64,000 bases of DNA from Myxosarcina sp. GI1 (GTDB lineage: Bacteria > Cyanobacteriota > Cyanobacteriia > Cyanobacteriales > Xenococcaceae). A program made the position numbers and the translations under genes. The DNA lies in assembly GCF_000756305.1 (NCBI RefSeq), contig NZ_JRFE01000013.1, positions 426 through 64,425 of the forward strand. The letters are read 5' to 3'. This document shows positions 1 to 64,000 of this stretch, piece by piece. Each line of letters begins with the position of its first letter. Position 1 is the first letter of the stretch. The notes beneath the pieces are model-generated. The model saw nothing but the letters and a program-made list of their open reading frames with translations, was not told the DNA's origin and searched no databases.

Positions 1-537
1 GTAGACTCGTTGAATAAATTCGTCCGTAGTAAATTATGGGGTGAAGATGCACCACCATTTGTACCAGGCGATCGTTTAATCGCCAAAAAACCTTTGTTTA
101 GACCCAGACCAGGGGGAAAAGGGAAAAACAAATGGCGTATTTTAATTAATAATTCTGAGGAAGCTCAAGTTATAGAACCTGCTCAGCTAACAGAGTTAGT
201 ATTTCGGAAGCAGACTTATCAATATTGGCAAGTTAGAGTTCAGCCTGAAGCTAGTAAATCTCAAACCCTAAATATTCTGCATGAGAGTTGTCTTCATTCT
301 TATGCAGAACAGATTAAATATCTTGCCAGTAAAAAGCAATGGTCTTACTACTTCGATTTATCGAGAATGTTTGATGATGTTGCCTATGCCTATGCTTTAA
401 CTATTCACAAAGCTCAAGGCAGCACCATTAATTATGTGTTCTTGGATGTTCGAGATCTGCGTAGTAGTAGCGATCGCCAAAAGCTCTTGTATACCGCTTT
501 GACCCGCACCAAGAAACAGGTTTTAATTTATCAATAG
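1..537 (+). CDS. SF1 DNA helicase, C-terminal part (cut by window edge)
   Basis: The reading frame is open from base 1, so the gene starts upstream of the window; a TTG at base 10 is not a convincing start. What remains is about 178 residues ending at a TAG at 535-537. The tail contains YALTIHKAQGST followed by YTALTRTKKQVLI, the motif V/VI region of the UvrD/RecD2/Dda type helicase C-terminal domain (UvrD_C_2). By family knowledge these proteins unwind DNA using ATP. The Walker A domain would lie upstream, so activity cannot be judged. The IS4-type element starts right after the stop codon. Whether it is RecD2-like or part of a larger nuclease-helicase is not visible. Confidence 0.75.
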   Translation, partial: VDSLNKFVRSKLWGEDAPPFVPGDRLIAKKPLFRPRPGGKGKNKWRILINNSEEAQVIEPAQLTELVFRKQTYQYWQVRVQPEASKSQTLNILHESCLHSYAEQIKYLASKKQWSYYFDLSRMFDDVAYAYALTIHKAQGSTINYVFLDVRDLRSSSDRQKLLYTALTRTKKQVLIYQ

Positions 538-592
538 CTGGCATTCCGCCCTCAAACTTTAAAAAAAGAACAGCAAATATTATGTTATTTCG

Positions 593-1706
593 CTAAGTAC
601 AGGACAAAAATTGTAGGGAGAAAAGAAATTCATCTTTTTTGAGGTCTAAATCAGTGACGATGGAACGCAAATGATCGAGACCATAACGGAAAATACTTTT
701 AGCAAGTCTTCCGTGCTTTTTTATTTGGATAGGTTCATGTTGATGTAACCACTCTCCTGTCTTGACAGACCAACACAAAGCTAATGTCATTAAAGCTATT
801 AACTTACTCAATCGCTCAGAGCGATTAAAGTGAGTCGATTCTAAGCAAAACCCCCTAGTCTTAAACATGCCAAATAAGGTCTCAATACCCCATCGCTGTC
901 CATAGTCAGAAATAGCTGTGTCACAAGAGTCGGGAGTAATCACAATTAGTAACTCACCATTATCCAGACGTAAAGCAGAAACATAAACTAAACGTCCCCA
1001 AACAAGTTTTTTGCCCGATAAAACTTGAGTCTGTCCAGGTTGCAGGTGAGCAAAGATAATTGATGCTCTAAGTTCTTTTCGTCCATCGTTAATGCGATCG
1101 CTTGCTCTAATTCTTAATCTAAATCGAATTGTTGGTTCAATCAAAAGATACGAGAGCCAAAACTTACCAATAAATTCGCGGTCGCCAGTAAGATAAGCTA
1201 CCTTCGCATCAGGGAATATAGAATAAAAACGCTCGAGTAAGTCCATTCTTTCATCGCTATTGGAATTTCCTTTTTTCTCCAGCATTTCCCAAACTAGAGG
1301 GTATGCAACGCCATTGTGTATTACTCCTAACAGAAGAATGTTAAACCGTTTCGCGCCAAAAGACCACTCGGTTCTATCAGTGCTTAGCACCCAAGGTTGA
1401 GGTATTTGCATCAAAGTCACAATTGCTTTAGCAATGACAACATAATCTAAATCGAAACTACGAAAGAAGCGTTGTAGCCTTTGCGAACGCGAATGCGTTC
1501 TAGTCGTCGTAAGACGACGATCTGCGCGTACGCGCTGCATTAGATTCTGTTTTTGCCTTACTTCTAAAGCCAGTTGCCAACTCTACTAAGTTAATTGTCT
1601 TTACCCTTAGTAGTGCAATGAGAAACAAAGCGAGGAAATTTAGTCTTGCGCCGTGCCACCCCAAAAGTGGTTTCAAGGTTTGCCGAAGTAAGATAATCTG
1701 ATTCAT
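593..1706 (-). pseudogene. IS4-family transposase broken by a hairpin insertion
   Basis: Two minus-strand frames together give one IS4-type DDE transposase. The N-terminal part starts at Met MNQIILLRQ (1706) and runs to KAKTESN, then reads into repeat DNA and stops at about 1500. The remainder resumes as RLQRFFRSFDLDYV and runs to 593. The catalytic triad can be seen as LSTDRTEW, YLTGDREF and the YGQRWGIETLF helix. The segment between them (1481-1538) is made of three small palindromes. Removing about 52 nt restores a single frame of about 353 codons, a normal length for this family. As it stands the gene should not make active enzyme. Homologous copies elsewhere in the genome would show the ancestral junction. 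Confidence 0.75.
1481..1538. repeat. Triple-hairpin repeat inside transposase
   Basis: Three consecutive inverted repeats are visible: GAACGC/GCGTTC with loop GAAT (1485-1500), GTCGTC/GACGAC with loop GTAA (1503-1518), and the 12-nt palindrome GCGCGTACGCGC (1524-1535). The block is GC-rich against AT-rich surroundings and shifts the transposase frame. It shares its architecture, but not its sequence, with blocks at 7361-7466 and 26113-26209. Confidence 0.75.
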
Positions 1707-1974
1707 AGGGTTCGGTTTGAGTGTAGTTACTTTCAATCAAACCCTTTTCCTGTATTCTTTTGCAAGCTTTTGTTCGATTTTTTGTCCCGTACTTAGTTTT
1801 GTTCCATGCTTTCCATGCTTTCTTCTTCATAAGAAATTTTTTGTGAAGTTATTAGAATAGATTTTAGTTTTTTAGAAATATATGTAAATCTAAAAAAGTA
1901 TTAGAATGGACAACAAACTCTAAGCTTTAAGGCTTAAAAATGAATCTATATACTGCCCACCCAAACAAGATTAC

Positions 1975-4900
1975 CTAAGCACTAAAATACCTAGCCACAG
2001 GATGATAAGCCACGATCGCAGTGGTAGACTGTTCGGGATAGAGTTGTTCGCTTTCGTCCATATACATACCAATTCGTTTGGTATCGAGTAAATCTAGTTG
2101 CTTGTACTGATCCTGAATGTTGGGACAGGCGGGATAGCCAAAGCTGTAGCGCGAACCACGATAGCGTTGCTGTAAGATATCGCGGATATTATCCGATTCT
2201 TCTGCTGCAAAGCCCAACTCTTTACGAATTCTGGCGTGTGTCCATTCAGCCAAAGCTTCTGCCATTTGTACTGCCATGCCGTGATAGTAGAGGTATTCAG
2301 TGTATTTGTCGTCTTTAAATAGCTTTTGGGCGTATTCGGTGGCGATTTCTCCTACCGTTACCGCCTGCATGGGGAAGACATCGATATGTTCGGAATTTTT
2401 AGTAGCAAAGAAATCGGCAATACAGAGGCGTTTACCAGAAGACTGACGGGGAAATTCAAACGAGGTTACTGGTTTGACAAATCCTTTATCGGTTGGTTCG
2501 TAAATGTGCAGGGTGTTACCTTCGGCGTTACAGGGAAAGTAACCATATATTACCGTTAGCTGTAATAAATTTTCTTTGACAACCTTTTGTTTCCATTCTT
2601 CTAAAATTGGATGAACGGTATCAGCTAAAAACTTATCGTATTCTTCCCTAGACTGTTCTTTTTTCTTGCGGAATTGCCACTGTCCGACAAATAAAGCCTG
2701 CAAATCCAGATAGGGAAAAACTTCTTCAAAGGGTATATCTTCTGGGTTTAATATTTTCGTACCCCAGAAAGGAGGGGTGGGACGTTCTATATCTAAAGCT
2801 ATTGCTTCCGAACGTTTGGTGTCGATAACTTTTGGTTCTTCCTTTTTACTTGCTTCGTCAACGAAAATTTTATCTTTATTTTCTCCAGCAAAAGGTTGTT
2901 CTTCTGTGGATGCGATTGGAGAATTGCCGTTACCTGAATCAGTTTCGTCTAAAAACCCTTTAATATCGTCCCAATTACTATCGGCTTTGGCAGGCATTAA
3001 TTTATCCATAAAATGCAAATCTGCAAAAGCATCTTTACCGTAAACTACTTTACCTTTATAGACGTTTTGACAATCCTGATGGACAAACTTAGGTGTTAAT
3101 GCCGCACCACCTAAGATAACGGGAATGGTAATACCTTTTTCATTAAAAGTTTCCAGATTATCTTTCATAAAAGCGGTAGATTTTACCAACAAACCACTCA
3201 TAGCAATGCAGTCTGGCTGATGTTCTTCGTAAGCTTGAATAATATTTTCTACTGGTTGTTTGATGCCGAGATTGATTACCTTGTAGCCGTTATTAGACAG
3301 GATAATATCGACTAAGTTTTTACCAATGTCGTGAACGTCTCCTTTAACCGTAGCGATGACAAATTTACCCTTACCGCTACTGTCGGATTCTTCTTTATCC
3401 ATGTATGGTTCTAAATGCGCTACCGCCGCCTTCATTGTCTGTGCTGACTGAAGCACAAAGGGAAGCTGCATCTGTCCCGAACCAAAGAGTTCGCCCACTA
3501 CTTTCATGCCGTCTAACAAGAAAGTATTGACAATATCCAATGGTGGATATTTTTGCATCGCCTCGTCTAAGGCTTCATCCAAACCAATGCGTTCGCCGTC
3601 GATAATGTGTTGTTTAAGGCGTTCTTCAATAGGTAGGTTTTTATTTACGGCTTCGGCTTTTTTAGTTTTCTTACCTGCAAATAAAGTTGTCAGTTCCCCT
3701 AAAGGATCGTAAGTGCAAGCCTCGCCGTCAAATTGCCGTCTATCGTAAATTAAATCCAAACAAATCTTTTTGTGCCCTTCATCGATTTTAGCCAGAGGTA
3801 AAATTTTACTCGCGCTGACAATAGCCGCATCTAAACCTACCTGCATACATTCATGTAAAAAGACGGAGTTTAATACCTGTCTAGCAGCAGGATTTAAACC
3901 AAAGGAAACGTTAGAAACACCAAGTAAAATATGACACCCTGGTAGTTCTTCCCTAATGCTTTGAATTGCTTCTACGGTTGCCTTACCGTTTTCTCTATCT
4001 TCTTCGATCCCAGTAGAAACGGGTAAAGCCAAAGGATCGAAAAAGATTTCATGAGAAGGAATACCATAGGCTGTTGCGGCATTGTAAGCGCGTTTGGCAA
4101 TCTCAAATTTTTTGTCCGCAGTCCGTCCCATACCATCTTCATCAATAGTACCGACAACTACTCCCGCGCCGTATTTTTTAGCTAAGTCCAAAACCTGACG
4201 GAATCTTTCTTCGCCATCTTCATAGTTAGTGGAGTTGAGGATACACTTACCACCCGCAACCTTTAACCCAGCCTCCATCTTTGTCCATTCGGTAGAGTCA
4301 AGCATGAGGGGAAGAGTGACGTTATTCACCAGACGGGATACCAGTTCGTGCATATCCCGTTCGCCATCTCTGCCTACATAGTCTACGTTGACATCGAGGA
4401 CGTGTGCGCCTTCTTTTACCTGAGATTTGGCTAGAGAAACCAAGCTATCCCAATCTTCTTCATTAAGTAATTCTCGACATTTTTTAGAACCACTGGCGTT
4501 TAATCTTTCGCCGACGATTAGGAAAGAATTGTCTTGGATATATGGTTGCGTACTGTAGATAGATGCAGCAGAAGGTTCGTAATAGGGATGACGTTCTTTG
4601 GGTTTTAAATCGTTAGTCATCTCCGCCAAAGCTTGAATGTGATCGAAGCGAGTACCACAGCAGCCGCCTACTATCTGCACTCCCAAATCTTCGACGAAGT
4701 GCATTAACGCCATGCGTAGTTCCAACGGTGTAAGCTTATAGTGTGCCTGTCCGCCGACATTTTCGGGCAAACCTGCATTGGGTACGCAAGAAACAATAAA
4801 CGGCGAATGTTCCGACAAATACTTAATATGATCTTTCATTAAATCGGGTCCCGTAGCGCAGTTTAGACCCAAAATATCGATAGGATAGCGTTCTAATATT

Positions 4901-5541
4901 GCCAATGCCGCGTCCATTTCCGTACCGACTAGCATTGTCCCCATCTGTTCCATCGTCACCGAAACCATTAAGGGAAGTCTGCTACCTTTTTTCTCAAATA
5001 CCTCTTCTATGGCATTTAATGCTGCCTTAATCTGTAACACATCCTGACAGGTTTCTACCAGCAGCAAATCTACACCGCCGTCATATAAACCTTCTGCTTG
5101 TTCGACATAAGCATTGCGTAACGTATCGAAGTCTATATGTCCCAAAGTGGGTAATTTAGTACCAGGTCCCATCGAACCAGCCACAAAGCGCGGCTTATCG
5201 GGTGTAGAGTATTTTTTAGCAACTTTTTTGGCTATTTCCGCAGCGGTTTTATTAAGATAGTAAGCCTTGTCTGCTAAATCGTACTCGGCTAAAACTATCG
5301 ATGTCCCGCCAAAAGTATCGGTTTCAATTACATCCGCACCAGCTTCTAAAAAACCTCGGTGTACCTTCTCCACCGCCTCTGGTTTGGTATGCACTAAATA
5401 TTCATTACATCCTTCGTATTCCGCACCACCAAAATCGGTTGCGGTAAGGTTTTGTACCTGTAAGTTGGTTCCCATCGCGCCATCTAAGACGAGTACGGGA
5501 CATTGGGGACTTTTAAGACGATTGAGAAAGAGACTGTTCAT
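1975..5541 (-). CDS. metH: Cobalamin-dependent methionine synthase
   Basis: Transfers a methyl group from methyltetrahydrofolate through cobalamin to homocysteine to make methionine in the cytoplasm. The 1188-residue length is normal for the family. Domain order from the sequence: homocysteine-binding domain (zinc cysteines in GLNCATGP near residue 226 and GGCCGTR near 294), pterin-binding domain ([11 protein letters not shown] near 345), cobalamin cap and binding domain with the B12-ligating motif DVHDIGKN near 734, and the C-terminal S-adenosylmethionine reactivation domain ([10 protein letters not shown]). All modules are present, so the enzyme is probably functional. The ATG start gives a standard N-terminus. 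The 188 bp upstream show no recognisable cobalamin or SAM riboswitch. It is a single-gene unit on the minus strand. Confidence 0.97.
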
Positions 5542-5729
5542 TGGTCGCGACTGCGGGTCAACAGAATAAAATTACATAAGTCTTATTATATGGTTGTCTT
5601 CAGGAAAAAGGGGAGGCTGTCTATTGCTGGGTTTTCAATCACGCTTCTTTCTTTTAAGCTTTAACTTCTACCAATCTAAATGGGAATAATAAAACTGATA
5701 GTATTAAAGCTTGTAAAAGCTAACAAAAT

Positions 5730-5996
5730 ATGGAATCTTTTATTATCCTCGCTTTATTTGCTTCTTTGTTTTTTCTTGTTTACATCCTTTATCAAGAAAT
5801 TAATAAACAAAAAAGAGCTAAAAGAAAATTAAAACTAGATACAGGCTTAAATAAAAAACTTTTGACTATGTTAAACGGCGATGAAAAAGCTGCTTTGAGG
5901 CTATTAAGAAATATTCGCCAGAATAATTCTGGCAAAAGTTATGTTTGGTATCAGGAAAAAGTAATTAGAGATCTAGAAAGAGATAGACGTTATTAA
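5730..5996 (+). CDS. Small single-pass membrane protein, unknown function
   Basis: An 88-residue protein with one strongly hydrophobic N-terminal segment (residues 4-22, IILALFASLFFLVYILYQ) followed by a lysine/arginine-rich cytoplasmic-looking tail. The tail contains a motif resembling KLLTMLNGDEKAALRLL and a C-terminal VWYQEKVIRDLERDRRY. This looks like a conserved cyanobacterial hypothetical family, but no function can be assigned. It diverges from metH with about 190 bp between them. The ATG at 5730 places the hydrophobic segment at the N-terminus, as expected for a membrane anchor. Confidence 0.65.
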   Translation: MESFIILALFASLFFLVYILYQEINKQKRAKRKLKLDTGLNKKLLTMLNGDEKAALRLLRNIRQNNSGKSYVWYQEKVIRDLERDRRY

Positions 5997-6065
5997 TATT
6001 TCAATCTAGTCGTTATTTGTTAGCGATCGCACTTACCATTCGACATCAAAATAGATCTAATAATT

Positions 6066-6365
6066 CTAAGCTGAATGCACTTTTACTTCTTGGTACAATC
6101 GCTCAGATAGTTGTTCTCGCGCTACTTCTAGATCGTATCTTGTTTGTAGATTCATCCAAAATTCTGCTTCCATGCCAAAAAAGTGTCCTAGTCGCAAAGC
6201 GGTATCTGCTGTAATACTTCTTTTGCCATGAACAATCTCATTAATTCGGCGTGGGGGCACTTTAATAGATTGGGCAACATAATACTGACTAATATTCATC
6301 GGCTTCAAAAAATCTTCTAATAAGATTTCACCAGGATGTATCGGCGGAAAATCACGTTGAGTCAT
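6066..6365 (-). CDS. higA: HigA-family antitoxin (XRE helix-turn-helix)
   Basis: A 99-residue DNA-binding antitoxin. The N-terminus reads PPIHPGEILLEDFL, the signature opening of HigA proteins, followed by a helix-turn-helix (ISQYYVAQSIKVPPRRINEI, residues 25-44) and the family segment GHFFGMEAEFWMNLQ. By family knowledge it binds and neutralises the HigB toxin and represses the operon. It lies 14 bp downstream of the toxin gene on the same strand, the toxin-first order typical of higBA. Confidence 0.9.
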   Translation of the reverse strand: MTQRDFPPIHPGEILLEDFLKPMNISQYYVAQSIKVPPRRINEIVHGKRSITADTALRLGHFFGMEAEFWMNLQTRYDLEVAREQLSERLYQEVKVHSA

Positions 6366-6379
6366 AAATTTCTTCTCCT

Positions 6380-6661
6380 TTAATGATAGTCAACTATTTC
6401 AACGTCAAAGGCATTACCATCACGCCAAACAAAACATATTCGCCATTGATTGTTAATCCGAATACTATGCTGTCCTTGGCGATCGCCACTCAATGCCTCA
6501 AGCCTATTACCAGGTGGTATACGCAAAGTATCAAGAACACTTGCTGCACTTATTTGTTCTAGCTTACGAGCAGCTATTCTTTGAATATCCTGGGGTAACT
6601 TGCGACTGAATCGACCGTTAAAAATTTTTTCGGTTTCTTTACACCTAAACGAAGAAATCAT
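6380..6661 (-). CDS. higB: HigB-family toxin (RelE-like mRNA interferase)
   Basis: A 93-residue basic protein. Motifs LDTLRIPPGNRLEALSG, QHSIRINNQWRICFVW and the ending VEIVDYH are diagnostic of HigB/RelE-superfamily toxins, which cleave ribosome-bound mRNA. It is the first gene of a two-gene operon with higA. The ATG is only 7 bp from a perfect 10-bp inverted repeat that is probably the autoregulatory operator. No truncation is seen, so the toxin is likely intact. Confidence 0.9.
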   Translation of the reverse strand: MISSFRCKETEKIFNGRFSRKLPQDIQRIAARKLEQISAASVLDTLRIPPGNRLEALSGDRQGQHSIRINNQWRICFVWRDGNAFDVEIVDYH

Positions 6662-6667
6662 AATTCA

Positions 6668-6708
6668 AATATTAACGTCCTGCGCTAATAACGGCAAGCG
6701 TTAATATT
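6668..6708. promoter_or_regulatory. Inverted repeat upstream of higBA, probable HigA operator
   Basis: AATATTAACG at 6668-6677 is exactly repeated in inverse as CGTTAATATT at 6699-6708, with 21 bp between. The site ends just before the higB start codon at 6661. HigA antitoxins bind such palindromes in their own promoters; the binding itself is inferred. Confidence 0.6.
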
Positions 6709-6885
6709 ATTGCGATCGCGCCAGGGATGTTTTCAAGGTTGCTTTTATCTGATGCGTATCTAGCAAACCTTTTTGCCTGTCTCGCTTTAAATTATCGTCC
6801 CACTGCGATCGCACTAGATTTAGTCCTGTCTACGCCTGATGAATTAATCTTTCTATTTCTTACTCTACTTTTGGTTTGGCTTGTT

Positions 6886-7278
6886 TTAAGGAACAACTAA
6901 AACAGGACATGGTGCGAGATTAATTACCCGAATAGTCACACTGTCTGAGGCAGAATCTTCTACTAACCCCAAACCCCGACAACCCATTACAATTAAATCG
7001 GCATTAATTTCATCAGCCACATCACAAATAACAAATGGTGGCATACCTTCTTTTTCGATAGTTTCGGCGTTAATTCCGCGATCGCTCAAAAAACTCTTAG
7101 CAGAAGTAAGTAATTTAGCAACTTGTTCGGTGGAACTCATGACACCTTCGGCAGAGGTTTCCACTACCGATAGTATGACCAATTTACTGTTGTGGATTTT
7201 AACCAAATCTGCGACAACTTCAGCAGCACTTCTGGCTTCTCTAGTAATATCAATGGCAAATAAAATAGTTTGGAACAT
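6886..7278 (-). CDS. Universal stress protein (UspA family)
   Basis: A protein of about 130 residues with the UspA fold. It opens with MFQTILFAIDIT, and the nucleotide-loop region reads LIVMGCRGLGLVEDSASDSV, ending APCPVLVVP. These match single-domain Usp proteins that bind ATP or related ligands during stress. The Met at 7278 gives the family-typical start; an in-frame Met 24 bp upstream would add eight residues unlike the family. No operon partner is seen; the upstream region holds the hairpin-rich block at 7361-7466. Confidence 0.88.
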   Translation of the reverse strand: MFQTILFAIDITREARSAAEVVADLVKIHNSKLVILSVVETSAEGVMSSTEQVAKLLTSAKSFLSDRGINAETIEKEGMPPFVICDVADEINADLIVMGCRGLGLVEDSASDSVTIRVINLAPCPVLVVP

Positions 7279-7360
7279 AAGACAAAATCTTCTCCAACAC
7301 AATACCTACAAATTTTTAGAGCGATCGCTCTGGTTTAAATTGATTCTTACCTACGGGCGA

Positions 7361-7466
7361 TTGGCAAAGCCAGCGCGCAAAGCGAGATAAGCCCGAAGGG
7401 AAGGGCGCGTCTGGCGATGTTTCGTCGCCAGTTTATGCCGCCCGTCATCCGCTTTGCGATCGCCAA
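7361..7466. repeat. Hairpin-rich repeat block between uspA and ureA
   Basis: Several short hairpins follow each other: TGGC/GCCA with loop AAA (7362-7372), CGC/GCG with loop AAA (7376-7384), CCC/GGG with loop GAA (7392-7400), and CTGGCGA/TCGCCAG (7411-7431). GCAAAGCG near 7377-7384 is answered by CGCTTTGC near 7450-7457, and TTGGC at 7361 by GCCAA at 7462-7466, so the whole block can fold as one structure. The rest of the 476-bp space between uspA and ureA shows only AT-rich DNA. Confidence 0.6.
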
Positions 7467-7754
7467 AGGTATAAATAATTTTATTAATTCAATATACAGC
7501 GTTTTTTAGTTACATTTTATACTTTTTGTTCTAATACATTGGGCAATTAATAAGTAAAGCAAAACTGAGCGATTGGATATATTTGGCGATTATTGCCTAT
7601 TAGGGAGTGCAAATAGAGCAAAAATCAAGAATATTTAAATTTAATTCTTTAATCCTGCTTGATGTTTGGTATTTATTTTTGTAAATATGAATTTCACTCT
7701 CTCAAAAATTACTATAAATATTTATTGCGTCAATAACAATTAAGAGGTGTATTT

Positions 7755-8063
7755 GTGTATCTGACACCAAAAGAAATGGAACGCCTGACAATCTTTACTG
7801 CTGCTGAAATTGCGCGTCGTCGTAAAGCAAAAGGGATTAAATTGAACGTTCCAGAAGCGATCGCTTACATCACCGATACGGTAGTAGAAGGAGCGAGAGA
7901 AGATAAGACAGTAGCTCAGTTAATGAGTGAAGGAGCAAATTTATTAACAACCGATGATGTTTTGCCAGGAGTAGCCGAACTAATTCCTTTAATTCAAGTA
8001 GAGGCTCATTTTCTCGATGGCACAAAATTAATTAGCATTCATAATCCCATCAGATCTCCATAA
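7755..8063 (+). CDS. ureA: Urease subunit gamma
   Basis: The small structural subunit of urease, which hydrolyses urea to ammonia and carbamate as part of the UreABC complex. The 102-residue length matches the family. Motifs [30 protein letters not shown] and [15 protein letters not shown], and the end [11 protein letters not shown], are conserved. The start is GTG preceded by an AAGAGGTG ribosome-binding site. It is the first gene of ureABC. No obvious NtcA box (GTA-N8-TAC) was seen within the 150 bp upstream. Confidence 0.95.
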
Positions 8064-8129
8064 TAGATAATTTAGGCATTTAAAGCTTATAACTAAAGTT
8101 GAGCTTAGTTCATTCAATAGAAAACTACC

Positions 8130-8157
8130 TTTTGACTTTTGATTTTTAACTTTTGAC
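8130..8157 (+). repeat. Heptamer tandem repeat between ureA and ureB
   Basis: Four consecutive seven-base units: TTTTGAC, TTTTGAT, TTTTAAC and TTTTGAC. It ends 6 bp before the ureB start. Short tandemly repeated heptamers of this kind are established in filamentous and other cyanobacteria. It may affect coupling between ureA and ureB. Confidence 0.7.
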
Positions 8158-8163
8158 TCCATC

Positions 8164-8529
8164 ATGATTCCAGGACAGATATTTTTTGCCGATAATGAAA
8201 TTGAGATTAACGCAGGTAGAGACAAAAAAACTATAGCAGTAGCTAATACAGGCGATCGTCCGATTCAGGTAGGCTCTCATTTTCATTTTTTTGAAGTCAA
8301 TCGCGCTCTTCAATTCGATCGCGCTACTGCTTTTGGTTTTCGTTTAGATATTCCTTCTGGTACGTCGGTGCGCTTTGAGCCTGGAGATACCAAAGAGGTT
8401 AGCTTAGTGGCAATTGGAGGTAACAGAAAAGTTAGAGGACTTAATAACTTAACTAACGCCACATTAGATAATTCTCAACATAAAGATGCTGCGATCGCCA
8501 AAGCTGAAGAATTGGGTTATATATCATAA
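8164..8529 (+). CDS. ureB: Urease subunit beta
   Basis: The second structural urease subunit. It starts [10 protein letters not shown] and carries the conserved [17 protein letters not shown] block (residues 38-54), [16 protein letters not shown] and [14 protein letters not shown]. At 121 residues it is about 15 longer than usual, with an extra C-terminal helix-like tail ([16 protein letters not shown]). It lies 100 bp after ureA and 19 bp before ureC. The gap to ureA holds a heptamer repeat, so translation coupling is less tight than in most ure operons. Confidence 0.95.
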
Positions 8530-8548
8530 CGAGACGAGTAACTAAAAC

Positions 8549-10255
8549 ATGAGAATCAACCGCGAGCGTTACGGAGAACTATTCGGTCCGACGACAGGCG
8601 ATCGCCTACGTTTGGGAGATACTTCGATAATTATTGAAATAGAAGCCGATACGGGGGTTTATGGCGATGAATGCGTCTTTGGTGGTGGTAAAACGCTGCG
8701 GGATGGTTTGGGTTTGGCACCAGGGGTTACGGCTGCTGAAGGAGCTTTGGATTTAGTCCTCACTAACGTCATTATCATGGATGCGGTTTTGGGAATTATC
8801 AAAACCGATTTGGGCATTAAAGACGGCAAAATTGTCGGCATTGGTAAAGCTGGCAATCCCGATATTATGGACGGAGTAACACCCAATTTGATTGTCAGTG
8901 CTAATACAGACGTGCGCTCGGCTGAAGGCTTAATTGCGACTGCTGGCGGTATCGACGGTCACGTTCACTTCGATAGTGCAGGATTGTGTGCCGAAGCTCT
9001 CTCTAGCGGTATTACTACCATGATTGGTGGCGGTTTGGGACCCGTGACCGTAGGAATTTGTTCCGGTGGCGCGAGAAATTTAGGAATCATGCTGCAAGCT
9101 ACAGAAAGCTTTCCGATTAATTTTGGCTTTTTAGGCAAAGGAAGCTCTAGTCTACCCGCGAGTTTAAACGAACAAATAGAAGGCGGCGCGATCGGCTTAA
9201 AGATTCACGAAGATTGGGGAGCAATGCCTCCAGCGATCGATACCTGTCTGAGGGTAGCGGATGAATACGATTTTCAGGTACAGCTACATACCGATACTCT
9301 CAACGAATCTGGTTATGTAGAAGATACCCTGGCAGCGATCGCAGGTAGAACTATTCACATGTATCATACCGAAGGAGCGGGCGGCGGTCACGCACCAGAC
9401 ATTATTAAAGTTGCGGCATATCCTCACTGTCTGCCTTCTTCTACCAATCCTACCAATCCCTATACAGTTAATACTTTTGACGAACATCTAGATATGGTGA
9501 TGGTCTGCCATCATTTAAACCCTAGAGTTCCCGAAGATATTGCCTTTGCCGAATCTCGGATTCGGGCTGAAACTATTGCTGCCGAAGACATTCTTCACGA
9601 CATGGGTGCAATTTCGATGATGGGTTCGGACAGTCAGGGGATGGGACGCATTGCTGAAACTATTTGCCGCACCTGGCAACTAGCTTCTAAAATGAAAGAC
9701 CAACGAGGCGCATTACCAGAAGACAGCGATAGGAACGACAACCAACGAGCCTTACGTTATTTAGCCAAATACACAATTAATCCCGCTCGCACCTACGGTA
9801 TCGATAAATATGTCGGTTCTCTCGAATCAGGAAAAATAGCCGATATCGTCCTGTGGCAACCTGGATACTTTGGCATTAAGCCAGAATTGATTATTAAAGG
9901 CGGTTTTATTGCTTGGTCGCCTATGGGAGAGTCTAATGCTTCTTTGATGACCTGCGAACCAATTATTTATCGTCCGCAGTGGAGTAGTTTTGGTATTGCT
10001 CCTCAAGCTACTTCCTGTTGTTTTATGACTCAGGCGGCAATAGATAAAGGTTTACCCGATAAATTGGGCTTACGCAAACCAGCATTACCCGTAAGTGGTA
10101 CTCGTACTCTATCTAAAATCGATCTAACGTACAATAATATTTGTCCCGATATTGAAGTCGATCCCGATACTTTTCAAGTAAAAGTCGATGGCGAGTTAGC
10201 AATGTGTCAACCTGTCGATCGCGTACCTTTAGGAAGATTGTACATGTTTCGGTAA
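8549..10255 (+). CDS. ureC: Urease subunit alpha, divergent
   Basis: The catalytic nickel subunit, 568 residues. The metal ligands appear retained: H138 and H140 in DGHVHF, the carbamylated lysine K218 in GLKIHEDWG, the histidines in [10 protein letters not shown] and [13 protein letters not shown], and the aspartate in GSDSQGMGR. The flap [18 protein letters not shown] is intact. Several near-invariant stretches differ. The usual HIHFICPQQ is HVHFDSAGL, the usual TCTPGPWN loop is replaced by GICSGGARN with a net loss of three residues, and SDSQAMGR has become SDSQGMGR. The ancestry is clear, but the active-site lining is altered, so full urease activity is likely rather than certain. No ureD, E, F or G lies in the window. 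Confidence 0.93.
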
Positions 10256-10567
10256 GAACTTAAGACATTTAATTGTTAGTTTTTGACATATTGGCAATCG
10301 CAATAATCATTTCTATATATCCATTAATAAAAACAATCTTCACGCCAATTACGAGGATTTTCGATTATGTATTCTGCAATTCGTAAATAGGATTGTTCGT
10401 CTCGAATAATATGGTCGTGAAATCGAGATTGCCAACAAAAATCAAATCCCAATCGCCGTGAGTGTTTTGTTATCGCTGATTTATATCCCCCAACAATTGA
10501 TGAAATGGTATTTTTGCCCTGGTTTTGAAACCGATTGCGACCAATTTCCCTGGTTTTATGGTTTACG

Positions 10568-10595
10568 GTAGAGACAAGGCATGCCTTGTCTCTAC
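10568..10595. repeat. Perfect 28-nt palindrome inside the RAYT gene
   Basis: Each arm reads GTAGAGACAAGGCA and its exact complement follows without a spacer, centred on GCATGC. It adds RDKACLVSTV-like residues in frame to the transposase. The core AAGGCA/TGCCTT is shared with the looser palindromes at 49135, 59272 and 61384. Confidence 0.85.
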
Positions 10596-10680
10596 GTCCA
10601 TCAATTGCGTTGTTGTTACTAGAATTATCCAAAATTAAAATTCCGTGAATATGGTTGGGCATTACCACAAATTCCCCCAA

Positions 10681-10731
10681 ATGAAATCATCGGGCGGTCA
10701 ACGTTCCGAGGAGACCTCGGAACTACGCCCG
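10681..10731. repeat. 51-nt hairpin insertion splitting the RAYT gene
   Basis: Its core is GTTCCGAGG / CCTCGGAAC with loop AGA (10703-10723), a perfect 9-bp stem. It is enclosed by CGGGCG (10691-10696) and CGCCCG (10726-10731). The block is a multiple of three but carries in-frame stops on the coding strand. Confidence 0.8.
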
Positions 10732-11097
10732 TTCAATATTTTTGGCATGATTTTTGATTTCGTACCACAGCACATCCGCAATAATTCCCACATGGGATAA
10801 TATCATTTTGCCCCGTACCACCTCTCCGAAAAAATGACGGCGATCGCCCGTGCAAATGGTAATAAAATACATACCATTTGAACCATAATCCCAAGACTGT
10901 AAACGAGCCGAAGCAATACGATATTTACCTTTAAATTTTTCCTCGTTCAACGCAAACTCCTATTCTCTATTACCAAACTACTCTCCTCTAAGGTCTCAAA
11001 TCTGTAATTTGAGTACTAAACTGCATAGACTCTCCCTTTAGCTTGCCTATAAGGTAAAACGATATAATAGGTCTTTTTAGGAGGGGTTCAGATTGCA

Positions 11098-11553
11098 ATG
11101 GGTCTTAAAGAACAAATTGGTGAAGATATTAAATCGGCAATGAAAGCCAAAGACAAACTGCGCTTAGAAACAGTTAGAGGCATTAAAAAAGCCATTTTAG
11201 AAAAAGAAGTCTCTCTGCGTCCTCAAGGACAAGACAGCTTAACTCCAGAACAAGAAATCGAACTATTAGCGCAACAGGCAAAACAGCGACGCGACTCGAT
11301 CGCCCAATTCCAACAAGCAGGACGAGAAGACCTGGCAGAAAAAGAAAGCCAGGAACTAGCAATTATTGAAACCTATTTACCCAAACAGGTCAGCGATGAC
11401 GAGTTAGAAGCGATCGTTGACCAAATTATTGCCTCAGTGGGTGCCTCGTCGCCAAAAGATCTGGGTAAAGTAATGGGACCTGCGATGAAACAGCTTAAAG
11501 GCAAAGCTGACGGTAAAAAAATACAGGCTTTAGTTAAGAACAAGCTGGCTTAA
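11098..11553 (+). CDS. GatB/YqeY domain protein
   Basis: A 151-residue YqeY-family protein. Features are a basic N-terminal helix (LKEQIGEDIKSAMKAKDKLRLETVRGIKKAI), the central EQEIELLAQQAKQRRDSIAQFQ helix, the conserved IIETYLPKQVSDDEL (about residues 96-110) and KDLGKVMGPAMKQLKGKADGKKI. The family resembles the tRNA-binding tail of GatB amidotransferase subunits and may touch tRNA metabolism; its exact role is unknown. It is preceded by an AGGAGG ribosome-binding site 14 bp before the ATG. It is convergent with hfq. Confidence 0.92.
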   Translation: MGLKEQIGEDIKSAMKAKDKLRLETVRGIKKAILEKEVSLRPQGQDSLTPEQEIELLAQQAKQRRDSIAQFQQAGREDLAEKESQELAIIETYLPKQVSDDELEAIVDQIIASVGASSPKDLGKVMGPAMKQLKGKADGKKIQALVKNKLA

Positions 11554-11584
11554 ATTTTGGGTTACAACTTCCAGTCACTTGAAT

Positions 11585-11797
11585 TTAAGCTTTAGGCTTA
11601 AGATAAACTAAAGCTTGCCGCCAAATCATTGTCTGCTGGTCGTAATGATCTACCAAGCAAAAGCAATCATCGTCTTGCCAGATAATTTTGCCGAACAGCA
11701 AATCGTCAGTAACTAGCTTTAGTTCTACTTCTTGTTTGTCTTTAATATAGTCTTGGACTTTTCTGACGCTTGGTAGACCAGTATCAAATTCACTCAT
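11585..11797 (-). CDS. hfq: Cyanobacterial-type Hfq
   Basis: A 70-residue Sm-like protein. It opens with SEFDTGLPSVRKVQDYI, then an Sm1-like stretch VELKLVTDDLLFGKIIWQDDD and a short Sm2 region ending VYLKPKA. Cyanobacterial Hfq diverges from the enterobacterial form and lacks its usual RNA-binding residues. In Synechocystis the homologue acts in motility through pilus components. The neighbourhood supports the call: it is divergent from dapF with 31 bp between start codons, an arrangement conserved in cyanobacteria. The two promoters must therefore overlap. Confidence 0.88.
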   Translation of the reverse strand: MSEFDTGLPSVRKVQDYIKDKQEVELKLVTDDLLFGKIIWQDDDCFCLVDHYDQQTMIWRQALVYLKPKA

Positions 11798-11828
11798 TTT
11801 AAATCGTTATTATTAGGAAAATTCGCAA

Positions 11829-12671
11829 ATGACAATTGAGTTTAGCAAATATCAAGGATTGGGTAATGATTTTATTTTGGTCGATAATTTGCACTCTGTC
11901 GAACCCATAATAACTCCAGAACAAGCCGTAAAAATGTGCGATCGCCATTTTGGTATTGGTGCCGACGGTGTTATTTTCGCGCTGCCAGGGCGAGAAGATG
12001 CTGATTACACCATGCGTATTTATAATTCTGACGGTTCGGAACCAGAAATGTGCGGCAATGGTATTCGCTGTCTGGCTAAATTTATTGCTAAATTGACAGG
12101 CGAAACCAACGATAACAAAGCTTACAAAATTTATACCCTCGCTGGCATAATTACGCCAAAACTAACTGGCAACGGTGAAGTTACAGTAGATATGGGTATG
12201 CCACAGCTAACAGCAGCCAAAATTCCTACTACTTTGGTTGCTGAAGATGAAAAAGTTATCGATCTTTCTATCGCTGTCGGCGGTCGCACCTGGTCTGTTA
12301 CCTGTGTCAGTATGGGCAATCCCCACTGTATTACTTTTGTTGAAGATAGCCAGGCGATCGCTTTAGAAACTATTGGACCGCTATTCGAGCATCATCAGGT
12401 TTTTCCCCAACGTACAAATACGGAGTTTATTGAAGTTGTCAACTCGGACTATATAAAAATGCGCGTCTGGGAACGAGGGGCGGGAATCACTTTGGCTTGT
12501 GGTACTGGTGCTTGTGCTTCGGTAGTTGCAGGGGTACTCAATAATAAGTGCGATCGCGCCTGTAAAGTAGAACTTCCAGGGGGATGCTTGCAAATTGAGT
12601 GGTCTGAATCTGATGGACGAGTTTACATGACTGGTCCTGCAATTGAAGTATTTACTGGTAAATATCTATAA
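11829..12671 (+). CDS. dapF: Diaminopimelate epimerase
   Basis: Interconverts LL- and meso-diaminopimelate for lysine and peptidoglycan synthesis. It has 280 residues. The two catalytic cysteines are in MCGNGIRC (about residue 74) and [10 protein letters not shown] (about residue 224), each in its conserved frame. It opens with [16 protein letters not shown] and contains [10 protein letters not shown]. The ATG is 31 bp from hfq on the other strand. The gene appears complete. Confidence 0.97.
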
Positions 12672-12965
12672 AAAATCCCACCGCTCGTTATTAAGGGTGA
12701 GATAAAAAAGGATACCACTAAACACAAACATCAAATAACTTCGAGCTTTTTTGAGGCAATTTAATACAAACTTTACTAAATAGTCTGCTAGATAAATAAT
12801 TTTACTTATTTAGTTATTAGCTCTGTTATTTATTAACCTCATTATAAACTTGAATCGGTAAAATCATCTAGTTAATTTGCCATGCTTTATCAAAGCTTTA
12901 AATAATTGGTTAAATAGATAAAAACTCTAAAAATTATCTAATTGTAAAAAAACTGGCAAGAGCAA

Positions 12966-14714
12966 ATGCTAATTGAAATGAAGCTTAATAATTTTACCTG
13001 GTGGTTCTTAATAATTATTTTGCTAATTATTGCCTGGTCAACGATAACTTCTATCAGAGACGACCGACAGTCTCTAGCAATTAAATCTTTACTTAGCGAT
13101 CCTTTTCTACAGCTACCTACTCCAACTTCAGTTAATGTGGTGTGGTTTACCGAATTTTCTGGCGATCGCCACTGGGTAACATACGGACAAAAGTTAGAAA
13201 ATAAGGCTGTTGCTACTACTACCAAACTCAGTCGAGTTAGAGAAGACAAAGATTCGGAGTTTGATAACAATAGTACTAAACCCAAGCTTAGAAATATTTG
13301 GCGACATGAAGCGGTAGTTAAAGGACTATCTTCAGGTCAAGTAATTCCCTATCAAGTCAGTAGTGAACTTGGTGGCGCAATTATCAATAGCTCTACTTTT
13401 ACCTTATCTAGTTTACCCGCCCCAGGAACGCCTTTAAGAATACTGCTCACTTCCGATCATCAGTTAATGCCGATGACAACTGCCAATCTGCAAAAAGTAA
13501 CAGAAACTATTGATAACATAGATGCGGTTTTTATGGCGGGAGATTTAGTTAACGTTCCCGATCGCGCTTCAGAATGGTTTGATGACAATCGAGGCGGTGC
13601 TTTTTTTCCTGGCTTACAGGGACGCGCTAGCTACGAACTAGAAACTAATGGTGTTAAAACCACATATCAAGGGGGAGAAATAATTCAACACGCACCTTTG
13701 TTTACTGCTATTGGCAATCATGAAGTAATGGGGAGATTTTCTACTGAAAAACTTCTGAAGGAACAGTTTAATGATGGCGTTCCCCGTTCGGTTGCCGCCG
13801 ATTATTACCGACAGACTAATCCTAATGGCGATCGCCCAATTCCTCATAGCTGGCTGGTAGACAATTCTTTTAATACCAACACCTACGAAGAAATTTTTAG
13901 TCTACCTCAAAGCGATCGCTATTATGCAGTTACCTTTGGCGATATTCGTCTGGTAGTTTTGTATGTAACTAATACCTGGCGCAGTCCCGATCTCGAACCC
14001 GATGTAAAAGGTAGATATCAAGAACGCCAAGCAGATTTAGACAATCCTTGGGAGTGGGGATACGGACAGCATATTTTTGAACCAATAGCCAAAGGTAGTT
14101 CTCAGTATCAGTGGTTAGAAACAGAACTAAACAGCGAAGCCTTTCGACAGGCAAAATACAAAATGGTCATGTTTCACCATCCTCCCCATACTCTAGGAGG
14201 TAATATCGTTCCCGCATACACCGATCCTCAACCGCAAGTTGAATATGAAGACAATAAAATTACCTCAGTTCGCTATCAATATCCCATTGCTAAAGACTAT
14301 ATCATTCAAGATTTGATTCCCCTGTTAGAATCGGCAGGAGTACAGTTAGTTTACTACGGACACTCCCATCTTTGGAATCGTTTTATCAGGCCCTCTGGTA
14401 TGCACTTTTTAGAATCTTCTAACGTTGGTAACACTTATGGGGCGCATTTGGGTGACAACAAACGTTCCGTACCCGAAGACGATCCAGAAATTAACTACGC
14501 TACCGTCGGAGATCCCAATGGTTTAGAAGCGATCGTTCCTAGTATCGCACCGCTAATCGACGAGTCGGGAGTTCCTCTGCCTTATATAGCTAGTAATGAA
14601 ATTACCGTTTTTAGCATTTTTGACACTGCTACAGGAACTATTAGCAGCTACCGTTACAATACCAGCCAGCCAGAATCGCCAGTAGTTAAGTTTGATGAGT
14701 TTTCATTAGATTAA
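12966..14714 (+). CDS. Membrane-anchored metallophosphoesterase
   Basis: A 582-residue calcineurin-type phosphoesterase behind an N-terminal hydrophobic segment (WWFLIIILLIIAWSTI, residues 12-27), probably a membrane anchor or uncleaved signal. Residues 50-155 look like a beta-sandwich (Fn3-like) of the purple acid phosphatase type. The metal-binding motifs follow in order: TSDHQ (about 161), AGDLVNVPDR (189), GNHEVMGR (249), FHHPPH (402) and YYGHSHLWNR (464). It probably hydrolyses phosphomonoesters or diesters outside the cytoplasm. The substrate is unknown. It is convergent with the phytase gene, with only 20 bp between stop codons, suggesting a phosphate-acquisition pair. Met1 or Met5 could be the start. 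Confidence 0.85.
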   Translation: MLIEMKLNNFTWWFLIIILLIIAWSTITSIRDDRQSLAIKSLLSDPFLQLPTPTSVNVVWFTEFSGDRHWVTYGQKLENKAVATTTKLSRVREDKDSEFDNNSTKPKLRNIWRHEAVVKGLSSGQVIPYQVSSELGGAIINSSTFTLSSLPAPGTPLRILLTSDHQLMPMTTANLQKVTETIDNIDAVFMAGDLVNVPDRASEWFDDNRGGAFFPGLQGRASYELETNGVKTTYQGGEIIQHAPLFTAIGNHEVMGRFSTEKLLKEQFNDGVPRSVAADYYRQTNPNGDRPIPHSWLVDNSFNTNTYEEIFSLPQSDRYYAVTFGDIRLVVLYVTNTWRSPDLEPDVKGRYQERQADLDNPWEWGYGQHIFEPIAKGSSQYQWLETELNSEAFRQAKYKMVMFHHPPHTLGGNIVPAYTDPQPQVEYEDNKITSVRYQYPIAKDYIIQDLIPLLESAGVQLVYYGHSHLWNRFIRPSGMHFLESSNVGNTYGAHLGDNKRSVPEDDPEINYATVGDPNGLEAIVPSIAPLIDESGVPLPYIASNEITVFSIFDTATGTISSYRYNTSQPESPVVKFDEFSLD

Positions 14715-14734
14715 ATTGCGATCGTGGCATCGCG

Positions 14735-16369
14735 TCAAGCCAAATAACCAGAGTCGTCAACTACCGTAGCAATGAAATTGTCTATTGTATTTAGATCGCT
14801 CGGTATTTGCTCCTCAAAATAGTCATTTATGCCACAAGCTGTTAACTGTTGAATTTCCTCTCTAATATCAAATTCTGTCCAGCTATTTGCCAAGGTATTA
14901 ATTTGGCGATCGTAATTATCTAAGTCTAGTTGTGAATCTTTGATTTTGTCTTTAACTGCAAGTAAAGCATCGGTTACTTTAGCTTCAACCATACCAGCAA
15001 CATTGTTAAAGTCAGCATCGGTAGCATATTTAAAAGTTACCTTACCCGATTCATTACTACAATTCCACGATAAATTTTTATCTGAAGTAGTATCGTCACC
15101 GTCTACCCTATCGCTTGTAGTTCTAGTTTGAGGTTGGCGAGGATCGAAGCTGTTAGTGTCGTAAGTAGGTAAATTAGGAAAAATCTCGGCAAAATCGGCT
15201 AGATTAATATATTTGAAGTTAGTATTATTTTCAATTTCGCCATCTTCAGAAACTGTTGCAGGTTCGTTAAAACTATCCTGCACTACTAAAAGTCCAACAG
15301 GATAGTCATCGCCTAAAGGGACATTAGTAACATCTATGCCATCGGCTTCTTCTACACCGTCGATCTGCTTACCGTCTTCAATAGCAAAACTGCCAAGGTA
15401 TGAATTGCTATCAGCGCGGTCGTAAATTGCAAAGGTGCTGTCTCCCTGACTTGAAGCTAATAAGTAACCGTTGCCGTCTTCGCCATAATAAATCGTCAAT
15501 CCTTCTATATCTGCTGTCAGAGGAGAATTTCCCCAAATACCGTCTACCGTATCGACAATTGTTCCCTCATTACTTCCGTCAGGTTCGGCAGAATATTTCC
15601 AAATTCCGTATTCTTCCTGTGCGACATAAAGAACGCCCGTTTCGCGATCGACTACCATACCTTCTACCTGAGCATCTTCTAGTTCTAGCCCTTCGGGTAC
15701 GGGAACTTCAAAAGTACGAACTATCTTGGCATTGACTACTGGTTCATCAGCCAGACCAAATGTCGGAGTTATTTCTAATTGAGCTATTTTATTGCTTTCT
15801 GCCTGAGAAACAAAGACATAAGTTTTATCATCAACAGTGCTTTTGTAGGTAGCCAAACCATAAGCGGTTGCTTCTCCATCATCTACACCAAAAATCGATT
15901 CGGGAAATTCAAAACCTTCATCCCATTTATATAGTTTTTTGGTTTCTGGTTCTATAGAAAAGAAAGCCAGGGTATCATTAGCGCGATCGCTGACGATTGC
16001 TAAATCTAAAGTGGCGGTTTCTCCAACAAACTGAGTTTTATATTCAACTCCATAGGCAATATCTACATTCTCATAGCGAACATTTTTAGGTGTAATGCTT
16101 TGTAATTCTTTTCCTTCTAAGTCATAAACTCGCAAACCACCGTTTTCAAAAGTAGTTATAACCAAACTTTCTTCAGGGTTATCGGGATGAACGTAAATCG
16201 CGGGATCGCCAGCATCAAAATTTTCAGCGGGTGTTTCTTTTGTGGCAGTAACCGCAGGTATAGCTTGAGTATTCATGGCAAAAGCTACATACCAGGTAGC
16301 GTGACTGTAGTTAAAATTATTATCGCTTATTTTCGCTGGTAAAGATTGATAATTGTTTGCCGTTAGCAA
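14735..16369 (-). CDS. Beta-propeller phytase with C-terminal extension
   Basis: A 544-residue protein. Residues about 50-400 form the beta-propeller phytase domain: DAGDPAIYVHPDNPEESLV, GGLRVYDLEGKELQ, LAIVSDRANDTLAFF, EGMVVDRETGVLYVAQEEYG, DIEGLTIYYG and DGIDVTNVPLGDDYPVGLLVVQDS. The acidic calcium-binding residues are kept. Such enzymes release phosphate from phytate or other phosphoesters outside the cell. A further 120 residues (about 425-544), including SWNCSNESGKVTF and many acidic residues, have no recognised domain. The N-terminus (MLTANNYQSLPAK) is not a normal signal peptide. A hydrophobic stretch lies upstream in another frame, so the start or a frame error is uncertain. Confidence 0.85.
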   Translation of the reverse strand: MLTANNYQSLPAKISDNNFNYSHATWYVAFAMNTQAIPAVTATKETPAENFDAGDPAIYVHPDNPEESLVITTFENGGLRVYDLEGKELQSITPKNVRYENVDIAYGVEYKTQFVGETATLDLAIVSDRANDTLAFFSIEPETKKLYKWDEGFEFPESIFGVDDGEATAYGLATYKSTVDDKTYVFVSQAESNKIAQLEITPTFGLADEPVVNAKIVRTFEVPVPEGLELEDAQVEGMVVDRETGVLYVAQEEYGIWKYSAEPDGSNEGTIVDTVDGIWGNSPLTADIEGLTIYYGEDGNGYLLASSQGDSTFAIYDRADSNSYLGSFAIEDGKQIDGVEEADGIDVTNVPLGDDYPVGLLVVQDSFNEPATVSEDGEIENNTNFKYINLADFAEIFPNLPTYDTNSFDPRQPQTRTTSDRVDGDDTTSDKNLSWNCSNESGKVTFKYATDADFNNVAGMVEAKVTDALLAVKDKIKDSQLDLDNYDRQINTLANSWTEFDIREEIQQLTACGINDYFEEQIPSDLNTIDNFIATVVDDSGYLA

Positions 16370-16470
16370 AATTTATTGTTGTGGAGATAATCATCATTAC
16401 CATCGTCATAGCAAGAGCAGTTGGCGATCGCTCTATTCTTACTGTAAAAGCAAATTGGCAGCTATAAATC

Positions 16471-17031
16471 TTAGCTAGACTTATTTTTTTTTGCTCTCCT
16501 TTTAGCAATTATTCGTTCTTTGAATTCTAGTTCTGCCTCCCAAAAATCGAAGAGAGACTCGGTATTCTTTTTAGCCCCAGTCTCACCATCACCTGAATCG
16601 TAGAAAATTATTGGGTCTTCGACACCTTTTTCTGCTATAAAATACCATGATTCCATTCTATATTTCATAGCAAAAATAAAAGCGTTTGCAGGTAGCATTT
16701 TTTCTGTAAAAGCCGCTTTTTCTTCTGGTGGCGTTTCTAGTAGTACTTCTCGATCTGAATCTCTAAACAATTGGGTCAACAACAGTGGACTTGGATACAA
16801 AAATTCTAAATCTGTTGCCACAGAGCCAAAATTATGACCAAAGTATCTAAGAAAAACTTTATAGCTATATGGTAAAGATAGTTTATAGGTCTGCTCTATT
16901 TCAGCAATTTCTTGTTCGCTACAGCCTTTAAGTCGTTCTGGTGTAGCCACCTGAGAGCGGATAGCTCTGTGGTATAAATTATCTGCTCTAGCATCAAGAG
17001 ACTGTTTGAGATTATTGTTCAAATTGTCCAT
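16471..17031 (-). CDS. SMI1/KNR4 (SUKH) family protein
   Basis: A 186-residue protein with the SUKH fold signature: EQEIAEIEQTYKLSLPYSYK, YKVFLRYFGHNFG, then a region with FIFAMKYRMESWYFIA and DPIIFYDSGDGE, and a closing aromatic helix SLFDFWEAELEFKERI. SUKH proteins include immunity proteins against contact-dependent or polymorphic toxins, but also solitary regulators. No toxin gene lies beside it, so an immunity role is only a possibility. It ends in a lysine/arginine-rich tail. It is followed on the same strand by the phytase gene after about 100 bp. Confidence 0.75.
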   Translation of the reverse strand: MDNLNNNLKQSLDARADNLYHRAIRSQVATPERLKGCSEQEIAEIEQTYKLSLPYSYKVFLRYFGHNFGSVATDLEFLYPSPLLLTQLFRDSDREVLLETPPEEKAAFTEKMLPANAFIFAMKYRMESWYFIAEKGVEDPIIFYDSGDGETGAKKNTESLFDFWEAELEFKERIIAKRRAKKNKSS

Positions 17032-17182
17032 ATACTCTTAATCTAAATATTATTTAGAAATAAAACTATTTAGGATGACCATCGCCTTTAATAACATAGT
17101 GTCGGTTTATATTGACGAATCTAATTGTAAAAGTCTGTTAAATATATAGAAACAGTATTTAGACAAGTTAAATCATATCATT

Positions 17183-18148
17183 TTAATGTTTCAAAAATTT
17201 GTCTTTCTGCCAGTCCCAAAATAAGACGGATTTTGCTTTTGATTCTAACCACAGTTGCGAATTGTTTTTAACCTCTCCTACTACGGCAAAGTTAATATCT
17301 CGCTGATGAAACTGTTGCTCTACAACATCAACATTGTCTGGAAAAATGCTGAATATAAAGCCATAACTAGGAAAAGTTAGCAGCCAAGTTTCTAAAGGTA
17401 TAGCTAGCGGACGGGGAATCTTATCTAGATCTAACACCGCACCACAATTAGAAGCTTCAATGAGCATTAACAAAGTTCCGACAATTCCCCCCATACTGAT
17501 ATCTTTTCCAGCCTGACATAAATCTCTTTCTGCCAGGTAAGGAAGAATGTTTAAATCTGCTTGCAGTCTGTCTGGATTGGATTTGGTTGCAGCATTCCAA
17601 AATGGAAATTGAGGGTGCATTTCTCCGCGCAGATCGATCGCAACAGCTAATAAATCTCCAGGCTGTGCTTCAAAACTGCTTATCAATTTATTGGCACGTC
17701 CCAAAATTGCTACCGATAAAGCATTGTAAGCACTTTTAAAATTAGTGTGTCCGCCGACAATAGGTACGTTGTAAGCTAGGGAAGCTGCTTTCATACCTTC
17801 TAGTAGCGGTGTGGCTTTAGCTGCATCCTCAGTCCAAATTGTATCCACAACAGCAGTAGCTTTACCTCCCATTGCGGCAATATCGCTAACGTTAACCATC
17901 ACCGCACACCAACCAGCAAACCAGGGATCGCTTTCTACAAGTACGTGCCAGATTCCCTCGGCTGCCAAGAGTAAATAACCATCTCCATCTGGTATCGCCG
18001 CACAGTCATCGCCGACGCGAATAGAACTGTTCGTCGATAGAGCTAAAATTTTATCGGTAATTTGAATATCTTGTTTTTGAACGATGCCTAATGACTGTCT
18101 CAGTTTTGCTGCTAATTGCTGAAGTTTAGAAGTCTGGCGATCGCTCAT
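17183..18148 (-). CDS. Sll0787-family AIR synthase-like protein
   Basis: A 321-residue protein of the PurM/ThiL/HypE superfamily. It contains SIRVGDDCAAIPDGDGYLLLAAEGIW (the ATP/metal-binding N-terminal signature), MVNVSDIAAMGGKATAVVDT and PIVGGHTNFKSAYNALSVAILG, and a C-terminal half with GKDISMGGIVGTLLMLIEAS. It best matches the Sll0787 subfamily found in cyanobacteria and elsewhere, often within a conserved metabolic cluster. None of the usual cluster partners is adjacent here. The reaction is unknown; the fold suggests ATP-dependent phosphoryl transfer. Confidence 0.82.
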   Translation of the reverse strand: MSDRQTSKLQQLAAKLRQSLGIVQKQDIQITDKILALSTNSSIRVGDDCAAIPDGDGYLLLAAEGIWHVLVESDPWFAGWCAVMVNVSDIAAMGGKATAVVDTIWTEDAAKATPLLEGMKAASLAYNVPIVGGHTNFKSAYNALSVAILGRANKLISSFEAQPGDLLAVAIDLRGEMHPQFPFWNAATKSNPDRLQADLNILPYLAERDLCQAGKDISMGGIVGTLLMLIEASNCGAVLDLDKIPRPLAIPLETWLLTFPSYGFIFSIFPDNVDVVEQQFHQRDINFAVVGEVKNNSQLWLESKAKSVLFWDWQKDKFLKH

Positions 18149-18294
18149 GTTGCAACTTTTGTTTCTAGATTGAAGCGATCGCCGTTCGTCGCGTTAATAT
18201 TTACGATAATAGTCGAGCAATATTTGAGTATAGCGATCGCTCGTCGAGTTAGCAATTAGGCTGAAAACCATACCAAATAGGCACTTAACCTCAA

Positions 18295-18376
18295 TGCGGA
18301 TGAAGAGACTCGAACTCTTACGTCAAAGACACTAGAACCTAAATCTAGCGCGTCTACCAATTCCGCCACATCCGCA
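18295..18376 (-). tRNA. tRNA-Leu (anticodon UAG)
   Basis: Read on the minus strand, the acceptor stem TGCGGAT pairs with ATCCGCA at the 3' end. The anticodon arm is CTAGA-TTTAGGT-TCTAG, giving anticodon TAG. The T arm contains GAGTTCGAGTCTC. A variable arm of class II size is present, as expected for tRNA-Leu. The 82-nt length fits, and CCA is not encoded. Confidence 0.93.
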
Positions 18377-18418
18377 GAAAATTACTAATCTACATCATAA
18401 CAGAGACTGTCAATAAAT

Positions 18419-19900
18419 TTACTGTAAATCGCAAAACTTACGCTGGCGATCGATATCGGGTTCTTGCCAGGAATATGCAAAGTGACTGACAGAATTAATT
18501 TCAGGAGTAGCTTTTCGCAAGGCTTCCATTTGTGCTTCTAAAGGAGGATGATCGCGATAGGGTTGTCCCCAGGTACCAGCCAGAGCGGGAGTAACTTTAG
18601 TTTCTGGAGCGGCTTTTTGTAGCACAGTTTTTACCTGTTGGGCGATACAATCGGTGCCTTCACACACCGCATACGCCATTGGATGCCATTCTAAAGCAGC
18701 AGGAAACTTATCCCAAGCCTGTAAGCGCGAATCAAATCCCGCTTTACCGACAATTTGATTGGCATCGGGAAAAAAGACCGCTCCTGCTGGAAGACTGCGA
18801 TTGATAGCGGGAGCAGCAGCAAAAGAGAGAAAATCGAGAATTCCTTGTGCCGCATGAGCTACAGAAAATAGCCAGAGATCCGATTGAAAGATACGTTGGC
18901 GTTCTCCTAAAGATAGTTCTGATTCTGCAATAATTTTACGACCTTGCCAATCAGCATTTTCGTCTGGATACTGACGGTCGATTTCGGCAATGTCATTAGC
19001 TGTAATAGTGCCATGTTCGATATATTTAGCGATCGCTGCCCGTCCCTTATTATTCTTGGCACGTCCCAACATAGTTTGTAGTGAAGATTTACCATAAATC
19101 CACAGGTCGCGAACGCTACTAACCGCAGAATAACCATCCATACCGCGAGGATAGCGAATATAGTCGAATAAAATTCCATCTGGGTTGCGTTTGAGAACCG
19201 CTTCGACTAAATTGCGATAGTCTGCTTTGGCTTGCGGGCTGTAGGGGTCGATAAATGCTTGCGAGCGGTCTTGAACGAAAGTCAGGCTGTTATCTCCTGT
19301 AGCGTTACGCGCTAAAGCATCTTGTCGTTGGGGATCTTGAGCGTATGTATAGCCAAAATTCATGGTAAATAGCCAGGCGTAGACCTTTAAACCCCGTTGG
19401 TGACCTTTGGCAATAGTTTGCTGTAATAAGTCGAGATTTTCCGCACCAGGCGATCGCACTACTGGTATCCAGGGAGTAGGATTGTCTGCTGGAGGTAAGA
19501 GAACTTGACCGTCATAAAAAACTTCGAGATGAATTTTGTTATAACCCAAATTAACGATGCGATCGAGAACATAATCGAGGGAGCCTGGGCTGACATCGCA
19601 AGGATAGAGACGCAGCCAAACCGCCTGTTCTTCGGGCCAGCTTTGAGAGCGGCATTGTTGCAGCATTAAACTATGTTTGCGAACGATAGCTTGATACTCG
19701 GCGGCAGCTTGGGTATTATTTTCTAAAGCGGAGGCGAGCAACTGCTCTTTGGCAGCAACTTCTTCGGGAGCAAATTGGCAATATGCTCCCGTCGCAGCAT
19801 GAGCAGATTTTATCGAGTGTAATGGAGATAATAAGCCTGCGGCGATCGCTACTCTGATTATAGTAGACCGAATTACCCGATTTTTAGTTGTTTGCCGCAC
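18419..19900 (-). CDS. Secreted glycosyl hydrolase-like protein (GHL10 family)
   Basis: A 493-residue protein with a signal peptide (basic MRQTTKNRVIRS, then IIRVAIAAGLLSPLHS, cleavage near SAHAA). The body matches the glycosyl-hydrolase-like 10 domain (DUF187-like): VLDRIVNLGYNKIHLEVFYDG, GLKVYAWLFTMNFGY, DPYSPQAKADYRNLVEAVLKRNPDGILFDYIRYPRG and the late EWHPMAYAVCE. It probably acts on cell-wall or extracellular polysaccharides. The substrate is not known. The gene begins about 700 bp from psb27 and stands alone downstream of a tRNA-Leu gene. Confidence 0.85.
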   Translation of the reverse strand: MRQTTKNRVIRSTIIRVAIAAGLLSPLHSIKSAHAATGAYCQFAPEEVAAKEQLLASALENNTQAAAEYQAIVRKHSLMLQQCRSQSWPEEQAVWLRLYPCDVSPGSLDYVLDRIVNLGYNKIHLEVFYDGQVLLPPADNPTPWIPVVRSPGAENLDLLQQTIAKGHQRGLKVYAWLFTMNFGYTYAQDPQRQDALARNATGDNSLTFVQDRSQAFIDPYSPQAKADYRNLVEAVLKRNPDGILFDYIRYPRGMDGYSAVSSVRDLWIYGKSSLQTMLGRAKNNKGRAAIAKYIEHGTITANDIAEIDRQYPDENADWQGRKIIAESELSLGERQRIFQSDLWLFSVAHAAQGILDFLSFAAAPAINRSLPAGAVFFPDANQIVGKAGFDSRLQAWDKFPAALEWHPMAYAVCEGTDCIAQQVKTVLQKAAPETKVTPALAGTWGQPYRDHPPLEAQMEALRKATPEINSVSHFAYSWQEPDIDRQRKFCDLQ

Positions 19901-20105
19901 TATTGCAATGCCTCCCTCGCTTCAATTTTCCTACGATATACCAAACAGAGTTTGTTGCTCTTTTTTTTAAAACTTATATCAATTTAACCTACATAAATTT
20001 TATTTTGATGTCGAGAGTAATTCTATCGATTGAAGTTCAACAATGAATAGCGACCATTGAGCGACCATCGATCAATAATAAATGCTTGATGATAACTGCT
20101 TTAGC

Positions 20106-20147
20106 AAAAAAAAGTCCCTCTCAAAATAATTTCTGAGAGAGAAACTA
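20106..20147 (-). terminator. Rho-independent terminator of psb27
   Basis: On the minus strand CTCTCTCA pairs with TGAGAGGG around a roughly ten-base loop (20116-20142), followed by a run of seven or more T. It lies about 20 bp after the psb27 stop codon. Confidence 0.75.
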
Positions 20148-20167
20148 CTAATAATTAAATGAAAAAA

Positions 20168-20572
20168 CTAAACGCCTCGTTTGAGAGATATCTCTACCTG
20201 TTTGAATTCTTGGTTGAGTCTTTTCTTAAGTTTATCGGGTAAAGGACGATTGCCATAGGAACTATAGTAACCAGCAACTGCATTTAAAGCTGTTTGCATG
20301 GTGGTAAAAGAACGCAGACCAGAAGTTTTGGAATTGCGTCTATATCTAGAAGCATAATCGCTGATTTTTCGGCGTGCGTCGAGAACGACAGCATCTTTAT
20401 CTGGAGAATTGTCTGGCAGATCGATCGCCCTTCTCAAGCTGTCCATAACTGCTACAGTATCTTGACTGAAATTACCCGATAATCCCGAAGGATTGGAAGT
20501 ACAGCCCATTAAACCAATTACTGCTACTAGCATCAGAGCTAGTAGACGCGACAAAAATTTTTTAGAAAACAT
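20168..20572 (-). CDS. psb27: Photosystem II lipoprotein Psb27
   Basis: A thylakoid-lumenal lipoprotein that assists photosystem II assembly and repair. The signal sequence LLALMLVAVIGLMGC ends in a lipobox whose cysteine would be lipidated. The mature part has the Psb27 four-helix pattern: DTVAVMDSLRRAIDLPDNSPDK, ARRKISDYASRYRR and TTMQTALNAVAGYYSSYGNRPLP. The Met at 20572 (MFSKKFLSR) fits a compact signal peptide better than the Met 30 bp upstream. The gene is followed by a strong terminator and appears monocistronic. Confidence 0.93.
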   Translation of the reverse strand: MFSKKFLSRLLALMLVAVIGLMGCTSNPSGLSGNFSQDTVAVMDSLRRAIDLPDNSPDKDAVVLDARRKISDYASRYRRNSKTSGLRSFTTMQTALNAVAGYYSSYGNRPLPDKLKKRLNQEFKQVEISLKRGV

Positions 20573-20663
20573 AAATTTATTTAGTCTCAATCCCAGGTTC
20601 AACTTATCCTATCAAGAAATCGGTACCTACCAATACCTCTTATAGATAGAACTAAGCTATAAA

Positions 20664-21467
20664 TCAACCAAAACGACCGCTAACGTATTCTTTAGTTGCT
20701 TCTTCTTTGGGATTTTGGAAAATTTCTTCGGTCGGAGCGAATTCACCTAAATAACCCTGACGATTGCCGCTTTCGGTAGCCGTAACGTTAAAGAAACCAG
20801 TGTAGTCTGCCACCCTCGATGCCTGCTGCATATTATGAGTGACAATTACGATTGTATAGTTTTCTTTTAGTTGGTGAATTAATTCTTCAACTTTGAGTGT
20901 AGAAATGGGATCTAATGCCGAGCAAGGTTCGTCCATTAATACAACATCTGGCTGTAACGCTACGGCTCTGGCAATACATAAGCGTTGCTGCTGTCCGCCA
21001 CTAAGTGCCAAACCGCTTTGTCTGAGTTTATCTTTAACCTCATCCCATAGTGCTGCCTGTCGGAGCGATCGCTCTACTAGCTCATCCATATCTCCCTTGT
21101 AGCCATTGATTCTGGCTCCAAAAGCAATATTTTCGTAGATTGATTTGGGAAAAGGATTGGGACGTTGAAACACCATGCCAATTTTACGTCTGACCTGCAC
21201 TGGGTCGATGTCTTTTGCGTAGAGGTTTTGACCGTGATAGGTAATCAAACCTTCCAAACGAAAAATAGGTATTAAATCATTGAGGCGATTGTAGCAGCGA
21301 ATGAGGGTACTTTTGCCACAGCCCGAAGGTCCGATAAAAGCGGTAACTTTATTTTTAGGAATATCTAAATAAATACCTTTTACAGCTAAAAAATCACCAT
21401 AATAAACATTAACGTTTTCAGCTTTTAAAACCGTCTCTGTTTGAGTAACAGTTGCGCGATCGTACAT
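20664..21467 (-). CDS. pstB: Phosphate ABC transporter ATP-binding protein
   Basis: A 267-residue ATPase of the high-affinity phosphate importer. Walker A is GPSGCGKST (about residue 46), the signature is LSGGQQQR (about 153), Walker B is [13 protein letters not shown] (about 172) and the switch is [13 protein letters not shown]. The N-terminal [12 protein letters not shown] and the late DYTGFFNV are typical of PstB. No pstS, pstC or pstA lies in this window, so the gene is separated from its partners or is an extra copy. A multi-repeat Pho box lies about 200 bp upstream in the shared divergent region with the CpcT/CpeT-like gene. Confidence 0.95.
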
Positions 21468-21661
21468 AATTTTTCTTGCTCTTAATACATATAAATTTTA
21501 ATAAACAGTTTGCAGACAAGATGCAGACTTAATTTATCATATTTTTCAGTCAAACTTTGCCTCTTTTTGCCAACCAAACTGTTCTATGTTGGCAACTTTT
21601 TAAATTTAAATAAATTTAAAGTCGATTTTATTCAATGCTAGCTGATGCGGGTTATGACTGA

Positions 21662-21714
21662 ATTAACTTTCAATTAAACAATATGTTAACCTTTATTTAA
21701 CCTAATCTTAAACT
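21662..21714. promoter_or_regulatory. Multi-repeat Pho box
   Basis: Three 8-mers on an 11-bp period: GTTAACCT (21685-21692), TTTAACCT (21696-21703) and CTTAAACT (21707-21714). They match the cyanobacterial PhoB/SphR site PyTTAAPyPy(T/A) with 3-bp spacers. Two more TTAA units precede at 21663 and 21674 (spacing 11, then 12), so up to five units are present. The site lies between divergent pstB and the secreted CpcT/CpeT-like gene; the motif points toward the latter. No other feature is seen in the rest of this 360-bp gap. Confidence 0.75.
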
Positions 21715-21878
21715 AAGGCGACGTTGAAATTAATTGAAGCGAAATACGTAGCAGGTATTAAACCTGTTTTATACCATATTAAACTAAAAAAGGCTTTCAA
21801 AATTTCGTTTCCCAAAGCTAACAAACGTTGCCTTTTAAAAGCTCGAAAATTACTATAAACAAATTTCTTATTGACATT

Positions 21879-22532
21879 ATGGGTTTGTCTAAATTTAATC
21901 TAGCTATAGTACTTACCTATACAGGAGCGATTTACTCTTCAGCAGCATTTGCTTTACCTACACCATCTCAGTCAGTAGCAGAAGTAGTGTCTCATTTAGA
22001 GGGTGTTATGGATACTTCGGCTCAAGCTGCTGCTAATTCTGATAAAGCCAACGTACGCATGACCACCTGTAGAGTGGAAGTTGCTGACGCAAATAATTCT
22101 AGTTCGGTATATCTCTATCAAGAACAAGCTTTGAACGAAAGTTTGGATGCTCCCTATCGCCAAAGATTTTTAGAGATTTATCCAGGCAAACGCCAGGATA
22201 TAGTGGTTTCCCGTTCTTATAAACCCGAATCTACCGAAGTTTGGAACGGATTTTGCGATCGCCCCCAAGCTCAAAGAATTGTAGATAGCGATCGCTTGGG
22301 TCAACCCTTGTGTAGCGTATTTCTTAAAAAGCTAGTTAGTGTATATGAAGGTAAAACTAAACCAGGAGGTTGTCCGACTAATTTTCGGGGAGCAAATTAT
22401 ATTACCAATACTATAATTTTACACGATCGCGGCATGGATACTTGGGATCGGGGTTTCGATAAGGCTGGCGATCGGGTTTGGGGTGCCGACGAAACTGGTT
22501 ATCAATATCGTTGGTCTAATAAAGAGAAATAA
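21879..22532 (+). CDS. Exported CpcT/CpeT-like protein
   Basis: About 217 residues from the Met at 21879 (MGLSKFNLAIVLTYTG), which gives a clean signal peptide ending near SSAAFA; the Met 51 bp upstream would bury it. The body resembles the CpcT/CpeT chromophore lyase family: VYLYQEQALNESLDAPYRQR, VWNGFCDRP, GGCPTNFRGANYITN and DRVWGADETGYQYRW. Family members attach bilins to phycobiliproteins in the cytoplasm. A signal peptide makes that role doubtful, so the substrate may be another ligand or this is an exported paralogue. It lies downstream of the Pho box and 12 bp before dnaB. Confidence 0.75.
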   Translation: MGLSKFNLAIVLTYTGAIYSSAAFALPTPSQSVAEVVSHLEGVMDTSAQAAANSDKANVRMTTCRVEVADANNSSSVYLYQEQALNESLDAPYRQRFLEIYPGKRQDIVVSRSYKPESTEVWNGFCDRPQAQRIVDSDRLGQPLCSVFLKKLVSVYEGKTKPGGCPTNFRGANYITNTIILHDRGMDTWDRGFDKAGDRVWGADETGYQYRWSNKEK

Positions 22533-22544
22533 TTACACATAGAT

Positions 22545-23870
22545 ATGATAGAAAATTTGCCACCAGCCAACATTGAAGCCGAAGAAGAAATTTTAGGTGG
22601 TATTTTACTAGATCCCGAAGCCATGACTAGAGTGGCCGAACTATTAGTCAAAGATGCTTTTTACGTAAAAGCACATCGAGAAATCTACCAAGCTGCTTTA
22701 ACCTTGCATGGTCAAGGTAAACCTACAGACTTAATGGCGGTTACTAGTTACTTGAGCGATCGCAATTTGTTAGACAAAGTTGGCGGTACTACCAAACTAG
22801 CGACGCTACTCAACCGTACCGTTTCGGCTGTGAATATAGATCGCTATGCCAACCTGATTATGGATAAATATATCCGTCGTCAGTTGATAACTTCGGGTCA
22901 TGAAATTGTCGATCTCGGTTACGATAACGCCACCGAATTAGAAGTAGTTCTCGACGAATCCGAACAAAAAATCTTTCGCCTCACTCAAGAACGCCCGCAG
23001 CAAGGGTTAGTGCCAATATCCGAAACTTTGGTGACTACCTTTAATACGATTGAAGACTTGCATCAGGAAACCGCCTTACCAGGTATTCCTTCAGGCTTCT
23101 ACGATTTAGATTCTATGACCAGCGGTTTTAGCCGTTCTGACTTAATTATCGTCGCTGGAAGACCGTCAATGGGTAAAACGGCATTTTCTCTTTGTATAGC
23201 TTCGAGTATCGCTAAAAATCATCAACTACCAGTGGCAATCTTTAGTTTAGAGATGTCAAGAGAGCAATTGACTCAAAGACTCTTATCTAGTGAAGCTAAA
23301 ATTGCCAGCAATCGGCTGCGATCGGGTAGAATCGCCCAGAATGAGTTTGAACCGCTGGTTAACGCCGTTAGTAACCTTTCCGAACTGCCAATTTTTATCG
23401 ACGATACGGCAAATCTTTCGGTGATGCAGATGCGATCGCAAGTACGCCGCCTACAGGCACAGCAGAAAGAACCATTAGGGTTGGTGTTACTCGACTACCT
23501 ACAGCTAATGGAAGGTGGCGGCGATAACCGCGTTCAGGAATTATCCAAAATGACTAGAAGTCTTAAAGGCTTGGCTAGAGAACTCAATGTGCCGATTATT
23601 GCCCTATCTCAATTGAGTCGGGGAGTAGAACAAAGAACCAACAAACGTCCCATGCTATCGGATCTAAGAGAAAGCGGTTCCATCGAGCAGGACGCAGATT
23701 TGGTAATTATGCTCTATCGCGATGAATACTACAATCCCGATAGCCCAGAACGCGGTATTGCTGAAGCTAGTATAGTCAAACATCGTAATGGTCCTGTAGG
23801 TACGGTCAAGCTAATTTTTAATGCCGAATTGACTAAGTTTGAAAGTATGGCTAGACCTGGTGGCTATTGA
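22545..23870 (+). CDS. dnaB: Replicative DNA helicase DnaB
   Basis: The hexameric helicase that unwinds the replication fork. It has 441 residues. The N-terminal domain opens PANIEAEEEILGGILLDPEAM. The RecA-like domain has Walker A GRPSMGKTAF (about residue 205), LEMSREQL, VLLDYLQLM and the C-terminal SDLRESGSIEQDADLVIMLYRDE. No intein is present, though cyanobacterial dnaB genes often carry one. It starts 12 bp after the CpcT/CpeT-like gene, so it may be co-transcribed with it from the Pho-box promoter. Confidence 0.97.
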   Translation: MIENLPPANIEAEEEILGGILLDPEAMTRVAELLVKDAFYVKAHREIYQAALTLHGQGKPTDLMAVTSYLSDRNLLDKVGGTTKLATLLNRTVSAVNIDRYANLIMDKYIRRQLITSGHEIVDLGYDNATELEVVLDESEQKIFRLTQERPQQGLVPISETLVTTFNTIEDLHQETALPGIPSGFYDLDSMTSGFSRSDLIIVAGRPSMGKTAFSLCIASSIAKNHQLPVAIFSLEMSREQLTQRLLSSEAKIASNRLRSGRIAQNEFEPLVNAVSNLSELPIFIDDTANLSVMQMRSQVRRLQAQQKEPLGLVLLDYLQLMEGGGDNRVQELSKMTRSLKGLARELNVPIIALSQLSRGVEQRTNKRPMLSDLRESGSIEQDADLVIMLYRDEYYNPDSPERGIAEASIVKHRNGPVGTVKLIFNAELTKFESMARPGGY

Positions 23871-23872
23871 TG

Positions 23873-24346
23873 CTAAGAGAGTGTCTGCCACAACCAACGA
23901 ATTACCAAGACGGTAAAGGTAGCAAATCCAACGACAATAATTACCAGTAGCAGAATCAACCCAGTTAAAAATAACCAATCGCTCTTACGATTATCACCAT
24001 CGTACTGTATGTGTTTTTCTAACAAAGTCATGTTTCTGACGTTAGCTTTCCAACCAACATCAAAAATGTCGCCGATAACTGGCACCGTACCCAATACCGA
24101 GTCAAAGAGAATATTACCTACCATCTGCCAAATGACTTGTCGCGGTATTCCCATTCGTGCGGCTTCGACAATAATATATGCCCCCAAAGCACCAGTTACG
24201 GTATCGCCACCGCCAGGAAGCAACCCCAAAATCGGATCTAATCCGATACGATAGCCAATTCCAGGTATGGCGATCGCATTATCGAGTAAGTTAGAAAGAC
24301 GACGGAGACGATTAATTTTAGTGGTATGAGGTTGAGGAGTTGGCAT
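23873..24346 (-). CDS. DUF4112 membrane protein
   Basis: A 157-residue protein. Residues 17-60 (LSNLLDNAIAIPGIGYRIGLDPILGLLPGGGDTV) carry the DUF4112 signature, followed by DSVLGTVPVIGDIFDVGWKANVRN. One strong C-terminal membrane span (LFLTGLILLLVIIVVGFATFTVLV, split by charges) is visible and a weaker one may lie in the middle. The function is unknown. It converges on dnaB, with stop codons almost touching (2 bp apart). Confidence 0.85.
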   Translation of the reverse strand: MPTPQPHTTKINRLRRLSNLLDNAIAIPGIGYRIGLDPILGLLPGGGDTVTGALGAYIIVEAARMGIPRQVIWQMVGNILFDSVLGTVPVIGDIFDVGWKANVRNMTLLEKHIQYDGDNRKSDWLFLTGLILLLVIIVVGFATFTVLVIRWLWQTLS

Positions 24347-24538
24347 AAAGCTGTAATTCTCTTAAGGAAATAAACAGAACCGCGAGCCTTATTATACTTT
24401 GAGGTAAGATCGCCTTTAAATTTTAGCTGTTAGTAAAGCGATCGCCTACAGCAATCGTTCTCAGAAATAGTTACAATCTAGAATGGTGTTCGGCAATATA
24501 CGAACTCCTGATAGGTTGCAAAGATAGAGGAAAAGATT

Positions 24539-24937
24539 ATGGCTAATAGCCGTCGCGTGTCTCGCGTAGCTTCACTGATTAAGCGAGAAGTCGGTCAGAT
24601 GTTGATTAACGGAATCAAAGACGATCGCGTTGGTTCTGGACTGGTCAGCATTACCGATGTCGATGTTTCTGGAGATTTGCAACACGTTAAAATCTTTGTC
24701 AGTATCTATGGTACTGAAGAAGCTAAAGCCGAGACGATGGAAGGGCTAAAGTCTTCTGTTGGCTATGTTCGTCGAGAGTTGGGACACAGAATGCGGTTGC
24801 GACGTACTCCAGAAATTGCCTTTTATGAAGATCGCTCTTTAGAAAGGGGCGATCGCATGTTAAATTTACTCGACGAAATAAAACAGGATCGCAAACAAAA
24901 AACTCATACGGCACAATTAGATGAAGATGTCAGTTAA
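24539..24937 (+). CDS. rbfA: Ribosome-binding factor A
   Basis: A 132-residue factor that helps mature the 30S subunit, acting on the 5' end of 16S rRNA. Conserved blocks are [39 protein letters not shown] and [21 protein letters not shown]. An acidic/basic tail follows. It ends 6 bp before nagZ, a linkage also common in other cyanobacteria, so the two are very likely one transcript. Confidence 0.95.
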
Positions 24938-24943
24938 ATATTA

Positions 24944-26656
24944 GTGTCTACAACTTCATATAGTCCCACTTTATCTTTAAAACAACAAATCGGACAAATG
25001 ATTATTGTCCGCGCTTCTGGCTATCTATTCGACCATCAAATTAGATATCCTGCCTGGGAAGCTAGCAACACTAAGTTACAAACATGGCTGGAAGAATTAA
25101 ACTTAGGCGGAGTAATTTTATTAGGGGGTAGCAGTGTCGAACTACAGGCGCGATCGCGTCAACTGCAAGCCTGGGCAAAGACTTCTTTATTTATCGCAGC
25201 CGATATTGAAGAAGGAGTAGGGCAGCGTTTTAGCGGTGCGACATGGTTTCCGCCACCGATGGCGTTAGGGGCAATTGCGGCTAAAAACCTCAGCTTGGCA
25301 GAGAAATATGCAACAGAAATTGGTGCTATTACTGCCAGAGAAGCCTTAGCAGTAGGCATTAACTGGCTATTAGCACCTGTAGTAGATGTCAACAATAATC
25401 CTGATAACCCTGTAATAAATATTCGTGCTTTTGGCGATAATCCTGTTATTGTCAGTAAATTAGCAGCGGCTTTTATTAAAGGTGCCAATTCCCAACCAAT
25501 TTTAACTACCGCCAAACATTTCCCAGGACATGGAGATACTGCCGTCGATTCTCATTTGGCTTTACCCTCGTTACCTCATTCAGATTCGCGTCTGGCAGCA
25601 GTGGAACTACCGCCGTTTGAAACGGCGATCGCTGCTGGCGTAGACAGCGTGATGACGGCGCATCTATCTATTCCTGTTTGGGATGAAAGATACCCTGCAA
25701 CTTTGTCTTCGGCAATTGTAAACGATCGCCTGAGAAAGCGGCTAGGTTTTGATGGTTTGGTAGTTACCGATGCTTTGATTATGGGTGGTATAACTAAATT
25801 TGCCTCTCCAGAAGAAATTGCGATAAGGGCAATCGAAGCTGGTAGCGATATTTTATTAATGCCCGACGATCCCGAAGTGGCAATCGCTGCTATTTACAAT
25901 GCCGTAATGTCTGGGCGCATCAGCCGACAAAGAATTGAAGAGTCTCTCGCCCGCATCGCAAAAGCGAAAGCTAAAGTAATTAGTAATAGTGAGGCAGAAT
26001 TATCCCTGTTATCTACTAAGAAAGCAAAAGTTTTGGTTAAAGCAGTTTTACAAGACTCGTTGCGATCGGGAGGCAAGTTACCACTGCGATCGCAGCCAGA
26101 TATCGAGCAACGCTCAATCGCAACAGCCCTTCAAAGAAGGGCACGCCCCCTAGCGGGGGCGGGGAAGCAGAGCTTCCCGTCTGGAGGGAACCTCCAGCGA
26201 CCGATTGAGTCGCGCAATTTAATTGTGGTAGACGATGTACTTAACTGTGCTTTTTTAGATATTCATACTCCAGCAATAACTATTCCCCAACAGTTTAATT
26301 ACCACAGACAGATCGTAGATTACAATACCATTGGCGCGATCGCTACCGCTCCCAGACCGACGCTACTACAAATATTTATTCGGGGCAATCCTTTTCGCGG
26401 TACTTCTGGGCTAACTACTCAAACTAAAAGTATTTATCGGCAACTTGTATCTAAAGAATTGGTAACGGGTTTAATTATTTATGGCAGCCCCTATGTTTTA
26501 GACTGGTTTATTAGCTTTATGTCTCAAGATTTGCCCTGGGTATTTTGTTACGGACAAATGTCAATAGCGCAGGCGATCGCGCTAAAAACTTTATTTAACC
26601 TTCCTTCAGATGAAAAGTACACTATTACTAAAACTGAAATAGATTTTGGATTTTAG
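24944..26656 (+). CDS. Glycoside hydrolase family 3 (NagZ-like beta-N-acetylglucosaminidase)
   Basis: A 570-residue GH3 enzyme. It is expected to release N-acetylglucosamine from muropeptides or glycans. The NagZ catalytic histidine motif KHFPGHGDTAVDSH is at about residue 190 and the nucleophile motif VTDALIMGGI at about 274. A GTG start lies 6 bp after the rbfA stop. About residues 394-418 (QRRARPLAGAGKQS and following) are not GH3 sequence: they come from an in-frame block of four DNA hairpins. This sits after the barrel domain, so the fold may tolerate it. The C-terminal part (PRPTLLQIFIRGNPFRG, IIYGSPYVLDWF) resembles the second domain of GH3 enzymes. Confidence 0.88.
   Translation: MSTTSYSPTLSLKQQIGQMIIVRASGYLFDHQIRYPAWEASNTKLQTWLEELNLGGVILLGGSSVELQARSRQLQAWAKTSLFIAADIEEGVGQRFSGATWFPPPMALGAIAAKNLSLAEKYATEIGAITAREALAVGINWLLAPVVDVNNNPDNPVINIRAFGDNPVIVSKLAAAFIKGANSQPILTTAKHFPGHGDTAVDSHLALPSLPHSDSRLAAVELPPFETAIAAGVDSVMTAHLSIPVWDERYPATLSSAIVNDRLRKRLGFDGLVVTDALIMGGITKFASPEEIAIRAIEAGSDILLMPDDPEVAIAAIYNAVMSGRISRQRIEESLARIAKAKAKVISNSEAELSLLSTKKAKVLVKAVLQDSLRSGGKLPLRSQPDIEQRSIATALQRRARPLAGAGKQSFPSGGNLQRPIESRNLIVVDDVLNCAFLDIHTPAITIPQQFNYHRQIVDYNTIGAIATAPRPTLLQIFIRGNPFRGTSGLTTQTKSIYRQLVSKELVTGLIIYGSPYVLDWFISFMSQDLPWVFCYGQMSIAQAIALKTLFNLPSDEKYTITKTEIDFGF
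26113..26209. repeat. Four-hairpin repeat block in frame inside nagZ
   Basis: Consecutive perfect hairpins: GCCCTTC/GAAGGGC loop AAA (26126-26142), CGCCCCC/GGGGGCG loop TAGC (26144-26161), GGGAAGC/GCTTCCC loop AGA (26162-26178), CTGGAGG/CCTCCAG loop GAA (26181-26197). They are enclosed by an 8-bp inverted repeat, CTCAATCG (26113-26120) and CGATTGAG (26202-26209). The block is read through without a stop. Confidence 0.85.
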
Positions 26657-26798
26657 AGATAGTTCGGTTATAGATGAAGATTTTTGAGTAATTAGAAGTT
26701 TTGTACGTTTCGATACAGCAAAAAATTAATTACCCCTTCCATATTCTGCTATATGGTTTATAGTTATATGTATAGTTATAAATTTATTTTACAGATAT

Positions 26799-27041
26799 AT
26801 GACAACTGCAACTGTTTCACCTGCTCCTAAAATAGGCTATTCCTTAGATAGCATCAAAGACGAAGCTCGCCAGCTAATTGAGAAAGGCGTTATTAGTCGC
26901 CAACAGCCAATTTACGTACTTTGTAAGTTTATCCCCGCTCGTGAATGGGTCGGAGTTGAATGCGAATTGGAAAGATGTGATTATTTACTCCGCGATCCTA
27001 TTGGCGATTTGGTTGCTTATCAAACTTGGGAAAATGATTGA
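26799..27041 (+). CDS. DUF4327 family protein, copy 1
   Basis: An 80-residue cyanobacterial protein of unknown function. The core, from YSLDSIKDEARQLIEKGVISRQQPIYVLC to PAREWVGVECELERCDYLLRDPIGDL, matches DUF4327. It is small, soluble and rich in charged residues. It is strongly similar to the second copy 335 bp downstream (27376-27618). A strong terminator follows at 27106-27132, so each copy is probably its own transcription unit. No regulatory link can be seen. Confidence 0.85.
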   Translation: MTTATVSPAPKIGYSLDSIKDEARQLIEKGVISRQQPIYVLCKFIPAREWVGVECELERCDYLLRDPIGDLVAYQTWEND

Positions 27042-27105
27042 GTTGAAACCTTTTCATTAAGTTTTTTTAATAGTTTTATAAAACCAAAAAATTTTTTTTA
27101 GCAGC

Positions 27106-27132
27106 AAAAACCTAGTAAACTAGGTTTTTTTT
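27106..27132 (+). terminator. Terminator after DUF4327 copy 1
   Basis: AAACCTAG (27108-27115) pairs perfectly with CTAGGTTT (27120-27127) over a TAAA loop, followed by T27128-27132. Confidence 0.8.
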
Positions 27133-27139
27133 ATATTAT

Positions 27140-27266
27140 ATTTATTTTTTTCATCTATCAAAAGAAATAATCTAAATTAGCGATAGATTATCAATATCGC
27201 TCGCTCGATACTTTTAAAAAAGTAAAATTAAAAGATTAAGTTTGCTTTAAAAACTTAATCTTTTTT
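27140..27266 (+). ncRNA. Candidate structured small RNA or leader between DUF4327 copies
   Basis: Three hairpins stand in a row with no coding capacity: AGCGATA/TATCGCT (27179-27201), TACTTTT/AAAAGTA (27209-27224) and a perfect 14-bp stem starting AAAAGATTAAG and ending CTTAATCTTTT with a 7-nt loop (27230-27264) plus a T run. The last one looks like an intrinsic terminator. Copy 1 already has its own terminator, so this one would end a separate short RNA or act as an attenuator in the leader of copy 2. The 5' end is not known. Confidence 0.4.
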
Positions 27267-27375
27267 GACAAATAAGTAATCAAATATACAAAATAACAGA
27301 GTATTATTAAATGACATAGATAAATTGATTTCGCACTGCAAAATATTCTTTATTCGTTTTAGTGGGTAACTTTTT

Positions 27376-27618
27376 ATGAGTACCAATGCCGCTTTAGCCC
27401 CAAACTCCCTTCAATATTCTATAGAAACTCTTCGAGAAGAAGTACGTCATCTAGTAGAACGAGGAGTTATTCGACGCACTCAACCCCTATATGTTTTGTG
27501 TGAGTATTTACCCGCTAGGGAATGGTTGGGAATTGAGTGCCAATTGGAAAGATATGACTACTTGCTTCGCGATCGCATTGGAGATTTAATTGGCGAACCA
27601 CGGTGGGAAAGCGATTAA
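27376..27618 (+). CDS. DUF4327 family protein, copy 2
   Basis: An 80-residue paralogue of the protein at 26799-27041, with nearly the same blocks (YSIETLREEVRHLVERGVI, QPLYVLCEYLPAREWLGIEC, YDYLLRDRIGDLIGE). N-termini differ (STNAALAPNS against TTATVSPAPK), consistent with an older duplication. The function is unknown. It is preceded by a terminator-like hairpin 110 bp upstream, which may be part of its leader. Confidence 0.85.
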   Translation: MSTNAALAPNSLQYSIETLREEVRHLVERGVIRRTQPLYVLCEYLPAREWLGIECQLERYDYLLRDRIGDLIGEPRWESD

Positions 27619-27655
27619 CCGTTATCAATGAACAATGTTTACCGATCCGTTGTTG

Positions 27656-27683
27656 ATTGCTCATTGCTCATTGCTTATTGTCA
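27656..27683 (+). repeat. Heptamer tandem repeat (ATTGCTC type)
   Basis: Units ATTGCTC, ATTGCTC, ATTGCTT and ATTGTCA follow each other just after the DUF4327 copy 2 gene, running into the end of the next gene on the other strand. Confidence 0.65.
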
Positions 27684-27684
27684 T

Positions 27685-28029
27685 TTACACTCTTTCTAAA
27701 TATGAATTTAAATCATCAACTAGCTGAGTTAGCTCGACTTCAGTAGTAATGCGAATGCGCTCATCACGCATGGTCAGCAAAATCTTAGCTGCAAAAGGAC
27801 TGGGATAAATATTGGGATTGCAAAATATCTCTAAAAAGATTTCTCCCGTATAGCGATACTCCATAGATTTTTGAGGTTGAGGTCTACTGCCGCTATTAGG
27901 ATCGCGAGTTGCAGACGCTTTCAGACTTTGCATGAGATTAGATATTTCTTGCTGAAGCTGTTTGGCTCCATCAGGTGTAAAGTTGAAGCTAAGAGAACCT
28001 TGAGGAATATTAATCGTTAGTTGAGTCAT
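27685..28029 (-). CDS. Conserved hypothetical protein
   Basis: A 114-residue protein I do not recognise with certainty. It begins MTQLTINIPQGSLSFNFTPDGAK and has a serine/proline-rich linker near residues 40-55, then EYRYTGEIFLEIFCNPNIYP, AAKILLTMRDERIRI and a C-terminal helix ending DDLNSYLERV. No signal peptide or membrane segment is seen. It is convergent with DUF4327 copy 2 and separated from the PAP2-like gene by about 140 bp. Confidence 0.65.
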   Translation of the reverse strand: MTQLTINIPQGSLSFNFTPDGAKQLQQEISNLMQSLKASATRDPNSGSRPQPQKSMEYRYTGEIFLEIFCNPNIYPSPFAAKILLTMRDERIRITTEVELTQLVDDLNSYLERV

Positions 28030-28170
28030 AAATAACTAATATATATATCTGCCAACAAAAATTGAATTAAAACTAGGCTATTCAAACCTCAAGCGATTGT
28101 CGATCGCATCAGCTAAACTTTGAGGTAATTGGAAACATTTTAGGTTTTAAAGCGTAGGTAATAGGTTTAC

Positions 28171-28641
28171 TTAACTAATTTGCAAACTACTGTATGTGGA
28201 AAACAGCATTGCAATACCGATTCCTAAAAGCAGTCCAACAACTACTTGAAAAGGAGTATGTCCTAAAAGTTCTTTTAATCTTTCTTCATTAAAATGGTGT
28301 TTTTCTTGAAACAATTCATCGACAATTTGATTGAGGATTTTAGCCTGTTTTCCTGCTGCTTGCCGCACACCTGCTGCGTCGTACATGACAATTACCGCAA
28401 ATAAACAGGCGATCGCAAATTCTGGAGAAGACCAACCCATATTTAAACCGATATAGGTTGCCAAAGAACCGACTAATGCCGAATGCGCGCTAGGCATTCC
28501 CCCCGTAGTTACTAAATAGTTAAGATTGACTCTGCGTTTCCTAATCAACTCAATTGCTAGCTTTAATCCTTGAGCAGTCAAACAAGCAAGGACTGCAACC
28601 AGCAGTGTCTGATTGTGGAATATGTCAGCAAATTCCTGCAT
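28171..28641 (-). CDS. Divergent PAP2 family membrane protein (DUF212)
   Basis: A 156-residue integral membrane protein with three to four hydrophobic segments (residues 10-30, 58-100, 130-150). Conserved motifs are GGMPSAHSALVGSLATY, the equivalent of the PAP2 histidine loop, and YDAAGVRQAAGKQA. Relatives are found next to isoprenoid genes in cyanobacteria, and here it lies downstream of crtE on the same strand. A lipid or isoprenyl phosphatase role is a guess from that context. Confidence 0.88.
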   Translation of the reverse strand: MQEFADIFHNQTLLVAVLACLTAQGLKLAIELIRKRRVNLNYLVTTGGMPSAHSALVGSLATYIGLNMGWSSPEFAIACLFAVIVMYDAAGVRQAAGKQAKILNQIVDELFQEKHHFNEERLKELLGHTPFQVVVGLLLGIGIAMLFSTYSSLQIS

Positions 28642-28735
28642 GGTTTGTTTTGTGCCTCAACAACTTCATCTAAGTTTGGTGCGTTTTTTATTAGCGAAAG
28701 ATCGTGTTCCAGAAAAAATTAAAAATATAGTAGTT

Positions 28736-29662
28736 CTATCGATCGCGAGTTACGATAAATTCGGCAATTGCTGTTAGCGGTTTGGCTCTGTCGCCATAAA
28801 TTTTTAGTTGGGCGATCGCTTCAGCTACTAACTGTCTGGCTTGAGCCTGAGATTTTTCTAATCCCCATAAACTAGGATAGGTAGCTTTTTGCGCTCGTAT
28901 ATCTTTGCCTGCGGTTTTTCCTAATTGTTCGTTTGTCGCCGTAATATCTAAAATATCATCAATTATCTGGAAAGCCAGACCGATGTTTTGAGCATAACTA
29001 GTAAGTCTGGCAATATCTGTCTGACTAGCACCTGTTAAAATTGCTCCCGATTCTACAGAAGCTCTTAATAAAGCTCCTGTTTTATGAGTATGAATAAAAG
29101 TTAAAGTTTCTGCATCCAAATCGGTTTTACCTTCGGATTCAAGATCTAGCACCTGACCGCCTACCAAGCCTGCCGCACCTACCGTACGTCCCAAACAGGC
29201 AATAACCTGTAAGATTTTTTCTGGCGCGACGTTTTTGGTTGTCAGGGCAACATGCTCGAAGGCATAAGCTAACAGTCCATCACCCGCTAAGATGGCAATA
29301 TCTTCACCATAAACTTTATGATTGGTGGGTTTTCCCCGACGATAATCATCATCGTCCATTGCCGGCAGATCGTCGTGAATTAAAGACATGGTATGAATCA
29401 TCTCTAAAGCACAGGCGGTCGGCATTGCCATTTCAATTGTTCCTCCTGCCAGTTCGCAAGTTGCCAAACACAAAATTGGTCGCAACCGTTTACCTCCAGC
29501 CAGAAGAGAATAACGCATGGCCTCATAAATCGTCGCAGGTCTAGTAATAGATATAGAGCGATCCAAAGCCTGTTCGACTAGAGCTTTTCGCTGCTGTAAA
29601 TAGCTTTTTAAGTTAAATGTAGATTGCTCCGTCTCGGTCAGTATTTCTTCAGTCTCTACCAT
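28736..29662 (-). CDS. crtE: Geranylgeranyl diphosphate synthase
   Basis: Condenses C5 units to GGPP for carotenoids, chlorophyll phytyl chains and quinones. It has 308 residues. The first aspartate-rich motif is [17 protein letters not shown] (about residue 91) and the second is DDILD (about 235). Between them lie [15 protein letters not shown] and [13 protein letters not shown]. No truncation is seen. The DUF212 gene follows on the same strand after 95 bp, so they may share a transcript. Confidence 0.93.
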
Positions 29663-29733
29663 ATCTATTGCTGCTTAACTAACTGTACTCATTATTACCC
29701 GATTGGTAACTTTCACCAAACAAAAATTGCAGT

Positions 29734-30027
29734 TTATTCGGCAAGTTCCTGAACGAGTACGAATGGCTGTACGATGAGCGTGGCAAACTGTTTTTGCGGT
29801 GCTAGATTCCAGTCAGCAAGCTGTTGAGAAGATGGTTTGCCAATTTTCTGTCGATCGATCCAGTTTTTAACCAGGCAAGAATTATCTTTAGCAATTGCCG
29901 CACCTACATCAACTAAATTCAGTGTTTTTGTAACTACAATTACCGCATCTCTTTTGGCATGAGGTATGAGATCTTTCCAGGCAATATTAGCTAGATCTTG
30001 ACTTAGTCGGTCTTGAATATCTGGCAT
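29734..30027 (-). CDS. DUF2288 family protein
   Basis: A 97-residue soluble protein. The sequence opens with IQDRLSQDLANIAWKDLIPHAKRDAVIVV, followed by LVDVGAAIAKDNSCLVKNWID and QLADWNLAPQKQFATLIVQPFVLVQE, which is the DUF2288 pattern. The function is unknown. It starts divergently from recN across about 155 bp of AT-rich DNA and lies upstream of crtE on the same strand. Confidence 0.85.
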   Translation of the reverse strand: MPDIQDRLSQDLANIAWKDLIPHAKRDAVIVVTKTLNLVDVGAAIAKDNSCLVKNWIDRQKIGKPSSQQLADWNLAPQKQFATLIVQPFVLVQELAE

Positions 30028-30182
30028 TTCAGGTTCGTTCTAAAGCAATAGAGCCATCTTAGAATTAAATATTGCAATTATCAATTGGTTTACTCTCGTC
30101 GGTGGATTCAGCTAAACTTCTTAATAAGACATATTCGATTCTGTTTATATTTACTACTTAAAATCAGGCTTTTTTTATCTAA

Positions 30183-31952
30183 ATGCTCGTCAATCTAAAA
30201 ATTAATAATTTTGCTTTGATCGATCGCCTGGAACTCGATCTAGATCGGGGTTTAAACGTGCTTACAGGAGAGACTGGAGCGGGAAAATCGATTATTCTCG
30301 ATGCGATCGATTTGGTGTTGGGAGGCAAAACTAGCAGTCGCCAAATCAGAAGCGGCAGCGATCGCGCTTTAATCGAGGCAACTTTTGCTATTGCTCCAGA
30401 GCTAAATAGTTGGCTGAGTTCTTTAGAAATCGATCTTTTAGAAGAAAATATCTTAATTTGCAGTCGAGAATTAGTAGTTAGTAAAAAGAATAATAGTATG
30501 CGATCGCGCTGTCGGGTTAATGGTACTCTAGTCAACCGACAGTTAATGGCAGAGTTGCGATCGCGGCTGGTTGAAATTACCGCTCAGGGACAGACAATAA
30601 GTTTATTGGTTACCGAAAAGCAGCGAGATTTACTAGATCTCTATGGGGGTAAGTCGTTAGTAGAACAGCGTCAAAAAGTCGCTGCGGCGTTTGAAAAATT
30701 TCAACAAACTTCAAAAAAATTAACTAAGCGTCGTCAATCAGAGCAAGAATTATTACAGCGTCAAGATTTACTAAAATTTCAGCTAAAAGATTTAACCGAA
30801 GCCGAACTCAACGAACCAGACGAATTAGAACAGCTACATCAAGAACGCGATCGCCTGGCTCATGTAGTGGAACTCCAGCAATTGAGTTATCAAGTTTACC
30901 AGCTTTTATACCAAAACGATAACGAAGCCGCCGCTGCTGCCGATTTATTAGGAGAAGCAGAGTCTCATTTGAGTGAAATGACCGAATACGATAGCGAACT
31001 GACGGCAATTTTAGAAATGGTGCAGTCGGGAATAGCTCAAATTGTCGAAGCAGGACAACAAATCAATCGCTATGGTGAAGATTTAGAAGCCGATCCAGAA
31101 CGATTAGCCGAAATTGAAGCCAGAATCAGGCTATTAAAAAATATTTGTCGCAAATACGGACCCGATTTAGCCGACGCGATCGCCTTGGAAAGTAAGTTAA
31201 AGCAAGAATTAGCACAGTTAACCGACAGTGGACAGTCTATTGAAGTTTTGCAACAAGAACATCAAGAGGCTGCCAAACGTCTAAAACGTGTCTGCGAGGG
31301 ATTGACCAAGCTGAGAAAACAAGCTGCGATCGAGCTAGAAAAACAGTTGACTGCAGAACTCAAGCCTTTAGCGATGGACAAGGTCGTATTTGAATGTCGT
31401 CTTGTGTCTTGTCCCCCAAGTGCTACAGGTGCAGATAAAGTGGTATTTTACTTTAGTCCCAACGCGGGGGAGCAGATTCAACCCCTATCGGAAACCGCTT
31501 CGGGGGGAGAAATGAGTCGGTTTTTACTGGCACTCAAAGCCTGTTTTTCCGATTCCGAACGGGGTTCTAGTACCTTAGTATTCGATGAAATCGATGCGGG
31601 AGTATCGGGCAAAGTCGCCCAGGCGATCGCTGAAAAACTCTATCAACTTAGCGTGCAACATCAGGTACTGTGCGTAACTCACCAACCGTTAGTAGCGGCT
31701 ATGGCTGACGGACACTATAAGGTAGAAAAAACTATTGTCGAAGAAATTGCCGCCAACCTCGAACATCGCAACGGCGACTCGGCAATTCCCGATATTCGTA
31801 CTGTAGTAAGAATCAAACCCCTCAGCGATCTCGGACTTCGTACTCAGGAAATAGCCCAAATTACAGGAGGACATTCGGCAGGAGAAGCGGTAGCGTTTGC
31901 CGAGTCCTTATTAAACCAGGCTACTGTTTATCGTCAGCAAACTAAGAAGTAG
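30183..31952 (+). CDS. recN: DNA repair ATPase RecN
   Basis: A 589-residue SMC-like ATPase used in double-strand break repair. Walker A is LTGETGAGKS (about residue 29). Long coiled-coil arms occupy roughly residues 160-380 (rich in Q, E, L, K). The C-terminal head has SETASGGEMSRFLLALK, VFDEIDAGVSG and CVTHQPLVAAMADGHY. All head elements are intact. It stands alone on the plus strand. queF follows after 63 bp. Confidence 0.96.
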   Translation: MLVNLKINNFALIDRLELDLDRGLNVLTGETGAGKSIILDAIDLVLGGKTSSRQIRSGSDRALIEATFAIAPELNSWLSSLEIDLLEENILICSRELVVSKKNNSMRSRCRVNGTLVNRQLMAELRSRLVEITAQGQTISLLVTEKQRDLLDLYGGKSLVEQRQKVAAAFEKFQQTSKKLTKRRQSEQELLQRQDLLKFQLKDLTEAELNEPDELEQLHQERDRLAHVVELQQLSYQVYQLLYQNDNEAAAAADLLGEAESHLSEMTEYDSELTAILEMVQSGIAQIVEAGQQINRYGEDLEADPERLAEIEARIRLLKNICRKYGPDLADAIALESKLKQELAQLTDSGQSIEVLQQEHQEAAKRLKRVCEGLTKLRKQAAIELEKQLTAELKPLAMDKVVFECRLVSCPPSATGADKVVFYFSPNAGEQIQPLSETASGGEMSRFLLALKACFSDSERGSSTLVFDEIDAGVSGKVAQAIAEKLYQLSVQHQVLCVTHQPLVAAMADGHYKVEKTIVEEIAANLEHRNGDSAIPDIRTVVRIKPLSDLGLRTQEIAQITGGHSAGEAVAFAESLLNQATVYRQQTKK

Positions 31953-32015
31953 AAAGCAATTACTACTTTCAAACGCAAAAAAGTTTAAAATTTAATAAAC
32001 TTAGTTGACAATTTT

Positions 32016-32426
32016 ATGACTACTTCTCCCAAATCTACAGAAAGCAACGATATTAAGTATGGGGAAAGAAAGATTGCCGTAGGAGATTTAATTACTTTCC
32101 CTAACCCCAGAGTGGGTAGACGTTATAACGTTAATATTACTCTGCCAGAATTTACCTGTAAGTGTCCGTTTTCTGGCTATCCCGATTTTGCCACAATTCA
32201 TCTAACTTATTCGCCTAATGAAAAAGTAGTCGAGCTAAAAGCGTTGAAGCTATACATTAATAGCTATCGCGATCGCTACATTTCTCATGAAGAAGTAATC
32301 AACCAAATATTAGATGATTTTGTTGCCGCTTGCGATCCCCTGGAAGCAAAAATTACGGGCGATTTTAATCCCAGAGGTAACGTTCATACAGTTATTGAAG
32401 TGCAGCATCAAAGAGATGTTCGATAA
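32016..32426 (+). CDS. queF: NADPH-dependent preQ0 reductase
   Basis: Reduces 7-cyano-7-deazaguanine to preQ1 in queuosine synthesis. It has 136 residues and is of the unimodular type. The catalytic cysteine lies in CKCPFSGYPDFATI (about residue 49). The substrate-binding ELKALKLYINSYRD and the ending FNPRGNVHTVIEVQH are conserved. No preQ1 riboswitch was recognised in the short 5' region. Other que genes are not in this window. Confidence 0.93.
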   Translation: MTTSPKSTESNDIKYGERKIAVGDLITFPNPRVGRRYNVNITLPEFTCKCPFSGYPDFATIHLTYSPNEKVVELKALKLYINSYRDRYISHEEVINQILDDFVAACDPLEAKITGDFNPRGNVHTVIEVQHQRDVR

Positions 32427-32479
32427 CAATAAATGTAACGTTTGGTAAAGAAATCTATTAAAATACCAAGTGAAAAACT

Positions 32480-32501
32480 ATTACAAATTGTTTAGATAAG
32501 A
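32480..32501 (+). promoter_or_regulatory. Possible HLR1 (RpaB) site before hli gene
   Basis: Two adjacent 11-mers, ATTACAAATTG and TTTAGATAAGA, resemble the cyanobacterial high-light regulatory direct repeat TTTACAWWNNW (about 9 and 10 of 11 positions). The site is only 13 bp from the hli start codon, so it would lie in the leader or act as a repressor site. Confidence 0.35.
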
Positions 32502-32513
32502 GGTAAATCGATA

Positions 32514-32684
32514 ATGTCACAAACTCAACCTACTGTTACCCCCAAACTAGAGGAACCTAAATTTGGATTTAACTCTTATGCCGAACTACTTAACGGTCGT
32601 GCTGCCATGATTGGTTTTGTTTTGATGATAGCGATTGAATATGTAACTGGACAGGGACTGCTTGCTTGGTTGGGTTTGCAGTAA
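32514..32684 (+). CDS. High-light-inducible protein (one-helix Hlip)
   Basis: A 56-residue small CAB-like protein found by direct reading. It starts ATG at 32514 after an AAGAGG ribosome-binding site. The chlorophyll-binding helix has the family motif ELLNGRAAMIGFVLMI and ends EYVTGQGLLAWLGL. Such proteins bind chlorophyll and carotenoid in the thylakoid membrane, dissipate excess energy and help photosystem assembly under high light. It appears monocistronic. A possible RpaB site overlaps its leader. Confidence 0.93.
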   Translation: MSQTQPTVTPKLEEPKFGFNSYAELLNGRAAMIGFVLMIAIEYVTGQGLLAWLGLQ

Positions 32685-32724
32685 ACGACCTTATGAACAT
32701 AAAAAAATAGTGCTTTTTTAGGCA

Positions 32725-32745
32725 GGGAGCAGGGAGCAGTGAGCA
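32725..32745 (+). repeat. Heptamer tandem repeat (GGGAGCA type)
   Basis: GGGAGCA, GGGAGCA and GTGAGCA are contiguous, downstream of the hli gene. This is a typical cyanobacterial heptamer array. Confidence 0.7.
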
Positions 32746-32840
32746 GAGGTGTTAATTTTGTCTTGCTTATTTCTCCTTTTTTCCTGCTTCTAAGTAAAAC
32801 TATATTCCTATCAAAGTTTTACTTTCTCACTTTCCCCACA

Positions 32841-35417
32841 TCAGTCAAGCCACTCACCTATGTCGATCGCCAGTCTTTGTCCGAGTTGCAGCAGGGGTTT
32901 CATCTCCGATAATTTCCAGCGACAGGTGTTTTCTTCGTGAGAGGAGATAAAGCAATTAGGCACGATACGTTGATGAAAACAGTTATAGTAAGTTTCTTGA
33001 GCGCGATCGAGGGATAAACCCAAGTGTAATTTTTCTCCTACTGAAATCGCCCGTTCTAACCTGGCTACATCGGTTTCTAGAGTATCAGGATCGCCATCAT
33101 AGAGTAATTTCCAAAGCAAACGCAAAATTGACTGTTCTAAAATCTTTTTCGCTTTGGGCAAATTTAGCTGGCACTGAAGATGATTGGCTTCGTTAGCGGT
33201 GGCTATTAGTTCGGCTAAATGGACATCTAGCTTTTGGGGATCGCCAATTGCTTTTTCTAAAGCAGAGATCGCGTTGCGACAGCGAGTAGAAAGAGCTACT
33301 TCTGCGGCTACTTTTAGCTCTTGGGGAACGGGTAGTTCTTCCCGTTGAAAAGCCGCGATGATACTGTAGTTTTCTTGATAAACCTGACCGTACAGGCGGT
33401 CGAGATGTACTTTAGTTTTGATCGTCAACAGACGCACGATACGCTGTCTTTCTTCGGCAAATAAATGCTGTAAATTAAAAGAGCGATCGCCAAAAAAGCG
33501 ATTCATTGTGGTAATCGTTCGTGCCGCACTAGCCTGCTTGAGATCTGCAAATAGCTGCTGTTTTAATTCACTGTAGGTCAAACGTCCGTTAAAGACTTTA
33601 ATGCAGCAGTGAAAATCCCAACCCCCCAAATGCAGTACGGCAAAAACATAGTGATGGCTTTCCCAGGTAATTTCCGAAGTCAAGCGTACCTGTCCTACAG
33701 ATAAAGCCAATCTTCCCATCTGCTGTTTTTGGTAGTCTAGCTGCTCGACTTTATAGCAATAAATTCTCTCTTGCTGGAGATAGTTAATAAATAACGAGCT
33801 AATAGCATAATGTGCCGTTACCTGCTCGAAACCAATTTGCGCCGAAGATACTAATTCTTGATAGACTTTGGCACCGTTGCCAAACAATTCCACATTACTA
33901 GGAGCTTGCGTCAACCGCAAGATAAATTCTTCTCTAAGCTGAATTCCCGTTACTTCTCCCGCCAATTCTAAAGCGCGAGCCGCATAACGCAAAATTTGCA
34001 CTCCTTCAGGGCGCGATATTTCTTCAAAAAACCAACCGCAACTGGTGTACATTAGTAGCGCGTGACGCTGCATTTCTAACAGGCGCAGGGCATCGATGCG
34101 CTCTTCTGCCGTTAGTTCGTAAGCTTGATGAGTTTGTAAAAATTGTTCTACCTTCTCGACGGAGCGATCGCCAATAACGGCTACGTATTCATCTCTAGCT
34201 AACCAGGGATCGATAAATAGTTTTCTACCTCTATCTTCATAGACTTCAATCGTGCGATCGCGCAGCCAGTCTAAAGTTTCTCTCAGGGGTTTGCGCCACA
34301 GTTGATGCCAAACACCACCGCCACCACAACCGCAATTATCTTGCCAGCGATCGACACCATGAGCGCAACTCCAGGCAGTAACGGGTTTGAGAACTACTTC
34401 CCAGGTTGGAGGAGAGATACTCAAATAGTGAGCGTAATTAGTAACCGTCCAGCCACGATGGGGAAATTCTTCAGTAAAAGCATATCCCAAACATTTTTCC
34501 GTTCCGTTTTTATGATGTCCAAAAGTTTCTCCGTCAGTAGCAACGCTGATTATTTGAGCGGGACGGCGATCCCCTTTTACTGCCTGTCCGATTCTACTGG
34601 CAAAGTTATCGGCAGTATTGAGAACATCGTTAAAACCCATATCGCGAGAAATTGGTCCATCGTAGAAAAAGATATCGATGTAGCGACCATCTTCAATGAA
34701 ACAGCGATAGGGACGGGTGGGATCGATTTGCGAACCGCCCACTTCATGCCATTCTGGCTCTGATGTCTCTGCTGTGGGAAGCGGACGACAGCGTTCGGCT
34801 TGAGAGGGTGCCAGAATGATAAAGCGAATTTCTTCATCAATCAAAGCTTCGACAGTTGCATAGTCTACTGCCGTCTCAGCCAACCACATTCCTTCGGGAT
34901 CGCGTCCGAAGCGAGAACGGAAATCGGCTTTGCCCCAGCGAATTTGAGTGTATTTATCCCGCTTATTAGCTAGAGGCAAAATAATATGATTGTAAACTTG
35001 CGCGATTGCATTACCGCGTCCGTTTAGTCGGCGACTGCTTTTTTTATCGGCTTCAATGATGCGCTGATAAACTTCGGGATCGTATTTTTCCAGCCATGAC
35101 ATCAGAGTTGCACCGATGTTAAAGCTTAAATACTCAAAGTTATTAACGATTCCAATTACTTCTTGTCGGTCATTGAGAATTCTGGCAAAAGCATTAGGAC
35201 GATAGCATTCATGATGAATGCGTTCGTTCCAGTCGTGATAGGGATGTGCGCTAGGCTGTCTCTCAATCGTATCTAAATAGGGGTTTTCTCTAGGTGGTTG
35301 ATAAAAATGCCCGTGAATAGTAACGTAAACACCGTGAGCTTTTTTTAAAGGCTCGCTAAAATTAGAGCGATCTGAATTGGAGCTAAAAACTTTAGTATTC
35401 TTTGCTGTAGATACCAT
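32841..35417 (-). CDS. GH57-type glycosidase with DUF3536 domain
   Basis: An 858-residue protein. The N-terminal half has the glycoside hydrolase 57 barrel: YVTIHGHFYQPPRENPYLD, WNERIHHECYRPNAFARI, GMWLAETAVDYATVEALIDE and VATDGETFGHHKNG, where the catalytic acid residues would be expected. The C-terminal half (from about residue 450) matches DUF3536, with RLLEMQRHALLMYTSCGWFF. By family it acts on alpha-glucans such as glycogen or starch-like polymers. No signal peptide is present, so it is likely cytoplasmic. The exact substrate is unknown. Confidence 0.9.
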   Translation of the reverse strand: MVSTAKNTKVFSSNSDRSNFSEPLKKAHGVYVTIHGHFYQPPRENPYLDTIERQPSAHPYHDWNERIHHECYRPNAFARILNDRQEVIGIVNNFEYLSFNIGATLMSWLEKYDPEVYQRIIEADKKSSRRLNGRGNAIAQVYNHIILPLANKRDKYTQIRWGKADFRSRFGRDPEGMWLAETAVDYATVEALIDEEIRFIILAPSQAERCRPLPTAETSEPEWHEVGGSQIDPTRPYRCFIEDGRYIDIFFYDGPISRDMGFNDVLNTADNFASRIGQAVKGDRRPAQIISVATDGETFGHHKNGTEKCLGYAFTEEFPHRGWTVTNYAHYLSISPPTWEVVLKPVTAWSCAHGVDRWQDNCGCGGGGVWHQLWRKPLRETLDWLRDRTIEVYEDRGRKLFIDPWLARDEYVAVIGDRSVEKVEQFLQTHQAYELTAEERIDALRLLEMQRHALLMYTSCGWFFEEISRPEGVQILRYAARALELAGEVTGIQLREEFILRLTQAPSNVELFGNGAKVYQELVSSAQIGFEQVTAHYAISSLFINYLQQERIYCYKVEQLDYQKQQMGRLALSVGQVRLTSEITWESHHYVFAVLHLGGWDFHCCIKVFNGRLTYSELKQQLFADLKQASAARTITTMNRFFGDRSFNLQHLFAEERQRIVRLLTIKTKVHLDRLYGQVYQENYSIIAAFQREELPVPQELKVAAEVALSTRCRNAISALEKAIGDPQKLDVHLAELIATANEANHLQCQLNLPKAKKILEQSILRLLWKLLYDGDPDTLETDVARLERAISVGEKLHLGLSLDRAQETYYNCFHQRIVPNCFISSHEENTCRWKLSEMKPLLQLGQRLAIDIGEWLD

Positions 35418-35530
35418 ATTTAAAATATAAATAAAGTCTTGCTAATTTAATTAAAAAGCTGAAGCTTAAAAGTGCCGTGTAGAGAGTTGAGCCTTTATCT
35501 ATTTAAGCTTAAATTTCGGACAAATGGATA

Positions 35531-35556
35531 CTTTTGTCAAAATTACCTGACAAAAG
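35531..35556. promoter_or_regulatory. Inverted repeat in divergent promoter region
   Basis: CTTTTGTCA (35531-35539) and TGACAAAAG (35548-35556) are exact inverse copies separated by 8 bp. They lie between the divergent GH57/DUF3536 gene and the repeat-protein gene. It could be an operator; no regulator is known. The rest of this 358-bp gap shows only AT-rich DNA and two AAGCTTAA motifs. Confidence 0.35.
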
Positions 35557-35775
35557 CTTTTATTTTTAATTCGCTCTCTTTTAATTATTATTGACTACAA
35601 TTATAAAACAAAAGAGCTATTGTAGGCAACTATCTAGCGATCGCAATATGTAATTAAAGCCATTTTTAACTTGATAATGCGATTTACATATTCAAACTAT
35701 GACAGACTGTCTTTTGACTGCGAGCTACGGATATCGCTATGATAACGACTGCTTTTAGAAACACTAATAATAAAA

Positions 35776-36123
35776 ATGGCTATTAGCGATCGACAAGAAC
35801 CTTTATCAATCGAGCAAAAAAAAGCCAAAAGACGGCTAATTAATATTGGATACGCACCACATAGCGGTTGGATTACTATTGGAGTTTCGCCTCATGGCTT
35901 TATTTCCATTGGTGCGGTTCCTCACGGCTTTATTTCTATCGGATTAGTACCAATGGGCGTGTTATCTTTTGGCGTAGTTTCAATGGGTTTACTGAGTGTG
36001 GGAACAGTGTCGATGGGCTTGCTGAGTTTTGGCAAAACCACTATGAGCATCGTTCAACCACACGAAGGACATAATATGACAATGCCCAACGAGACTAATT
36101 CTGACATGAATATGTCTCATTAA
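35776..36123 (+). CDS. Glycine decapeptide-repeat protein with Met/His tail
   Basis: A 115-residue protein I cannot place in a named family. Residues about 30-93 consist of tandem units of about ten residues on the pattern GxxSIGxVPhGF / SMGLLSFG, each with a glycine and often Met or His. The C-terminus (PHEGHNMTMPNETNSDMNMSH) is rich in Met and His, like copper-binding tails. The N-terminus is polar (SIEQKKAKRRLINIGY) with no signal peptide. The repeats suggest a beta-solenoid or a membrane-inserted stack. Metal binding is an inference from composition only. Confidence 0.55.
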   Translation: MAISDRQEPLSIEQKKAKRRLINIGYAPHSGWITIGVSPHGFISIGAVPHGFISIGLVPMGVLSFGVVSMGLLSVGTVSMGLLSFGKTTMSIVQPHEGHNMTMPNETNSDMNMSH

Positions 36124-36149
36124 TTTCATAGCTTTAAGCTAGATAATCT

Positions 36150-38420
36150 TCAAAAACAAGCTCGATACAAAGTATCTAGAGTTTGTCCATCGTTGGGATA
36201 TTCGGCAACAGCAGCCTTACAAACAACTTGAAAGCGATTGCCTTCTAGCGAAGTAAAAATTTGCTTTCTCAATACAGTTAAGACTTCTGCTAAATGTTCC
36301 TCTGCTTGAGCTTTGCTCAGATTAGGCATACCGATCGCAAAATCGCCATTACCCCAATAGCTGGCAATTTCATCACCGCGAAAAGCTGCGTGAATTATTT
36401 TTCCCCATTGGGCTAAAATGCGATCGCCAATAGTATAACCGTAGGTGAGATTAATTTGCTGTAGTTCTAGTATTTTCAATACTGCTAGACTAAAATTCTG
36501 CCGCTCGTGTTTTGCCTGCTGTAAACTAGATTCCAATTTGCGGCTGCCTTGAAAGCGATTATCAAGTCCTGTAATGCGATCTTGGGTTGCTAGAACGTGT
36601 AACAAGCGACTGCGATCGAGACGGTTATTAATTCGCGCGATTAACTCCGCGCCGACAACGGGTTTGGCAATATAGTCGTCTCCTCCCACTTCAAATACCT
36701 GTCGTATCGTTTCGGCATCTTGATGGGCAGTAAGAAATAGAGTCGGTAATTCTTGCCACTGGGGATCGCTACGTAGAGTCTGACAGAGTTCGATACCGCT
36801 GATATCGGGCATTTCTACATCTAAAATTAACAAATCGGGCTGAGTAACTGCCAATACTTCCCAAAAGCGGCAGGGAGTTTCTAAAGTAATTATTCTCATC
36901 CCCCAAGGCTGTAAGAGCGAGCGCAAGGTTTCGAGAAAAATAGAATCGTCATCGACTACTAAAATCGTGGAAATTATAGATTGCTCTTGTTTTAATAACC
37001 GATCGGTAGTTTGCCAGACGAGATCGGCGGTGACGGGTTTGACCAAAAAGCTACTAGCACCTGCGCGGACTACTTTAAGGCGATCGCTCAATCGCTCTGT
37101 AGCTGATATAATAAGTGTCGGAACTTTAGGTGTCCGATTAGTTAATTCTTTAATTAAAGATAATTCTGACTGAAGATCGACTGTTTCGGTATCGATCGCC
37201 ACCAAATATGGTGAGTTAGTTTGCAGCCACTTCTTAGCAGCATCGAGCTTAGCTACCCGATGCCAAATCATTCCTGACGGTTGGCTTAACTGCTGTAACT
37301 CATCAGTCAATTTAGTACCGTTAGAAATTAGCAGTAATGTTGGTTTGGTGGTATCGGAATCAGATTCTATAGTTTCATTTAAAGCTAAAAGACTGTCTAG
37401 ATCCGTTACCAACGAAATAAACTTAGCCTGTTGCGCTCGATCTAGAATGGAATTGGTTTCTAATAAAGTTTCTATTTCGCGAGCAATTGCCGTTCCCGTA
37501 TTTCTGGAGAACATCCCCAAAACTCCTGCTAGTTTGTGGGCGGCGCGTTCGGCCTCTTGGTGCAAACTAGTTGCTAAGTTATTTTCTTCGATCTGGGCTA
37601 CGGCAGTTTGCAAGACTTTCATTCTGGCTGCCATTTTGCCTTGATATTGCAGCCACATCTGTTCCATCTGCTGCTGGAATTCTGACTCAATGGAACTCGA
37701 TTGGGTATTGGCTACACTGCCGATTTTGGGGGTTTCTAAAGCTTGAGAATTTTGAGGATTTAGACGATAGCCAATACCATAGACATTTTCGATCCAGTTT
37801 ACTACTCCTGCTTCTTTGAGTTTTTTTCGTAGTCCTTTAATATGTGCTTTGACGCTTTCTTCTAAAGGGGGATCGTCAAATGTCCAAATTTTGTCTAAAA
37901 TTTGCGAGCGACTAAATACCCGTGCGGGGTTGCGTAAAAATAATTCCAGCAGGCTATATTCTTTGGCAGTTAGTTTGATTTGCTGTTCTTGATAACTAAC
38001 CTGACAACTACCAGGATCTAGTCTCAAACCGTTAATGTCTAAAACCGCAGTAGGAGTTACATCGCCACGACGAGATAAAGCCCGAACTCTAGCATTTAGT
38101 TCTCCTAAATCTAAAGGTTTAGTAAGATAGTCATCTGCACCAGCATCCAAACCTCGAATGCGTTCTTGAGTGGCATCCATAGCGGTCATTAAGAGAATCG
38201 GGGTAGTATAACCCTGCGATCGCATCTTTTCGCACAAACTCACCCCGTCTAATTCTGGTAGGTCTACATCCAGCAAAACTAATTCGTATTCCCCACTTTG
38301 AACGTACTCCCAACCCATCAGACCATCTTCTGCCACTTCTACCACATGGCGTTGCGCGGTAAGGGACTGACTGAGTACATCTACCAAAATTTCATCATCA
38401 TCTACTACTAATATTCGCAT
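36150..38420 (-). CDS. Multi-domain response regulator (REC-wHTH-HPt-REC-REC-degenerate GGDEF)
   Basis: A 756-residue signalling protein. Residues 1-118 are an OmpR-type receiver (LLDVDLPELDGV). Residues 127-225 are a winged-helix DNA-binding domain ending VYGIGYRLNP. Near 275-300 is an HPt-like helix with AAHKLAGVLG. Two further receivers follow (about 350-470 and 480-600; the second has LLILDVEMPDISGI). Residues about 610-756 resemble GGDEF, but the signature is GNGDF and catalytic acids are missing, so it should not make c-di-GMP. One polypeptide could carry several phosphorelay steps and bind DNA. No sensor kinase lies next to it. Confidence 0.85.
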   Translation of the reverse strand: MRILVVDDDEILVDVLSQSLTAQRHVVEVAEDGLMGWEYVQSGEYELVLLDVDLPELDGVSLCEKMRSQGYTTPILLMTAMDATQERIRGLDAGADDYLTKPLDLGELNARVRALSRRGDVTPTAVLDINGLRLDPGSCQVSYQEQQIKLTAKEYSLLELFLRNPARVFSRSQILDKIWTFDDPPLEESVKAHIKGLRKKLKEAGVVNWIENVYGIGYRLNPQNSQALETPKIGSVANTQSSSIESEFQQQMEQMWLQYQGKMAARMKVLQTAVAQIEENNLATSLHQEAERAAHKLAGVLGMFSRNTGTAIAREIETLLETNSILDRAQQAKFISLVTDLDSLLALNETIESDSDTTKPTLLLISNGTKLTDELQQLSQPSGMIWHRVAKLDAAKKWLQTNSPYLVAIDTETVDLQSELSLIKELTNRTPKVPTLIISATERLSDRLKVVRAGASSFLVKPVTADLVWQTTDRLLKQEQSIISTILVVDDDSIFLETLRSLLQPWGMRIITLETPCRFWEVLAVTQPDLLILDVEMPDISGIELCQTLRSDPQWQELPTLFLTAHQDAETIRQVFEVGGDDYIAKPVVGAELIARINNRLDRSRLLHVLATQDRITGLDNRFQGSRKLESSLQQAKHERQNFSLAVLKILELQQINLTYGYTIGDRILAQWGKIIHAAFRGDEIASYWGNGDFAIGMPNLSKAQAEEHLAEVLTVLRKQIFTSLEGNRFQVVCKAAVAEYPNDGQTLDTLYRACF

Positions 38421-38689
38421 GATGCGATCGCCTTTCTAATTTGCTTCTTGCCTAACTATCATCAAGCTAACTAGGGAAGAAATAGGGAAGCTAATTACGA
38501 TCTTACATAAATAGCGACTCGAAAGGCGTTTTAACACAACTTTTGTAAAATTCTGTTGCTGTAGTTTTTGTCGATATAGATAATTAATTGGCTTAAGATT
38601 TAAACGAGTAGAGATCGATCGCGGTCGCTAATAAACCTGATGACAACTAACTGGAGTAGCAAAAATTTCGTCTGTGCGATCGGGTAAAG

Positions 38690-39403
38690 TTAATTTGGTT
38701 GCTGTAACTGTTTCACAAATGCTGCGTGTTCGGAAGAATCTAAACCCTGTTGCAGTACCTCTAGCACCTGTTTCATATCCTCTGCTAGCAATGCTGAAAC
38801 CGCCAACCATAAGCCTGGAAATACTTCACTGCGTATAATTCCACTATCATCAGCCACTAGTGATTCATACACACCTTTTCGTAGGATAAACCAGTCCAGC
38901 TTTTGCTCTAAAACTTGCCAAACAATGTATTCTTTCACTTCATTGCGACGATAAGCAGTTTTCTTATCGTATAGATCGTAAGCAGCGCTACTAGCGGCAA
39001 TTTCGGCTACAAGTTCTGGTGCGCCTTCAATGTAGCCATCGTTACTTAATCGAGTTTGCCCTCCTGCATCTGGTTCGATAAGCAATACAGCATCGGGTTG
39101 AGGTTCATTATCTAGATCGAGCCTGACAGTTGGCGCATCACTTAAGTCAACGCCAGGGGTCAATGCCTGATATACTCCTAGCCAAGTCATTATGCGACTG
39201 TGAGGTCTACCGTGTTGCTCGTGTCGTAGGGGAGATGCCACGTAAACCACTCCTTCGACTAGTTCCGCTTTTTTGATGTGAGGTGCAGCTAAATAGCGTC
39301 GCTCAAATTCATGACGAGTCAGGCGATCTCCACTTTCTAGAGGAGGTAGTTGCCCGTTTACCGTACTCGATTGTGAATTATCTTGTTGCAGAACCATAAT
39401 CAA
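38690..39403 (-). CDS. Uma2 family endonuclease-like protein
   Basis: A 237-residue protein of the Uma2 (DUF820) family, abundant in cyanobacteria, with a PD-(D/E)XK nuclease fold. Seen here: LTRHEFERRYLAAPHIKKAELVEGVVYVASPL, then RLDLDNEPQPDAVLLIEP and GAPELVAEIAASSAAYDLYDKKTAYRRNEVKEYIVW, which hold the expected acidic and lysine residues. The biological role of the family is unclear. The first or third codon (MVLQQ) may be the start. No mobile element is adjacent. Confidence 0.88.
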   Translation of the reverse strand: MIMVLQQDNSQSSTVNGQLPPLESGDRLTRHEFERRYLAAPHIKKAELVEGVVYVASPLRHEQHGRPHSRIMTWLGVYQALTPGVDLSDAPTVRLDLDNEPQPDAVLLIEPDAGGQTRLSNDGYIEGAPELVAEIAASSAAYDLYDKKTAYRRNEVKEYIVWQVLEQKLDWFILRKGVYESLVADDSGIIRSEVFPGLWLAVSALLAEDMKQVLEVLQQGLDSSEHAAFVKQLQQPN

Positions 39404-39673
39404 ATACTGAAATTCACTAATATCATAAATTTAGCAAATTTCGATTCGAGAAGCGATCTCTTTTTCTTGTCAATCGTGTATTTTGGTGGGGTTCCAATAT
39501 AAGTACTTAGTTAGCGATCGCAAACCTTTTGCTATCAGCTTTTATTCAATCGTGTCGCTTTACTTATAAGTTGTCTTCTTCAATTTACTTTAATGTTTGC
39601 TTAAGTTTTAAATGAGTAAAGATTGAGTGCGATCGTCTATTGTTCGATTAACGGAATTATCGGCAGTTAAAAA

Positions 39674-39780
39674 GCGAATTACCCGAAATTACTATAACGG
39701 GGAATCAATCTGTCCTGGACTGACCTGGACAGCAAAAAGGTAAAGCAATTCCCCGTTTCCTGAGATTCGAGTAATTACGC
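39674..39780. repeat. Long imperfect inverted repeat (MITE-like or structured RNA)
   Basis: AACGGGGAAT (39696-39705) is perfectly inverted as ATTCCCCGTT (39748-39757). The arms extend outward as GCGAATTACCCGAA against TTCGAGTAATTACGC with gaps, giving about 33 bp of imperfect terminal repeat. Inside lies CTGTCC/GGACAG (39710-39732). It lies between the Uma2 gene and the split unknown gene. The rest of that 446-bp gap is AT-rich without a visible gene. Confidence 0.5.
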
Positions 39781-40796
39781 GAAATAACAACTATAGAGAA
39801 TTGAGCAAAACTGAGCCTTTAATGTTAACTCCAGATAGCAATTCTTGATTCTAAAATGATTCGTTGCTAATACCAATAAAAAACCCGTTCGCCGATCTCT
39901 TGATGAATTTGGGATTGTTAAGAGAGACTAAAGATGCAATTCTGTTTAAAATTAATTTATCTTCTTTTAAAATATCGCGATACACTCCAAACATCACAGC
40001 AGTATCTCGAACATTTACATATAATTCTAGCTTTGCTTTAAGATCATCCTTAAGATTTTCGATTTCTTCGGGAAGTTTGTTCAATCTTCGGTTAAAAAAT
40101 ATAGCATCAGGATCGGGAATTAAAGTTTCATCATAATAGCAATTTCGTTCACCCACTATTCGTATAGATATGCTTCCAGGATTAGGTTCGCGTACACCAG
40201 GAGGACAAATAAGACCAACACCTATAACTTTCTCTGGACGAAAAGCTGCTAATTTGTACTGAAAATCATCTAGATTCTTAAGCTCATTGGAAAAATTATG
40301 TGATTTTATATACCGTGAATTTAAAATCGTGAAAAGAGCGTTATGTGCATTATAAAAATTATCTTGCACTTCTTGCAATAGACCTAAAATCAAACTATTT
40401 TTATTCTTTACTAAACTATCAAGCATATTAGAAGCTTGGTATTCTGTAATGACTAAGGCAAATTCACACCAATTAATTAGCTCTATCAACTTTCCTAGTC
40501 TATTCTCGTAGAAAAATAAGTACGTCAAAGCTTCACTAAACCTATTCCATTCCTCAGTATGTATTCTATATCTATCTATTTCGCCTTCAGGAAGATTAAA
40601 ATAATTTAATTTAATAGTCTCTAACGTGACATATCTTTCTTGAAGTAATGCAATTGCTACTTCTTCTCTCACTATGGTTTTTATTTTACTTGGAAGTTCA
40701 TCAAGCTTTTGTATAATTTCTTGGTTTTGTTCTTTAATTTGATTTATTTTAGAGTCAATAACTTGAAGATATTCTTTTATCTTTTTTAAACCGCAT

Positions 40797-41645
40797 CTAC
40801 TTTGAAAACCGTAGTTTTTCTTCTTCTGGATCGAGGTGTTTTTTAACCCACAAGCGATCGCTTAAAAACAGTGGAGTAGTATTAATTAGATGCTGAAAAT
40901 CAGCAACAGCAGAAATTAACTCTTGTTGTTGGTCATAACAAACATGATAAGTTATGTCTTCTCTGAGCCATTGCCAAAGATGTTCGACAGGCATAAAATC
41001 TGGGCTATAGCCAGGTAATTGTAGAAGATGGATGTCCATTGCTGATGCTGCCTCGGTGACCACTTTAGCACGATGATATGGTGCGCCATCCCAAACCACA
41101 GTTATTTGTTGCTGGGGAAATTCGACTCGCAACTTTTTGAGAACATCAATGGTATTAATTTTCTCTGCTTTCTCATAAGGAAAAATTCTGGTTTGCGCCT
41201 GATTATAGAGGTAAACACCATAAAAAGAGACTTTCTTTCTTCCAGGAGAACTAGAGCTGACCCAAAACCTTTCTCCCCGAATTGACCAACCGTAACCTTC
41301 ATCGGTATCTAAATGTATATGGGCTTCATCAATATAGATAATTAATCGCTTTTGATGAAGTGCATCCTCTAATAATTCAGTAATTTGTTCGACAAATTCA
41401 GCTCTTTTGGCGGTATTGCCTTTATTAAGCAACTTCTTCGCTTTCTTCCAGGAAAAACCCATCTGCTTAAGAGTTTTTCTGACTGTCTCTCGACAACAAT
41501 TTATCTTCCACTTCTGTTTCAGCCAGTGGACGAATCTTTTTAACGTCCAACGTGGAAACCCTTGAGATTTCCTCCCTCTTTCTTGTGGTGCTAATGCTGA
41601 CCTTAAAAGAGCTTTCTGGATTTGATTCCCTAAATCTTTTCGCAC
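40797..41645 (-). CDS. IS630 transposase catalytic part (orfB)
   Basis: A 282-residue DDE transposase domain. Catalytic motifs are LIIYIDEAHIHLD, VVWDGAPYHRA and PDFMPVEHLWQWL, the IS630/Tc1-mariner triad. The N-terminal part FPRWTLKRFVHWLKQKWK is a helix-turn-helix segment. The frame is offset by -1 from orfA and overlaps its end. A slippery T-run in orfA could place it behind orfA as one fusion protein. The element appears intact, so it may be active. Confidence 0.9.
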   Translation of the reverse strand: MRKDLGNQIQKALLRSALAPQERGRKSQGFPRWTLKRFVHWLKQKWKINCCRETVRKTLKQMGFSWKKAKKLLNKGNTAKRAEFVEQITELLEDALHQKRLIIYIDEAHIHLDTDEGYGWSIRGERFWVSSSSPGRKKVSFYGVYLYNQAQTRIFPYEKAEKINTIDVLKKLRVEFPQQQITVVWDGAPYHRAKVVTEAASAMDIHLLQLPGYSPDFMPVEHLWQWLREDITYHVCYDQQQELISAVADFQHLINTTPLFLSDRLWVKKHLDPEEEKLRFSK

Positions 41646-41911
41646 CGTTTCGGAAAAAAAGGGTTTCTTCCTCCCGTTCTTTGATACTCGACGGCTTTGA
41701 GACCTTCTTGATTATAACGATGCACCCATTCCATTACTGTTTGGGGATTTCTTCGGGTTTGTTCCCCTACCTTTGTAGCACTTTTCCCTTCACTAATTTC
41801 ATACAATGCCATCAGTCTCTCTCTTGTTCGAGGATGTTTGGCAGCCAATGCCTCTGTTCTTAATAACTCTTTGCTTTGATTCCAACGAGCGTAATCTACT
41901 TTTAACATCAA
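41630..41911 (-). CDS. IS630 transposase DNA-binding part (orfA)
   Basis: A 93-residue helix-turn-helix protein (RTRERLMALYEISEGKSATKVGEQTRRNPQTVMEWVHRY). Just before its end the coding strand has CCC followed by seven T and CC, a T-TTT-TTT heptamer where a -1 ribosomal frameshift would join orfA to orfB, as in other IS630 elements. The frameshift is inferred from the reading frames. Confidence 0.85.
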   Translation of the reverse strand: MMLKVDYARWNQSKELLRTEALAAKHPRTRERLMALYEISEGKSATKVGEQTRRNPQTVMEWVHRYNQEGLKAVEYQRTGGRNPFFPKRCEKI

Positions 41912-42177
41912 ATCGATCTTATTTTTCTTCTCTTAATCAGCCTATTTGATTTTGAGCCAAAACTCCAGTTTTCAAACTGGACGGGGTTTAATTCGCCAAT
42001 AATTTTTCTATTTTCATTTCGCTCGGCAAAATAACCAGCAACAGTAGCTATTCCACTTATAACTCCAGTAGCATTACTTGCGTATTCAATCAACTCTGGA
42101 TTTAAACCAAATTTATTTGTCAAATATTCTTCGACAAATTTTACATATTTACCTAAATCTACAAGCGGTTCTTCCAT

Positions 42178-42504
42178 ATTCTTTTTGCATGCTACAAAAT
42201 ATATTATAAGGTATAGTGGAAAATTATTTTATTCTAAATATACCTATTGAATAGGACTGGAGTACAGCTAAAATATGTCTTTCTTTAAAAATTTGTTTAG
42301 ATAAATCTTGTTTTTCTCAGATCGAGACATAGCACCTAGCAGTGTCTCCAATATTATAATTTAATAGACACACCAAAACTTCACAAAAATAGTGTCCATT
42401 AAATCGCATTAAGAACATTCACAGATACTAGTGTCACCAAATCGATATAAGAAAAAATTATTTCAATCGACCAATGACAACTTTTGAACAGCTTACGCTT
42501 CGAG
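42178..42504. other. Intergenic AT-rich stretch, no gene seen
   Basis: About 327 bp between the split unknown gene and ppsA contain no convincing open frame, tRNA or terminator. It presumably carries the promoter of the split gene. Confidence 0.5.
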
Positions 42505-44901
42505 TTACAAATTGATATTTTTTTCTACTTCAGCAACGCGCCGCTTGACTTGAATAACGCTATCGGGATTGAGGGAGATAGTATCGATGCCAGCCTCTAC
42601 TAAGAAAGCAGCAAAGTCGGGATAGTCGCTTGGTGCCTGTCCGCAGATACCTACTTTACGTCCTTTTTGACGAGCGGTATCGATCAGACGGCGAATCGTG
42701 CGTTTAACAGCAAGATCTTGTTCGTTAAATAAGTGAGATAGTTCGGCAGAATCGCGGTCTACGCCTAAAACTAACTGTGTTAGGTCGTTACTGCCAATCG
42801 AAAAGCCATCGAAGCGATCGCTAAATTCGGCAGCTAGTTCGACATTAGAGGGAATTTCACACATTACATATACCTGCAAGCCGTTTTCTCCCTTTTTCAA
42901 GCCATTTTCTGCCAGTACTTCTAATACCTTGTCTGCTTCTTCTAGAGTTCGGCAGAAAGGAATCATAATAATTACGTTGTCAAAACCAATTTTTTCTCTT
43001 ATCTGCTTAATAGCACGACATTCGAGAGCAAATCCCTCTCGATAGCGATCGCTGTAGTAGCGACTCGCACCGCGAAATCCTAGCATCGGGTTTTCTTCTT
43101 TCGGTTCAAACTGCTGTCCGCCGATTAGGTTGGCGTATTCATTGGTTTTAAAGTCGCTCATGCGGACGATAACGGGATGGGGATATTGAGCGGCGGCTAT
43201 TTTGCCAATACCCTGAGCCAGTTTATCTACGAAATAATCTCGTTTGTCTTCGTATCCCTGAGTCAGATCTCGTATTTGCTGCCAGGCTTCTTTGTCTTCT
43301 AGTTCGTCGTAATGAATCAAAGCTAGAGGGTGAATTTTGACGATGTTATTGATCGCAAACTCCATTCTTGCCAAACCGATACCCTCGGCTGGCAGTCGCC
43401 ACCAGCGAAAAGCGGCGGCAGGACTGGCAATGTTCATCATTAGTTGGGTTTTGGTTTCGGGAACGTCATCGAGGTCAATTTCTTCGGTAGCGTACTCTAA
43501 TTTACCTTCATAGACGATGCCGCGATCGCCTTCAGCACAGGATATAGTTACTTCCGTACCTGTTTCTAAGGTACGAGTAGCATCTCCCGTCCCCACAATA
43601 GCTGGAATGCCCAATTCTCTACTGACTATTGCCGCGTGACAGGTGCGTCCGCCGTAGTCGGTAACAATTCCCGCTACGCGCTTCATAATTGGCACCCAGT
43701 CGGGATCGGTCATTTCGGTAACGAGAATGCTGTTGTCTTCGACACGCTCGATATCTTGCGAACTTTTAACCCGACACACTTTACCCGATGCGATCGCTTC
43801 TCCAATACTCAAACCTGCGATTATTTCCTCACCCTGTTCTTTTAGCTTGTATGTCTTGAGGGAACTGGCAGATTTTTGGGACTGTACGGTTTCGGGACGT
43901 GCCTGAACGATATAGAGTTCGTTTGTATCGCCGTCTTTTGCCCATTCCATATCCATTGGCTTGCCGTAGTGAGATTCAATTGCTACTGCCCAATTTGCAA
44001 GTTGTAAAATCTCCTTATCGGATAACACAAACGCTTGACGTTCTTTACCCGAAGTATCGACATTTTTAATAGTTTTACTGCCTTCGGTAGCATAGACCAT
44101 TTTTTTCTCTTTGCTACCTTTGGTTTTTTCAATAATCGGCTCTAACCCTTCTTTAAGCAAAGGTTTAAAAACTGTATATTGATCGGGGTTTACCGTACCC
44201 TGCACCACATTTTCACCCAAACCCCAGGCAGCGGTAATAATTGCCGCATCGGGAAAACCCGTTTCCGTATCGATAGAAAACATCACTCCCGCACTGGCGC
44301 GATCGCTCCGCACCATCTTTTGAATACCCACTGAAAGGGCGACCTGAAGATGATCGAATCCTTTTTCTTCGCGGTAGCTGATAGCGCGATTGGTAAATAA
44401 GGAAGCATAGCACTTGCGACAAGCTTCTAATACCTCTGCTTCTCCCGTCACATTGAGAAAGGTTTCTTGCTGTCCTGCAAAGCTGGCATCTGGTAAATCT
44501 TCGGCAGTCGCGCTACTTCTAGCAGCAATATCTACTTCTTCAGTATCATATCTTTGACTTAGTTCCTGGTATGACTGGCGAATGGCGTGATCGACTTCCT
44601 GGGGAAATTCAGCCTGGTAAAATAAACGACGTATTGTTTTTCCCGTCTCTTCTAAAGACTGTTTGCCAGCTTCCAAATCGCCAATTTGAGACTTAATTTC
44701 TTCGGTCAAGTCATTGTGTTGCAAAAATTCTCGATAAGCTTTGGCAGTAGTGGCAAATCCATCGGGTACGCTTACTTTTTCATCTTTAAGAGAACGAATC
44801 ATTTCTCCTAAAGAGGCGTTTTTACCTCCTACTAGTTCTACATCCTGATTGGTTAATTCGGCAAACCAGCAAGTATAGGCGTTTTGATGTTTTTCATTCA
44901 T
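42505..44901 (-). CDS. ppsA: Phosphoenolpyruvate synthase
   Basis: Converts pyruvate, ATP and water to PEP, AMP and phosphate. It has 798 residues. The ATP-grasp domain has LVGGKNASLGEMIRSL and EDLPDASFAGQQETFLNV. The phosphohistidine domain has GGRTCHAAIVSRELGIPAIVG (about residue 417). The PEP-binding domain has ENPMLGFRGASRY, VMCEIPSNVELA and FSIGSNDLTQLVLGVDRD. All catalytic regions are intact. It is a single gene on the minus strand. In cyanobacteria it supports PEP supply for carbon metabolism. Confidence 0.97.
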   Translation of the reverse strand: MNEKHQNAYTCWFAELTNQDVELVGGKNASLGEMIRSLKDEKVSVPDGFATTAKAYREFLQHNDLTEEIKSQIGDLEAGKQSLEETGKTIRRLFYQAEFPQEVDHAIRQSYQELSQRYDTEEVDIAARSSATAEDLPDASFAGQQETFLNVTGEAEVLEACRKCYASLFTNRAISYREEKGFDHLQVALSVGIQKMVRSDRASAGVMFSIDTETGFPDAAIITAAWGLGENVVQGTVNPDQYTVFKPLLKEGLEPIIEKTKGSKEKKMVYATEGSKTIKNVDTSGKERQAFVLSDKEILQLANWAVAIESHYGKPMDMEWAKDGDTNELYIVQARPETVQSQKSASSLKTYKLKEQGEEIIAGLSIGEAIASGKVCRVKSSQDIERVEDNSILVTEMTDPDWVPIMKRVAGIVTDYGGRTCHAAIVSRELGIPAIVGTGDATRTLETGTEVTISCAEGDRGIVYEGKLEYATEEIDLDDVPETKTQLMMNIASPAAAFRWWRLPAEGIGLARMEFAINNIVKIHPLALIHYDELEDKEAWQQIRDLTQGYEDKRDYFVDKLAQGIGKIAAAQYPHPVIVRMSDFKTNEYANLIGGQQFEPKEENPMLGFRGASRYYSDRYREGFALECRAIKQIREKIGFDNVIIMIPFCRTLEEADKVLEVLAENGLKKGENGLQVYVMCEIPSNVELAAEFSDRFDGFSIGSNDLTQLVLGVDRDSAELSHLFNEQDLAVKRTIRRLIDTARQKGRKVGICGQAPSDYPDFAAFLVEAGIDTISLNPDSVIQVKRRVAEVEKNINL

Positions 44902-45189
44902 GTTTTAAGCAGGGTAGAGTTCGATCTTTTATTGTGTAGGTTCGAGCGTTTCCAAAGCTTTAGCTTTATTTTGAAGTCAAAACGAGTTTTGTGGTATTTT
45001 TGCAGAGTATGGCTAACTTACAGTTATAAAATTAGTTCTGGTTTTAGTCTCAAACAGGACTACCAAAATCTATTTAATTCTTGTATAAACTTTTCCAATG
45101 TATTTTTAGGTATATCTTTGCAGGCAAATAATAGCTTGACATCTCTTGCTGGTTAGAGATTCTAGAAAAAATTGTTCGCTAAAACAAAA
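44902..45189. other. Intergenic region upstream of ppsA, no gene seen
   Basis: Nothing is convincing. A plus-strand frame overlaps the ppsA start region, but its composition is unlike its neighbours. A short minus-strand peptide-like frame (LLFACKDIPKNTLEKFIQEL) is preceded and followed by stops and may be a decayed gene fragment. Confidence 0.35.
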
Positions 45190-45223
45190 AAAGCAGCAAG
45201 TATCTTATTAATACCTGCTGCTT
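45186..45223 (-). terminator. Rho-independent terminator of rplI
   Basis: On the minus strand AAAGCAGCAGGTATT and AATACTTGCTGCTTT-like arms form a long stem (45190-45223) over a short loop and are followed by a run of T. It starts about 20 bp after the rplI stop. Confidence 0.8.
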
Positions 45224-45243
45224 TATCTCTTTGTTCGGAAAAA

Positions 45244-45702
45244 TTACAAAGGTATAACTTGAAAATCTACCATTGCTGAAACCTCTGGGTGTAATTTGAC
45301 TTCTGCCTGATATTCTCCAGTTTTACTAATGTCGGGAACTTCAATACCTCTACGATCTACCTCAATACCAGTTTGTTCTTGAATGACATCGGCAATTTCT
45401 TGCGCGGTAACGCTACCAAAAATGGCATCTGCTTCCCCTACTTGTTTGCGAATAGTCAAAAGACCAATAGTTTTGAAAGCAGTTTTTTTATTTTCTGCGG
45501 CTTGCTTGACGGCTAGCTTTTCTTGTCTTTCTTTTTCTCTTCTTTGTTCTACCTGTTTGACAATTCCTGGCGTTGCCAAAACGGCTAAACTCTGAGGAAT
45601 AAGATAGTTGCGTGCATAACCTGGGGCAACTTCTACCAAGTCGCCGTTGTTACCTAATTTACTGACACTTTGGTTTAAAACTACAGATATACGTTTGGAC
45701 AT
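45244..45702 (-). CDS. rplI: 50S ribosomal protein L9
   Basis: A 152-residue structural component of the large ribosomal subunit. The N-terminal domain has LGNNGDLVEVAPGYARNYLIPQSLA, then the long connecting helix (KQVEQRREKERQEKLAVKQAA), and the C-terminal domain reads KLHPEVSAMVDFQVIPL. It is complete. Its partner dnaB is not adjacent here; it lies 21 kb away at 22545. Confidence 0.96.
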   Translation of the reverse strand: MSKRISVVLNQSVSKLGNNGDLVEVAPGYARNYLIPQSLAVLATPGIVKQVEQRREKERQEKLAVKQAAENKKTAFKTIGLLTIRKQVGEADAIFGSVTAQEIADVIQEQTGIEVDRRGIEVPDISKTGEYQAEVKLHPEVSAMVDFQVIPL

Positions 45703-46036
45703 CTTTTCTCCTATACTTTGCTTAAATTAAATTACTTCCTATAATTCGGGCAGAAATAGTTGACAGCCAGAATTTTTAATTATATCAGTTGTTTATATAG
45801 TCGTTCTAATTGATTTACTCATGGTTTAAGTTATCGTTTTAAGGGAACGCTCGCCAAGATAGGGAATAGGGAACAATAAGTAGTACGTTTTTCCTATGGT
45901 TTTTATTTGGAATGACTATAGTTCGGAAATAGAGCTATGTTTGAAGCAAATAAGCGATCGCTTGCCACAATACAATAATTTACCTGAAGATAAGAATATC
46001 GTTCATTGTCTCAACGAATAAAACCTAAAATATCTG
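45703..46036. other. Intergenic region with short heptamer repeat
   Basis: This 334-bp space has two copies of ATAGGGA in tandem (45859-45872) and a variant after it. No gene, tRNA or clear regulatory site was identified. Confidence 0.4.
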
Positions 46037-46741
46037 TTATTCTGCTTTTACACTTTCCAAACATAATTGAGGAGAAGTAGCAGTGGTTTTTACGGCAATA
46101 TCTCTATCGTTGGTAATTGTGAGCAGTTGAGCGATCGCAGTTTCGGCTTTTTTGTTGGCAGTAGTTAAAATGCCATCATGACAAGCGTTGTTAACTATAT
46201 ATTCTAAAGTCTGCCGCTGCGCTAGAGTTTGCAGTTGTGGTGCGACATCGGGACCTAAATTGAGAAATCCGCGATCGTAATCATAAACGCGAGAAGCATT
46301 AACATCTATCTTGCTGTCGAGTATTTGAGGTGATGGTAGGTTGACTGTAATTTGGTTATCGCTAACGCTAATATTATTTGCAGTAATGTTACTTAAATCT
46401 ATACCCGCTTTGACTTCACCGCGAGCTATGTACAGTAGTTTGGTAGTAGCGAGAGAAAATTTGCCAATTTTGCGATCGGCAGATGTAGGCACAACTGTTT
46501 CAATAGTATAAACGGTAGTTGTTAATTCTTCTACGCTTTTAATTTTTTCGGCGATCGCGCCAGATATTTCGCTTTGCAGTTGCAGTGGTTGCGGTTGCAA
46601 AAACCCTTGTAGAGTCGCTAAAAAGCGATCACTTGTTTTCCAAATACCAAATATTATTAATAAAACAGTCGCACAAACGTTACTAGTAACTATTAAAAGC
46701 AAAAGTTGCCAAGTCGATCGCGATGGTTTGGTTTGGTTCAT
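46037..46741 (-). CDS. DUF4230 family membrane-anchored protein
   Basis: A 234-residue protein with one N-terminal hydrophobic segment (WQLLLLIVTSNVCATVLLIIFGIW, residues 11-34, in shorter pieces). The rest is extracytoplasmic-like: VEELTTTVYTIETVVP, TTKLLYIARGEVKAGIDLS, ITVNLPSPQILDSKIDVNASRVYDYDRG. This matches DUF4230. The function is unknown. It is divergent from htpG across 406 bp. Confidence 0.85.
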   Translation of the reverse strand: MNQTKPSRSTWQLLLLIVTSNVCATVLLIIFGIWKTSDRFLATLQGFLQPQPLQLQSEISGAIAEKIKSVEELTTTVYTIETVVPTSADRKIGKFSLATTKLLYIARGEVKAGIDLSNITANNISVSDNQITVNLPSPQILDSKIDVNASRVYDYDRGFLNLGPDVAPQLQTLAQRQTLEYIVNNACHDGILTTANKKAETAIAQLLTITNDRDIAVKTTATSPQLCLESVKAE

Positions 46742-47147
46742 AATAAAAATTTAAAATACAGGTGTAAATGAAATACAAATACTTAAAAAATTCGTAATTT
46801 TAAAATATATTGCAGTTTAATAACAGCTTGCTATAGTTCGCTTTATGTATATAGAGCGGCATAACTCAATCTTAACCGAATAAACAACGACTAAAATTGC
46901 TATGTATATTTTGACTGACTATAAATTCCAGAATAATGTACCTGGTGCTTTGATTTTGAACGTTCGGTTTTGGTTGTATTTGCTAATATTATTCTTTAAC
47001 CAATCGCAGACAATTACTCGTTATTTTAAATAGGGTGAGGAAATCCGAATCATCGTTGTCTGGGTATCTCCGAATGAGCTATTAGTGACATCGCTCATAA
47101 TCGATCTTAAAACCGTAGTAATTTTAATTTAGTAAAGACAATAACTT
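46742..47147. other. Divergent intergenic region upstream of htpG
   Basis: This 406-bp gap shows no CIRCE element (TTAGCACTC-N9-GAGTGCTAA). A 43-codon frame at 46902-47033 has no ribosome-binding site and is not supported. The region is AT-rich with no other visible feature. Confidence 0.4.
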
Positions 47148-49124
47148 ATGGCTGTACTTGAAAAAGGCAACATCACGATTCATACCGAGAATATCTTCCC
47201 AATTATTAAAAAGTCCCTTTACACCGACCACGAAATCTTTTTACGGGAATTGATCTCTAACTCTGTCGATGCTATTTCCAAGCTTAAAATGGCATCTTTA
47301 GCAGGAGAAACTCAAGGAGAAATTGAAGAACCTAAAATTACTATCGCTTTAGACAAGACGAATAAAACTATTTCTGTCTCCGATAACGGTATTGGAATGA
47401 CAGCTGATGAGGTAAAAAAATACATCAACCAGGTAGCTTTCTCTAGTGCCGAAGACTTTATTAAAAAGTACGAACAAAATTCCAACGATTTGATCGGTCA
47501 CTTTGGCTTGGGTTTTTATTCCTCATTTATGGTGGCGCAAAAAGTAGATATCGATACTCTTTCTTACAAAGAAGGTGCGACTGCCGTACACTGGTCTTGT
47601 GATGGTTCTCCAGAATTTGAGTTAACAGAGAGCGATCGCAAAAAGGTAGGAACGACTATTACTCTAACCCTGCAAGATGATGAAGTAGAATATGCCGAAC
47701 CGCAACGAGTCAGACAGTTAGTTAAAACCTACTGTGACTTTATGCCAGTTAAAATCGTTCTTGACGGGGAACAAATTAACAAGCAGGAGGCTCTGTGGAA
47801 AAAATCGCCTCAAGAACTCAAAGATGAAGATTATTTAGAGTTCTATCGCTATCTCTATCCCTTTCAAGAAGATCCTTTGTTATGGGTGCATTTAAAAACT
47901 GACTATCCCTTCTTACTCAACGGAATTCTTTACTTCCCCAAACTCAAGCCAGATGTAGACGTATCTAAAGGACAAATTAAGCTTTTCTGCAATCAGGTAT
48001 TTGTTAGCGACCACTGCGAAGAAATTATTCCCGAATTTTTGATGCCGTTACGAGGTGTTATCGATAGTCCCGATATTCCTTTAAATGTTTCTCGTAGTGC
48101 TTTAACTAACGATCGCACCGTTCGCCGTATCGCTGACTTTATTGCTAAAAAAATAGGCGATCGCTTAAAATCTCTTTACAACGATGACCGCAGTGAATAT
48201 ATTCGCTGTTGGACGGATGTAGGCACATTTGTTAAGTATGGCGCGATCAGAAATGAAAAATTCAAAAAACAAGTTGAAGATTTCATTATCTACCAGACTA
48301 CCTATCAGCCAGATAGTGCTGCCAAAGCTGAAGAAACTCCGAAGGTAGAAGTTCAAGCCGAATCGGGAGATGCCTGGCAAGATGTTTCGGATAAGAAAGA
48401 CAATGTCGCTACCGAACCCTATACTACTTTACAAGAGTATCTCGATCGCAATAAAGAGAAGCAGGAAAATCGCGTTATTTACTGTAGCAATCCCGATACT
48501 CAAAGCACCTATGTCGAACTATATAAAAAACAGGGTTTGGAAGTTCTGTTTTTAGATTCTTTTATCGATGCCAATTACTTTATTCCTTTCTTAGAAAGAG
48601 AATATTCGGACGTTAAATTCTCTCGCGTCGATTCCGAACTAGATAATACCCTGGTTGAAGACGACAAGGCACAAGAAATAGTCGATCCCAAAACCAATAA
48701 AACTCGCAACGAATTAATTAAAGAACTGTTCGAGAAAGCAATAAATAAACCCAGAGTCAATATCAAGACTCAAGCGATCAAATCCGACGATCCGCAGGGT
48801 ACGCCACCTGCAATGGTTTTATTACCAGAAGCGATGCGTCGCTTGCAGGAAATGACGGCATTAATGCAGGAAACATCTATGGCATTCCCCGAAGATCATA
48901 TCTTGTTAATTAACACCGCTCATCCTTTAATTCAAAATCTACTCGATTTAGATCGCGGTACGATTATTCAAGGCAGTGGCGATGGCAGTAACCCTATGGT
49001 CAACCTCATGTGCCAACATATTTACGACTTGGCGTTAATGGCACAAAAAGCCTTTGATGCCGACGGTATGAAGTCTTTTGTCGAGCGTTCCAATCGAGTT
49101 TTAACACAGCTAACCCAGAAGTAG
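47148..49124 (+). CDS. htpG: Molecular chaperone HtpG (Hsp90 family)
   Basis: A cytoplasmic Hsp90 that remodels client proteins in an ATP cycle. It has 658 residues. The N-terminal GHKL ATPase has LRELISNSVDAISKL, VSDNGIGMT (about residue 84) and GHFGLGFYSSFMV. The middle domain has the stretch FVSDHCEEIIPEFLMPLRG and DIPLNVSRSALTNDRTVRRI. The C-terminal dimerisation region reads GTPPAMVLLPEAMRRLQEM. The gene is complete. A short palindrome sits 10 bp after the stop codon. Confidence 0.97.
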   Translation: MAVLEKGNITIHTENIFPIIKKSLYTDHEIFLRELISNSVDAISKLKMASLAGETQGEIEEPKITIALDKTNKTISVSDNGIGMTADEVKKYINQVAFSSAEDFIKKYEQNSNDLIGHFGLGFYSSFMVAQKVDIDTLSYKEGATAVHWSCDGSPEFELTESDRKKVGTTITLTLQDDEVEYAEPQRVRQLVKTYCDFMPVKIVLDGEQINKQEALWKKSPQELKDEDYLEFYRYLYPFQEDPLLWVHLKTDYPFLLNGILYFPKLKPDVDVSKGQIKLFCNQVFVSDHCEEIIPEFLMPLRGVIDSPDIPLNVSRSALTNDRTVRRIADFIAKKIGDRLKSLYNDDRSEYIRCWTDVGTFVKYGAIRNEKFKKQVEDFIIYQTTYQPDSAAKAEETPKVEVQAESGDAWQDVSDKKDNVATEPYTTLQEYLDRNKEKQENRVIYCSNPDTQSTYVELYKKQGLEVLFLDSFIDANYFIPFLEREYSDVKFSRVDSELDNTLVEDDKAQEIVDPKTNKTRNELIKELFEKAINKPRVNIKTQAIKSDDPQGTPPAMVLLPEAMRRLQEMTALMQETSMAFPEDHILLINTAHPLIQNLLDLDRGTIIQGSGDGSNPMVNLMCQHIYDLALMAQKAFDADGMKSFVERSNRVLTQLTQK

Positions 49125-49134
49125 CAGCACAACA

Positions 49135-49158
49135 GGGGCGAGGCAGTGCCTTGCCCTT
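49135..49158. repeat. GGCA/TGCC-type palindrome after htpG
   Basis: GGGCGAGGCA and TGCCTTGCCC form an almost perfect inverted repeat around a single G. It lies 10 bp after the htpG stop, between htpG and rpmB. The same core occurs at 59272, 61384 and inside the RAYT gene at 10568. Confidence 0.75.
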
Positions 49159-49235
49159 ACGCTATATAGAGGTATACCGCACACAACCGATAATTGCTAT
49201 AATCAGAGACTGTGTTATTAAACTGGAGGCTAATT

Positions 49236-49472
49236 GTGGCTCGTAGATGTCAACTTACAGGTAAAAAAGCAAATAACGCCTATGCGGTGTCTCACTCTCA
49301 CCGTCGTACCAAAAAACTACAGGAAGCAAATCTTCAATGGAAAAAAGTTTGGTGGACAGAAGGCAATCGTTGGGTTAAATTGCGTCTTTCTACCAAAGCA
49401 ATTAAAACTTTGGAGAAAAAAGGCGTTGGTGCTATGGCAAAAGAAGCAGGAATTAATCTCAACAAATATTAA
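49236..49472 (+). CDS. rpmB: 50S ribosomal protein L28
   Basis: A 78-residue ribosomal protein. The GTG at 49236 gives [20 protein letters not shown], the family-typical N-terminus, and is preceded by a CTGGAGG ribosome-binding site 7 bp upstream; an ATG-like frame further upstream would add non-family residues. The rest ([37 protein letters not shown]) is conserved. It is a single gene. Confidence 0.95.
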
Positions 49473-49543
49473 CTATAGTTATATTTGCTTTAACCAGTTG
49501 TCAGAATGCTTTTTTTCTATAAGAATTAGTATGAGTTTTATTC

Positions 49544-49568
49544 AATCCTCCTAAATTTAGGAGGATTT
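49544..49568. terminator. Terminator between rpmB and the VOC gene
   Basis: AATCCTCC and GGAGGATT with the intervening TAAATTTA make a near-perfect palindrome at 49544-49568. It lies between two convergent genes and could serve both. Confidence 0.6.
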
Positions 49569-49587
49569 GTGTTATTTAGGGTAATAA

Positions 49588-49956
49588 CTAAGACTGATGT
49601 ATAATCAGGCGATTTCCGTCAGGATCGTAGGCATACAACTCTCTACCATGAGAAGCAAATATAATTTCTCCTGGCGGAGGATAGCCAATTGCTTGCAAAT
49701 GTGCGATCGCCGCTCCTAAGTTGGGAACTTCCAGGCACAGGCTTATACTCCCACGTTTTGAGTTGACAAACTCGGTTTGATGTTCTACTTTTGGCTGAAA
49801 AATACCAAGACGCAATCCTTTGAGCTTGAATTCTGCATAAACTTGAGGAATATAAGGCGATGGTTGCTGTTGGAGAAGCTGGCTATAAAAGGCAACTAAA
49901 GCTTGGCTATTGACCGTAGCTATTGTCAAAAAAGCATCATCACAAACAAAATTCAT
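49588..49956 (-). CDS. VOC/glyoxalase superfamily protein
   Basis: A 122-residue protein with the two-repeat VOC fold. Motifs are ATVNSQALVAFYSQLLQQQP, VYAEFKLKGLRLGIF, SLCLEVPNLGAAIAHLQAIGYPPPG and the ending ELYAYDPDGNRLIIHQS. VOC proteins bind a metal and act as lyases, isomerases or dioxygenases, but the substrate cannot be read from the sequence. It is convergent with rpmB. Confidence 0.85.
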   Translation of the reverse strand: MNFVCDDAFLTIATVNSQALVAFYSQLLQQQPSPYIPQVYAEFKLKGLRLGIFQPKVEHQTEFVNSKRGSISLCLEVPNLGAAIAHLQAIGYPPPGEIIFASHGRELYAYDPDGNRLIIHQS

Positions 49957-50159
49957 GTTATTTTCAAGCTAAGATAGTTTTAATACTACCGTATACATAC
50001 AATAAGATACAAGGGATCGACCATAATATCAGATTTTGTAAATCCAACACCACTTTTTTTCATAGTCTATTTTGACAGGTAAATTTTATTTTTAAAAACT
50101 ATTCAAGCTCTGTATGGTTAATAATAACTTAAAGATCGAGATTGCTCGTCGTTATTCCA

Positions 50160-50855
50160 ATGATTAAAGTTTTAATAGTTGAAGATCAAAAAACAGTTCA
50201 AGAGATCCTTAAAAGCCATTTAGAAACAGAACCTACTTTGGAATTAGTAGGTTGTGTAGAAAACGGGCAACTTGCTTTAGAAAACATCGAAATTAATCGA
50301 CCTCATATAGTTTTGATGGATATAGAAATGCCCGTTCTTGATGGTCTGACAACTACTAAAATTATTACAGAGCGATTTGTAGATTGTAACGTTTTAATTC
50401 TTAGCGTTCATGACGATGACACTTATTTAAATACTGCTTTGCAAGTTGGTGCTAAAGGATATTTATTAAAAAATACTCCAGCTAAAGAGTTAATTAATGC
50501 TATTTATTCGGCATATAAAGGTTATTTTCAGCTAGGTCCTGGCTTGTTAGAAAAATATTTGTACAAACTAGGTACATCTCAAAATAACTCTCAAGAAATT
50601 ACTCAATTAAAAAATATTCTGTTTCAACAATCTAAGTTATTAAAAGAAATTCAAGAGCAACCAACTACCAACAAATATCCGCCTAAAGCTAATAAAAAAA
50701 TTGATGATAAATATTTAGTTTTAGAACAGCAGTATTATTCTTTAAGATACGGTTTGGATAATCTGGCGAGAAAAATTGATTTCGTGCAAAAACTGTGTTT
50801 CTTTTTGATTGTAGTTTTTGCACTAGTAATGTTAGCTATTGTTTTGGTCAGTTAA
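50160..50855 (+). CDS. Membrane-tethered receiver-domain protein
   Basis: About 231 residues from the Met MIKVLIVEDQKTVQ. Residues 1-125 are a NarL-type receiver with the phospho-acceptor aspartate in VLMDIEMPVLDGLT and the switch region LILSVHDDDTYLNTALQVGAKGYLLKN. No helix-turn-helix output domain follows. Instead there is a linker rich in Q and K, a coiled-coil-like region, and a strong C-terminal membrane span (LCFFLIVVFALVMLAIVLV). This suggests a receiver held at the membrane that signals by protein contact. Its kinase and partner are not adjacent. Confidence 0.85.
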   Translation: MIKVLIVEDQKTVQEILKSHLETEPTLELVGCVENGQLALENIEINRPHIVLMDIEMPVLDGLTTTKIITERFVDCNVLILSVHDDDTYLNTALQVGAKGYLLKNTPAKELINAIYSAYKGYFQLGPGLLEKYLYKLGTSQNNSQEITQLKNILFQQSKLLKEIQEQPTTNKYPPKANKKIDDKYLVLEQQYYSLRYGLDNLARKIDFVQKLCFFLIVVFALVMLAIVLVS

Positions 50856-50888
50856 TTTTTAAGCGATCGCCTCAGCTTCACCACATAG

Positions 50889-52199
50889 TTAAATATTTAA
50901 TTTAACACCGCGAATCGAATAATCTAATAATTCTATTGGATGTAATAAAGAAATATCGCTTTTTTGGCTAGCTAACTGTTTTTTTATTTGCAGAGAACAG
51001 CCTGGATTAGCAGAAGCAATCAATTCAGCACCAGTATTAATTAAATTAGCAGCTTTTTGTTTGCCTAATTCATCGGCTACTGCTGGCTGCAACAGATTAT
51101 ATACTCCCGCGCTGCCACAACATAAGCTAGCGTCAATTGGTTCTTTTAACTTAAGGTTGGGTATTTGCCTTAATAATTGACGGGGTTGCAGACTAATTTT
51201 TTGTCCGTGTAGCAAATGACAGGCATCTTGATAAACTACAGTTAGTTCTTCTGAAGTTAAGGGAGATAGTGGGGCTGTTAACTCAATCTCGGCTAAAAAT
51301 TCCTGCACATCTTTTACTTTGGCAGAAAATTCAACCGCTTTATCTCGATATTCTTTATCATCTGCTAATATATGCCCGTATTCTTTTAAAGTATGACCGC
51401 AGCCTGCCGCATTAATAATAATCGCATCGACATTAGTATCAGCAAAGCTATCTATCATTTGTCTCGCTAAAGCTTGAGCTTGAGCTTCTTGTCCTTGATG
51501 GGCGGGTAAAGCAGCACAACAGCCCTGATTTTTAGGAATAACAACTTCACAACCATTTGCAGTTAAAACTCTCACCGTCGCTTCGTTTACAGGAGAAAAA
51601 AATAGTCTTTGAACGCAACCCAAAATAACTCCTACACGACAACGGGTTTTTTCTTGGGCAGGAATCACCTCTGGTAGACTATTAGGTACAAAAGGATTGG
51701 TGATTTTCGGTAAGATTGTCTCCATTGCTGCCAAACGAGGAGCAACTTTTTTTAGTATTTGGGTTTTACGGATTAATTTAGATAATCCCGATTTTTGATA
51801 CAACCACAAAGGCGCAAGCAAAGGGCGTAAACGATTGGGATATGGGAACAAATTAAAGATTAGACCTCTAACCAGTTTATCTGGCAAACTGCGTGATTGA
51901 TTGCGTTCGATTTGCGGACGAGTAGCGGCAAGCAGTTTACCGTACTCTACGCCAGAAGGACAGGCAGTAACACAAGCCAAACAGCCCAGGCAAGTATCAA
52001 AATGGGAAGTAGTCGTATCGTCTATAGCCGCCTCACCGCGTTCGATCGCATCCATTAAATAAATTCTGCCTCTAGGTGAATCCATTTCTTTGCCAATTAC
52101 TCGGTAACTCGGACAGGTAGCCAGACAGAAACCACAATGAACGCAGGTGTCAATTAGTTCTGGTTGAGGTGGATTTTTAGCATCGAAGTTGGTGGTCAT
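50889..52199 (-). CDS. glcF: Glycolate dehydrogenase iron-sulphur subunit GlcF
   Basis: A 436-residue electron-transfer subunit of glycolate oxidation (photorespiration). Two 4Fe-4S motifs are CVHCGFCLATCPSY (about residue 18) and CLGCLACVTACPSG (about 69). Two CCG domains follow with NQGCCAALPAHQGQ and LCCGSAGVYN. It lies 118 bp downstream of glcE on the same strand. glcD is not in the window. The subunits act together to oxidise glycolate to glyoxylate. Confidence 0.93.
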   Translation of the reverse strand: MTTNFDAKNPPQPELIDTCVHCGFCLATCPSYRVIGKEMDSPRGRIYLMDAIERGEAAIDDTTTSHFDTCLGCLACVTACPSGVEYGKLLAATRPQIERNQSRSLPDKLVRGLIFNLFPYPNRLRPLLAPLWLYQKSGLSKLIRKTQILKKVAPRLAAMETILPKITNPFVPNSLPEVIPAQEKTRCRVGVILGCVQRLFFSPVNEATVRVLTANGCEVVIPKNQGCCAALPAHQGQEAQAQALARQMIDSFADTNVDAIIINAAGCGHTLKEYGHILADDKEYRDKAVEFSAKVKDVQEFLAEIELTAPLSPLTSEELTVVYQDACHLLHGQKISLQPRQLLRQIPNLKLKEPIDASLCCGSAGVYNLLQPAVADELGKQKAANLINTGAELIASANPGCSLQIKKQLASQKSDISLLHPIELLDYSIRGVKLNI

Positions 52200-52246
52200 A
52201 TTTAAATTTAGCTTTACCGAATAGCTAAGGGTTGGTGTGGATAAGA

Positions 52247-52267
52247 GTTAGTCGTTAGTGGTTAGTC
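52247..52267 (-). repeat. Heptamer tandem repeat (GTTAGTC type) between glcE and glcF
   Basis: GTTAGTC, GTTAGTG and GTTAGTC are contiguous, followed by a partial unit. This lies in the gap between two same-strand genes. Confidence 0.65.
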
Positions 52268-52317
52268 GTCAATTTCAAACGTTTAATAGCTAAGGAGACG
52301 ATCGCGCCTTGGACTGT

Positions 52318-53622
52318 TCAGATTTTGCCGACAAAACGACCTGGATTTAATATTTGGCTGGGATCGAATTTATTGGCGATCGCTTTCATGACATTTATGG
52401 CATTACCGCTATAACCCCAAATATCTATTTGCCGTTCGATCGCTTGCGGAGCATTTAATAGGGTCAAATAACCGCCACGTTCCTGGCAGAAAGTACGCAG
52501 GATTTGAATTGTGGCTGTAGTTGCTTTTGGTAACTGTACGTGTCCGACACCACTACCTGTATGAATTACGGCTAAATTTTGGCGATCGTTGTCTGCTAGT
52601 TTTAACAATAGATCTATAGCCGCATTGGGTGCTATTCCTATTTTGGCAACAATTGCGGTTTCTGTGTGGGGAATTCGCACGATTTCAGACAGTTTTTGCC
52701 ATAAATCAATTTCGTTCTTGTCTAAATAACTAACTGTTAGTTCGTTCTCTTTAGCGATCGCTACAATTTTTTCTGACTGCTGTTCGATGCTTTCGGCTAT
52801 GGTTTGAAAGCGAACTAATAAACCCATGTCATTACCTAACTCTAATTTTGTCATTACCGCTGCCGAAACTAAATCCATCGCCGTAGGACTCAAGCTAGAA
52901 CTGCGAATTGCCTGTGTAGCTGTAGCCAAATTTGCAGCCTTTCCTTGTAATAAAAGGGTTTTTGAGGCTGGCGGTAAAGGATATGTCCGAAAAGTTGCTT
53001 GAGTAATAATTCCCAAAGTGCCATAAGCACCTGTAAACAGCTTCATTAAGTCGTAACCCGCCACGTTTTTCACGACTCTGCCTCCAGCTTTAGCCATCTC
53101 GCCATCAGCACGAACAAAAGATATTCCCAATAACATATCTCTAATGCCACCATAACGCTGTCGCCAACTGCCCGTATCGGCAGTGGCAATTATGCCGCCA
53201 ATGGTTGCCTGTTGGGGATAAACGGGATCGATCGCCAAAAACTGCTGATGAACTTTTAGTTTCGCCTGTAAATCGGCTAGTTTCATTCCCGCTTCTACCG
53301 TAACGGTGAGATCGCCAACGGCGTGTTCTATAAGGCGATCGCATTTTTGGGTACTGACTACCAAATCGATTTTAGATGTCGAATAGCCCCAGTCTAATTT
53401 AGTGCCGTTACCACAAATTAAAATCCGCCACTGCTGCTGTTGCGCTAGCTTAATAACCTCGGCAAGTTTGGTAATGGTTGCAGGTAAGACTAAATGAGAA
53501 CAGCTAGCAGAATCGACTATAGCTCGATCGATCTTTTTCGACCAAAATTGGTTATTGTTTAATTCGATTAATTCGGTGTCGGGATCGACTAGAGATTTTA
53601 GTTTGGCGATCGCCTCGATCAT
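52318..53622 (-). CDS. glcE: Glycolate dehydrogenase FAD-binding subunit GlcE
   Basis: A 434-residue FAD-binding (PCMH/VAO-type) protein. The FAD-binding portion shows ATITKLAEVIKLAQQQQWRILICGNGTKLDWG, TVEAGMKLADLQAKL and YPQQATIGGIIATADTGSWRQRYGGIRDML, then GRVVKNVAGYDLMKLFTGAYGTLGII. The end NKFDPSQILNPGRFV is the common VAO-family finish. It is paired with glcF. Confidence 0.92.
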   Translation of the reverse strand: MIEAIAKLKSLVDPDTELIELNNNQFWSKKIDRAIVDSASCSHLVLPATITKLAEVIKLAQQQQWRILICGNGTKLDWGYSTSKIDLVVSTQKCDRLIEHAVGDLTVTVEAGMKLADLQAKLKVHQQFLAIDPVYPQQATIGGIIATADTGSWRQRYGGIRDMLLGISFVRADGEMAKAGGRVVKNVAGYDLMKLFTGAYGTLGIITQATFRTYPLPPASKTLLLQGKAANLATATQAIRSSSLSPTAMDLVSAAVMTKLELGNDMGLLVRFQTIAESIEQQSEKIVAIAKENELTVSYLDKNEIDLWQKLSEIVRIPHTETAIVAKIGIAPNAAIDLLLKLADNDRQNLAVIHTGSGVGHVQLPKATTATIQILRTFCQERGGYLTLLNAPQAIERQIDIWGYSGNAINVMKAIANKFDPSQILNPGRFVGKI

Positions 53623-53694
53623 TTTAAAAATTTAGCTCGATATTAGATATTATTTATTCTCCCACTTCTTTACAACTAAAAAAAACGCATAATA

Positions 53695-54285
53695 TCAAAC
53701 GTTACTAGAGTTACCGCGATCGCTCTGCCACCGAGAAAGCAAAAATTGAGTAGCTTTAAATACAGCTAGCATGAGTATGACAATAACAATTGCTGCCGCA
53801 AACCAGGGTATGGTAAAACCCAGAATGGATAGAGTGGCTGCCCCTAAAGCTTCTATGGTAGCGATAACAAAATTACTCAGTCCCCCCGTTATTCCCGTAG
53901 AGGCTAGACGACTAATACCAAATACGCTTTGAATAATACCCGCACTGCCACCGCCAGCAATTGCTGCTAGTGTCCACTGTAAGACGGGATCGGCATCTGT
54001 AAGATTGGCTGCGGTCAAAACAGTACCAATGCTTATTGCTAGTGGAATCGAAATGGTGTCTAATAAGTTATCGAGTAAGGGGAGATAATAAGCCAGAATT
54101 TCAATTAAAGTTGCCACAGCTAATGCGATTGCTGCTTCGGGTGTACCCAGCCAGGCAAAACCCGAAGATAGGGGAAAATGAGCATAAATAGCAGCCAAAC
54201 TCATTGCCAGAGGAGGTACAAAAACCCGAAAGCCACAAGCAGCACTTAAGGTTATTCCCAAACAAAGTCCTAAAATAATTTCCAT
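53695..54285 (-). CDS. DUF4126 membrane protein
   Basis: A 196-residue membrane protein from the Met MEIILGLCLGITLSAAC; an earlier Met would add an 11-residue polar tail. Five or so hydrophobic segments are visible. Conserved stretches are GFRVFVPPLAMSLAAIY, LAYYLPLLDNLLDTI and AAIAGGGSAGIIQSVFGISRL. This matches DUF4126. The function is unknown. It stands upstream of glcE on the same strand. Confidence 0.88.
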   Translation of the reverse strand: MEIILGLCLGITLSAACGFRVFVPPLAMSLAAIYAHFPLSSGFAWLGTPEAAIALAVATLIEILAYYLPLLDNLLDTISIPLAISIGTVLTAANLTDADPVLQWTLAAIAGGGSAGIIQSVFGISRLASTGITGGLSNFVIATIEALGAATLSILGFTIPWFAAAIVIVILMLAVFKATQFLLSRWQSDRGNSSNV

Positions 54286-54501
54286 AGCCTGTGTCTGTTT
54301 TCGGTGGTAGGAGCGCAAAAAATTTACTTAGTTATAAAGTAGCAACAATAAATTAGATGCGTTTCCCCGACCAATTATTTTAGATCGGAGTAATTATATT
54401 TTTAGGTCGCTACAGATAAAAATCAGGTGCATATAAGATACAGAAATCGCGATCGAGAATTTTACTGAGCTAAAAGCCAATTCACTCAATGGTGGTGATT
54501 T

Positions 54502-55431
54502 ATGAATTTTGAGATTAGTTTACTGCAAGAAAACGAGCTACCGAAAGCCGAAAAACTTCTGCGACTTTCCTTCGGTACTTTTTTAGGACTTGCAAATCCT
54601 ATGGATTTTGGCAATGGGGCAGAATATACTTCTCGTTGGTATCGAGATCCTTCATCTGTCTTTGCAGCTAGAGACGATAAAGAACTTATTGGATTTAGTA
54701 TGGTGGCTAATTGGGGGAGTTGTGGCGGATTTGGTCCAATTGTCACCCACCCCGACTATTGGGATCGGGGTATTGGTTCACAGTTGATAAGTGCCTCATG
54801 GTCGAAGTTTGATGAGTGGAGAAGCGAGCAGATTATATTCTGTACTCATGCCAACAGTCCCAAACATATCCATTTTTACGGAAAATTCGGTGCCGAACCT
54901 CGATTTTTAATTGCTTTATGTACTAAAGCTATCTCTGGTATTCGCTCGACTACCCTCAAAGCCAAGCGCTATTCTCAACTCGACCCCAACCAACAAACAG
55001 TAAGTTTAAATGCTGCCTATCAATTAACAGACGAAATTTATCAAAGATTGGATTGGCGTTCTGAAATTCTTCTCGTAAGTCAACGTTCTTTAGGAGACAC
55101 TTTATTTGTTTGGGATGATACAGATTTAATCGGTTTGGCTATTTGTCATTATGGAGCGGGGTCAGAAGCTGCTAAAGGAAACTATTATCTTAAATTGGGA
55201 GCGGCTAAATCTGCCCCAGCATTCGAGCAATTAATTGAAGCGTGTGAAACTTTGGCGGTAACGTTGGGTATGTCTTCTCTGGTAGCTGGCATAGATATGG
55301 CTTGTGTGGATGCTTACCGCCTCTTAATAGCACAAAAATTTCGCCCCTCTAATCTTTCTGTCTCGATCCACAAACCCAATCGAGCGGGTTATAGTCGTCC
55401 TGATGTTTATATTATCGAAGATAGACGTTAA
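54502..55431 (+). CDS. GNAT-family N-acetyltransferase (two-domain)
   Basis: A 309-residue protein. The first half is a GNAT domain: RWYRDPSSVFAARDDKELIGF, then GPIVTHPDYWDRGIGSQLIS with the acetyl-CoA loop RGIGSQ and a HFYGKFGAEP end. The second half (TDEIYQRLDWRSEILLVSQ, LAICHYGAGSEAAKGNYYLK, DMACVDAYRLLIAQKFRP) resembles a degenerate second GNAT domain. The acceptor is unknown. The start is preceded by GGTGGTG 10 bp upstream. It is convergent with nrtS. Confidence 0.85.
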   Translation: MNFEISLLQENELPKAEKLLRLSFGTFLGLANPMDFGNGAEYTSRWYRDPSSVFAARDDKELIGFSMVANWGSCGGFGPIVTHPDYWDRGIGSQLISASWSKFDEWRSEQIIFCTHANSPKHIHFYGKFGAEPRFLIALCTKAISGIRSTTLKAKRYSQLDPNQQTVSLNAAYQLTDEIYQRLDWRSEILLVSQRSLGDTLFVWDDTDLIGLAICHYGAGSEAAKGNYYLKLGAAKSAPAFEQLIEACETLAVTLGMSSLVAGIDMACVDAYRLLIAQKFRPSNLSVSIHKPNRAGYSRPDVYIIEDRR

Positions 55432-55463
55432 ATTTTTTTGGTGCGATTGCAAAGCAGATGCCC

Positions 55464-55697
55464 TTAGGGCTTATCGTGCTGGTGACGAGAACGATTGATA
55501 TATTGACCGTGAATATTAACGCAATAGGGAACTAAGTAAGTAATTGCTCCCGATAACCACCGCTGACGGGTCATTTTACCTCGAAACAATGCCGTTCCGT
55601 GATTAATTACAAACAAAGTCGAACCGACTACCAAAGCCACCCGAAAAGCTGTGGGTGACAGTTTGGGATCGATTAAGGCTTTGATAAATTCTTTCAT
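55464..55697 (-). CDS. Nitrate/nitrite transporter NrtS-type protein
   Basis: A 77-residue membrane protein with two hydrophobic segments (FRVALVVGSTLFVINHG, about 18-34; LSGAITYLVPYCVNIHG, about 47-63). The motif MTRQRWLSGAITYLVPYCVNIHGQY identifies the NrtS family, described in Synechococcus as small nitrate/nitrite transporters acting as a pair. Only one copy is here, with no second copy or nitrate-assimilation gene beside it. A single-copy transport activity is uncertain. The region just downstream (GCCCTTAGGGC, about 55459) may be a terminator hairpin. Confidence 0.75.
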   Translation of the reverse strand: MKEFIKALIDPKLSPTAFRVALVVGSTLFVINHGTALFRGKMTRQRWLSGAITYLVPYCVNIHGQYINRSRHQHDKP

Positions 55698-55789
55698 TTT
55701 AAATACTTAGGCTGTAGCTTGTTTCCGATAGGCTAAAACCAGCCTATTAATTTGAGTATGATTTTAGTACAGTTTTGGAAGGTACAAAA

Positions 55790-56023
55790 ATGCCTCAGAT
55801 AAAAGTTAGCTTAAACGATAACAACCTAGATTTTGTAAATAAATTTCGAGACTATGGTTATAGTAGTAAATCTGCTATTGTTGACGATGCGGTAAGAAAA
55901 TTACATGAAAAATTGAGAAAAGAAATATTGCTCGAATCTACGGAACTCTATCAAGAAATATATCAAAGCAATCTGGAATTACAAGAACTTACCGATGATG
56001 CAGCAAGTTTATGTCTGGAATAG
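55790..56023 (+). CDS. Ribbon-helix-helix antitoxin-like protein
   Basis: About 77 residues from MPQIKVSLNDNNL, the start that fits a ribbon-helix-helix protein. IKVSLNDNNLDFVNKFRDYGYSSKSAIVDDAVRKLHEK is the DNA-binding part. The C-terminal region, ESTELYQEIYQSNLELQELTDDA, would bind a toxin. A short frame overlapping the stop codon looks like the start of a MazF/PemK toxin, but it breaks off. The gene therefore appears to be an orphan antitoxin. Confidence 0.8.
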   Translation: MPQIKVSLNDNNLDFVNKFRDYGYSSKSAIVDDAVRKLHEKLRKEILLESTELYQEIYQSNLELQELTDDAASLCLE

Positions 56024-56067
56024 CTTTCAGACTCAAAAGAAATGATATCGTCGATTTCTATCTATAA
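56011..56067 (+). pseudogene. Truncated MazF/PemK-like toxin remnant
   Basis: ATG at 56011 overlaps the antitoxin end by 13 bp. It encodes MSGIAFRLKRNDIVDFYL and then stops. FRLKRNDIVD resembles the N-terminus of MazF/PemK toxins (RGDIVxVDL). The remainder of the toxin is missing; no continuation was seen in other frames. The assignment rests on 18 residues only. Confidence 0.35.
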
Positions 56068-56178
56068 TATTACCCAAATACATTAAAACACACTTGAAAT
56101 TTGTGTTTGTAGTTCTACTTGCTATTTACTACTTTCTACTATTGTTTTCGGATTAAAAATATAATTTGTTGAAAAACT

Positions 56179-57720
56179 CTATTGATGGTAATCTTTGCCA
56201 GAACCGTATTGCCAAGCATCCAACCAGCGATGATAAAAATACTGTTGTTTGGTAGATAGATTGTCTGCTATTGGTTTTAGAGATTTGCCCAGGGGATACA
56301 AACCGCTATACAAAGCAAGATTGAAATAATGAACGAGCCAGTTTACTAAAGGATTGATGCCGACTTGCGGTATTATCGGCAACACTAACTTAGGATTTAC
56401 TAAAGGTAAGGTTTTTGCTAGCGGCACAAACTGAATCACATCTTGTAAAAAAGGTTTGAGAACGCCATCTCCCAACTTATCCATAACGGCAAAAACGCCG
56501 CTCATTAAATTATTTATTTGGTTGGGATCGGGATTTTTATTTACTCCGACACTCATAGTTTGCTGAAACAGCCAGGTAACAGAGATATTAGGTTGATATG
56601 GTTGCAGTAAAGCCAAATCTTTGCTGGACAAACTATCGGTACGTAAAGCTTCACTAACGCCATCAGTCAGTCGCTTGAGGTGTCGTATCATCGCTCCAAA
56701 ACCACCAAAACTGACGGGCGACTGTCCTCCAGCACTATCGCCAATGGGCAACAAGCGATCGCATGGTATAGTCAGGGGACTGTTATGATAGGCAGGAAAA
56801 AAACCAAATAAAAATCGCTCGAACTGTAGCTGTTCTAGCTCGATATTTTGATACTCTGGCAAAAGTCTTAAATACTCTTCCATAAAGTATTCTAAGCTGG
56901 GACGTTGAAAATGAGCATCTAAATAACTAAACATATAGGTGGTTCTGCCATCCCTGGCGGGAAAAGCTTCCCAGAAATACTGACAGTTATTAATAATGGG
57001 CGTAAAGGAATAAATCAAATCTCCCGTACTGTTTTCTGTATAGCCTTTGGCACAACTACCCACAACTACACACACCGCATCGGGTTTGATGCCGTTTCTA
57101 AATTGTTTTACGATTGGTGAAAAATGCCCCATCGCGTCGATTAACAAACGTGTTGTTAGTTTGGTTTCACCTGCGACTATTGCTACACCATCGGGATGAA
57201 CTGTAGCTGTTTCAAAAGCACTATTTTCTAGTAAATTACCGCCAGCTTTAATAAATTTTTGTTTGAGAATCTCTAATAAATAAACTGGATCGACACCAAT
57301 ATTTAAAACATCTTTAACCCAAACTTCTTTACCACCTAAAAAGCTAACTCTGGCAGGATTGTATTCAGTGGCGATCGCTCTATCTAGTTCGGCTTTAGTT
57401 AATAATTTTAGTTCGAGAAATACTTCTAATTCTTGACGCGAAATATTCCATTCCTGTTCTCTTCCCTCCAAAACACCTTTTTCAATTAATGTTACCTGCC
57501 AGCCCGTTTGTTGTAATGACGCACCTAAAAGTATTCCTAAAGTTCCACCACAAATAACAACATCTGTATCGTATTTATCTAGCTTTTCTTGATTCTTTGC
57601 AACTACTCGATCTGGCTCGATTTTACCTTCTTTTATCGCCTTCCAAAATTTATCTGCATTTCGCAAACCTGCCAAAATATCACTAGATTGCTGAGATAAA
57701 TACTTTTCAGTTAAACTCAT
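56179..57720 (-). CDS. cruP: CruP-type lycopene cyclase paralogue (FAD-dependent oxidoreductase)
   Basis: A 513-residue flavoprotein. The N-terminal Rossmann motif is VVICGGTLGILLGASLQQTG, about residues 52-72. Further conserved stretches are LLIDAMGHFSPIVKQ, FFPAYHNSPLTIPCDRLLPIGDSAGGQSPVSFGGFG and a C-terminal set of helices (about 400-513). It matches CruP, the cyanobacterial paralogue of lycopene cyclase CruA, implicated in limiting oxidative damage. Cyclase activity itself is doubtful for CruP. It is followed upstream on the same strand by a LysR regulator, and the two may form a unit. Confidence 0.7.
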   Translation of the reverse strand: MSLTEKYLSQQSSDILAGLRNADKFWKAIKEGKIEPDRVVAKNQEKLDKYDTDVVICGGTLGILLGASLQQTGWQVTLIEKGVLEGREQEWNISRQELEVFLELKLLTKAELDRAIATEYNPARVSFLGGKEVWVKDVLNIGVDPVYLLEILKQKFIKAGGNLLENSAFETATVHPDGVAIVAGETKLTTRLLIDAMGHFSPIVKQFRNGIKPDAVCVVVGSCAKGYTENSTGDLIYSFTPIINNCQYFWEAFPARDGRTTYMFSYLDAHFQRPSLEYFMEEYLRLLPEYQNIELEQLQFERFLFGFFPAYHNSPLTIPCDRLLPIGDSAGGQSPVSFGGFGAMIRHLKRLTDGVSEALRTDSLSSKDLALLQPYQPNISVTWLFQQTMSVGVNKNPDPNQINNLMSGVFAVMDKLGDGVLKPFLQDVIQFVPLAKTLPLVNPKLVLPIIPQVGINPLVNWLVHYFNLALYSGLYPLGKSLKPIADNLSTKQQYFYHRWLDAWQYGSGKDYHQ

Positions 57721-57748
57721 TAAAACCTCTATACAAGAAGAATATTTA

Positions 57749-58681
57749 CTATTTAACTTTAGCTAAAAGGCTCGAAGGCGGAAAAGACATTTTGGGACTT
57801 TCTTCTAAAAGATATTCTAAAAAAGTCTGAGCGATAACCGATAGTTTTTTGCCTGCCAGACAACACGCATACCAACGACGTTCGATAGGGAAATGTTCTA
57901 CATCCAGAACTGTTAAATCTCCAGAACCATCTTCAGAAATTAAACAGTGTTCTGACAAAATTGATATACCTAAATCTCCAGCGATCGCTTGTTTGATCGC
58001 TTCATTGCTGCCTAATTCTAATCTTACTTTGACCGATATATTGTGGCGATCGAATAGTTGATAGATTGCTTTTCTAGTACCAGAGCCTTTTTCTCGCATA
58101 ATAAACGGCTCATCGTTGAGACTATCCAAAGAAATATTTTTTTTCTCTGCTAAATGATGGTTTTTTGAAGCAACTACTACCAAAGGATTATCGAGAAAAG
58201 GTTTACTATGTAAATCTATATCTTGTGGTGGATTACTAACTATATATAAATCGTCTTGATTTTCCAACATTCGCCGTTGAATTTCTTGATGGTTGGTAAC
58301 TTTTAAGGCAATATCTATACCAGGATACTGCTTGCAAAAAGAACCTAATAATCGGGGAATAAAGTATTTAGCAGTAGTAATTACGCCTAAATGTAACTTT
58401 CCTTGTTTTGTACCTTTAAGGTCGGCTACTTTCATTTCTAAATTGTTTAATCTCTCGAAAATGTCCTGACAGGTAGCCAGCAGTTCTTTGCCAGCATCTG
58501 TAAGGTAGAGACTTTTGCCAATCTGCTCGAACAAAGGTAATCCGATTACTTTAGTTAGTTGTTTGATTTGACTGGAAACAGTTGGCTGAGTAATAAATAA
58601 TTCTTCTGCGGCGCGGGTAAAACTGCCATGACGCGCTACTGTTTCAAATACTTTTAGTTGATGTAGAGTTGCATGAAACAT
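57749..58681 (-). CDS. LysR-family regulator (CmpR/NdhR/CbbR type)
   Basis: A 310-residue regulator. The helix-turn-helix is LKVFETVARHGSFTRAAEELFITQPTVSSQIKQLTK. The effector domain has KLHLGVITTAKYFIPRLLGSFCKQYPGIDI and SNEAIKQAIAGDLGISILSE. This type regulates CO2 fixation or carbon uptake in cyanobacteria. It starts 174 bp from the TM2-SHOCT gene on the other strand and lies 28 bp before cruP on its own strand, so it is probably co-transcribed with cruP. Confidence 0.88.
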   Translation of the reverse strand: MFHATLHQLKVFETVARHGSFTRAAEELFITQPTVSSQIKQLTKVIGLPLFEQIGKSLYLTDAGKELLATCQDIFERLNNLEMKVADLKGTKQGKLHLGVITTAKYFIPRLLGSFCKQYPGIDIALKVTNHQEIQRRMLENQDDLYIVSNPPQDIDLHSKPFLDNPLVVVASKNHHLAEKKNISLDSLNDEPFIMREKGSGTRKAIYQLFDRHNISVKVRLELGSNEAIKQAIAGDLGISILSEHCLISEDGSGDLTVLDVEHFPIERRWYACCLAGKKLSVIAQTFLEYLLEESPKMSFPPSSLLAKVK

Positions 58682-58855
58682 AATATATTTAGATAATTAC
58701 AGATTAATCATATACTAAAATCAATGCGTTTTTTGTTTGGCATAACATAATCTATATATTATATTTTCTTATATAATTATTTTTGTATGCAATAGTCGCG
58801 ATCGCCAAAAGATAAGTTAAAGTGAACGGGAAAAATAGCAGAGCTAAATTTATTT

Positions 58856-59257
58856 ATGTCTTTATTAGATAAATTAGATAAACTATTTCAGCATCGTAAA
58901 GAGCGACGAATAGCAGCAATCTTGGCTTTGAGTGGAACTATACTTCCGATCGCAGGACTGCATAAAATATATTTGGGTCAGCCATTATGGGGAGTTATTT
59001 ATCTACTGTTATGGTCTACTCCAATACCCCGTATTGCTTCGGCTATTGATGCTGTTTGGTATTTGGTGCAGGATTCAGAGCAGTTTCAACTCCAATTTAG
59101 CGGCAATAGCAACCGCAAGTTAAATACCAACGATACTCAGCAAATAAGTACAGTCGCTGGCGCAATTAGAGAATTAGAGCGTTTGCGTCAGGATGGTTTG
59201 GTTAGCGAATATGAATTCGAGCAAAAACGCCGTAAGTTGTTAGATCGCATTGTTTGA
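58856..59257 (+). CDS. TM2-domain protein with SHOCT tail
   Basis: A 133-residue membrane protein. Two hydrophobic spans lie near residues 19-36 and 45-60 around the TM2-like motif GLHKIYLGQPLWGVIYLLLW. A polar linker follows, then the C-terminal SHOCT motif AIRELERLRQDGLVSEYEFEQKRRKLLDRI. The combination is common in bacteria; its role is unknown. It is preceded by a divergent LysR gene. A palindrome follows the stop by 15 bp. Confidence 0.85.
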   Translation: MSLLDKLDKLFQHRKERRIAAILALSGTILPIAGLHKIYLGQPLWGVIYLLLWSTPIPRIASAIDAVWYLVQDSEQFQLQFSGNSNRKLNTNDTQQISTVAGAIRELERLRQDGLVSEYEFEQKRRKLLDRIV

Positions 59258-59271
59258 CAAAAAGGTCGGCA

Positions 59272-59296
59272 GGGGCAAAGCATTGCCATGCCCGTA
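59272..59296. repeat. GGCA/TGCC-type palindrome after TM2 gene
   Basis: GGGGCAAAGCA then TTGCCATGCCC form an imperfect inverted repeat 15 bp after the stop codon. Same type as at 49135 and 61384. Confidence 0.6.
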
Positions 59297-59329
59297 CAGG
59301 CGATATCAGATTATCTTTAGCCAATAATA

Positions 59330-59842
59330 ATGTTTAATTGGTCGCAGATTGGAATTAGAAACCGCATTTTAAACGATCCTTATTATCGCTTTCAGTCACT
59401 TACAGAAGTTGCGATCGCGGCAGAGTTAGGGATTAAAATTAATGTCAATCAGGCTAGTATTGACGATTGGTTGAGATTGCCTGGTTTTTCAATTCATCAG
59501 GCGCGATCGCTGGTAGATTTGGTAGGTATGGGAGTACAGCTATTGTGTATTGAAGATGTTGCTGCCGCTATTAGCTTACCAGTCCAACGTTTGAAGCCAC
59601 TAGAGCCGATATTACAGTTTGAATATTACGATCGCCTCAGTCCTTTAAGTCCGCAAAAAGTAAATCCCAATACCGCTTCGTTAGCCGAAATTGCTCAAAT
59701 TCCAATTGTAGACAAGACTTTAGCCGAGAAAATGGTTGCAGAGCGTCAACAACAGGGGTATGCTAATTTGGCAGATTTACAGCGTCGTTTAGAGTTAGAT
59801 GGTCGGGCGATCGCGCAACTGATGTACTATTTGCAGTTTTAG
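59330..59842 (+). CDS. Helix-hairpin-helix (ComEA-like) protein
   Basis: A 170-residue protein with two HhH units: INVNQASIDDWLRLPGFSIHQARSLVDL (about residues 40-67) and VNPNTASLAEIAQIPIVDKTLAEKMV with a following ANLADLQRRLEL. No signal peptide is visible, unlike a typical ComEA. It may bind DNA non-specifically. A role in competence is only suggested by the fold. It lies 73 bp after the TM2 gene. Confidence 0.8.
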   Translation: MFNWSQIGIRNRILNDPYYRFQSLTEVAIAAELGIKINVNQASIDDWLRLPGFSIHQARSLVDLVGMGVQLLCIEDVAAAISLPVQRLKPLEPILQFEYYDRLSPLSPQKVNPNTASLAEIAQIPIVDKTLAEKMVAERQQQGYANLADLQRRLELDGRAIAQLMYYLQF

Positions 59843-60043
59843 AAACAGCGATTTTGTGAATGGCGATCGCTTGCCAGAAATTTTCACTTGACTTTCCAGA
59901 CAATCGCTACAAAGACGCGATCGCTACTAATTATTAACTAACCGCTAACAATCATTTCCAAGAAATGACTACAAGACCGCTTCTAGTTTTTCTTATACTA
60001 AGATGATAGATCTATCGCAATATTAAGTAACTCATTATAGTAA

Positions 60044-61387
60044 ATGAATAACGCTACTAAAAAATATAATATTGTTACCTTTGGTTGCCAGATGAACAAA
60101 GCCGACTCCGAACGGATGGCTGGAATTTTGGAAACTATGGGTTTTGCAGCATCAGAAGATCCCAACGAAGCCGATTTAGTTCTTTATAATACCTGCACGA
60201 TTCGAGATAATGCCGAACAAAAGGTATATTCTTATTTAGGCAGACAAGCCAAACGCAAACATCAGCAACCAGATTTAACTTTAGTTGTAGCTGGCTGTGT
60301 GGCACAACAGGAAGGAGAGCAGCTATTGCGACGGGTACCAGAATTAGATCTGGTTATGGGACCCCAACACGCCAACCGTTTACAGGATTTATTACAGCAG
60401 GTATACGATGGCAATCAGGTTGTAGCTACCGAACCAATTCATATCGTTGAAGATATTACCAAACCCCGTCGCGACAGTAGCGTTACAGCTTGGGTAAATA
60501 TTATTTACGGCTGCAACGAACGCTGTAGCTATTGCGTCGTTCCCAACGTTCGCGGAACGGAACAGTCTCGGACTCCAGAAGCAATTAAAGCCGAGATGGA
60601 AGAATTGGGACGACAGGAATATAAAGAAATTACGCTACTCGGTCAAAATATCGATGCCTACGGTAGAGATTTGCCAGGCAGTACGCCAGAAGGCAGACAC
60701 AAACACACTCTGACGGATTTACTTTACTACGTCCACGATGTTTCAGGTGTAGAACGCCTGCGTTTTGCTACCAGTCATCCTCGCTATTTTACGGAAAGAT
60801 TGATTCGTGCCTGCAGCGAGTTGCCCAAGGTTTGCGAACATTTTCACATTCCCTTTCAGTCTGGAGATAACGAGATTCTCAAGGCAATGAAGCGGGGTTA
60901 CACCCACGAAAAATACCGCCGCATTATCGATACAATTCGCCGATATATGCCCGATGCGGCTATTAGTGCCGATGCTATAGTAGGTTTTCCAGGTGAAACC
61001 GAGGCGCAGTTTGAGAATACTTTAAAGTTAGTTGAGGATATTGGTTTCGATTTAATTAATACTGCGGCATATTCTCCTCGTCCTGGTACGCCAGCAGCTT
61101 TGTGGGACAATCAAATAAGTGAGGAAATAAAAAGCGATCGCCTGCAAAGATTGAATCATTTAGTAGCAGCTACCGCCGCAGCGCGTTCGGATCGCTATCT
61201 AAATCGTGTCGAAGAAGTATTAGTAGAAGCACAAAACACCAAAGATCCTTCACAGGTAATGGGAAGAACCAGAGGCAACCGTCTGACCTTTTTTCCTGGA
61301 AAGATTGAAAAGTTAGAAGGAAAAACCGTCAGAGTAAAAATTACCGAATCTCGCGCCTTTAGTATTACGGGAGAAATGGTTGTGTAG
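60044..61387 (+). CDS. miaB: tRNA methylthiotransferase MiaB
   Basis: A 447-residue radical-SAM enzyme that adds a methylthio group to N6-isopentenyladenosine-37 in tRNA. The N-terminal UPF0004 domain has [14 protein letters not shown] and [14 protein letters not shown]. The radical-SAM cluster is [13 protein letters not shown] (about residue 156). The TRAM domain is at the end ([13 protein letters not shown]...[19 protein letters not shown]). No defect is seen. It is a single gene. Confidence 0.96.
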
Positions 61388-61405
61388 GAGCAAGGCAATG
61401 CCTCG
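61384..61405. repeat. GGCA/TGCC-type palindrome at miaB end
   Basis: GTAGGAGCAAGGCA and TGCCTCGCC form an inverted repeat overlapping the miaB stop codon. A related half (GCCAATGCTTTGCCC) follows about 15 bp later. Confidence 0.6.
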
Positions 61406-61605
61406 CCAGCACAAATACAAGCCAATGCTTTGCCCGAACAGACAATTATTGCGATAAAAGCCTAAGTATTATTACCGATCGCCCATAGTTTAGGTTGCCA
61501 AAGATAACTCAATTGTAAATATTTGCTTAAAATTTCCCCCAAAAACATAAAAATTGTGCCATACACAAATAGCAATAATACAATCCGAAGCTAATTTTCC
61601 TTATT

Positions 61606-63009
61606 ATGCGCTTGAGTCTTTTAGGTAAACTATCGATCTATACGGCTATTCTGGCTATACCCCAACTAATAGTTCCCACTTCCGACACTGCCTCTTGCTG
61701 GAAGGCGATCGCCGCAGAGGTAACAGAATATGGCGAACCTGGAGAACAGGGAGTGACGGGAGCTAAAGGCAAGGACGGACGCAATAGCGATAGCCTTACT
61801 GTATTTGCAGACGGTTCGCCAATGACTTTAGATTTGTCTGGAGAAAATGGTTATCCTGGTGGGGTTGGTGGTAAGGGTACCAATGCTGTTTGCGATGAGC
61901 AGCCCAAAGATTTAAACAAAGATATACGCAGTTCTAACGGCGGTAATGGTGGCGACGGCGGTAACGGTGGTGCGGGTGGTAATGGTGGAGAATTAACCGT
62001 CTATACTACCGATAAACGCAATCTCCAGCAGATCTACGTAATTGCTACTGGAGGAGAAGGTGGCAGTCCTGGTGCTGGAGGAGAAGGCGGCAGCGGTTGT
62101 CAGTGCGATACTAATTATTGGGATCGCGAAACTTGTACGGGTAAACCTGGAAGTCCCGACTATAACTGCACCACTAGCGAATTTCAATGTCTTGATGGTT
62201 ATTCTGGCAGAAAAGGCAGAGAAGGTATCGACGGTAGAGAAGGGCGTTTGGGTAAGCTGACTTTAATTAACTCCGAAAAATCTCTCGCGCCAGACCAACC
62301 TGAAGCTGCAATTCCCATTAACCAACTTCAAGAGCGAGGGGTGACTCTCTCTAAAAATATTTGGGAAACCAAAACAGGTGCGACCAAATTATTTGCTCCA
62401 GGTTCTATATTAAGGGACGAATACCAAGAATTAGTAGCACGCAATGAACATACGGTTCTGGTCGTTTGGGATGCACCCCAGCCTGTAGGTGAGTTTGCCG
62501 ATGAAGAGGTGACTTTAAGTCTGAAAGGAGAAAATGATGCTAACGTTACGCTACCAGACGATCTCTGGTTAGAAACCACTACCCTCAAACAGGATAAAGT
62601 TACCGAACTGTTTGTTTTTAATGCCGTTAAAGAAAAAAATGTCACTAGACTAACCAGCAAAGGAGTATCGGGAAATGGTAGCAATCTTCAATGGGAAATA
62701 GTAGATAAAGCTAACCAATCTGATGTCTTAAATACAGACTTTACCATCGCCTATCGAGTTAGTCCTTCTTCAGAAGAAGCCAGGTTTCGTCGAGTGTACG
62801 ACTACGAAACTAAATATAGTGGTGAGGTTCCTGCCGAGGCGATTATTCGCGAAGGCGATCGCTTTACTTTAGAATTGGGTAAATTACCCGTTCCCCCAGA
62901 ATCTCTTCAGCCAGGTGTAGCCATAGAAGTTTCTCTGGTTGCCAATCGCTCTTTAGGCGATCGCTCGAAAGAGCAAAAAATGTTTATTCGCGACATCATT
63001 GAAGACTGA
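61606..63009 (+). CDS. Exported collagen-like glycine-rich protein
   Basis: A 467-residue protein with a signal peptide-like start (MRLSLLGKLSIYTAILAIPQLIV). Residues about 44-60 have Gly-X-Y repeats (GEPGEQGVTGAKGKDG), followed by Gly/Asn-rich tracts (GGNGGDGGNGGAGGNGG and GGEGGSPGAGGEGGSG). A cysteine-rich insert follows (CQCDTNYWDRETC...DYNC...FQC) and another collagen-like run (GRKGREGIDGREGRLG). The second half (about 230-467) is globular, with beta-sandwich-like sequence and no recognised domain. Collagen-like proteins in cyanobacteria are linked to envelopes or adhesion. The gene stands alone. Confidence 0.8.
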   Translation: MRLSLLGKLSIYTAILAIPQLIVPTSDTASCWKAIAAEVTEYGEPGEQGVTGAKGKDGRNSDSLTVFADGSPMTLDLSGENGYPGGVGGKGTNAVCDEQPKDLNKDIRSSNGGNGGDGGNGGAGGNGGELTVYTTDKRNLQQIYVIATGGEGGSPGAGGEGGSGCQCDTNYWDRETCTGKPGSPDYNCTTSEFQCLDGYSGRKGREGIDGREGRLGKLTLINSEKSLAPDQPEAAIPINQLQERGVTLSKNIWETKTGATKLFAPGSILRDEYQELVARNEHTVLVVWDAPQPVGEFADEEVTLSLKGENDANVTLPDDLWLETTTLKQDKVTELFVFNAVKEKNVTRLTSKGVSGNGSNLQWEIVDKANQSDVLNTDFTIAYRVSPSSEEARFRRVYDYETKYSGEVPAEAIIREGDRFTLELGKLPVPPESLQPGVAIEVSLVANRSLGDRSKEQKMFIRDIIED

Positions 63010-63106
63010 TTGGTTTATTTTTGAAATTGTACAGCGATCGCGCCAGAGGTAATAATTACCAGCTGCGATCGCTTCTAAACGAAGTTAATAAACGAAAGAA
63101 TCTTAG

Positions 63107-64000
63107 CTATCTCAAATAACTATCTAATAATTTAATCTCTAATTCAATCGCTTTAGCTGCTCGTGCCGCTCCATCAACAGCCATAATTTCGTTCCACTTA
63201 CTCACATCGAGGGTTTTCAATCTTGCTAAAAGCGTTTTTATTGTATTACCGTCGGGAAAAGTATTGGCTACCAAACACAAACCAAGCCGTTCTAAAATCT
63301 TGGCTTTGATTTTTTGTTCGTCAAAGGGGCGAAATTCAGGTATACATAAAAATGGAATTCGCGCAGTACCAATTTCCATAACGGTATTGTTACCTCCAGA
63401 AGCGATCGCCACATCGGCAGCTTTAAGATATAAATAGGTATCTTCGCACCAACCCAAACTACAAAGGTTATGCGGTAAACTGCCACCTTCTTTATCGGTT
63501 TCACCCACAATTAACCACAACCAGTCTGGTGTTACCGAGGCAACCGCAGCTATTTTTGTTAGAGAATGACAATTTCCACCTCTGCCATTGAGTACTAAAA
63601 CTACCTGTTGCTGGGGAGAGATATTTAGCTCGGCTCTAGCAGCAGATTTGGTCAAACAACGCTCTGAGTAGCGAGAAAAACCAGGAGCATAAATTGTTTT
63701 AGCTTTTATCCAGTTTGGTGTTTGAGGGACTTCTAGAAGCTGGGGATAGGTAGCAAAGAGTTTGTATGCCGCATCGTAACCACAGACATGAGGCAAGTCC
63801 GAGCGTTCGCCGTGTTGCCGCACTCCGATGACTGGTACTCCTAAAAATCTTAAAAATTGGGTTATTTCTGCCGATACATCGACTATTATCGCCGTTGGCT
63901 GCTTTTGTTCTACCCAATTAGCTATTTTTACCGCTCTTTGACGATAGGTTGCAGCATAGTAAGGAGCGTAGTGAAAAGAATGAGTCTGACAATTCTGGTT
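63107..64000 (-). CDS. Glycosyltransferase, MurG-like fold (partial)
   Basis: The minus-strand frame is open to base 64000, so the N-terminus lies outside the window. At least 297 residues are present. Features are EQKQPTAIIVDVSAEITQFL and GVPVIGVRQHGERSDLPH, then the GT-B C-terminal half with VVLVLNGRGGN, LSLGWCEDTYLYLKAADVAIASGGNNTVMEIG and PFLCIPEFRPFDEQ. This resembles UDP-sugar glycosyltransferases of the MurG/glycosyltransferase 28 type. Its acceptor cannot be told. Confidence 0.75.
   Translation of the reverse strand, partial: NQNCQTHSFHYAPYYAATYRQRAVKIANWVEQKQPTAIIVDVSAEITQFLRFLGVPVIGVRQHGERSDLPHVCGYDAAYKLFATYPQLLEVPQTPNWIKAKTIYAPGFSRYSERCLTKSAARAELNISPQQQVVLVLNGRGGNCHSLTKIAAVASVTPDWLWLIVGETDKEGGSLPHNLCSLGWCEDTYLYLKAADVAIASGGNNTVMEIGTARIPFLCIPEFRPFDEQKIKAKILERLGLCLVANTFPDGNTIKTLLARLKTLDVSKWNEIMAVDGAARAAKAIELEIKLLDSYLR

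Follow-up and report, generated by a model that had tools for sequence, protein, structure and literature searches.

The window, i.e., the whole stretch of 64,000 nucleotides analysed from Myxosarcina sp. GI1, carries on its forward strand a nagZ-type GH3 open reading frame (ORF) at 24944-26656. Its 570-aa product contains a Glyco_hydro_3 domain (PF00933, residues 12-340) and a Bac_GH3_C domain (PF18034, residues 422-552), and a segment rich in hairpins lies between the two. As the earlier note had claimed, the reading frame stays open across this segment. The four perfect GC-rich hairpins reported in the same note can be read directly in the sequence over 26126-26197 (+ strand), each with a 7-bp stem: GCCCTTC/GAAGGGC (26126-26142), CGCCCCC/GGGGGCG (26144-26161), GGGAAGC/GCTTCCC (26162-26178) and CTGGAGG/CCTCCAG (26181-26197). 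The fourth is assigned to the basic unit described below, as its inner hairpin, and the first three form, in tandem, an extra block (26123-26180) of about 54 nt beyond that unit, as judged from the comparison of units. The outer 8-bp inverted repeat is equally real. Its 5' strand (CTCAATCG, 26113-26120) pairs with its 3' strand (CGATTGAG, 26202-26209), which bears a GAG at its end, and this helix, seen in the sequence and in the fold, is common to 45 aligned members of the family presented hereafter. The segment does not start at 26113 as first proposed: it begins 8 nt earlier and includes a small 5' hairpin (GAGC AAC GCTC, 26105-26115), whose pairing is kept in class-1 members, together with the first copy of the repeated GAG. 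The whole element, both copies of the end word included, spans 26105-26210 (+ strand, 106 nt). The net insertion amounts to 102 nt, e.g., 26105-26206, and adds 34 codons (residues 388-421) instead of the 24 or so initially estimated.

Folded as RNA, the region 26103-26219 reaches -64.5 kcal/mol (z -6.74), and none of 200 dinucleotide shuffles was equally stable; so strong a fold may, as the earlier note suggested, alter the structure of the mRNA. Over 427,153 bases of the genome, the nagZ segment is the only place where at least two such hairpins cluster; a finder of direct and inverted repeats run over positions 25900-26400 reported no repeat. Downstream of nagZ, two adjacent 80-aa ORFs (26799-27041 and 27376-27618) encode clearly similar proteins, and sequence resembling them is present near nagZ in some relatives. 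Elsewhere in the window, an 18-bp unit is repeated in tandem in about 2.9 copies (61935-61988).

At the protein level, the NagZ-type product was aligned with 50 other proteins from the family and the order, taken from the retrieved loci only, the fragment L127 being left out. The alignment displays 34 extra residues just before the motif RNLIVVDD, which are found in none of the 50 other proteins. Such a comparison had been suggested in the earlier note, and it reveals an insertion, not conserved residues. The linker just upstream of the insertion varies among species and has its own low-complexity stretches, none of them with this sequence. Three NagZ-type proteins of other species (L005, L012, and L023) carry low-complexity insertions of their own slightly upstream, in the same linker. 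The solved homologue 3SQL aligns to the nagZ product on both flanks of the gap. In a predicted model built from an alignment of 36 relatives (mean pLDDT 85.9), residues 381-420 are the weakest, with block means of 65, 59, 52, and 52, and are placed between two ordered domains. Alignment and predicted model are both consistent with a longer protein linker, and the lengthened NagZ is presumably made and functional.

The nagZ segment belongs to a dispersed family. An intergenic 52-nt copy on contig C50 matches both nagZ ends, over 14 nt on the left and 20 nt on the right, in the same order and orientation, with identity over the 20 nt of 26191-26210; another copy, C10, shares the CTGGAG/CTCCAG hairpin of nagZ. 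Searches with the end pattern yielded further 52-nt relatives, five of which served to build a first model (R1) that was run on 27 genomes of the bacterial family, which we take to be Xenococcaceae-like from the placement of Myxosarcina. Matches up to E 1 were considered and at most the best 150 candidates per genome were scored; at E 0.001 or better, matches occur in at least five of the 27 genomes, weaker ones being treated cautiously. A second model (R2) was built from 45 matches, with the nagZ copy excluded from the seeds. In 1,226,633 bases of the organism's own DNA, it detects nagZ 26105-26210 (32.6 bits, E 7e-5) as well as two other matches over the full length, at E 0.001 or better. 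Extended to 292 genomes of the phylum, with the best 20 candidates per genome scored, R2 reaches E 0.001 in at least five genomes, with at least 15 matches in the own genome, at least 19 in a Myxosarcina MAG (G019), and at least five, three and one, respectively, in G040, G012, and G063, which belong to a different family of the same order. In Chondrocystis sp. NIES-4102, one more copy lies inside a CDS annotated on a plasmid. Altogether, at least 80 places (72 distinct sequences) were listed in the own genome and its relatives, the weakest of which may be false.

At the DNA level, the whole nagZ segment was found in one of 291 genomes, its own, and blastn gave no match for the nagZ element against plasmids nor for two class-1 units. 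No sequence similar to the three-hairpin extra block was found elsewhere among 254 sequences searched. This lack of a second copy of the middle hairpins would suit a purely local event, in which template switching or slippage generated inverted repeats in nagZ unrelated to the other copies. Such an origin is nevertheless improbable, as the ends and the outer structure of the segment fit the dispersed family; the idea of lone tandem hairpins was rejected on the same ground. The reading of the earlier note holds as regards an in-frame coding insertion, but it missed the dispersed family, with its defined ends, and the compound make-up of the nagZ copy.

The basic unit of the family comes in two lengths, 48 nt in class 1 and 54 nt in class 2. 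From 5' to 3', it consists of an end word X, a loop, the complementary word X', the rest of the outer stem, a short internal loop, an inner hairpin, the second strand of the outer stem, and again X. The loop of the first hairpin is AAC or similar in class 1 and longer (GCGGAATGC) in class 2. X' can pair with the 5' X, in the small hairpin, or with the 3'-end X, in the outer stem. The sequence of the members varies widely while their stems covary. Indeed, in 45 aligned members, themselves selected by a model of the same structure, standard pairs fill 93.7% of 701 pair cells, and none of 500 shuffles equalled the covariation score of 0.747 (0.204 in shuffles). The 5' hairpin offers a fairer test of pairing because the model that picked the members did not contain it: 46 of 52 cells are paired there, for a shuffle mean of 36.3 and a maximum of 44 in 5000 shuffles. 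Of 36 distinct class-1 members, 29 have the same 3-nt word at both ends (12.4 on average and at most 23 in 10,000 shuffles), the commonest X/X'/X triples being GAC/GTC/GAC, GAG/CTC/GAG, and TAG/CTA/TAG.

Net lengths are multiples of three in 34 of the 36 class-1 members (48 nt in 31 of them; 42, 96, and 102 nt once each), the two exceptions being 44 and 46 nt. When members of both classes were measured automatically, 41 of 46 had a length divisible by three and five did not. Since a single value accounts for most of these lengths, the rule of three does not represent many independent events. The nagZ copy corresponds to a 48-nt unit plus the approximately 54 nt of its three extra hairpins (102 nt), and a copy in G046 to 48 plus 48 (96 nt); these sums suggest nesting. 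A 100-nt copy (L161, 1501-1600) located in an open frame of 304 codons has 48 extra self-folding nucleotides in the loop of its inner hairpin. Three near-identical copies in G207 (L194, L195, and L198) are found inside a GTAGTAGG-like simple repeat.

Many copies reside in other genes. Of the 80 listed places, 40 (raw count) fall in open frames of 100 codons or more. A Pfam scan of 31 frames (30 of the 42 listed open frames of this size, plus the plasmid CDS) found a domain in 21 of them. The domains of the copy-bearing frames include FKBP, UvrD helicase, IscB-like RRXRR/HNH, OrfB_IS605, CbiX, IS240-type transposase, HypF, DUF3854, Uma2, HAD, PCMT, KTSC, DNA polymerase A, and integrase. Some copies are thus within genes of other mobile elements, namely the IS240-type transposase, IscB-like, and OrfB_IS605 ORFs (L160, L192, and L159). 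In-frame palindromic insertions occur in several unrelated genes, such as nagZ, EgtD, HypF, and others. In EgtD and in HypF, the copy coincides with a 16-residue gap relative to the solved homologues 4UY6 and 3VTH, respectively. A CbbY-like protein has 19 residues more than 4UAR at a 14-codon copy, an inexact match, and a further copy overlaps a dnaG-type ORF at its 3' end. No empty site was seen at the DNA level; a search for one among HypF relatives returned only the same Myxosarcina MAG and three distant proteins.

Copies within genes lie in phases 0, 1, and 2 and in both orientations, those in HypF and EgtD running in the opposite one. A depletion of stop codons in the elements was looked for against shuffles and not found: on average, 3.14 of the six frames are open, against 3.84 when dinucleotides and 3.13 when single letters are shuffled. 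Stop codons are not scarce in the elements and, therefore, nothing indicates an adaptation to coding.

The strong hairpin of nagZ, flanked by identical GAG triplets that are in phase in this gene, recalls the programmed translational bypass of phage T4 gene 60, and either such a bypass or a removal at the RNA level could in principle keep the segment out of the protein. This is extremely unlikely. Skipping is unnecessary because the frame runs through the segment, which adds whole codons, and in other genes, where copies lie in all three phases, the repeated word often does not coincide with a codon. Translational bypass was rejected on these grounds, together with the presence of copies in the opposite orientation, as in HypF and EgtD.

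The compensatory changes in two helices, and the fact that most intergenic copies may be transcribed, would also be expected from a structured regulatory RNA, as opposed to a mobile DNA element. Copies in both orientations, in unrelated genes and in transposase-type genes, speak against it, as does an Rfam scan of six loci, including nagZ, which gave no match up to E 1. As the main reading, a regulatory RNA was rejected and is deemed very improbable.

Another competitor is the known REP superfamily, whose members are spread by a TnpA-REP (Y1) transposase recognizing a GT[AG]G guide at the foot of the hairpin. Reports on REPs describe a similar size, a hairpin with an internal loop, and in-frame intragenic copies (PMC3733652, PMC6006769), and the own genome has four Y1_Tnp genes. 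In contrast, of the 80 listed places, nine have GT[AG]G near the 5' end and nine have it on the opposite strand. Among eight Y1 loci in three genomes, none includes the element at E 0.05, and the Myxosarcina MAG G019 has at least 19 elements but no Y1_Tnp match. Membership of the REP superfamily is accordingly unlikely.

The nagZ segment is, in all likelihood, one copy of a small non-autonomous palindromic element inserted in nagZ. The element would be mobile and made of a unit having X at both ends, an internal X' able to pair with either X, and an inner hairpin. Its insertion would add 48 or 54 nt, i.e., whole codons, and copies landing in an open phase and within a tolerant loop would give a longer yet readable protein. 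Copies would survive in genes because whole codons are added, and no special adaptation would be needed because the elements show no shortage of stop codons. The nagZ copy would have gained later, or arrived with, the approximately 54 nt of three more hairpins, leading to 102 nt; this extra block may represent a second insertion.

The pairing abilities of X' bring to mind IS608, a member of the IS200/IS605 family, in which the tetranucleotides of cleavage and target are recognized through pairing with a short guide that lies 5' of a hairpin (PMC5934647). By analogy with what is described there, the X' of the cyanobacterial unit could pair with both end words. Unlike IS200/IS605 elements, the cyanobacterial element is a single hairpin unit and no transposase was seen with it. 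By this likeness, the insertion site might be chosen by base pairing, X' pairing with the target X and with the X of its own 3' end, a proposal that is possible but rather doubtful. If it were true, units with different X' would target different words (GAC, GAG, or TAG), and the 48/54-nt unit would rank with the smallest mobile elements programmed by a guide; its length would permit an in-frame colonization of genes and a growth by nesting (96 nt in G046 and 102 nt in nagZ).

In-frame palindromic insertions are already known. Rickettsia palindromic elements, as portrayed in the literature, are palindromic repeats of about 150 bp, divided into ten families and found in frame in unrelated protein genes (PMC10969869, PMC3733652). 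The cyanobacterial element is likewise palindromic, repeated and in frame in unrelated genes; by description, it differs from them in its unit of 48 or 54 nt, its fixed two-helix plan, and its repeated end words. Intragenic GTAG/CGTC REPs are also presented as short hairpin repeats that occur in ORFs, single or grouped, and encode 20-30 residues or more, and REPs inside the subclass 2.4 tnpA-REP genes of Cyanobacteria and Bacteroidetes preserve the frame (PMC3733652, PMC6006769). The cyanobacterial element resembles these in being a short hairpin repeat within ORFs but has X/X'/X ends, no regular GT[AG]G foot, and no linked Y1 gene. The family is thus distinguished from both precedents by its unit and its ends and by the missing GT[AG]G foot. 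Compared with a MITE, which has terminal inverted repeats and a target-site duplication, the same 3-nt word stands at both ends (29/36 class-1 members), this word also pairs internally, and no empty site was seen. No description of the 48/54-nt family was met in the literature search, which is not proof of absence. Elhai et al. in 2008 are said to have described very small mobile dispersed repeats in cyanobacteria.

The present family adds a case from free-living cyanobacteria, in which the anatomy is defined, the repeated ends are clean, and conserved enzymes have gained exactly 16 or 34 residues. Such a family offers a tractable case for deciphering how tiny elements devoid of genes move, what selects their sites, and how often working proteins get lengthened.
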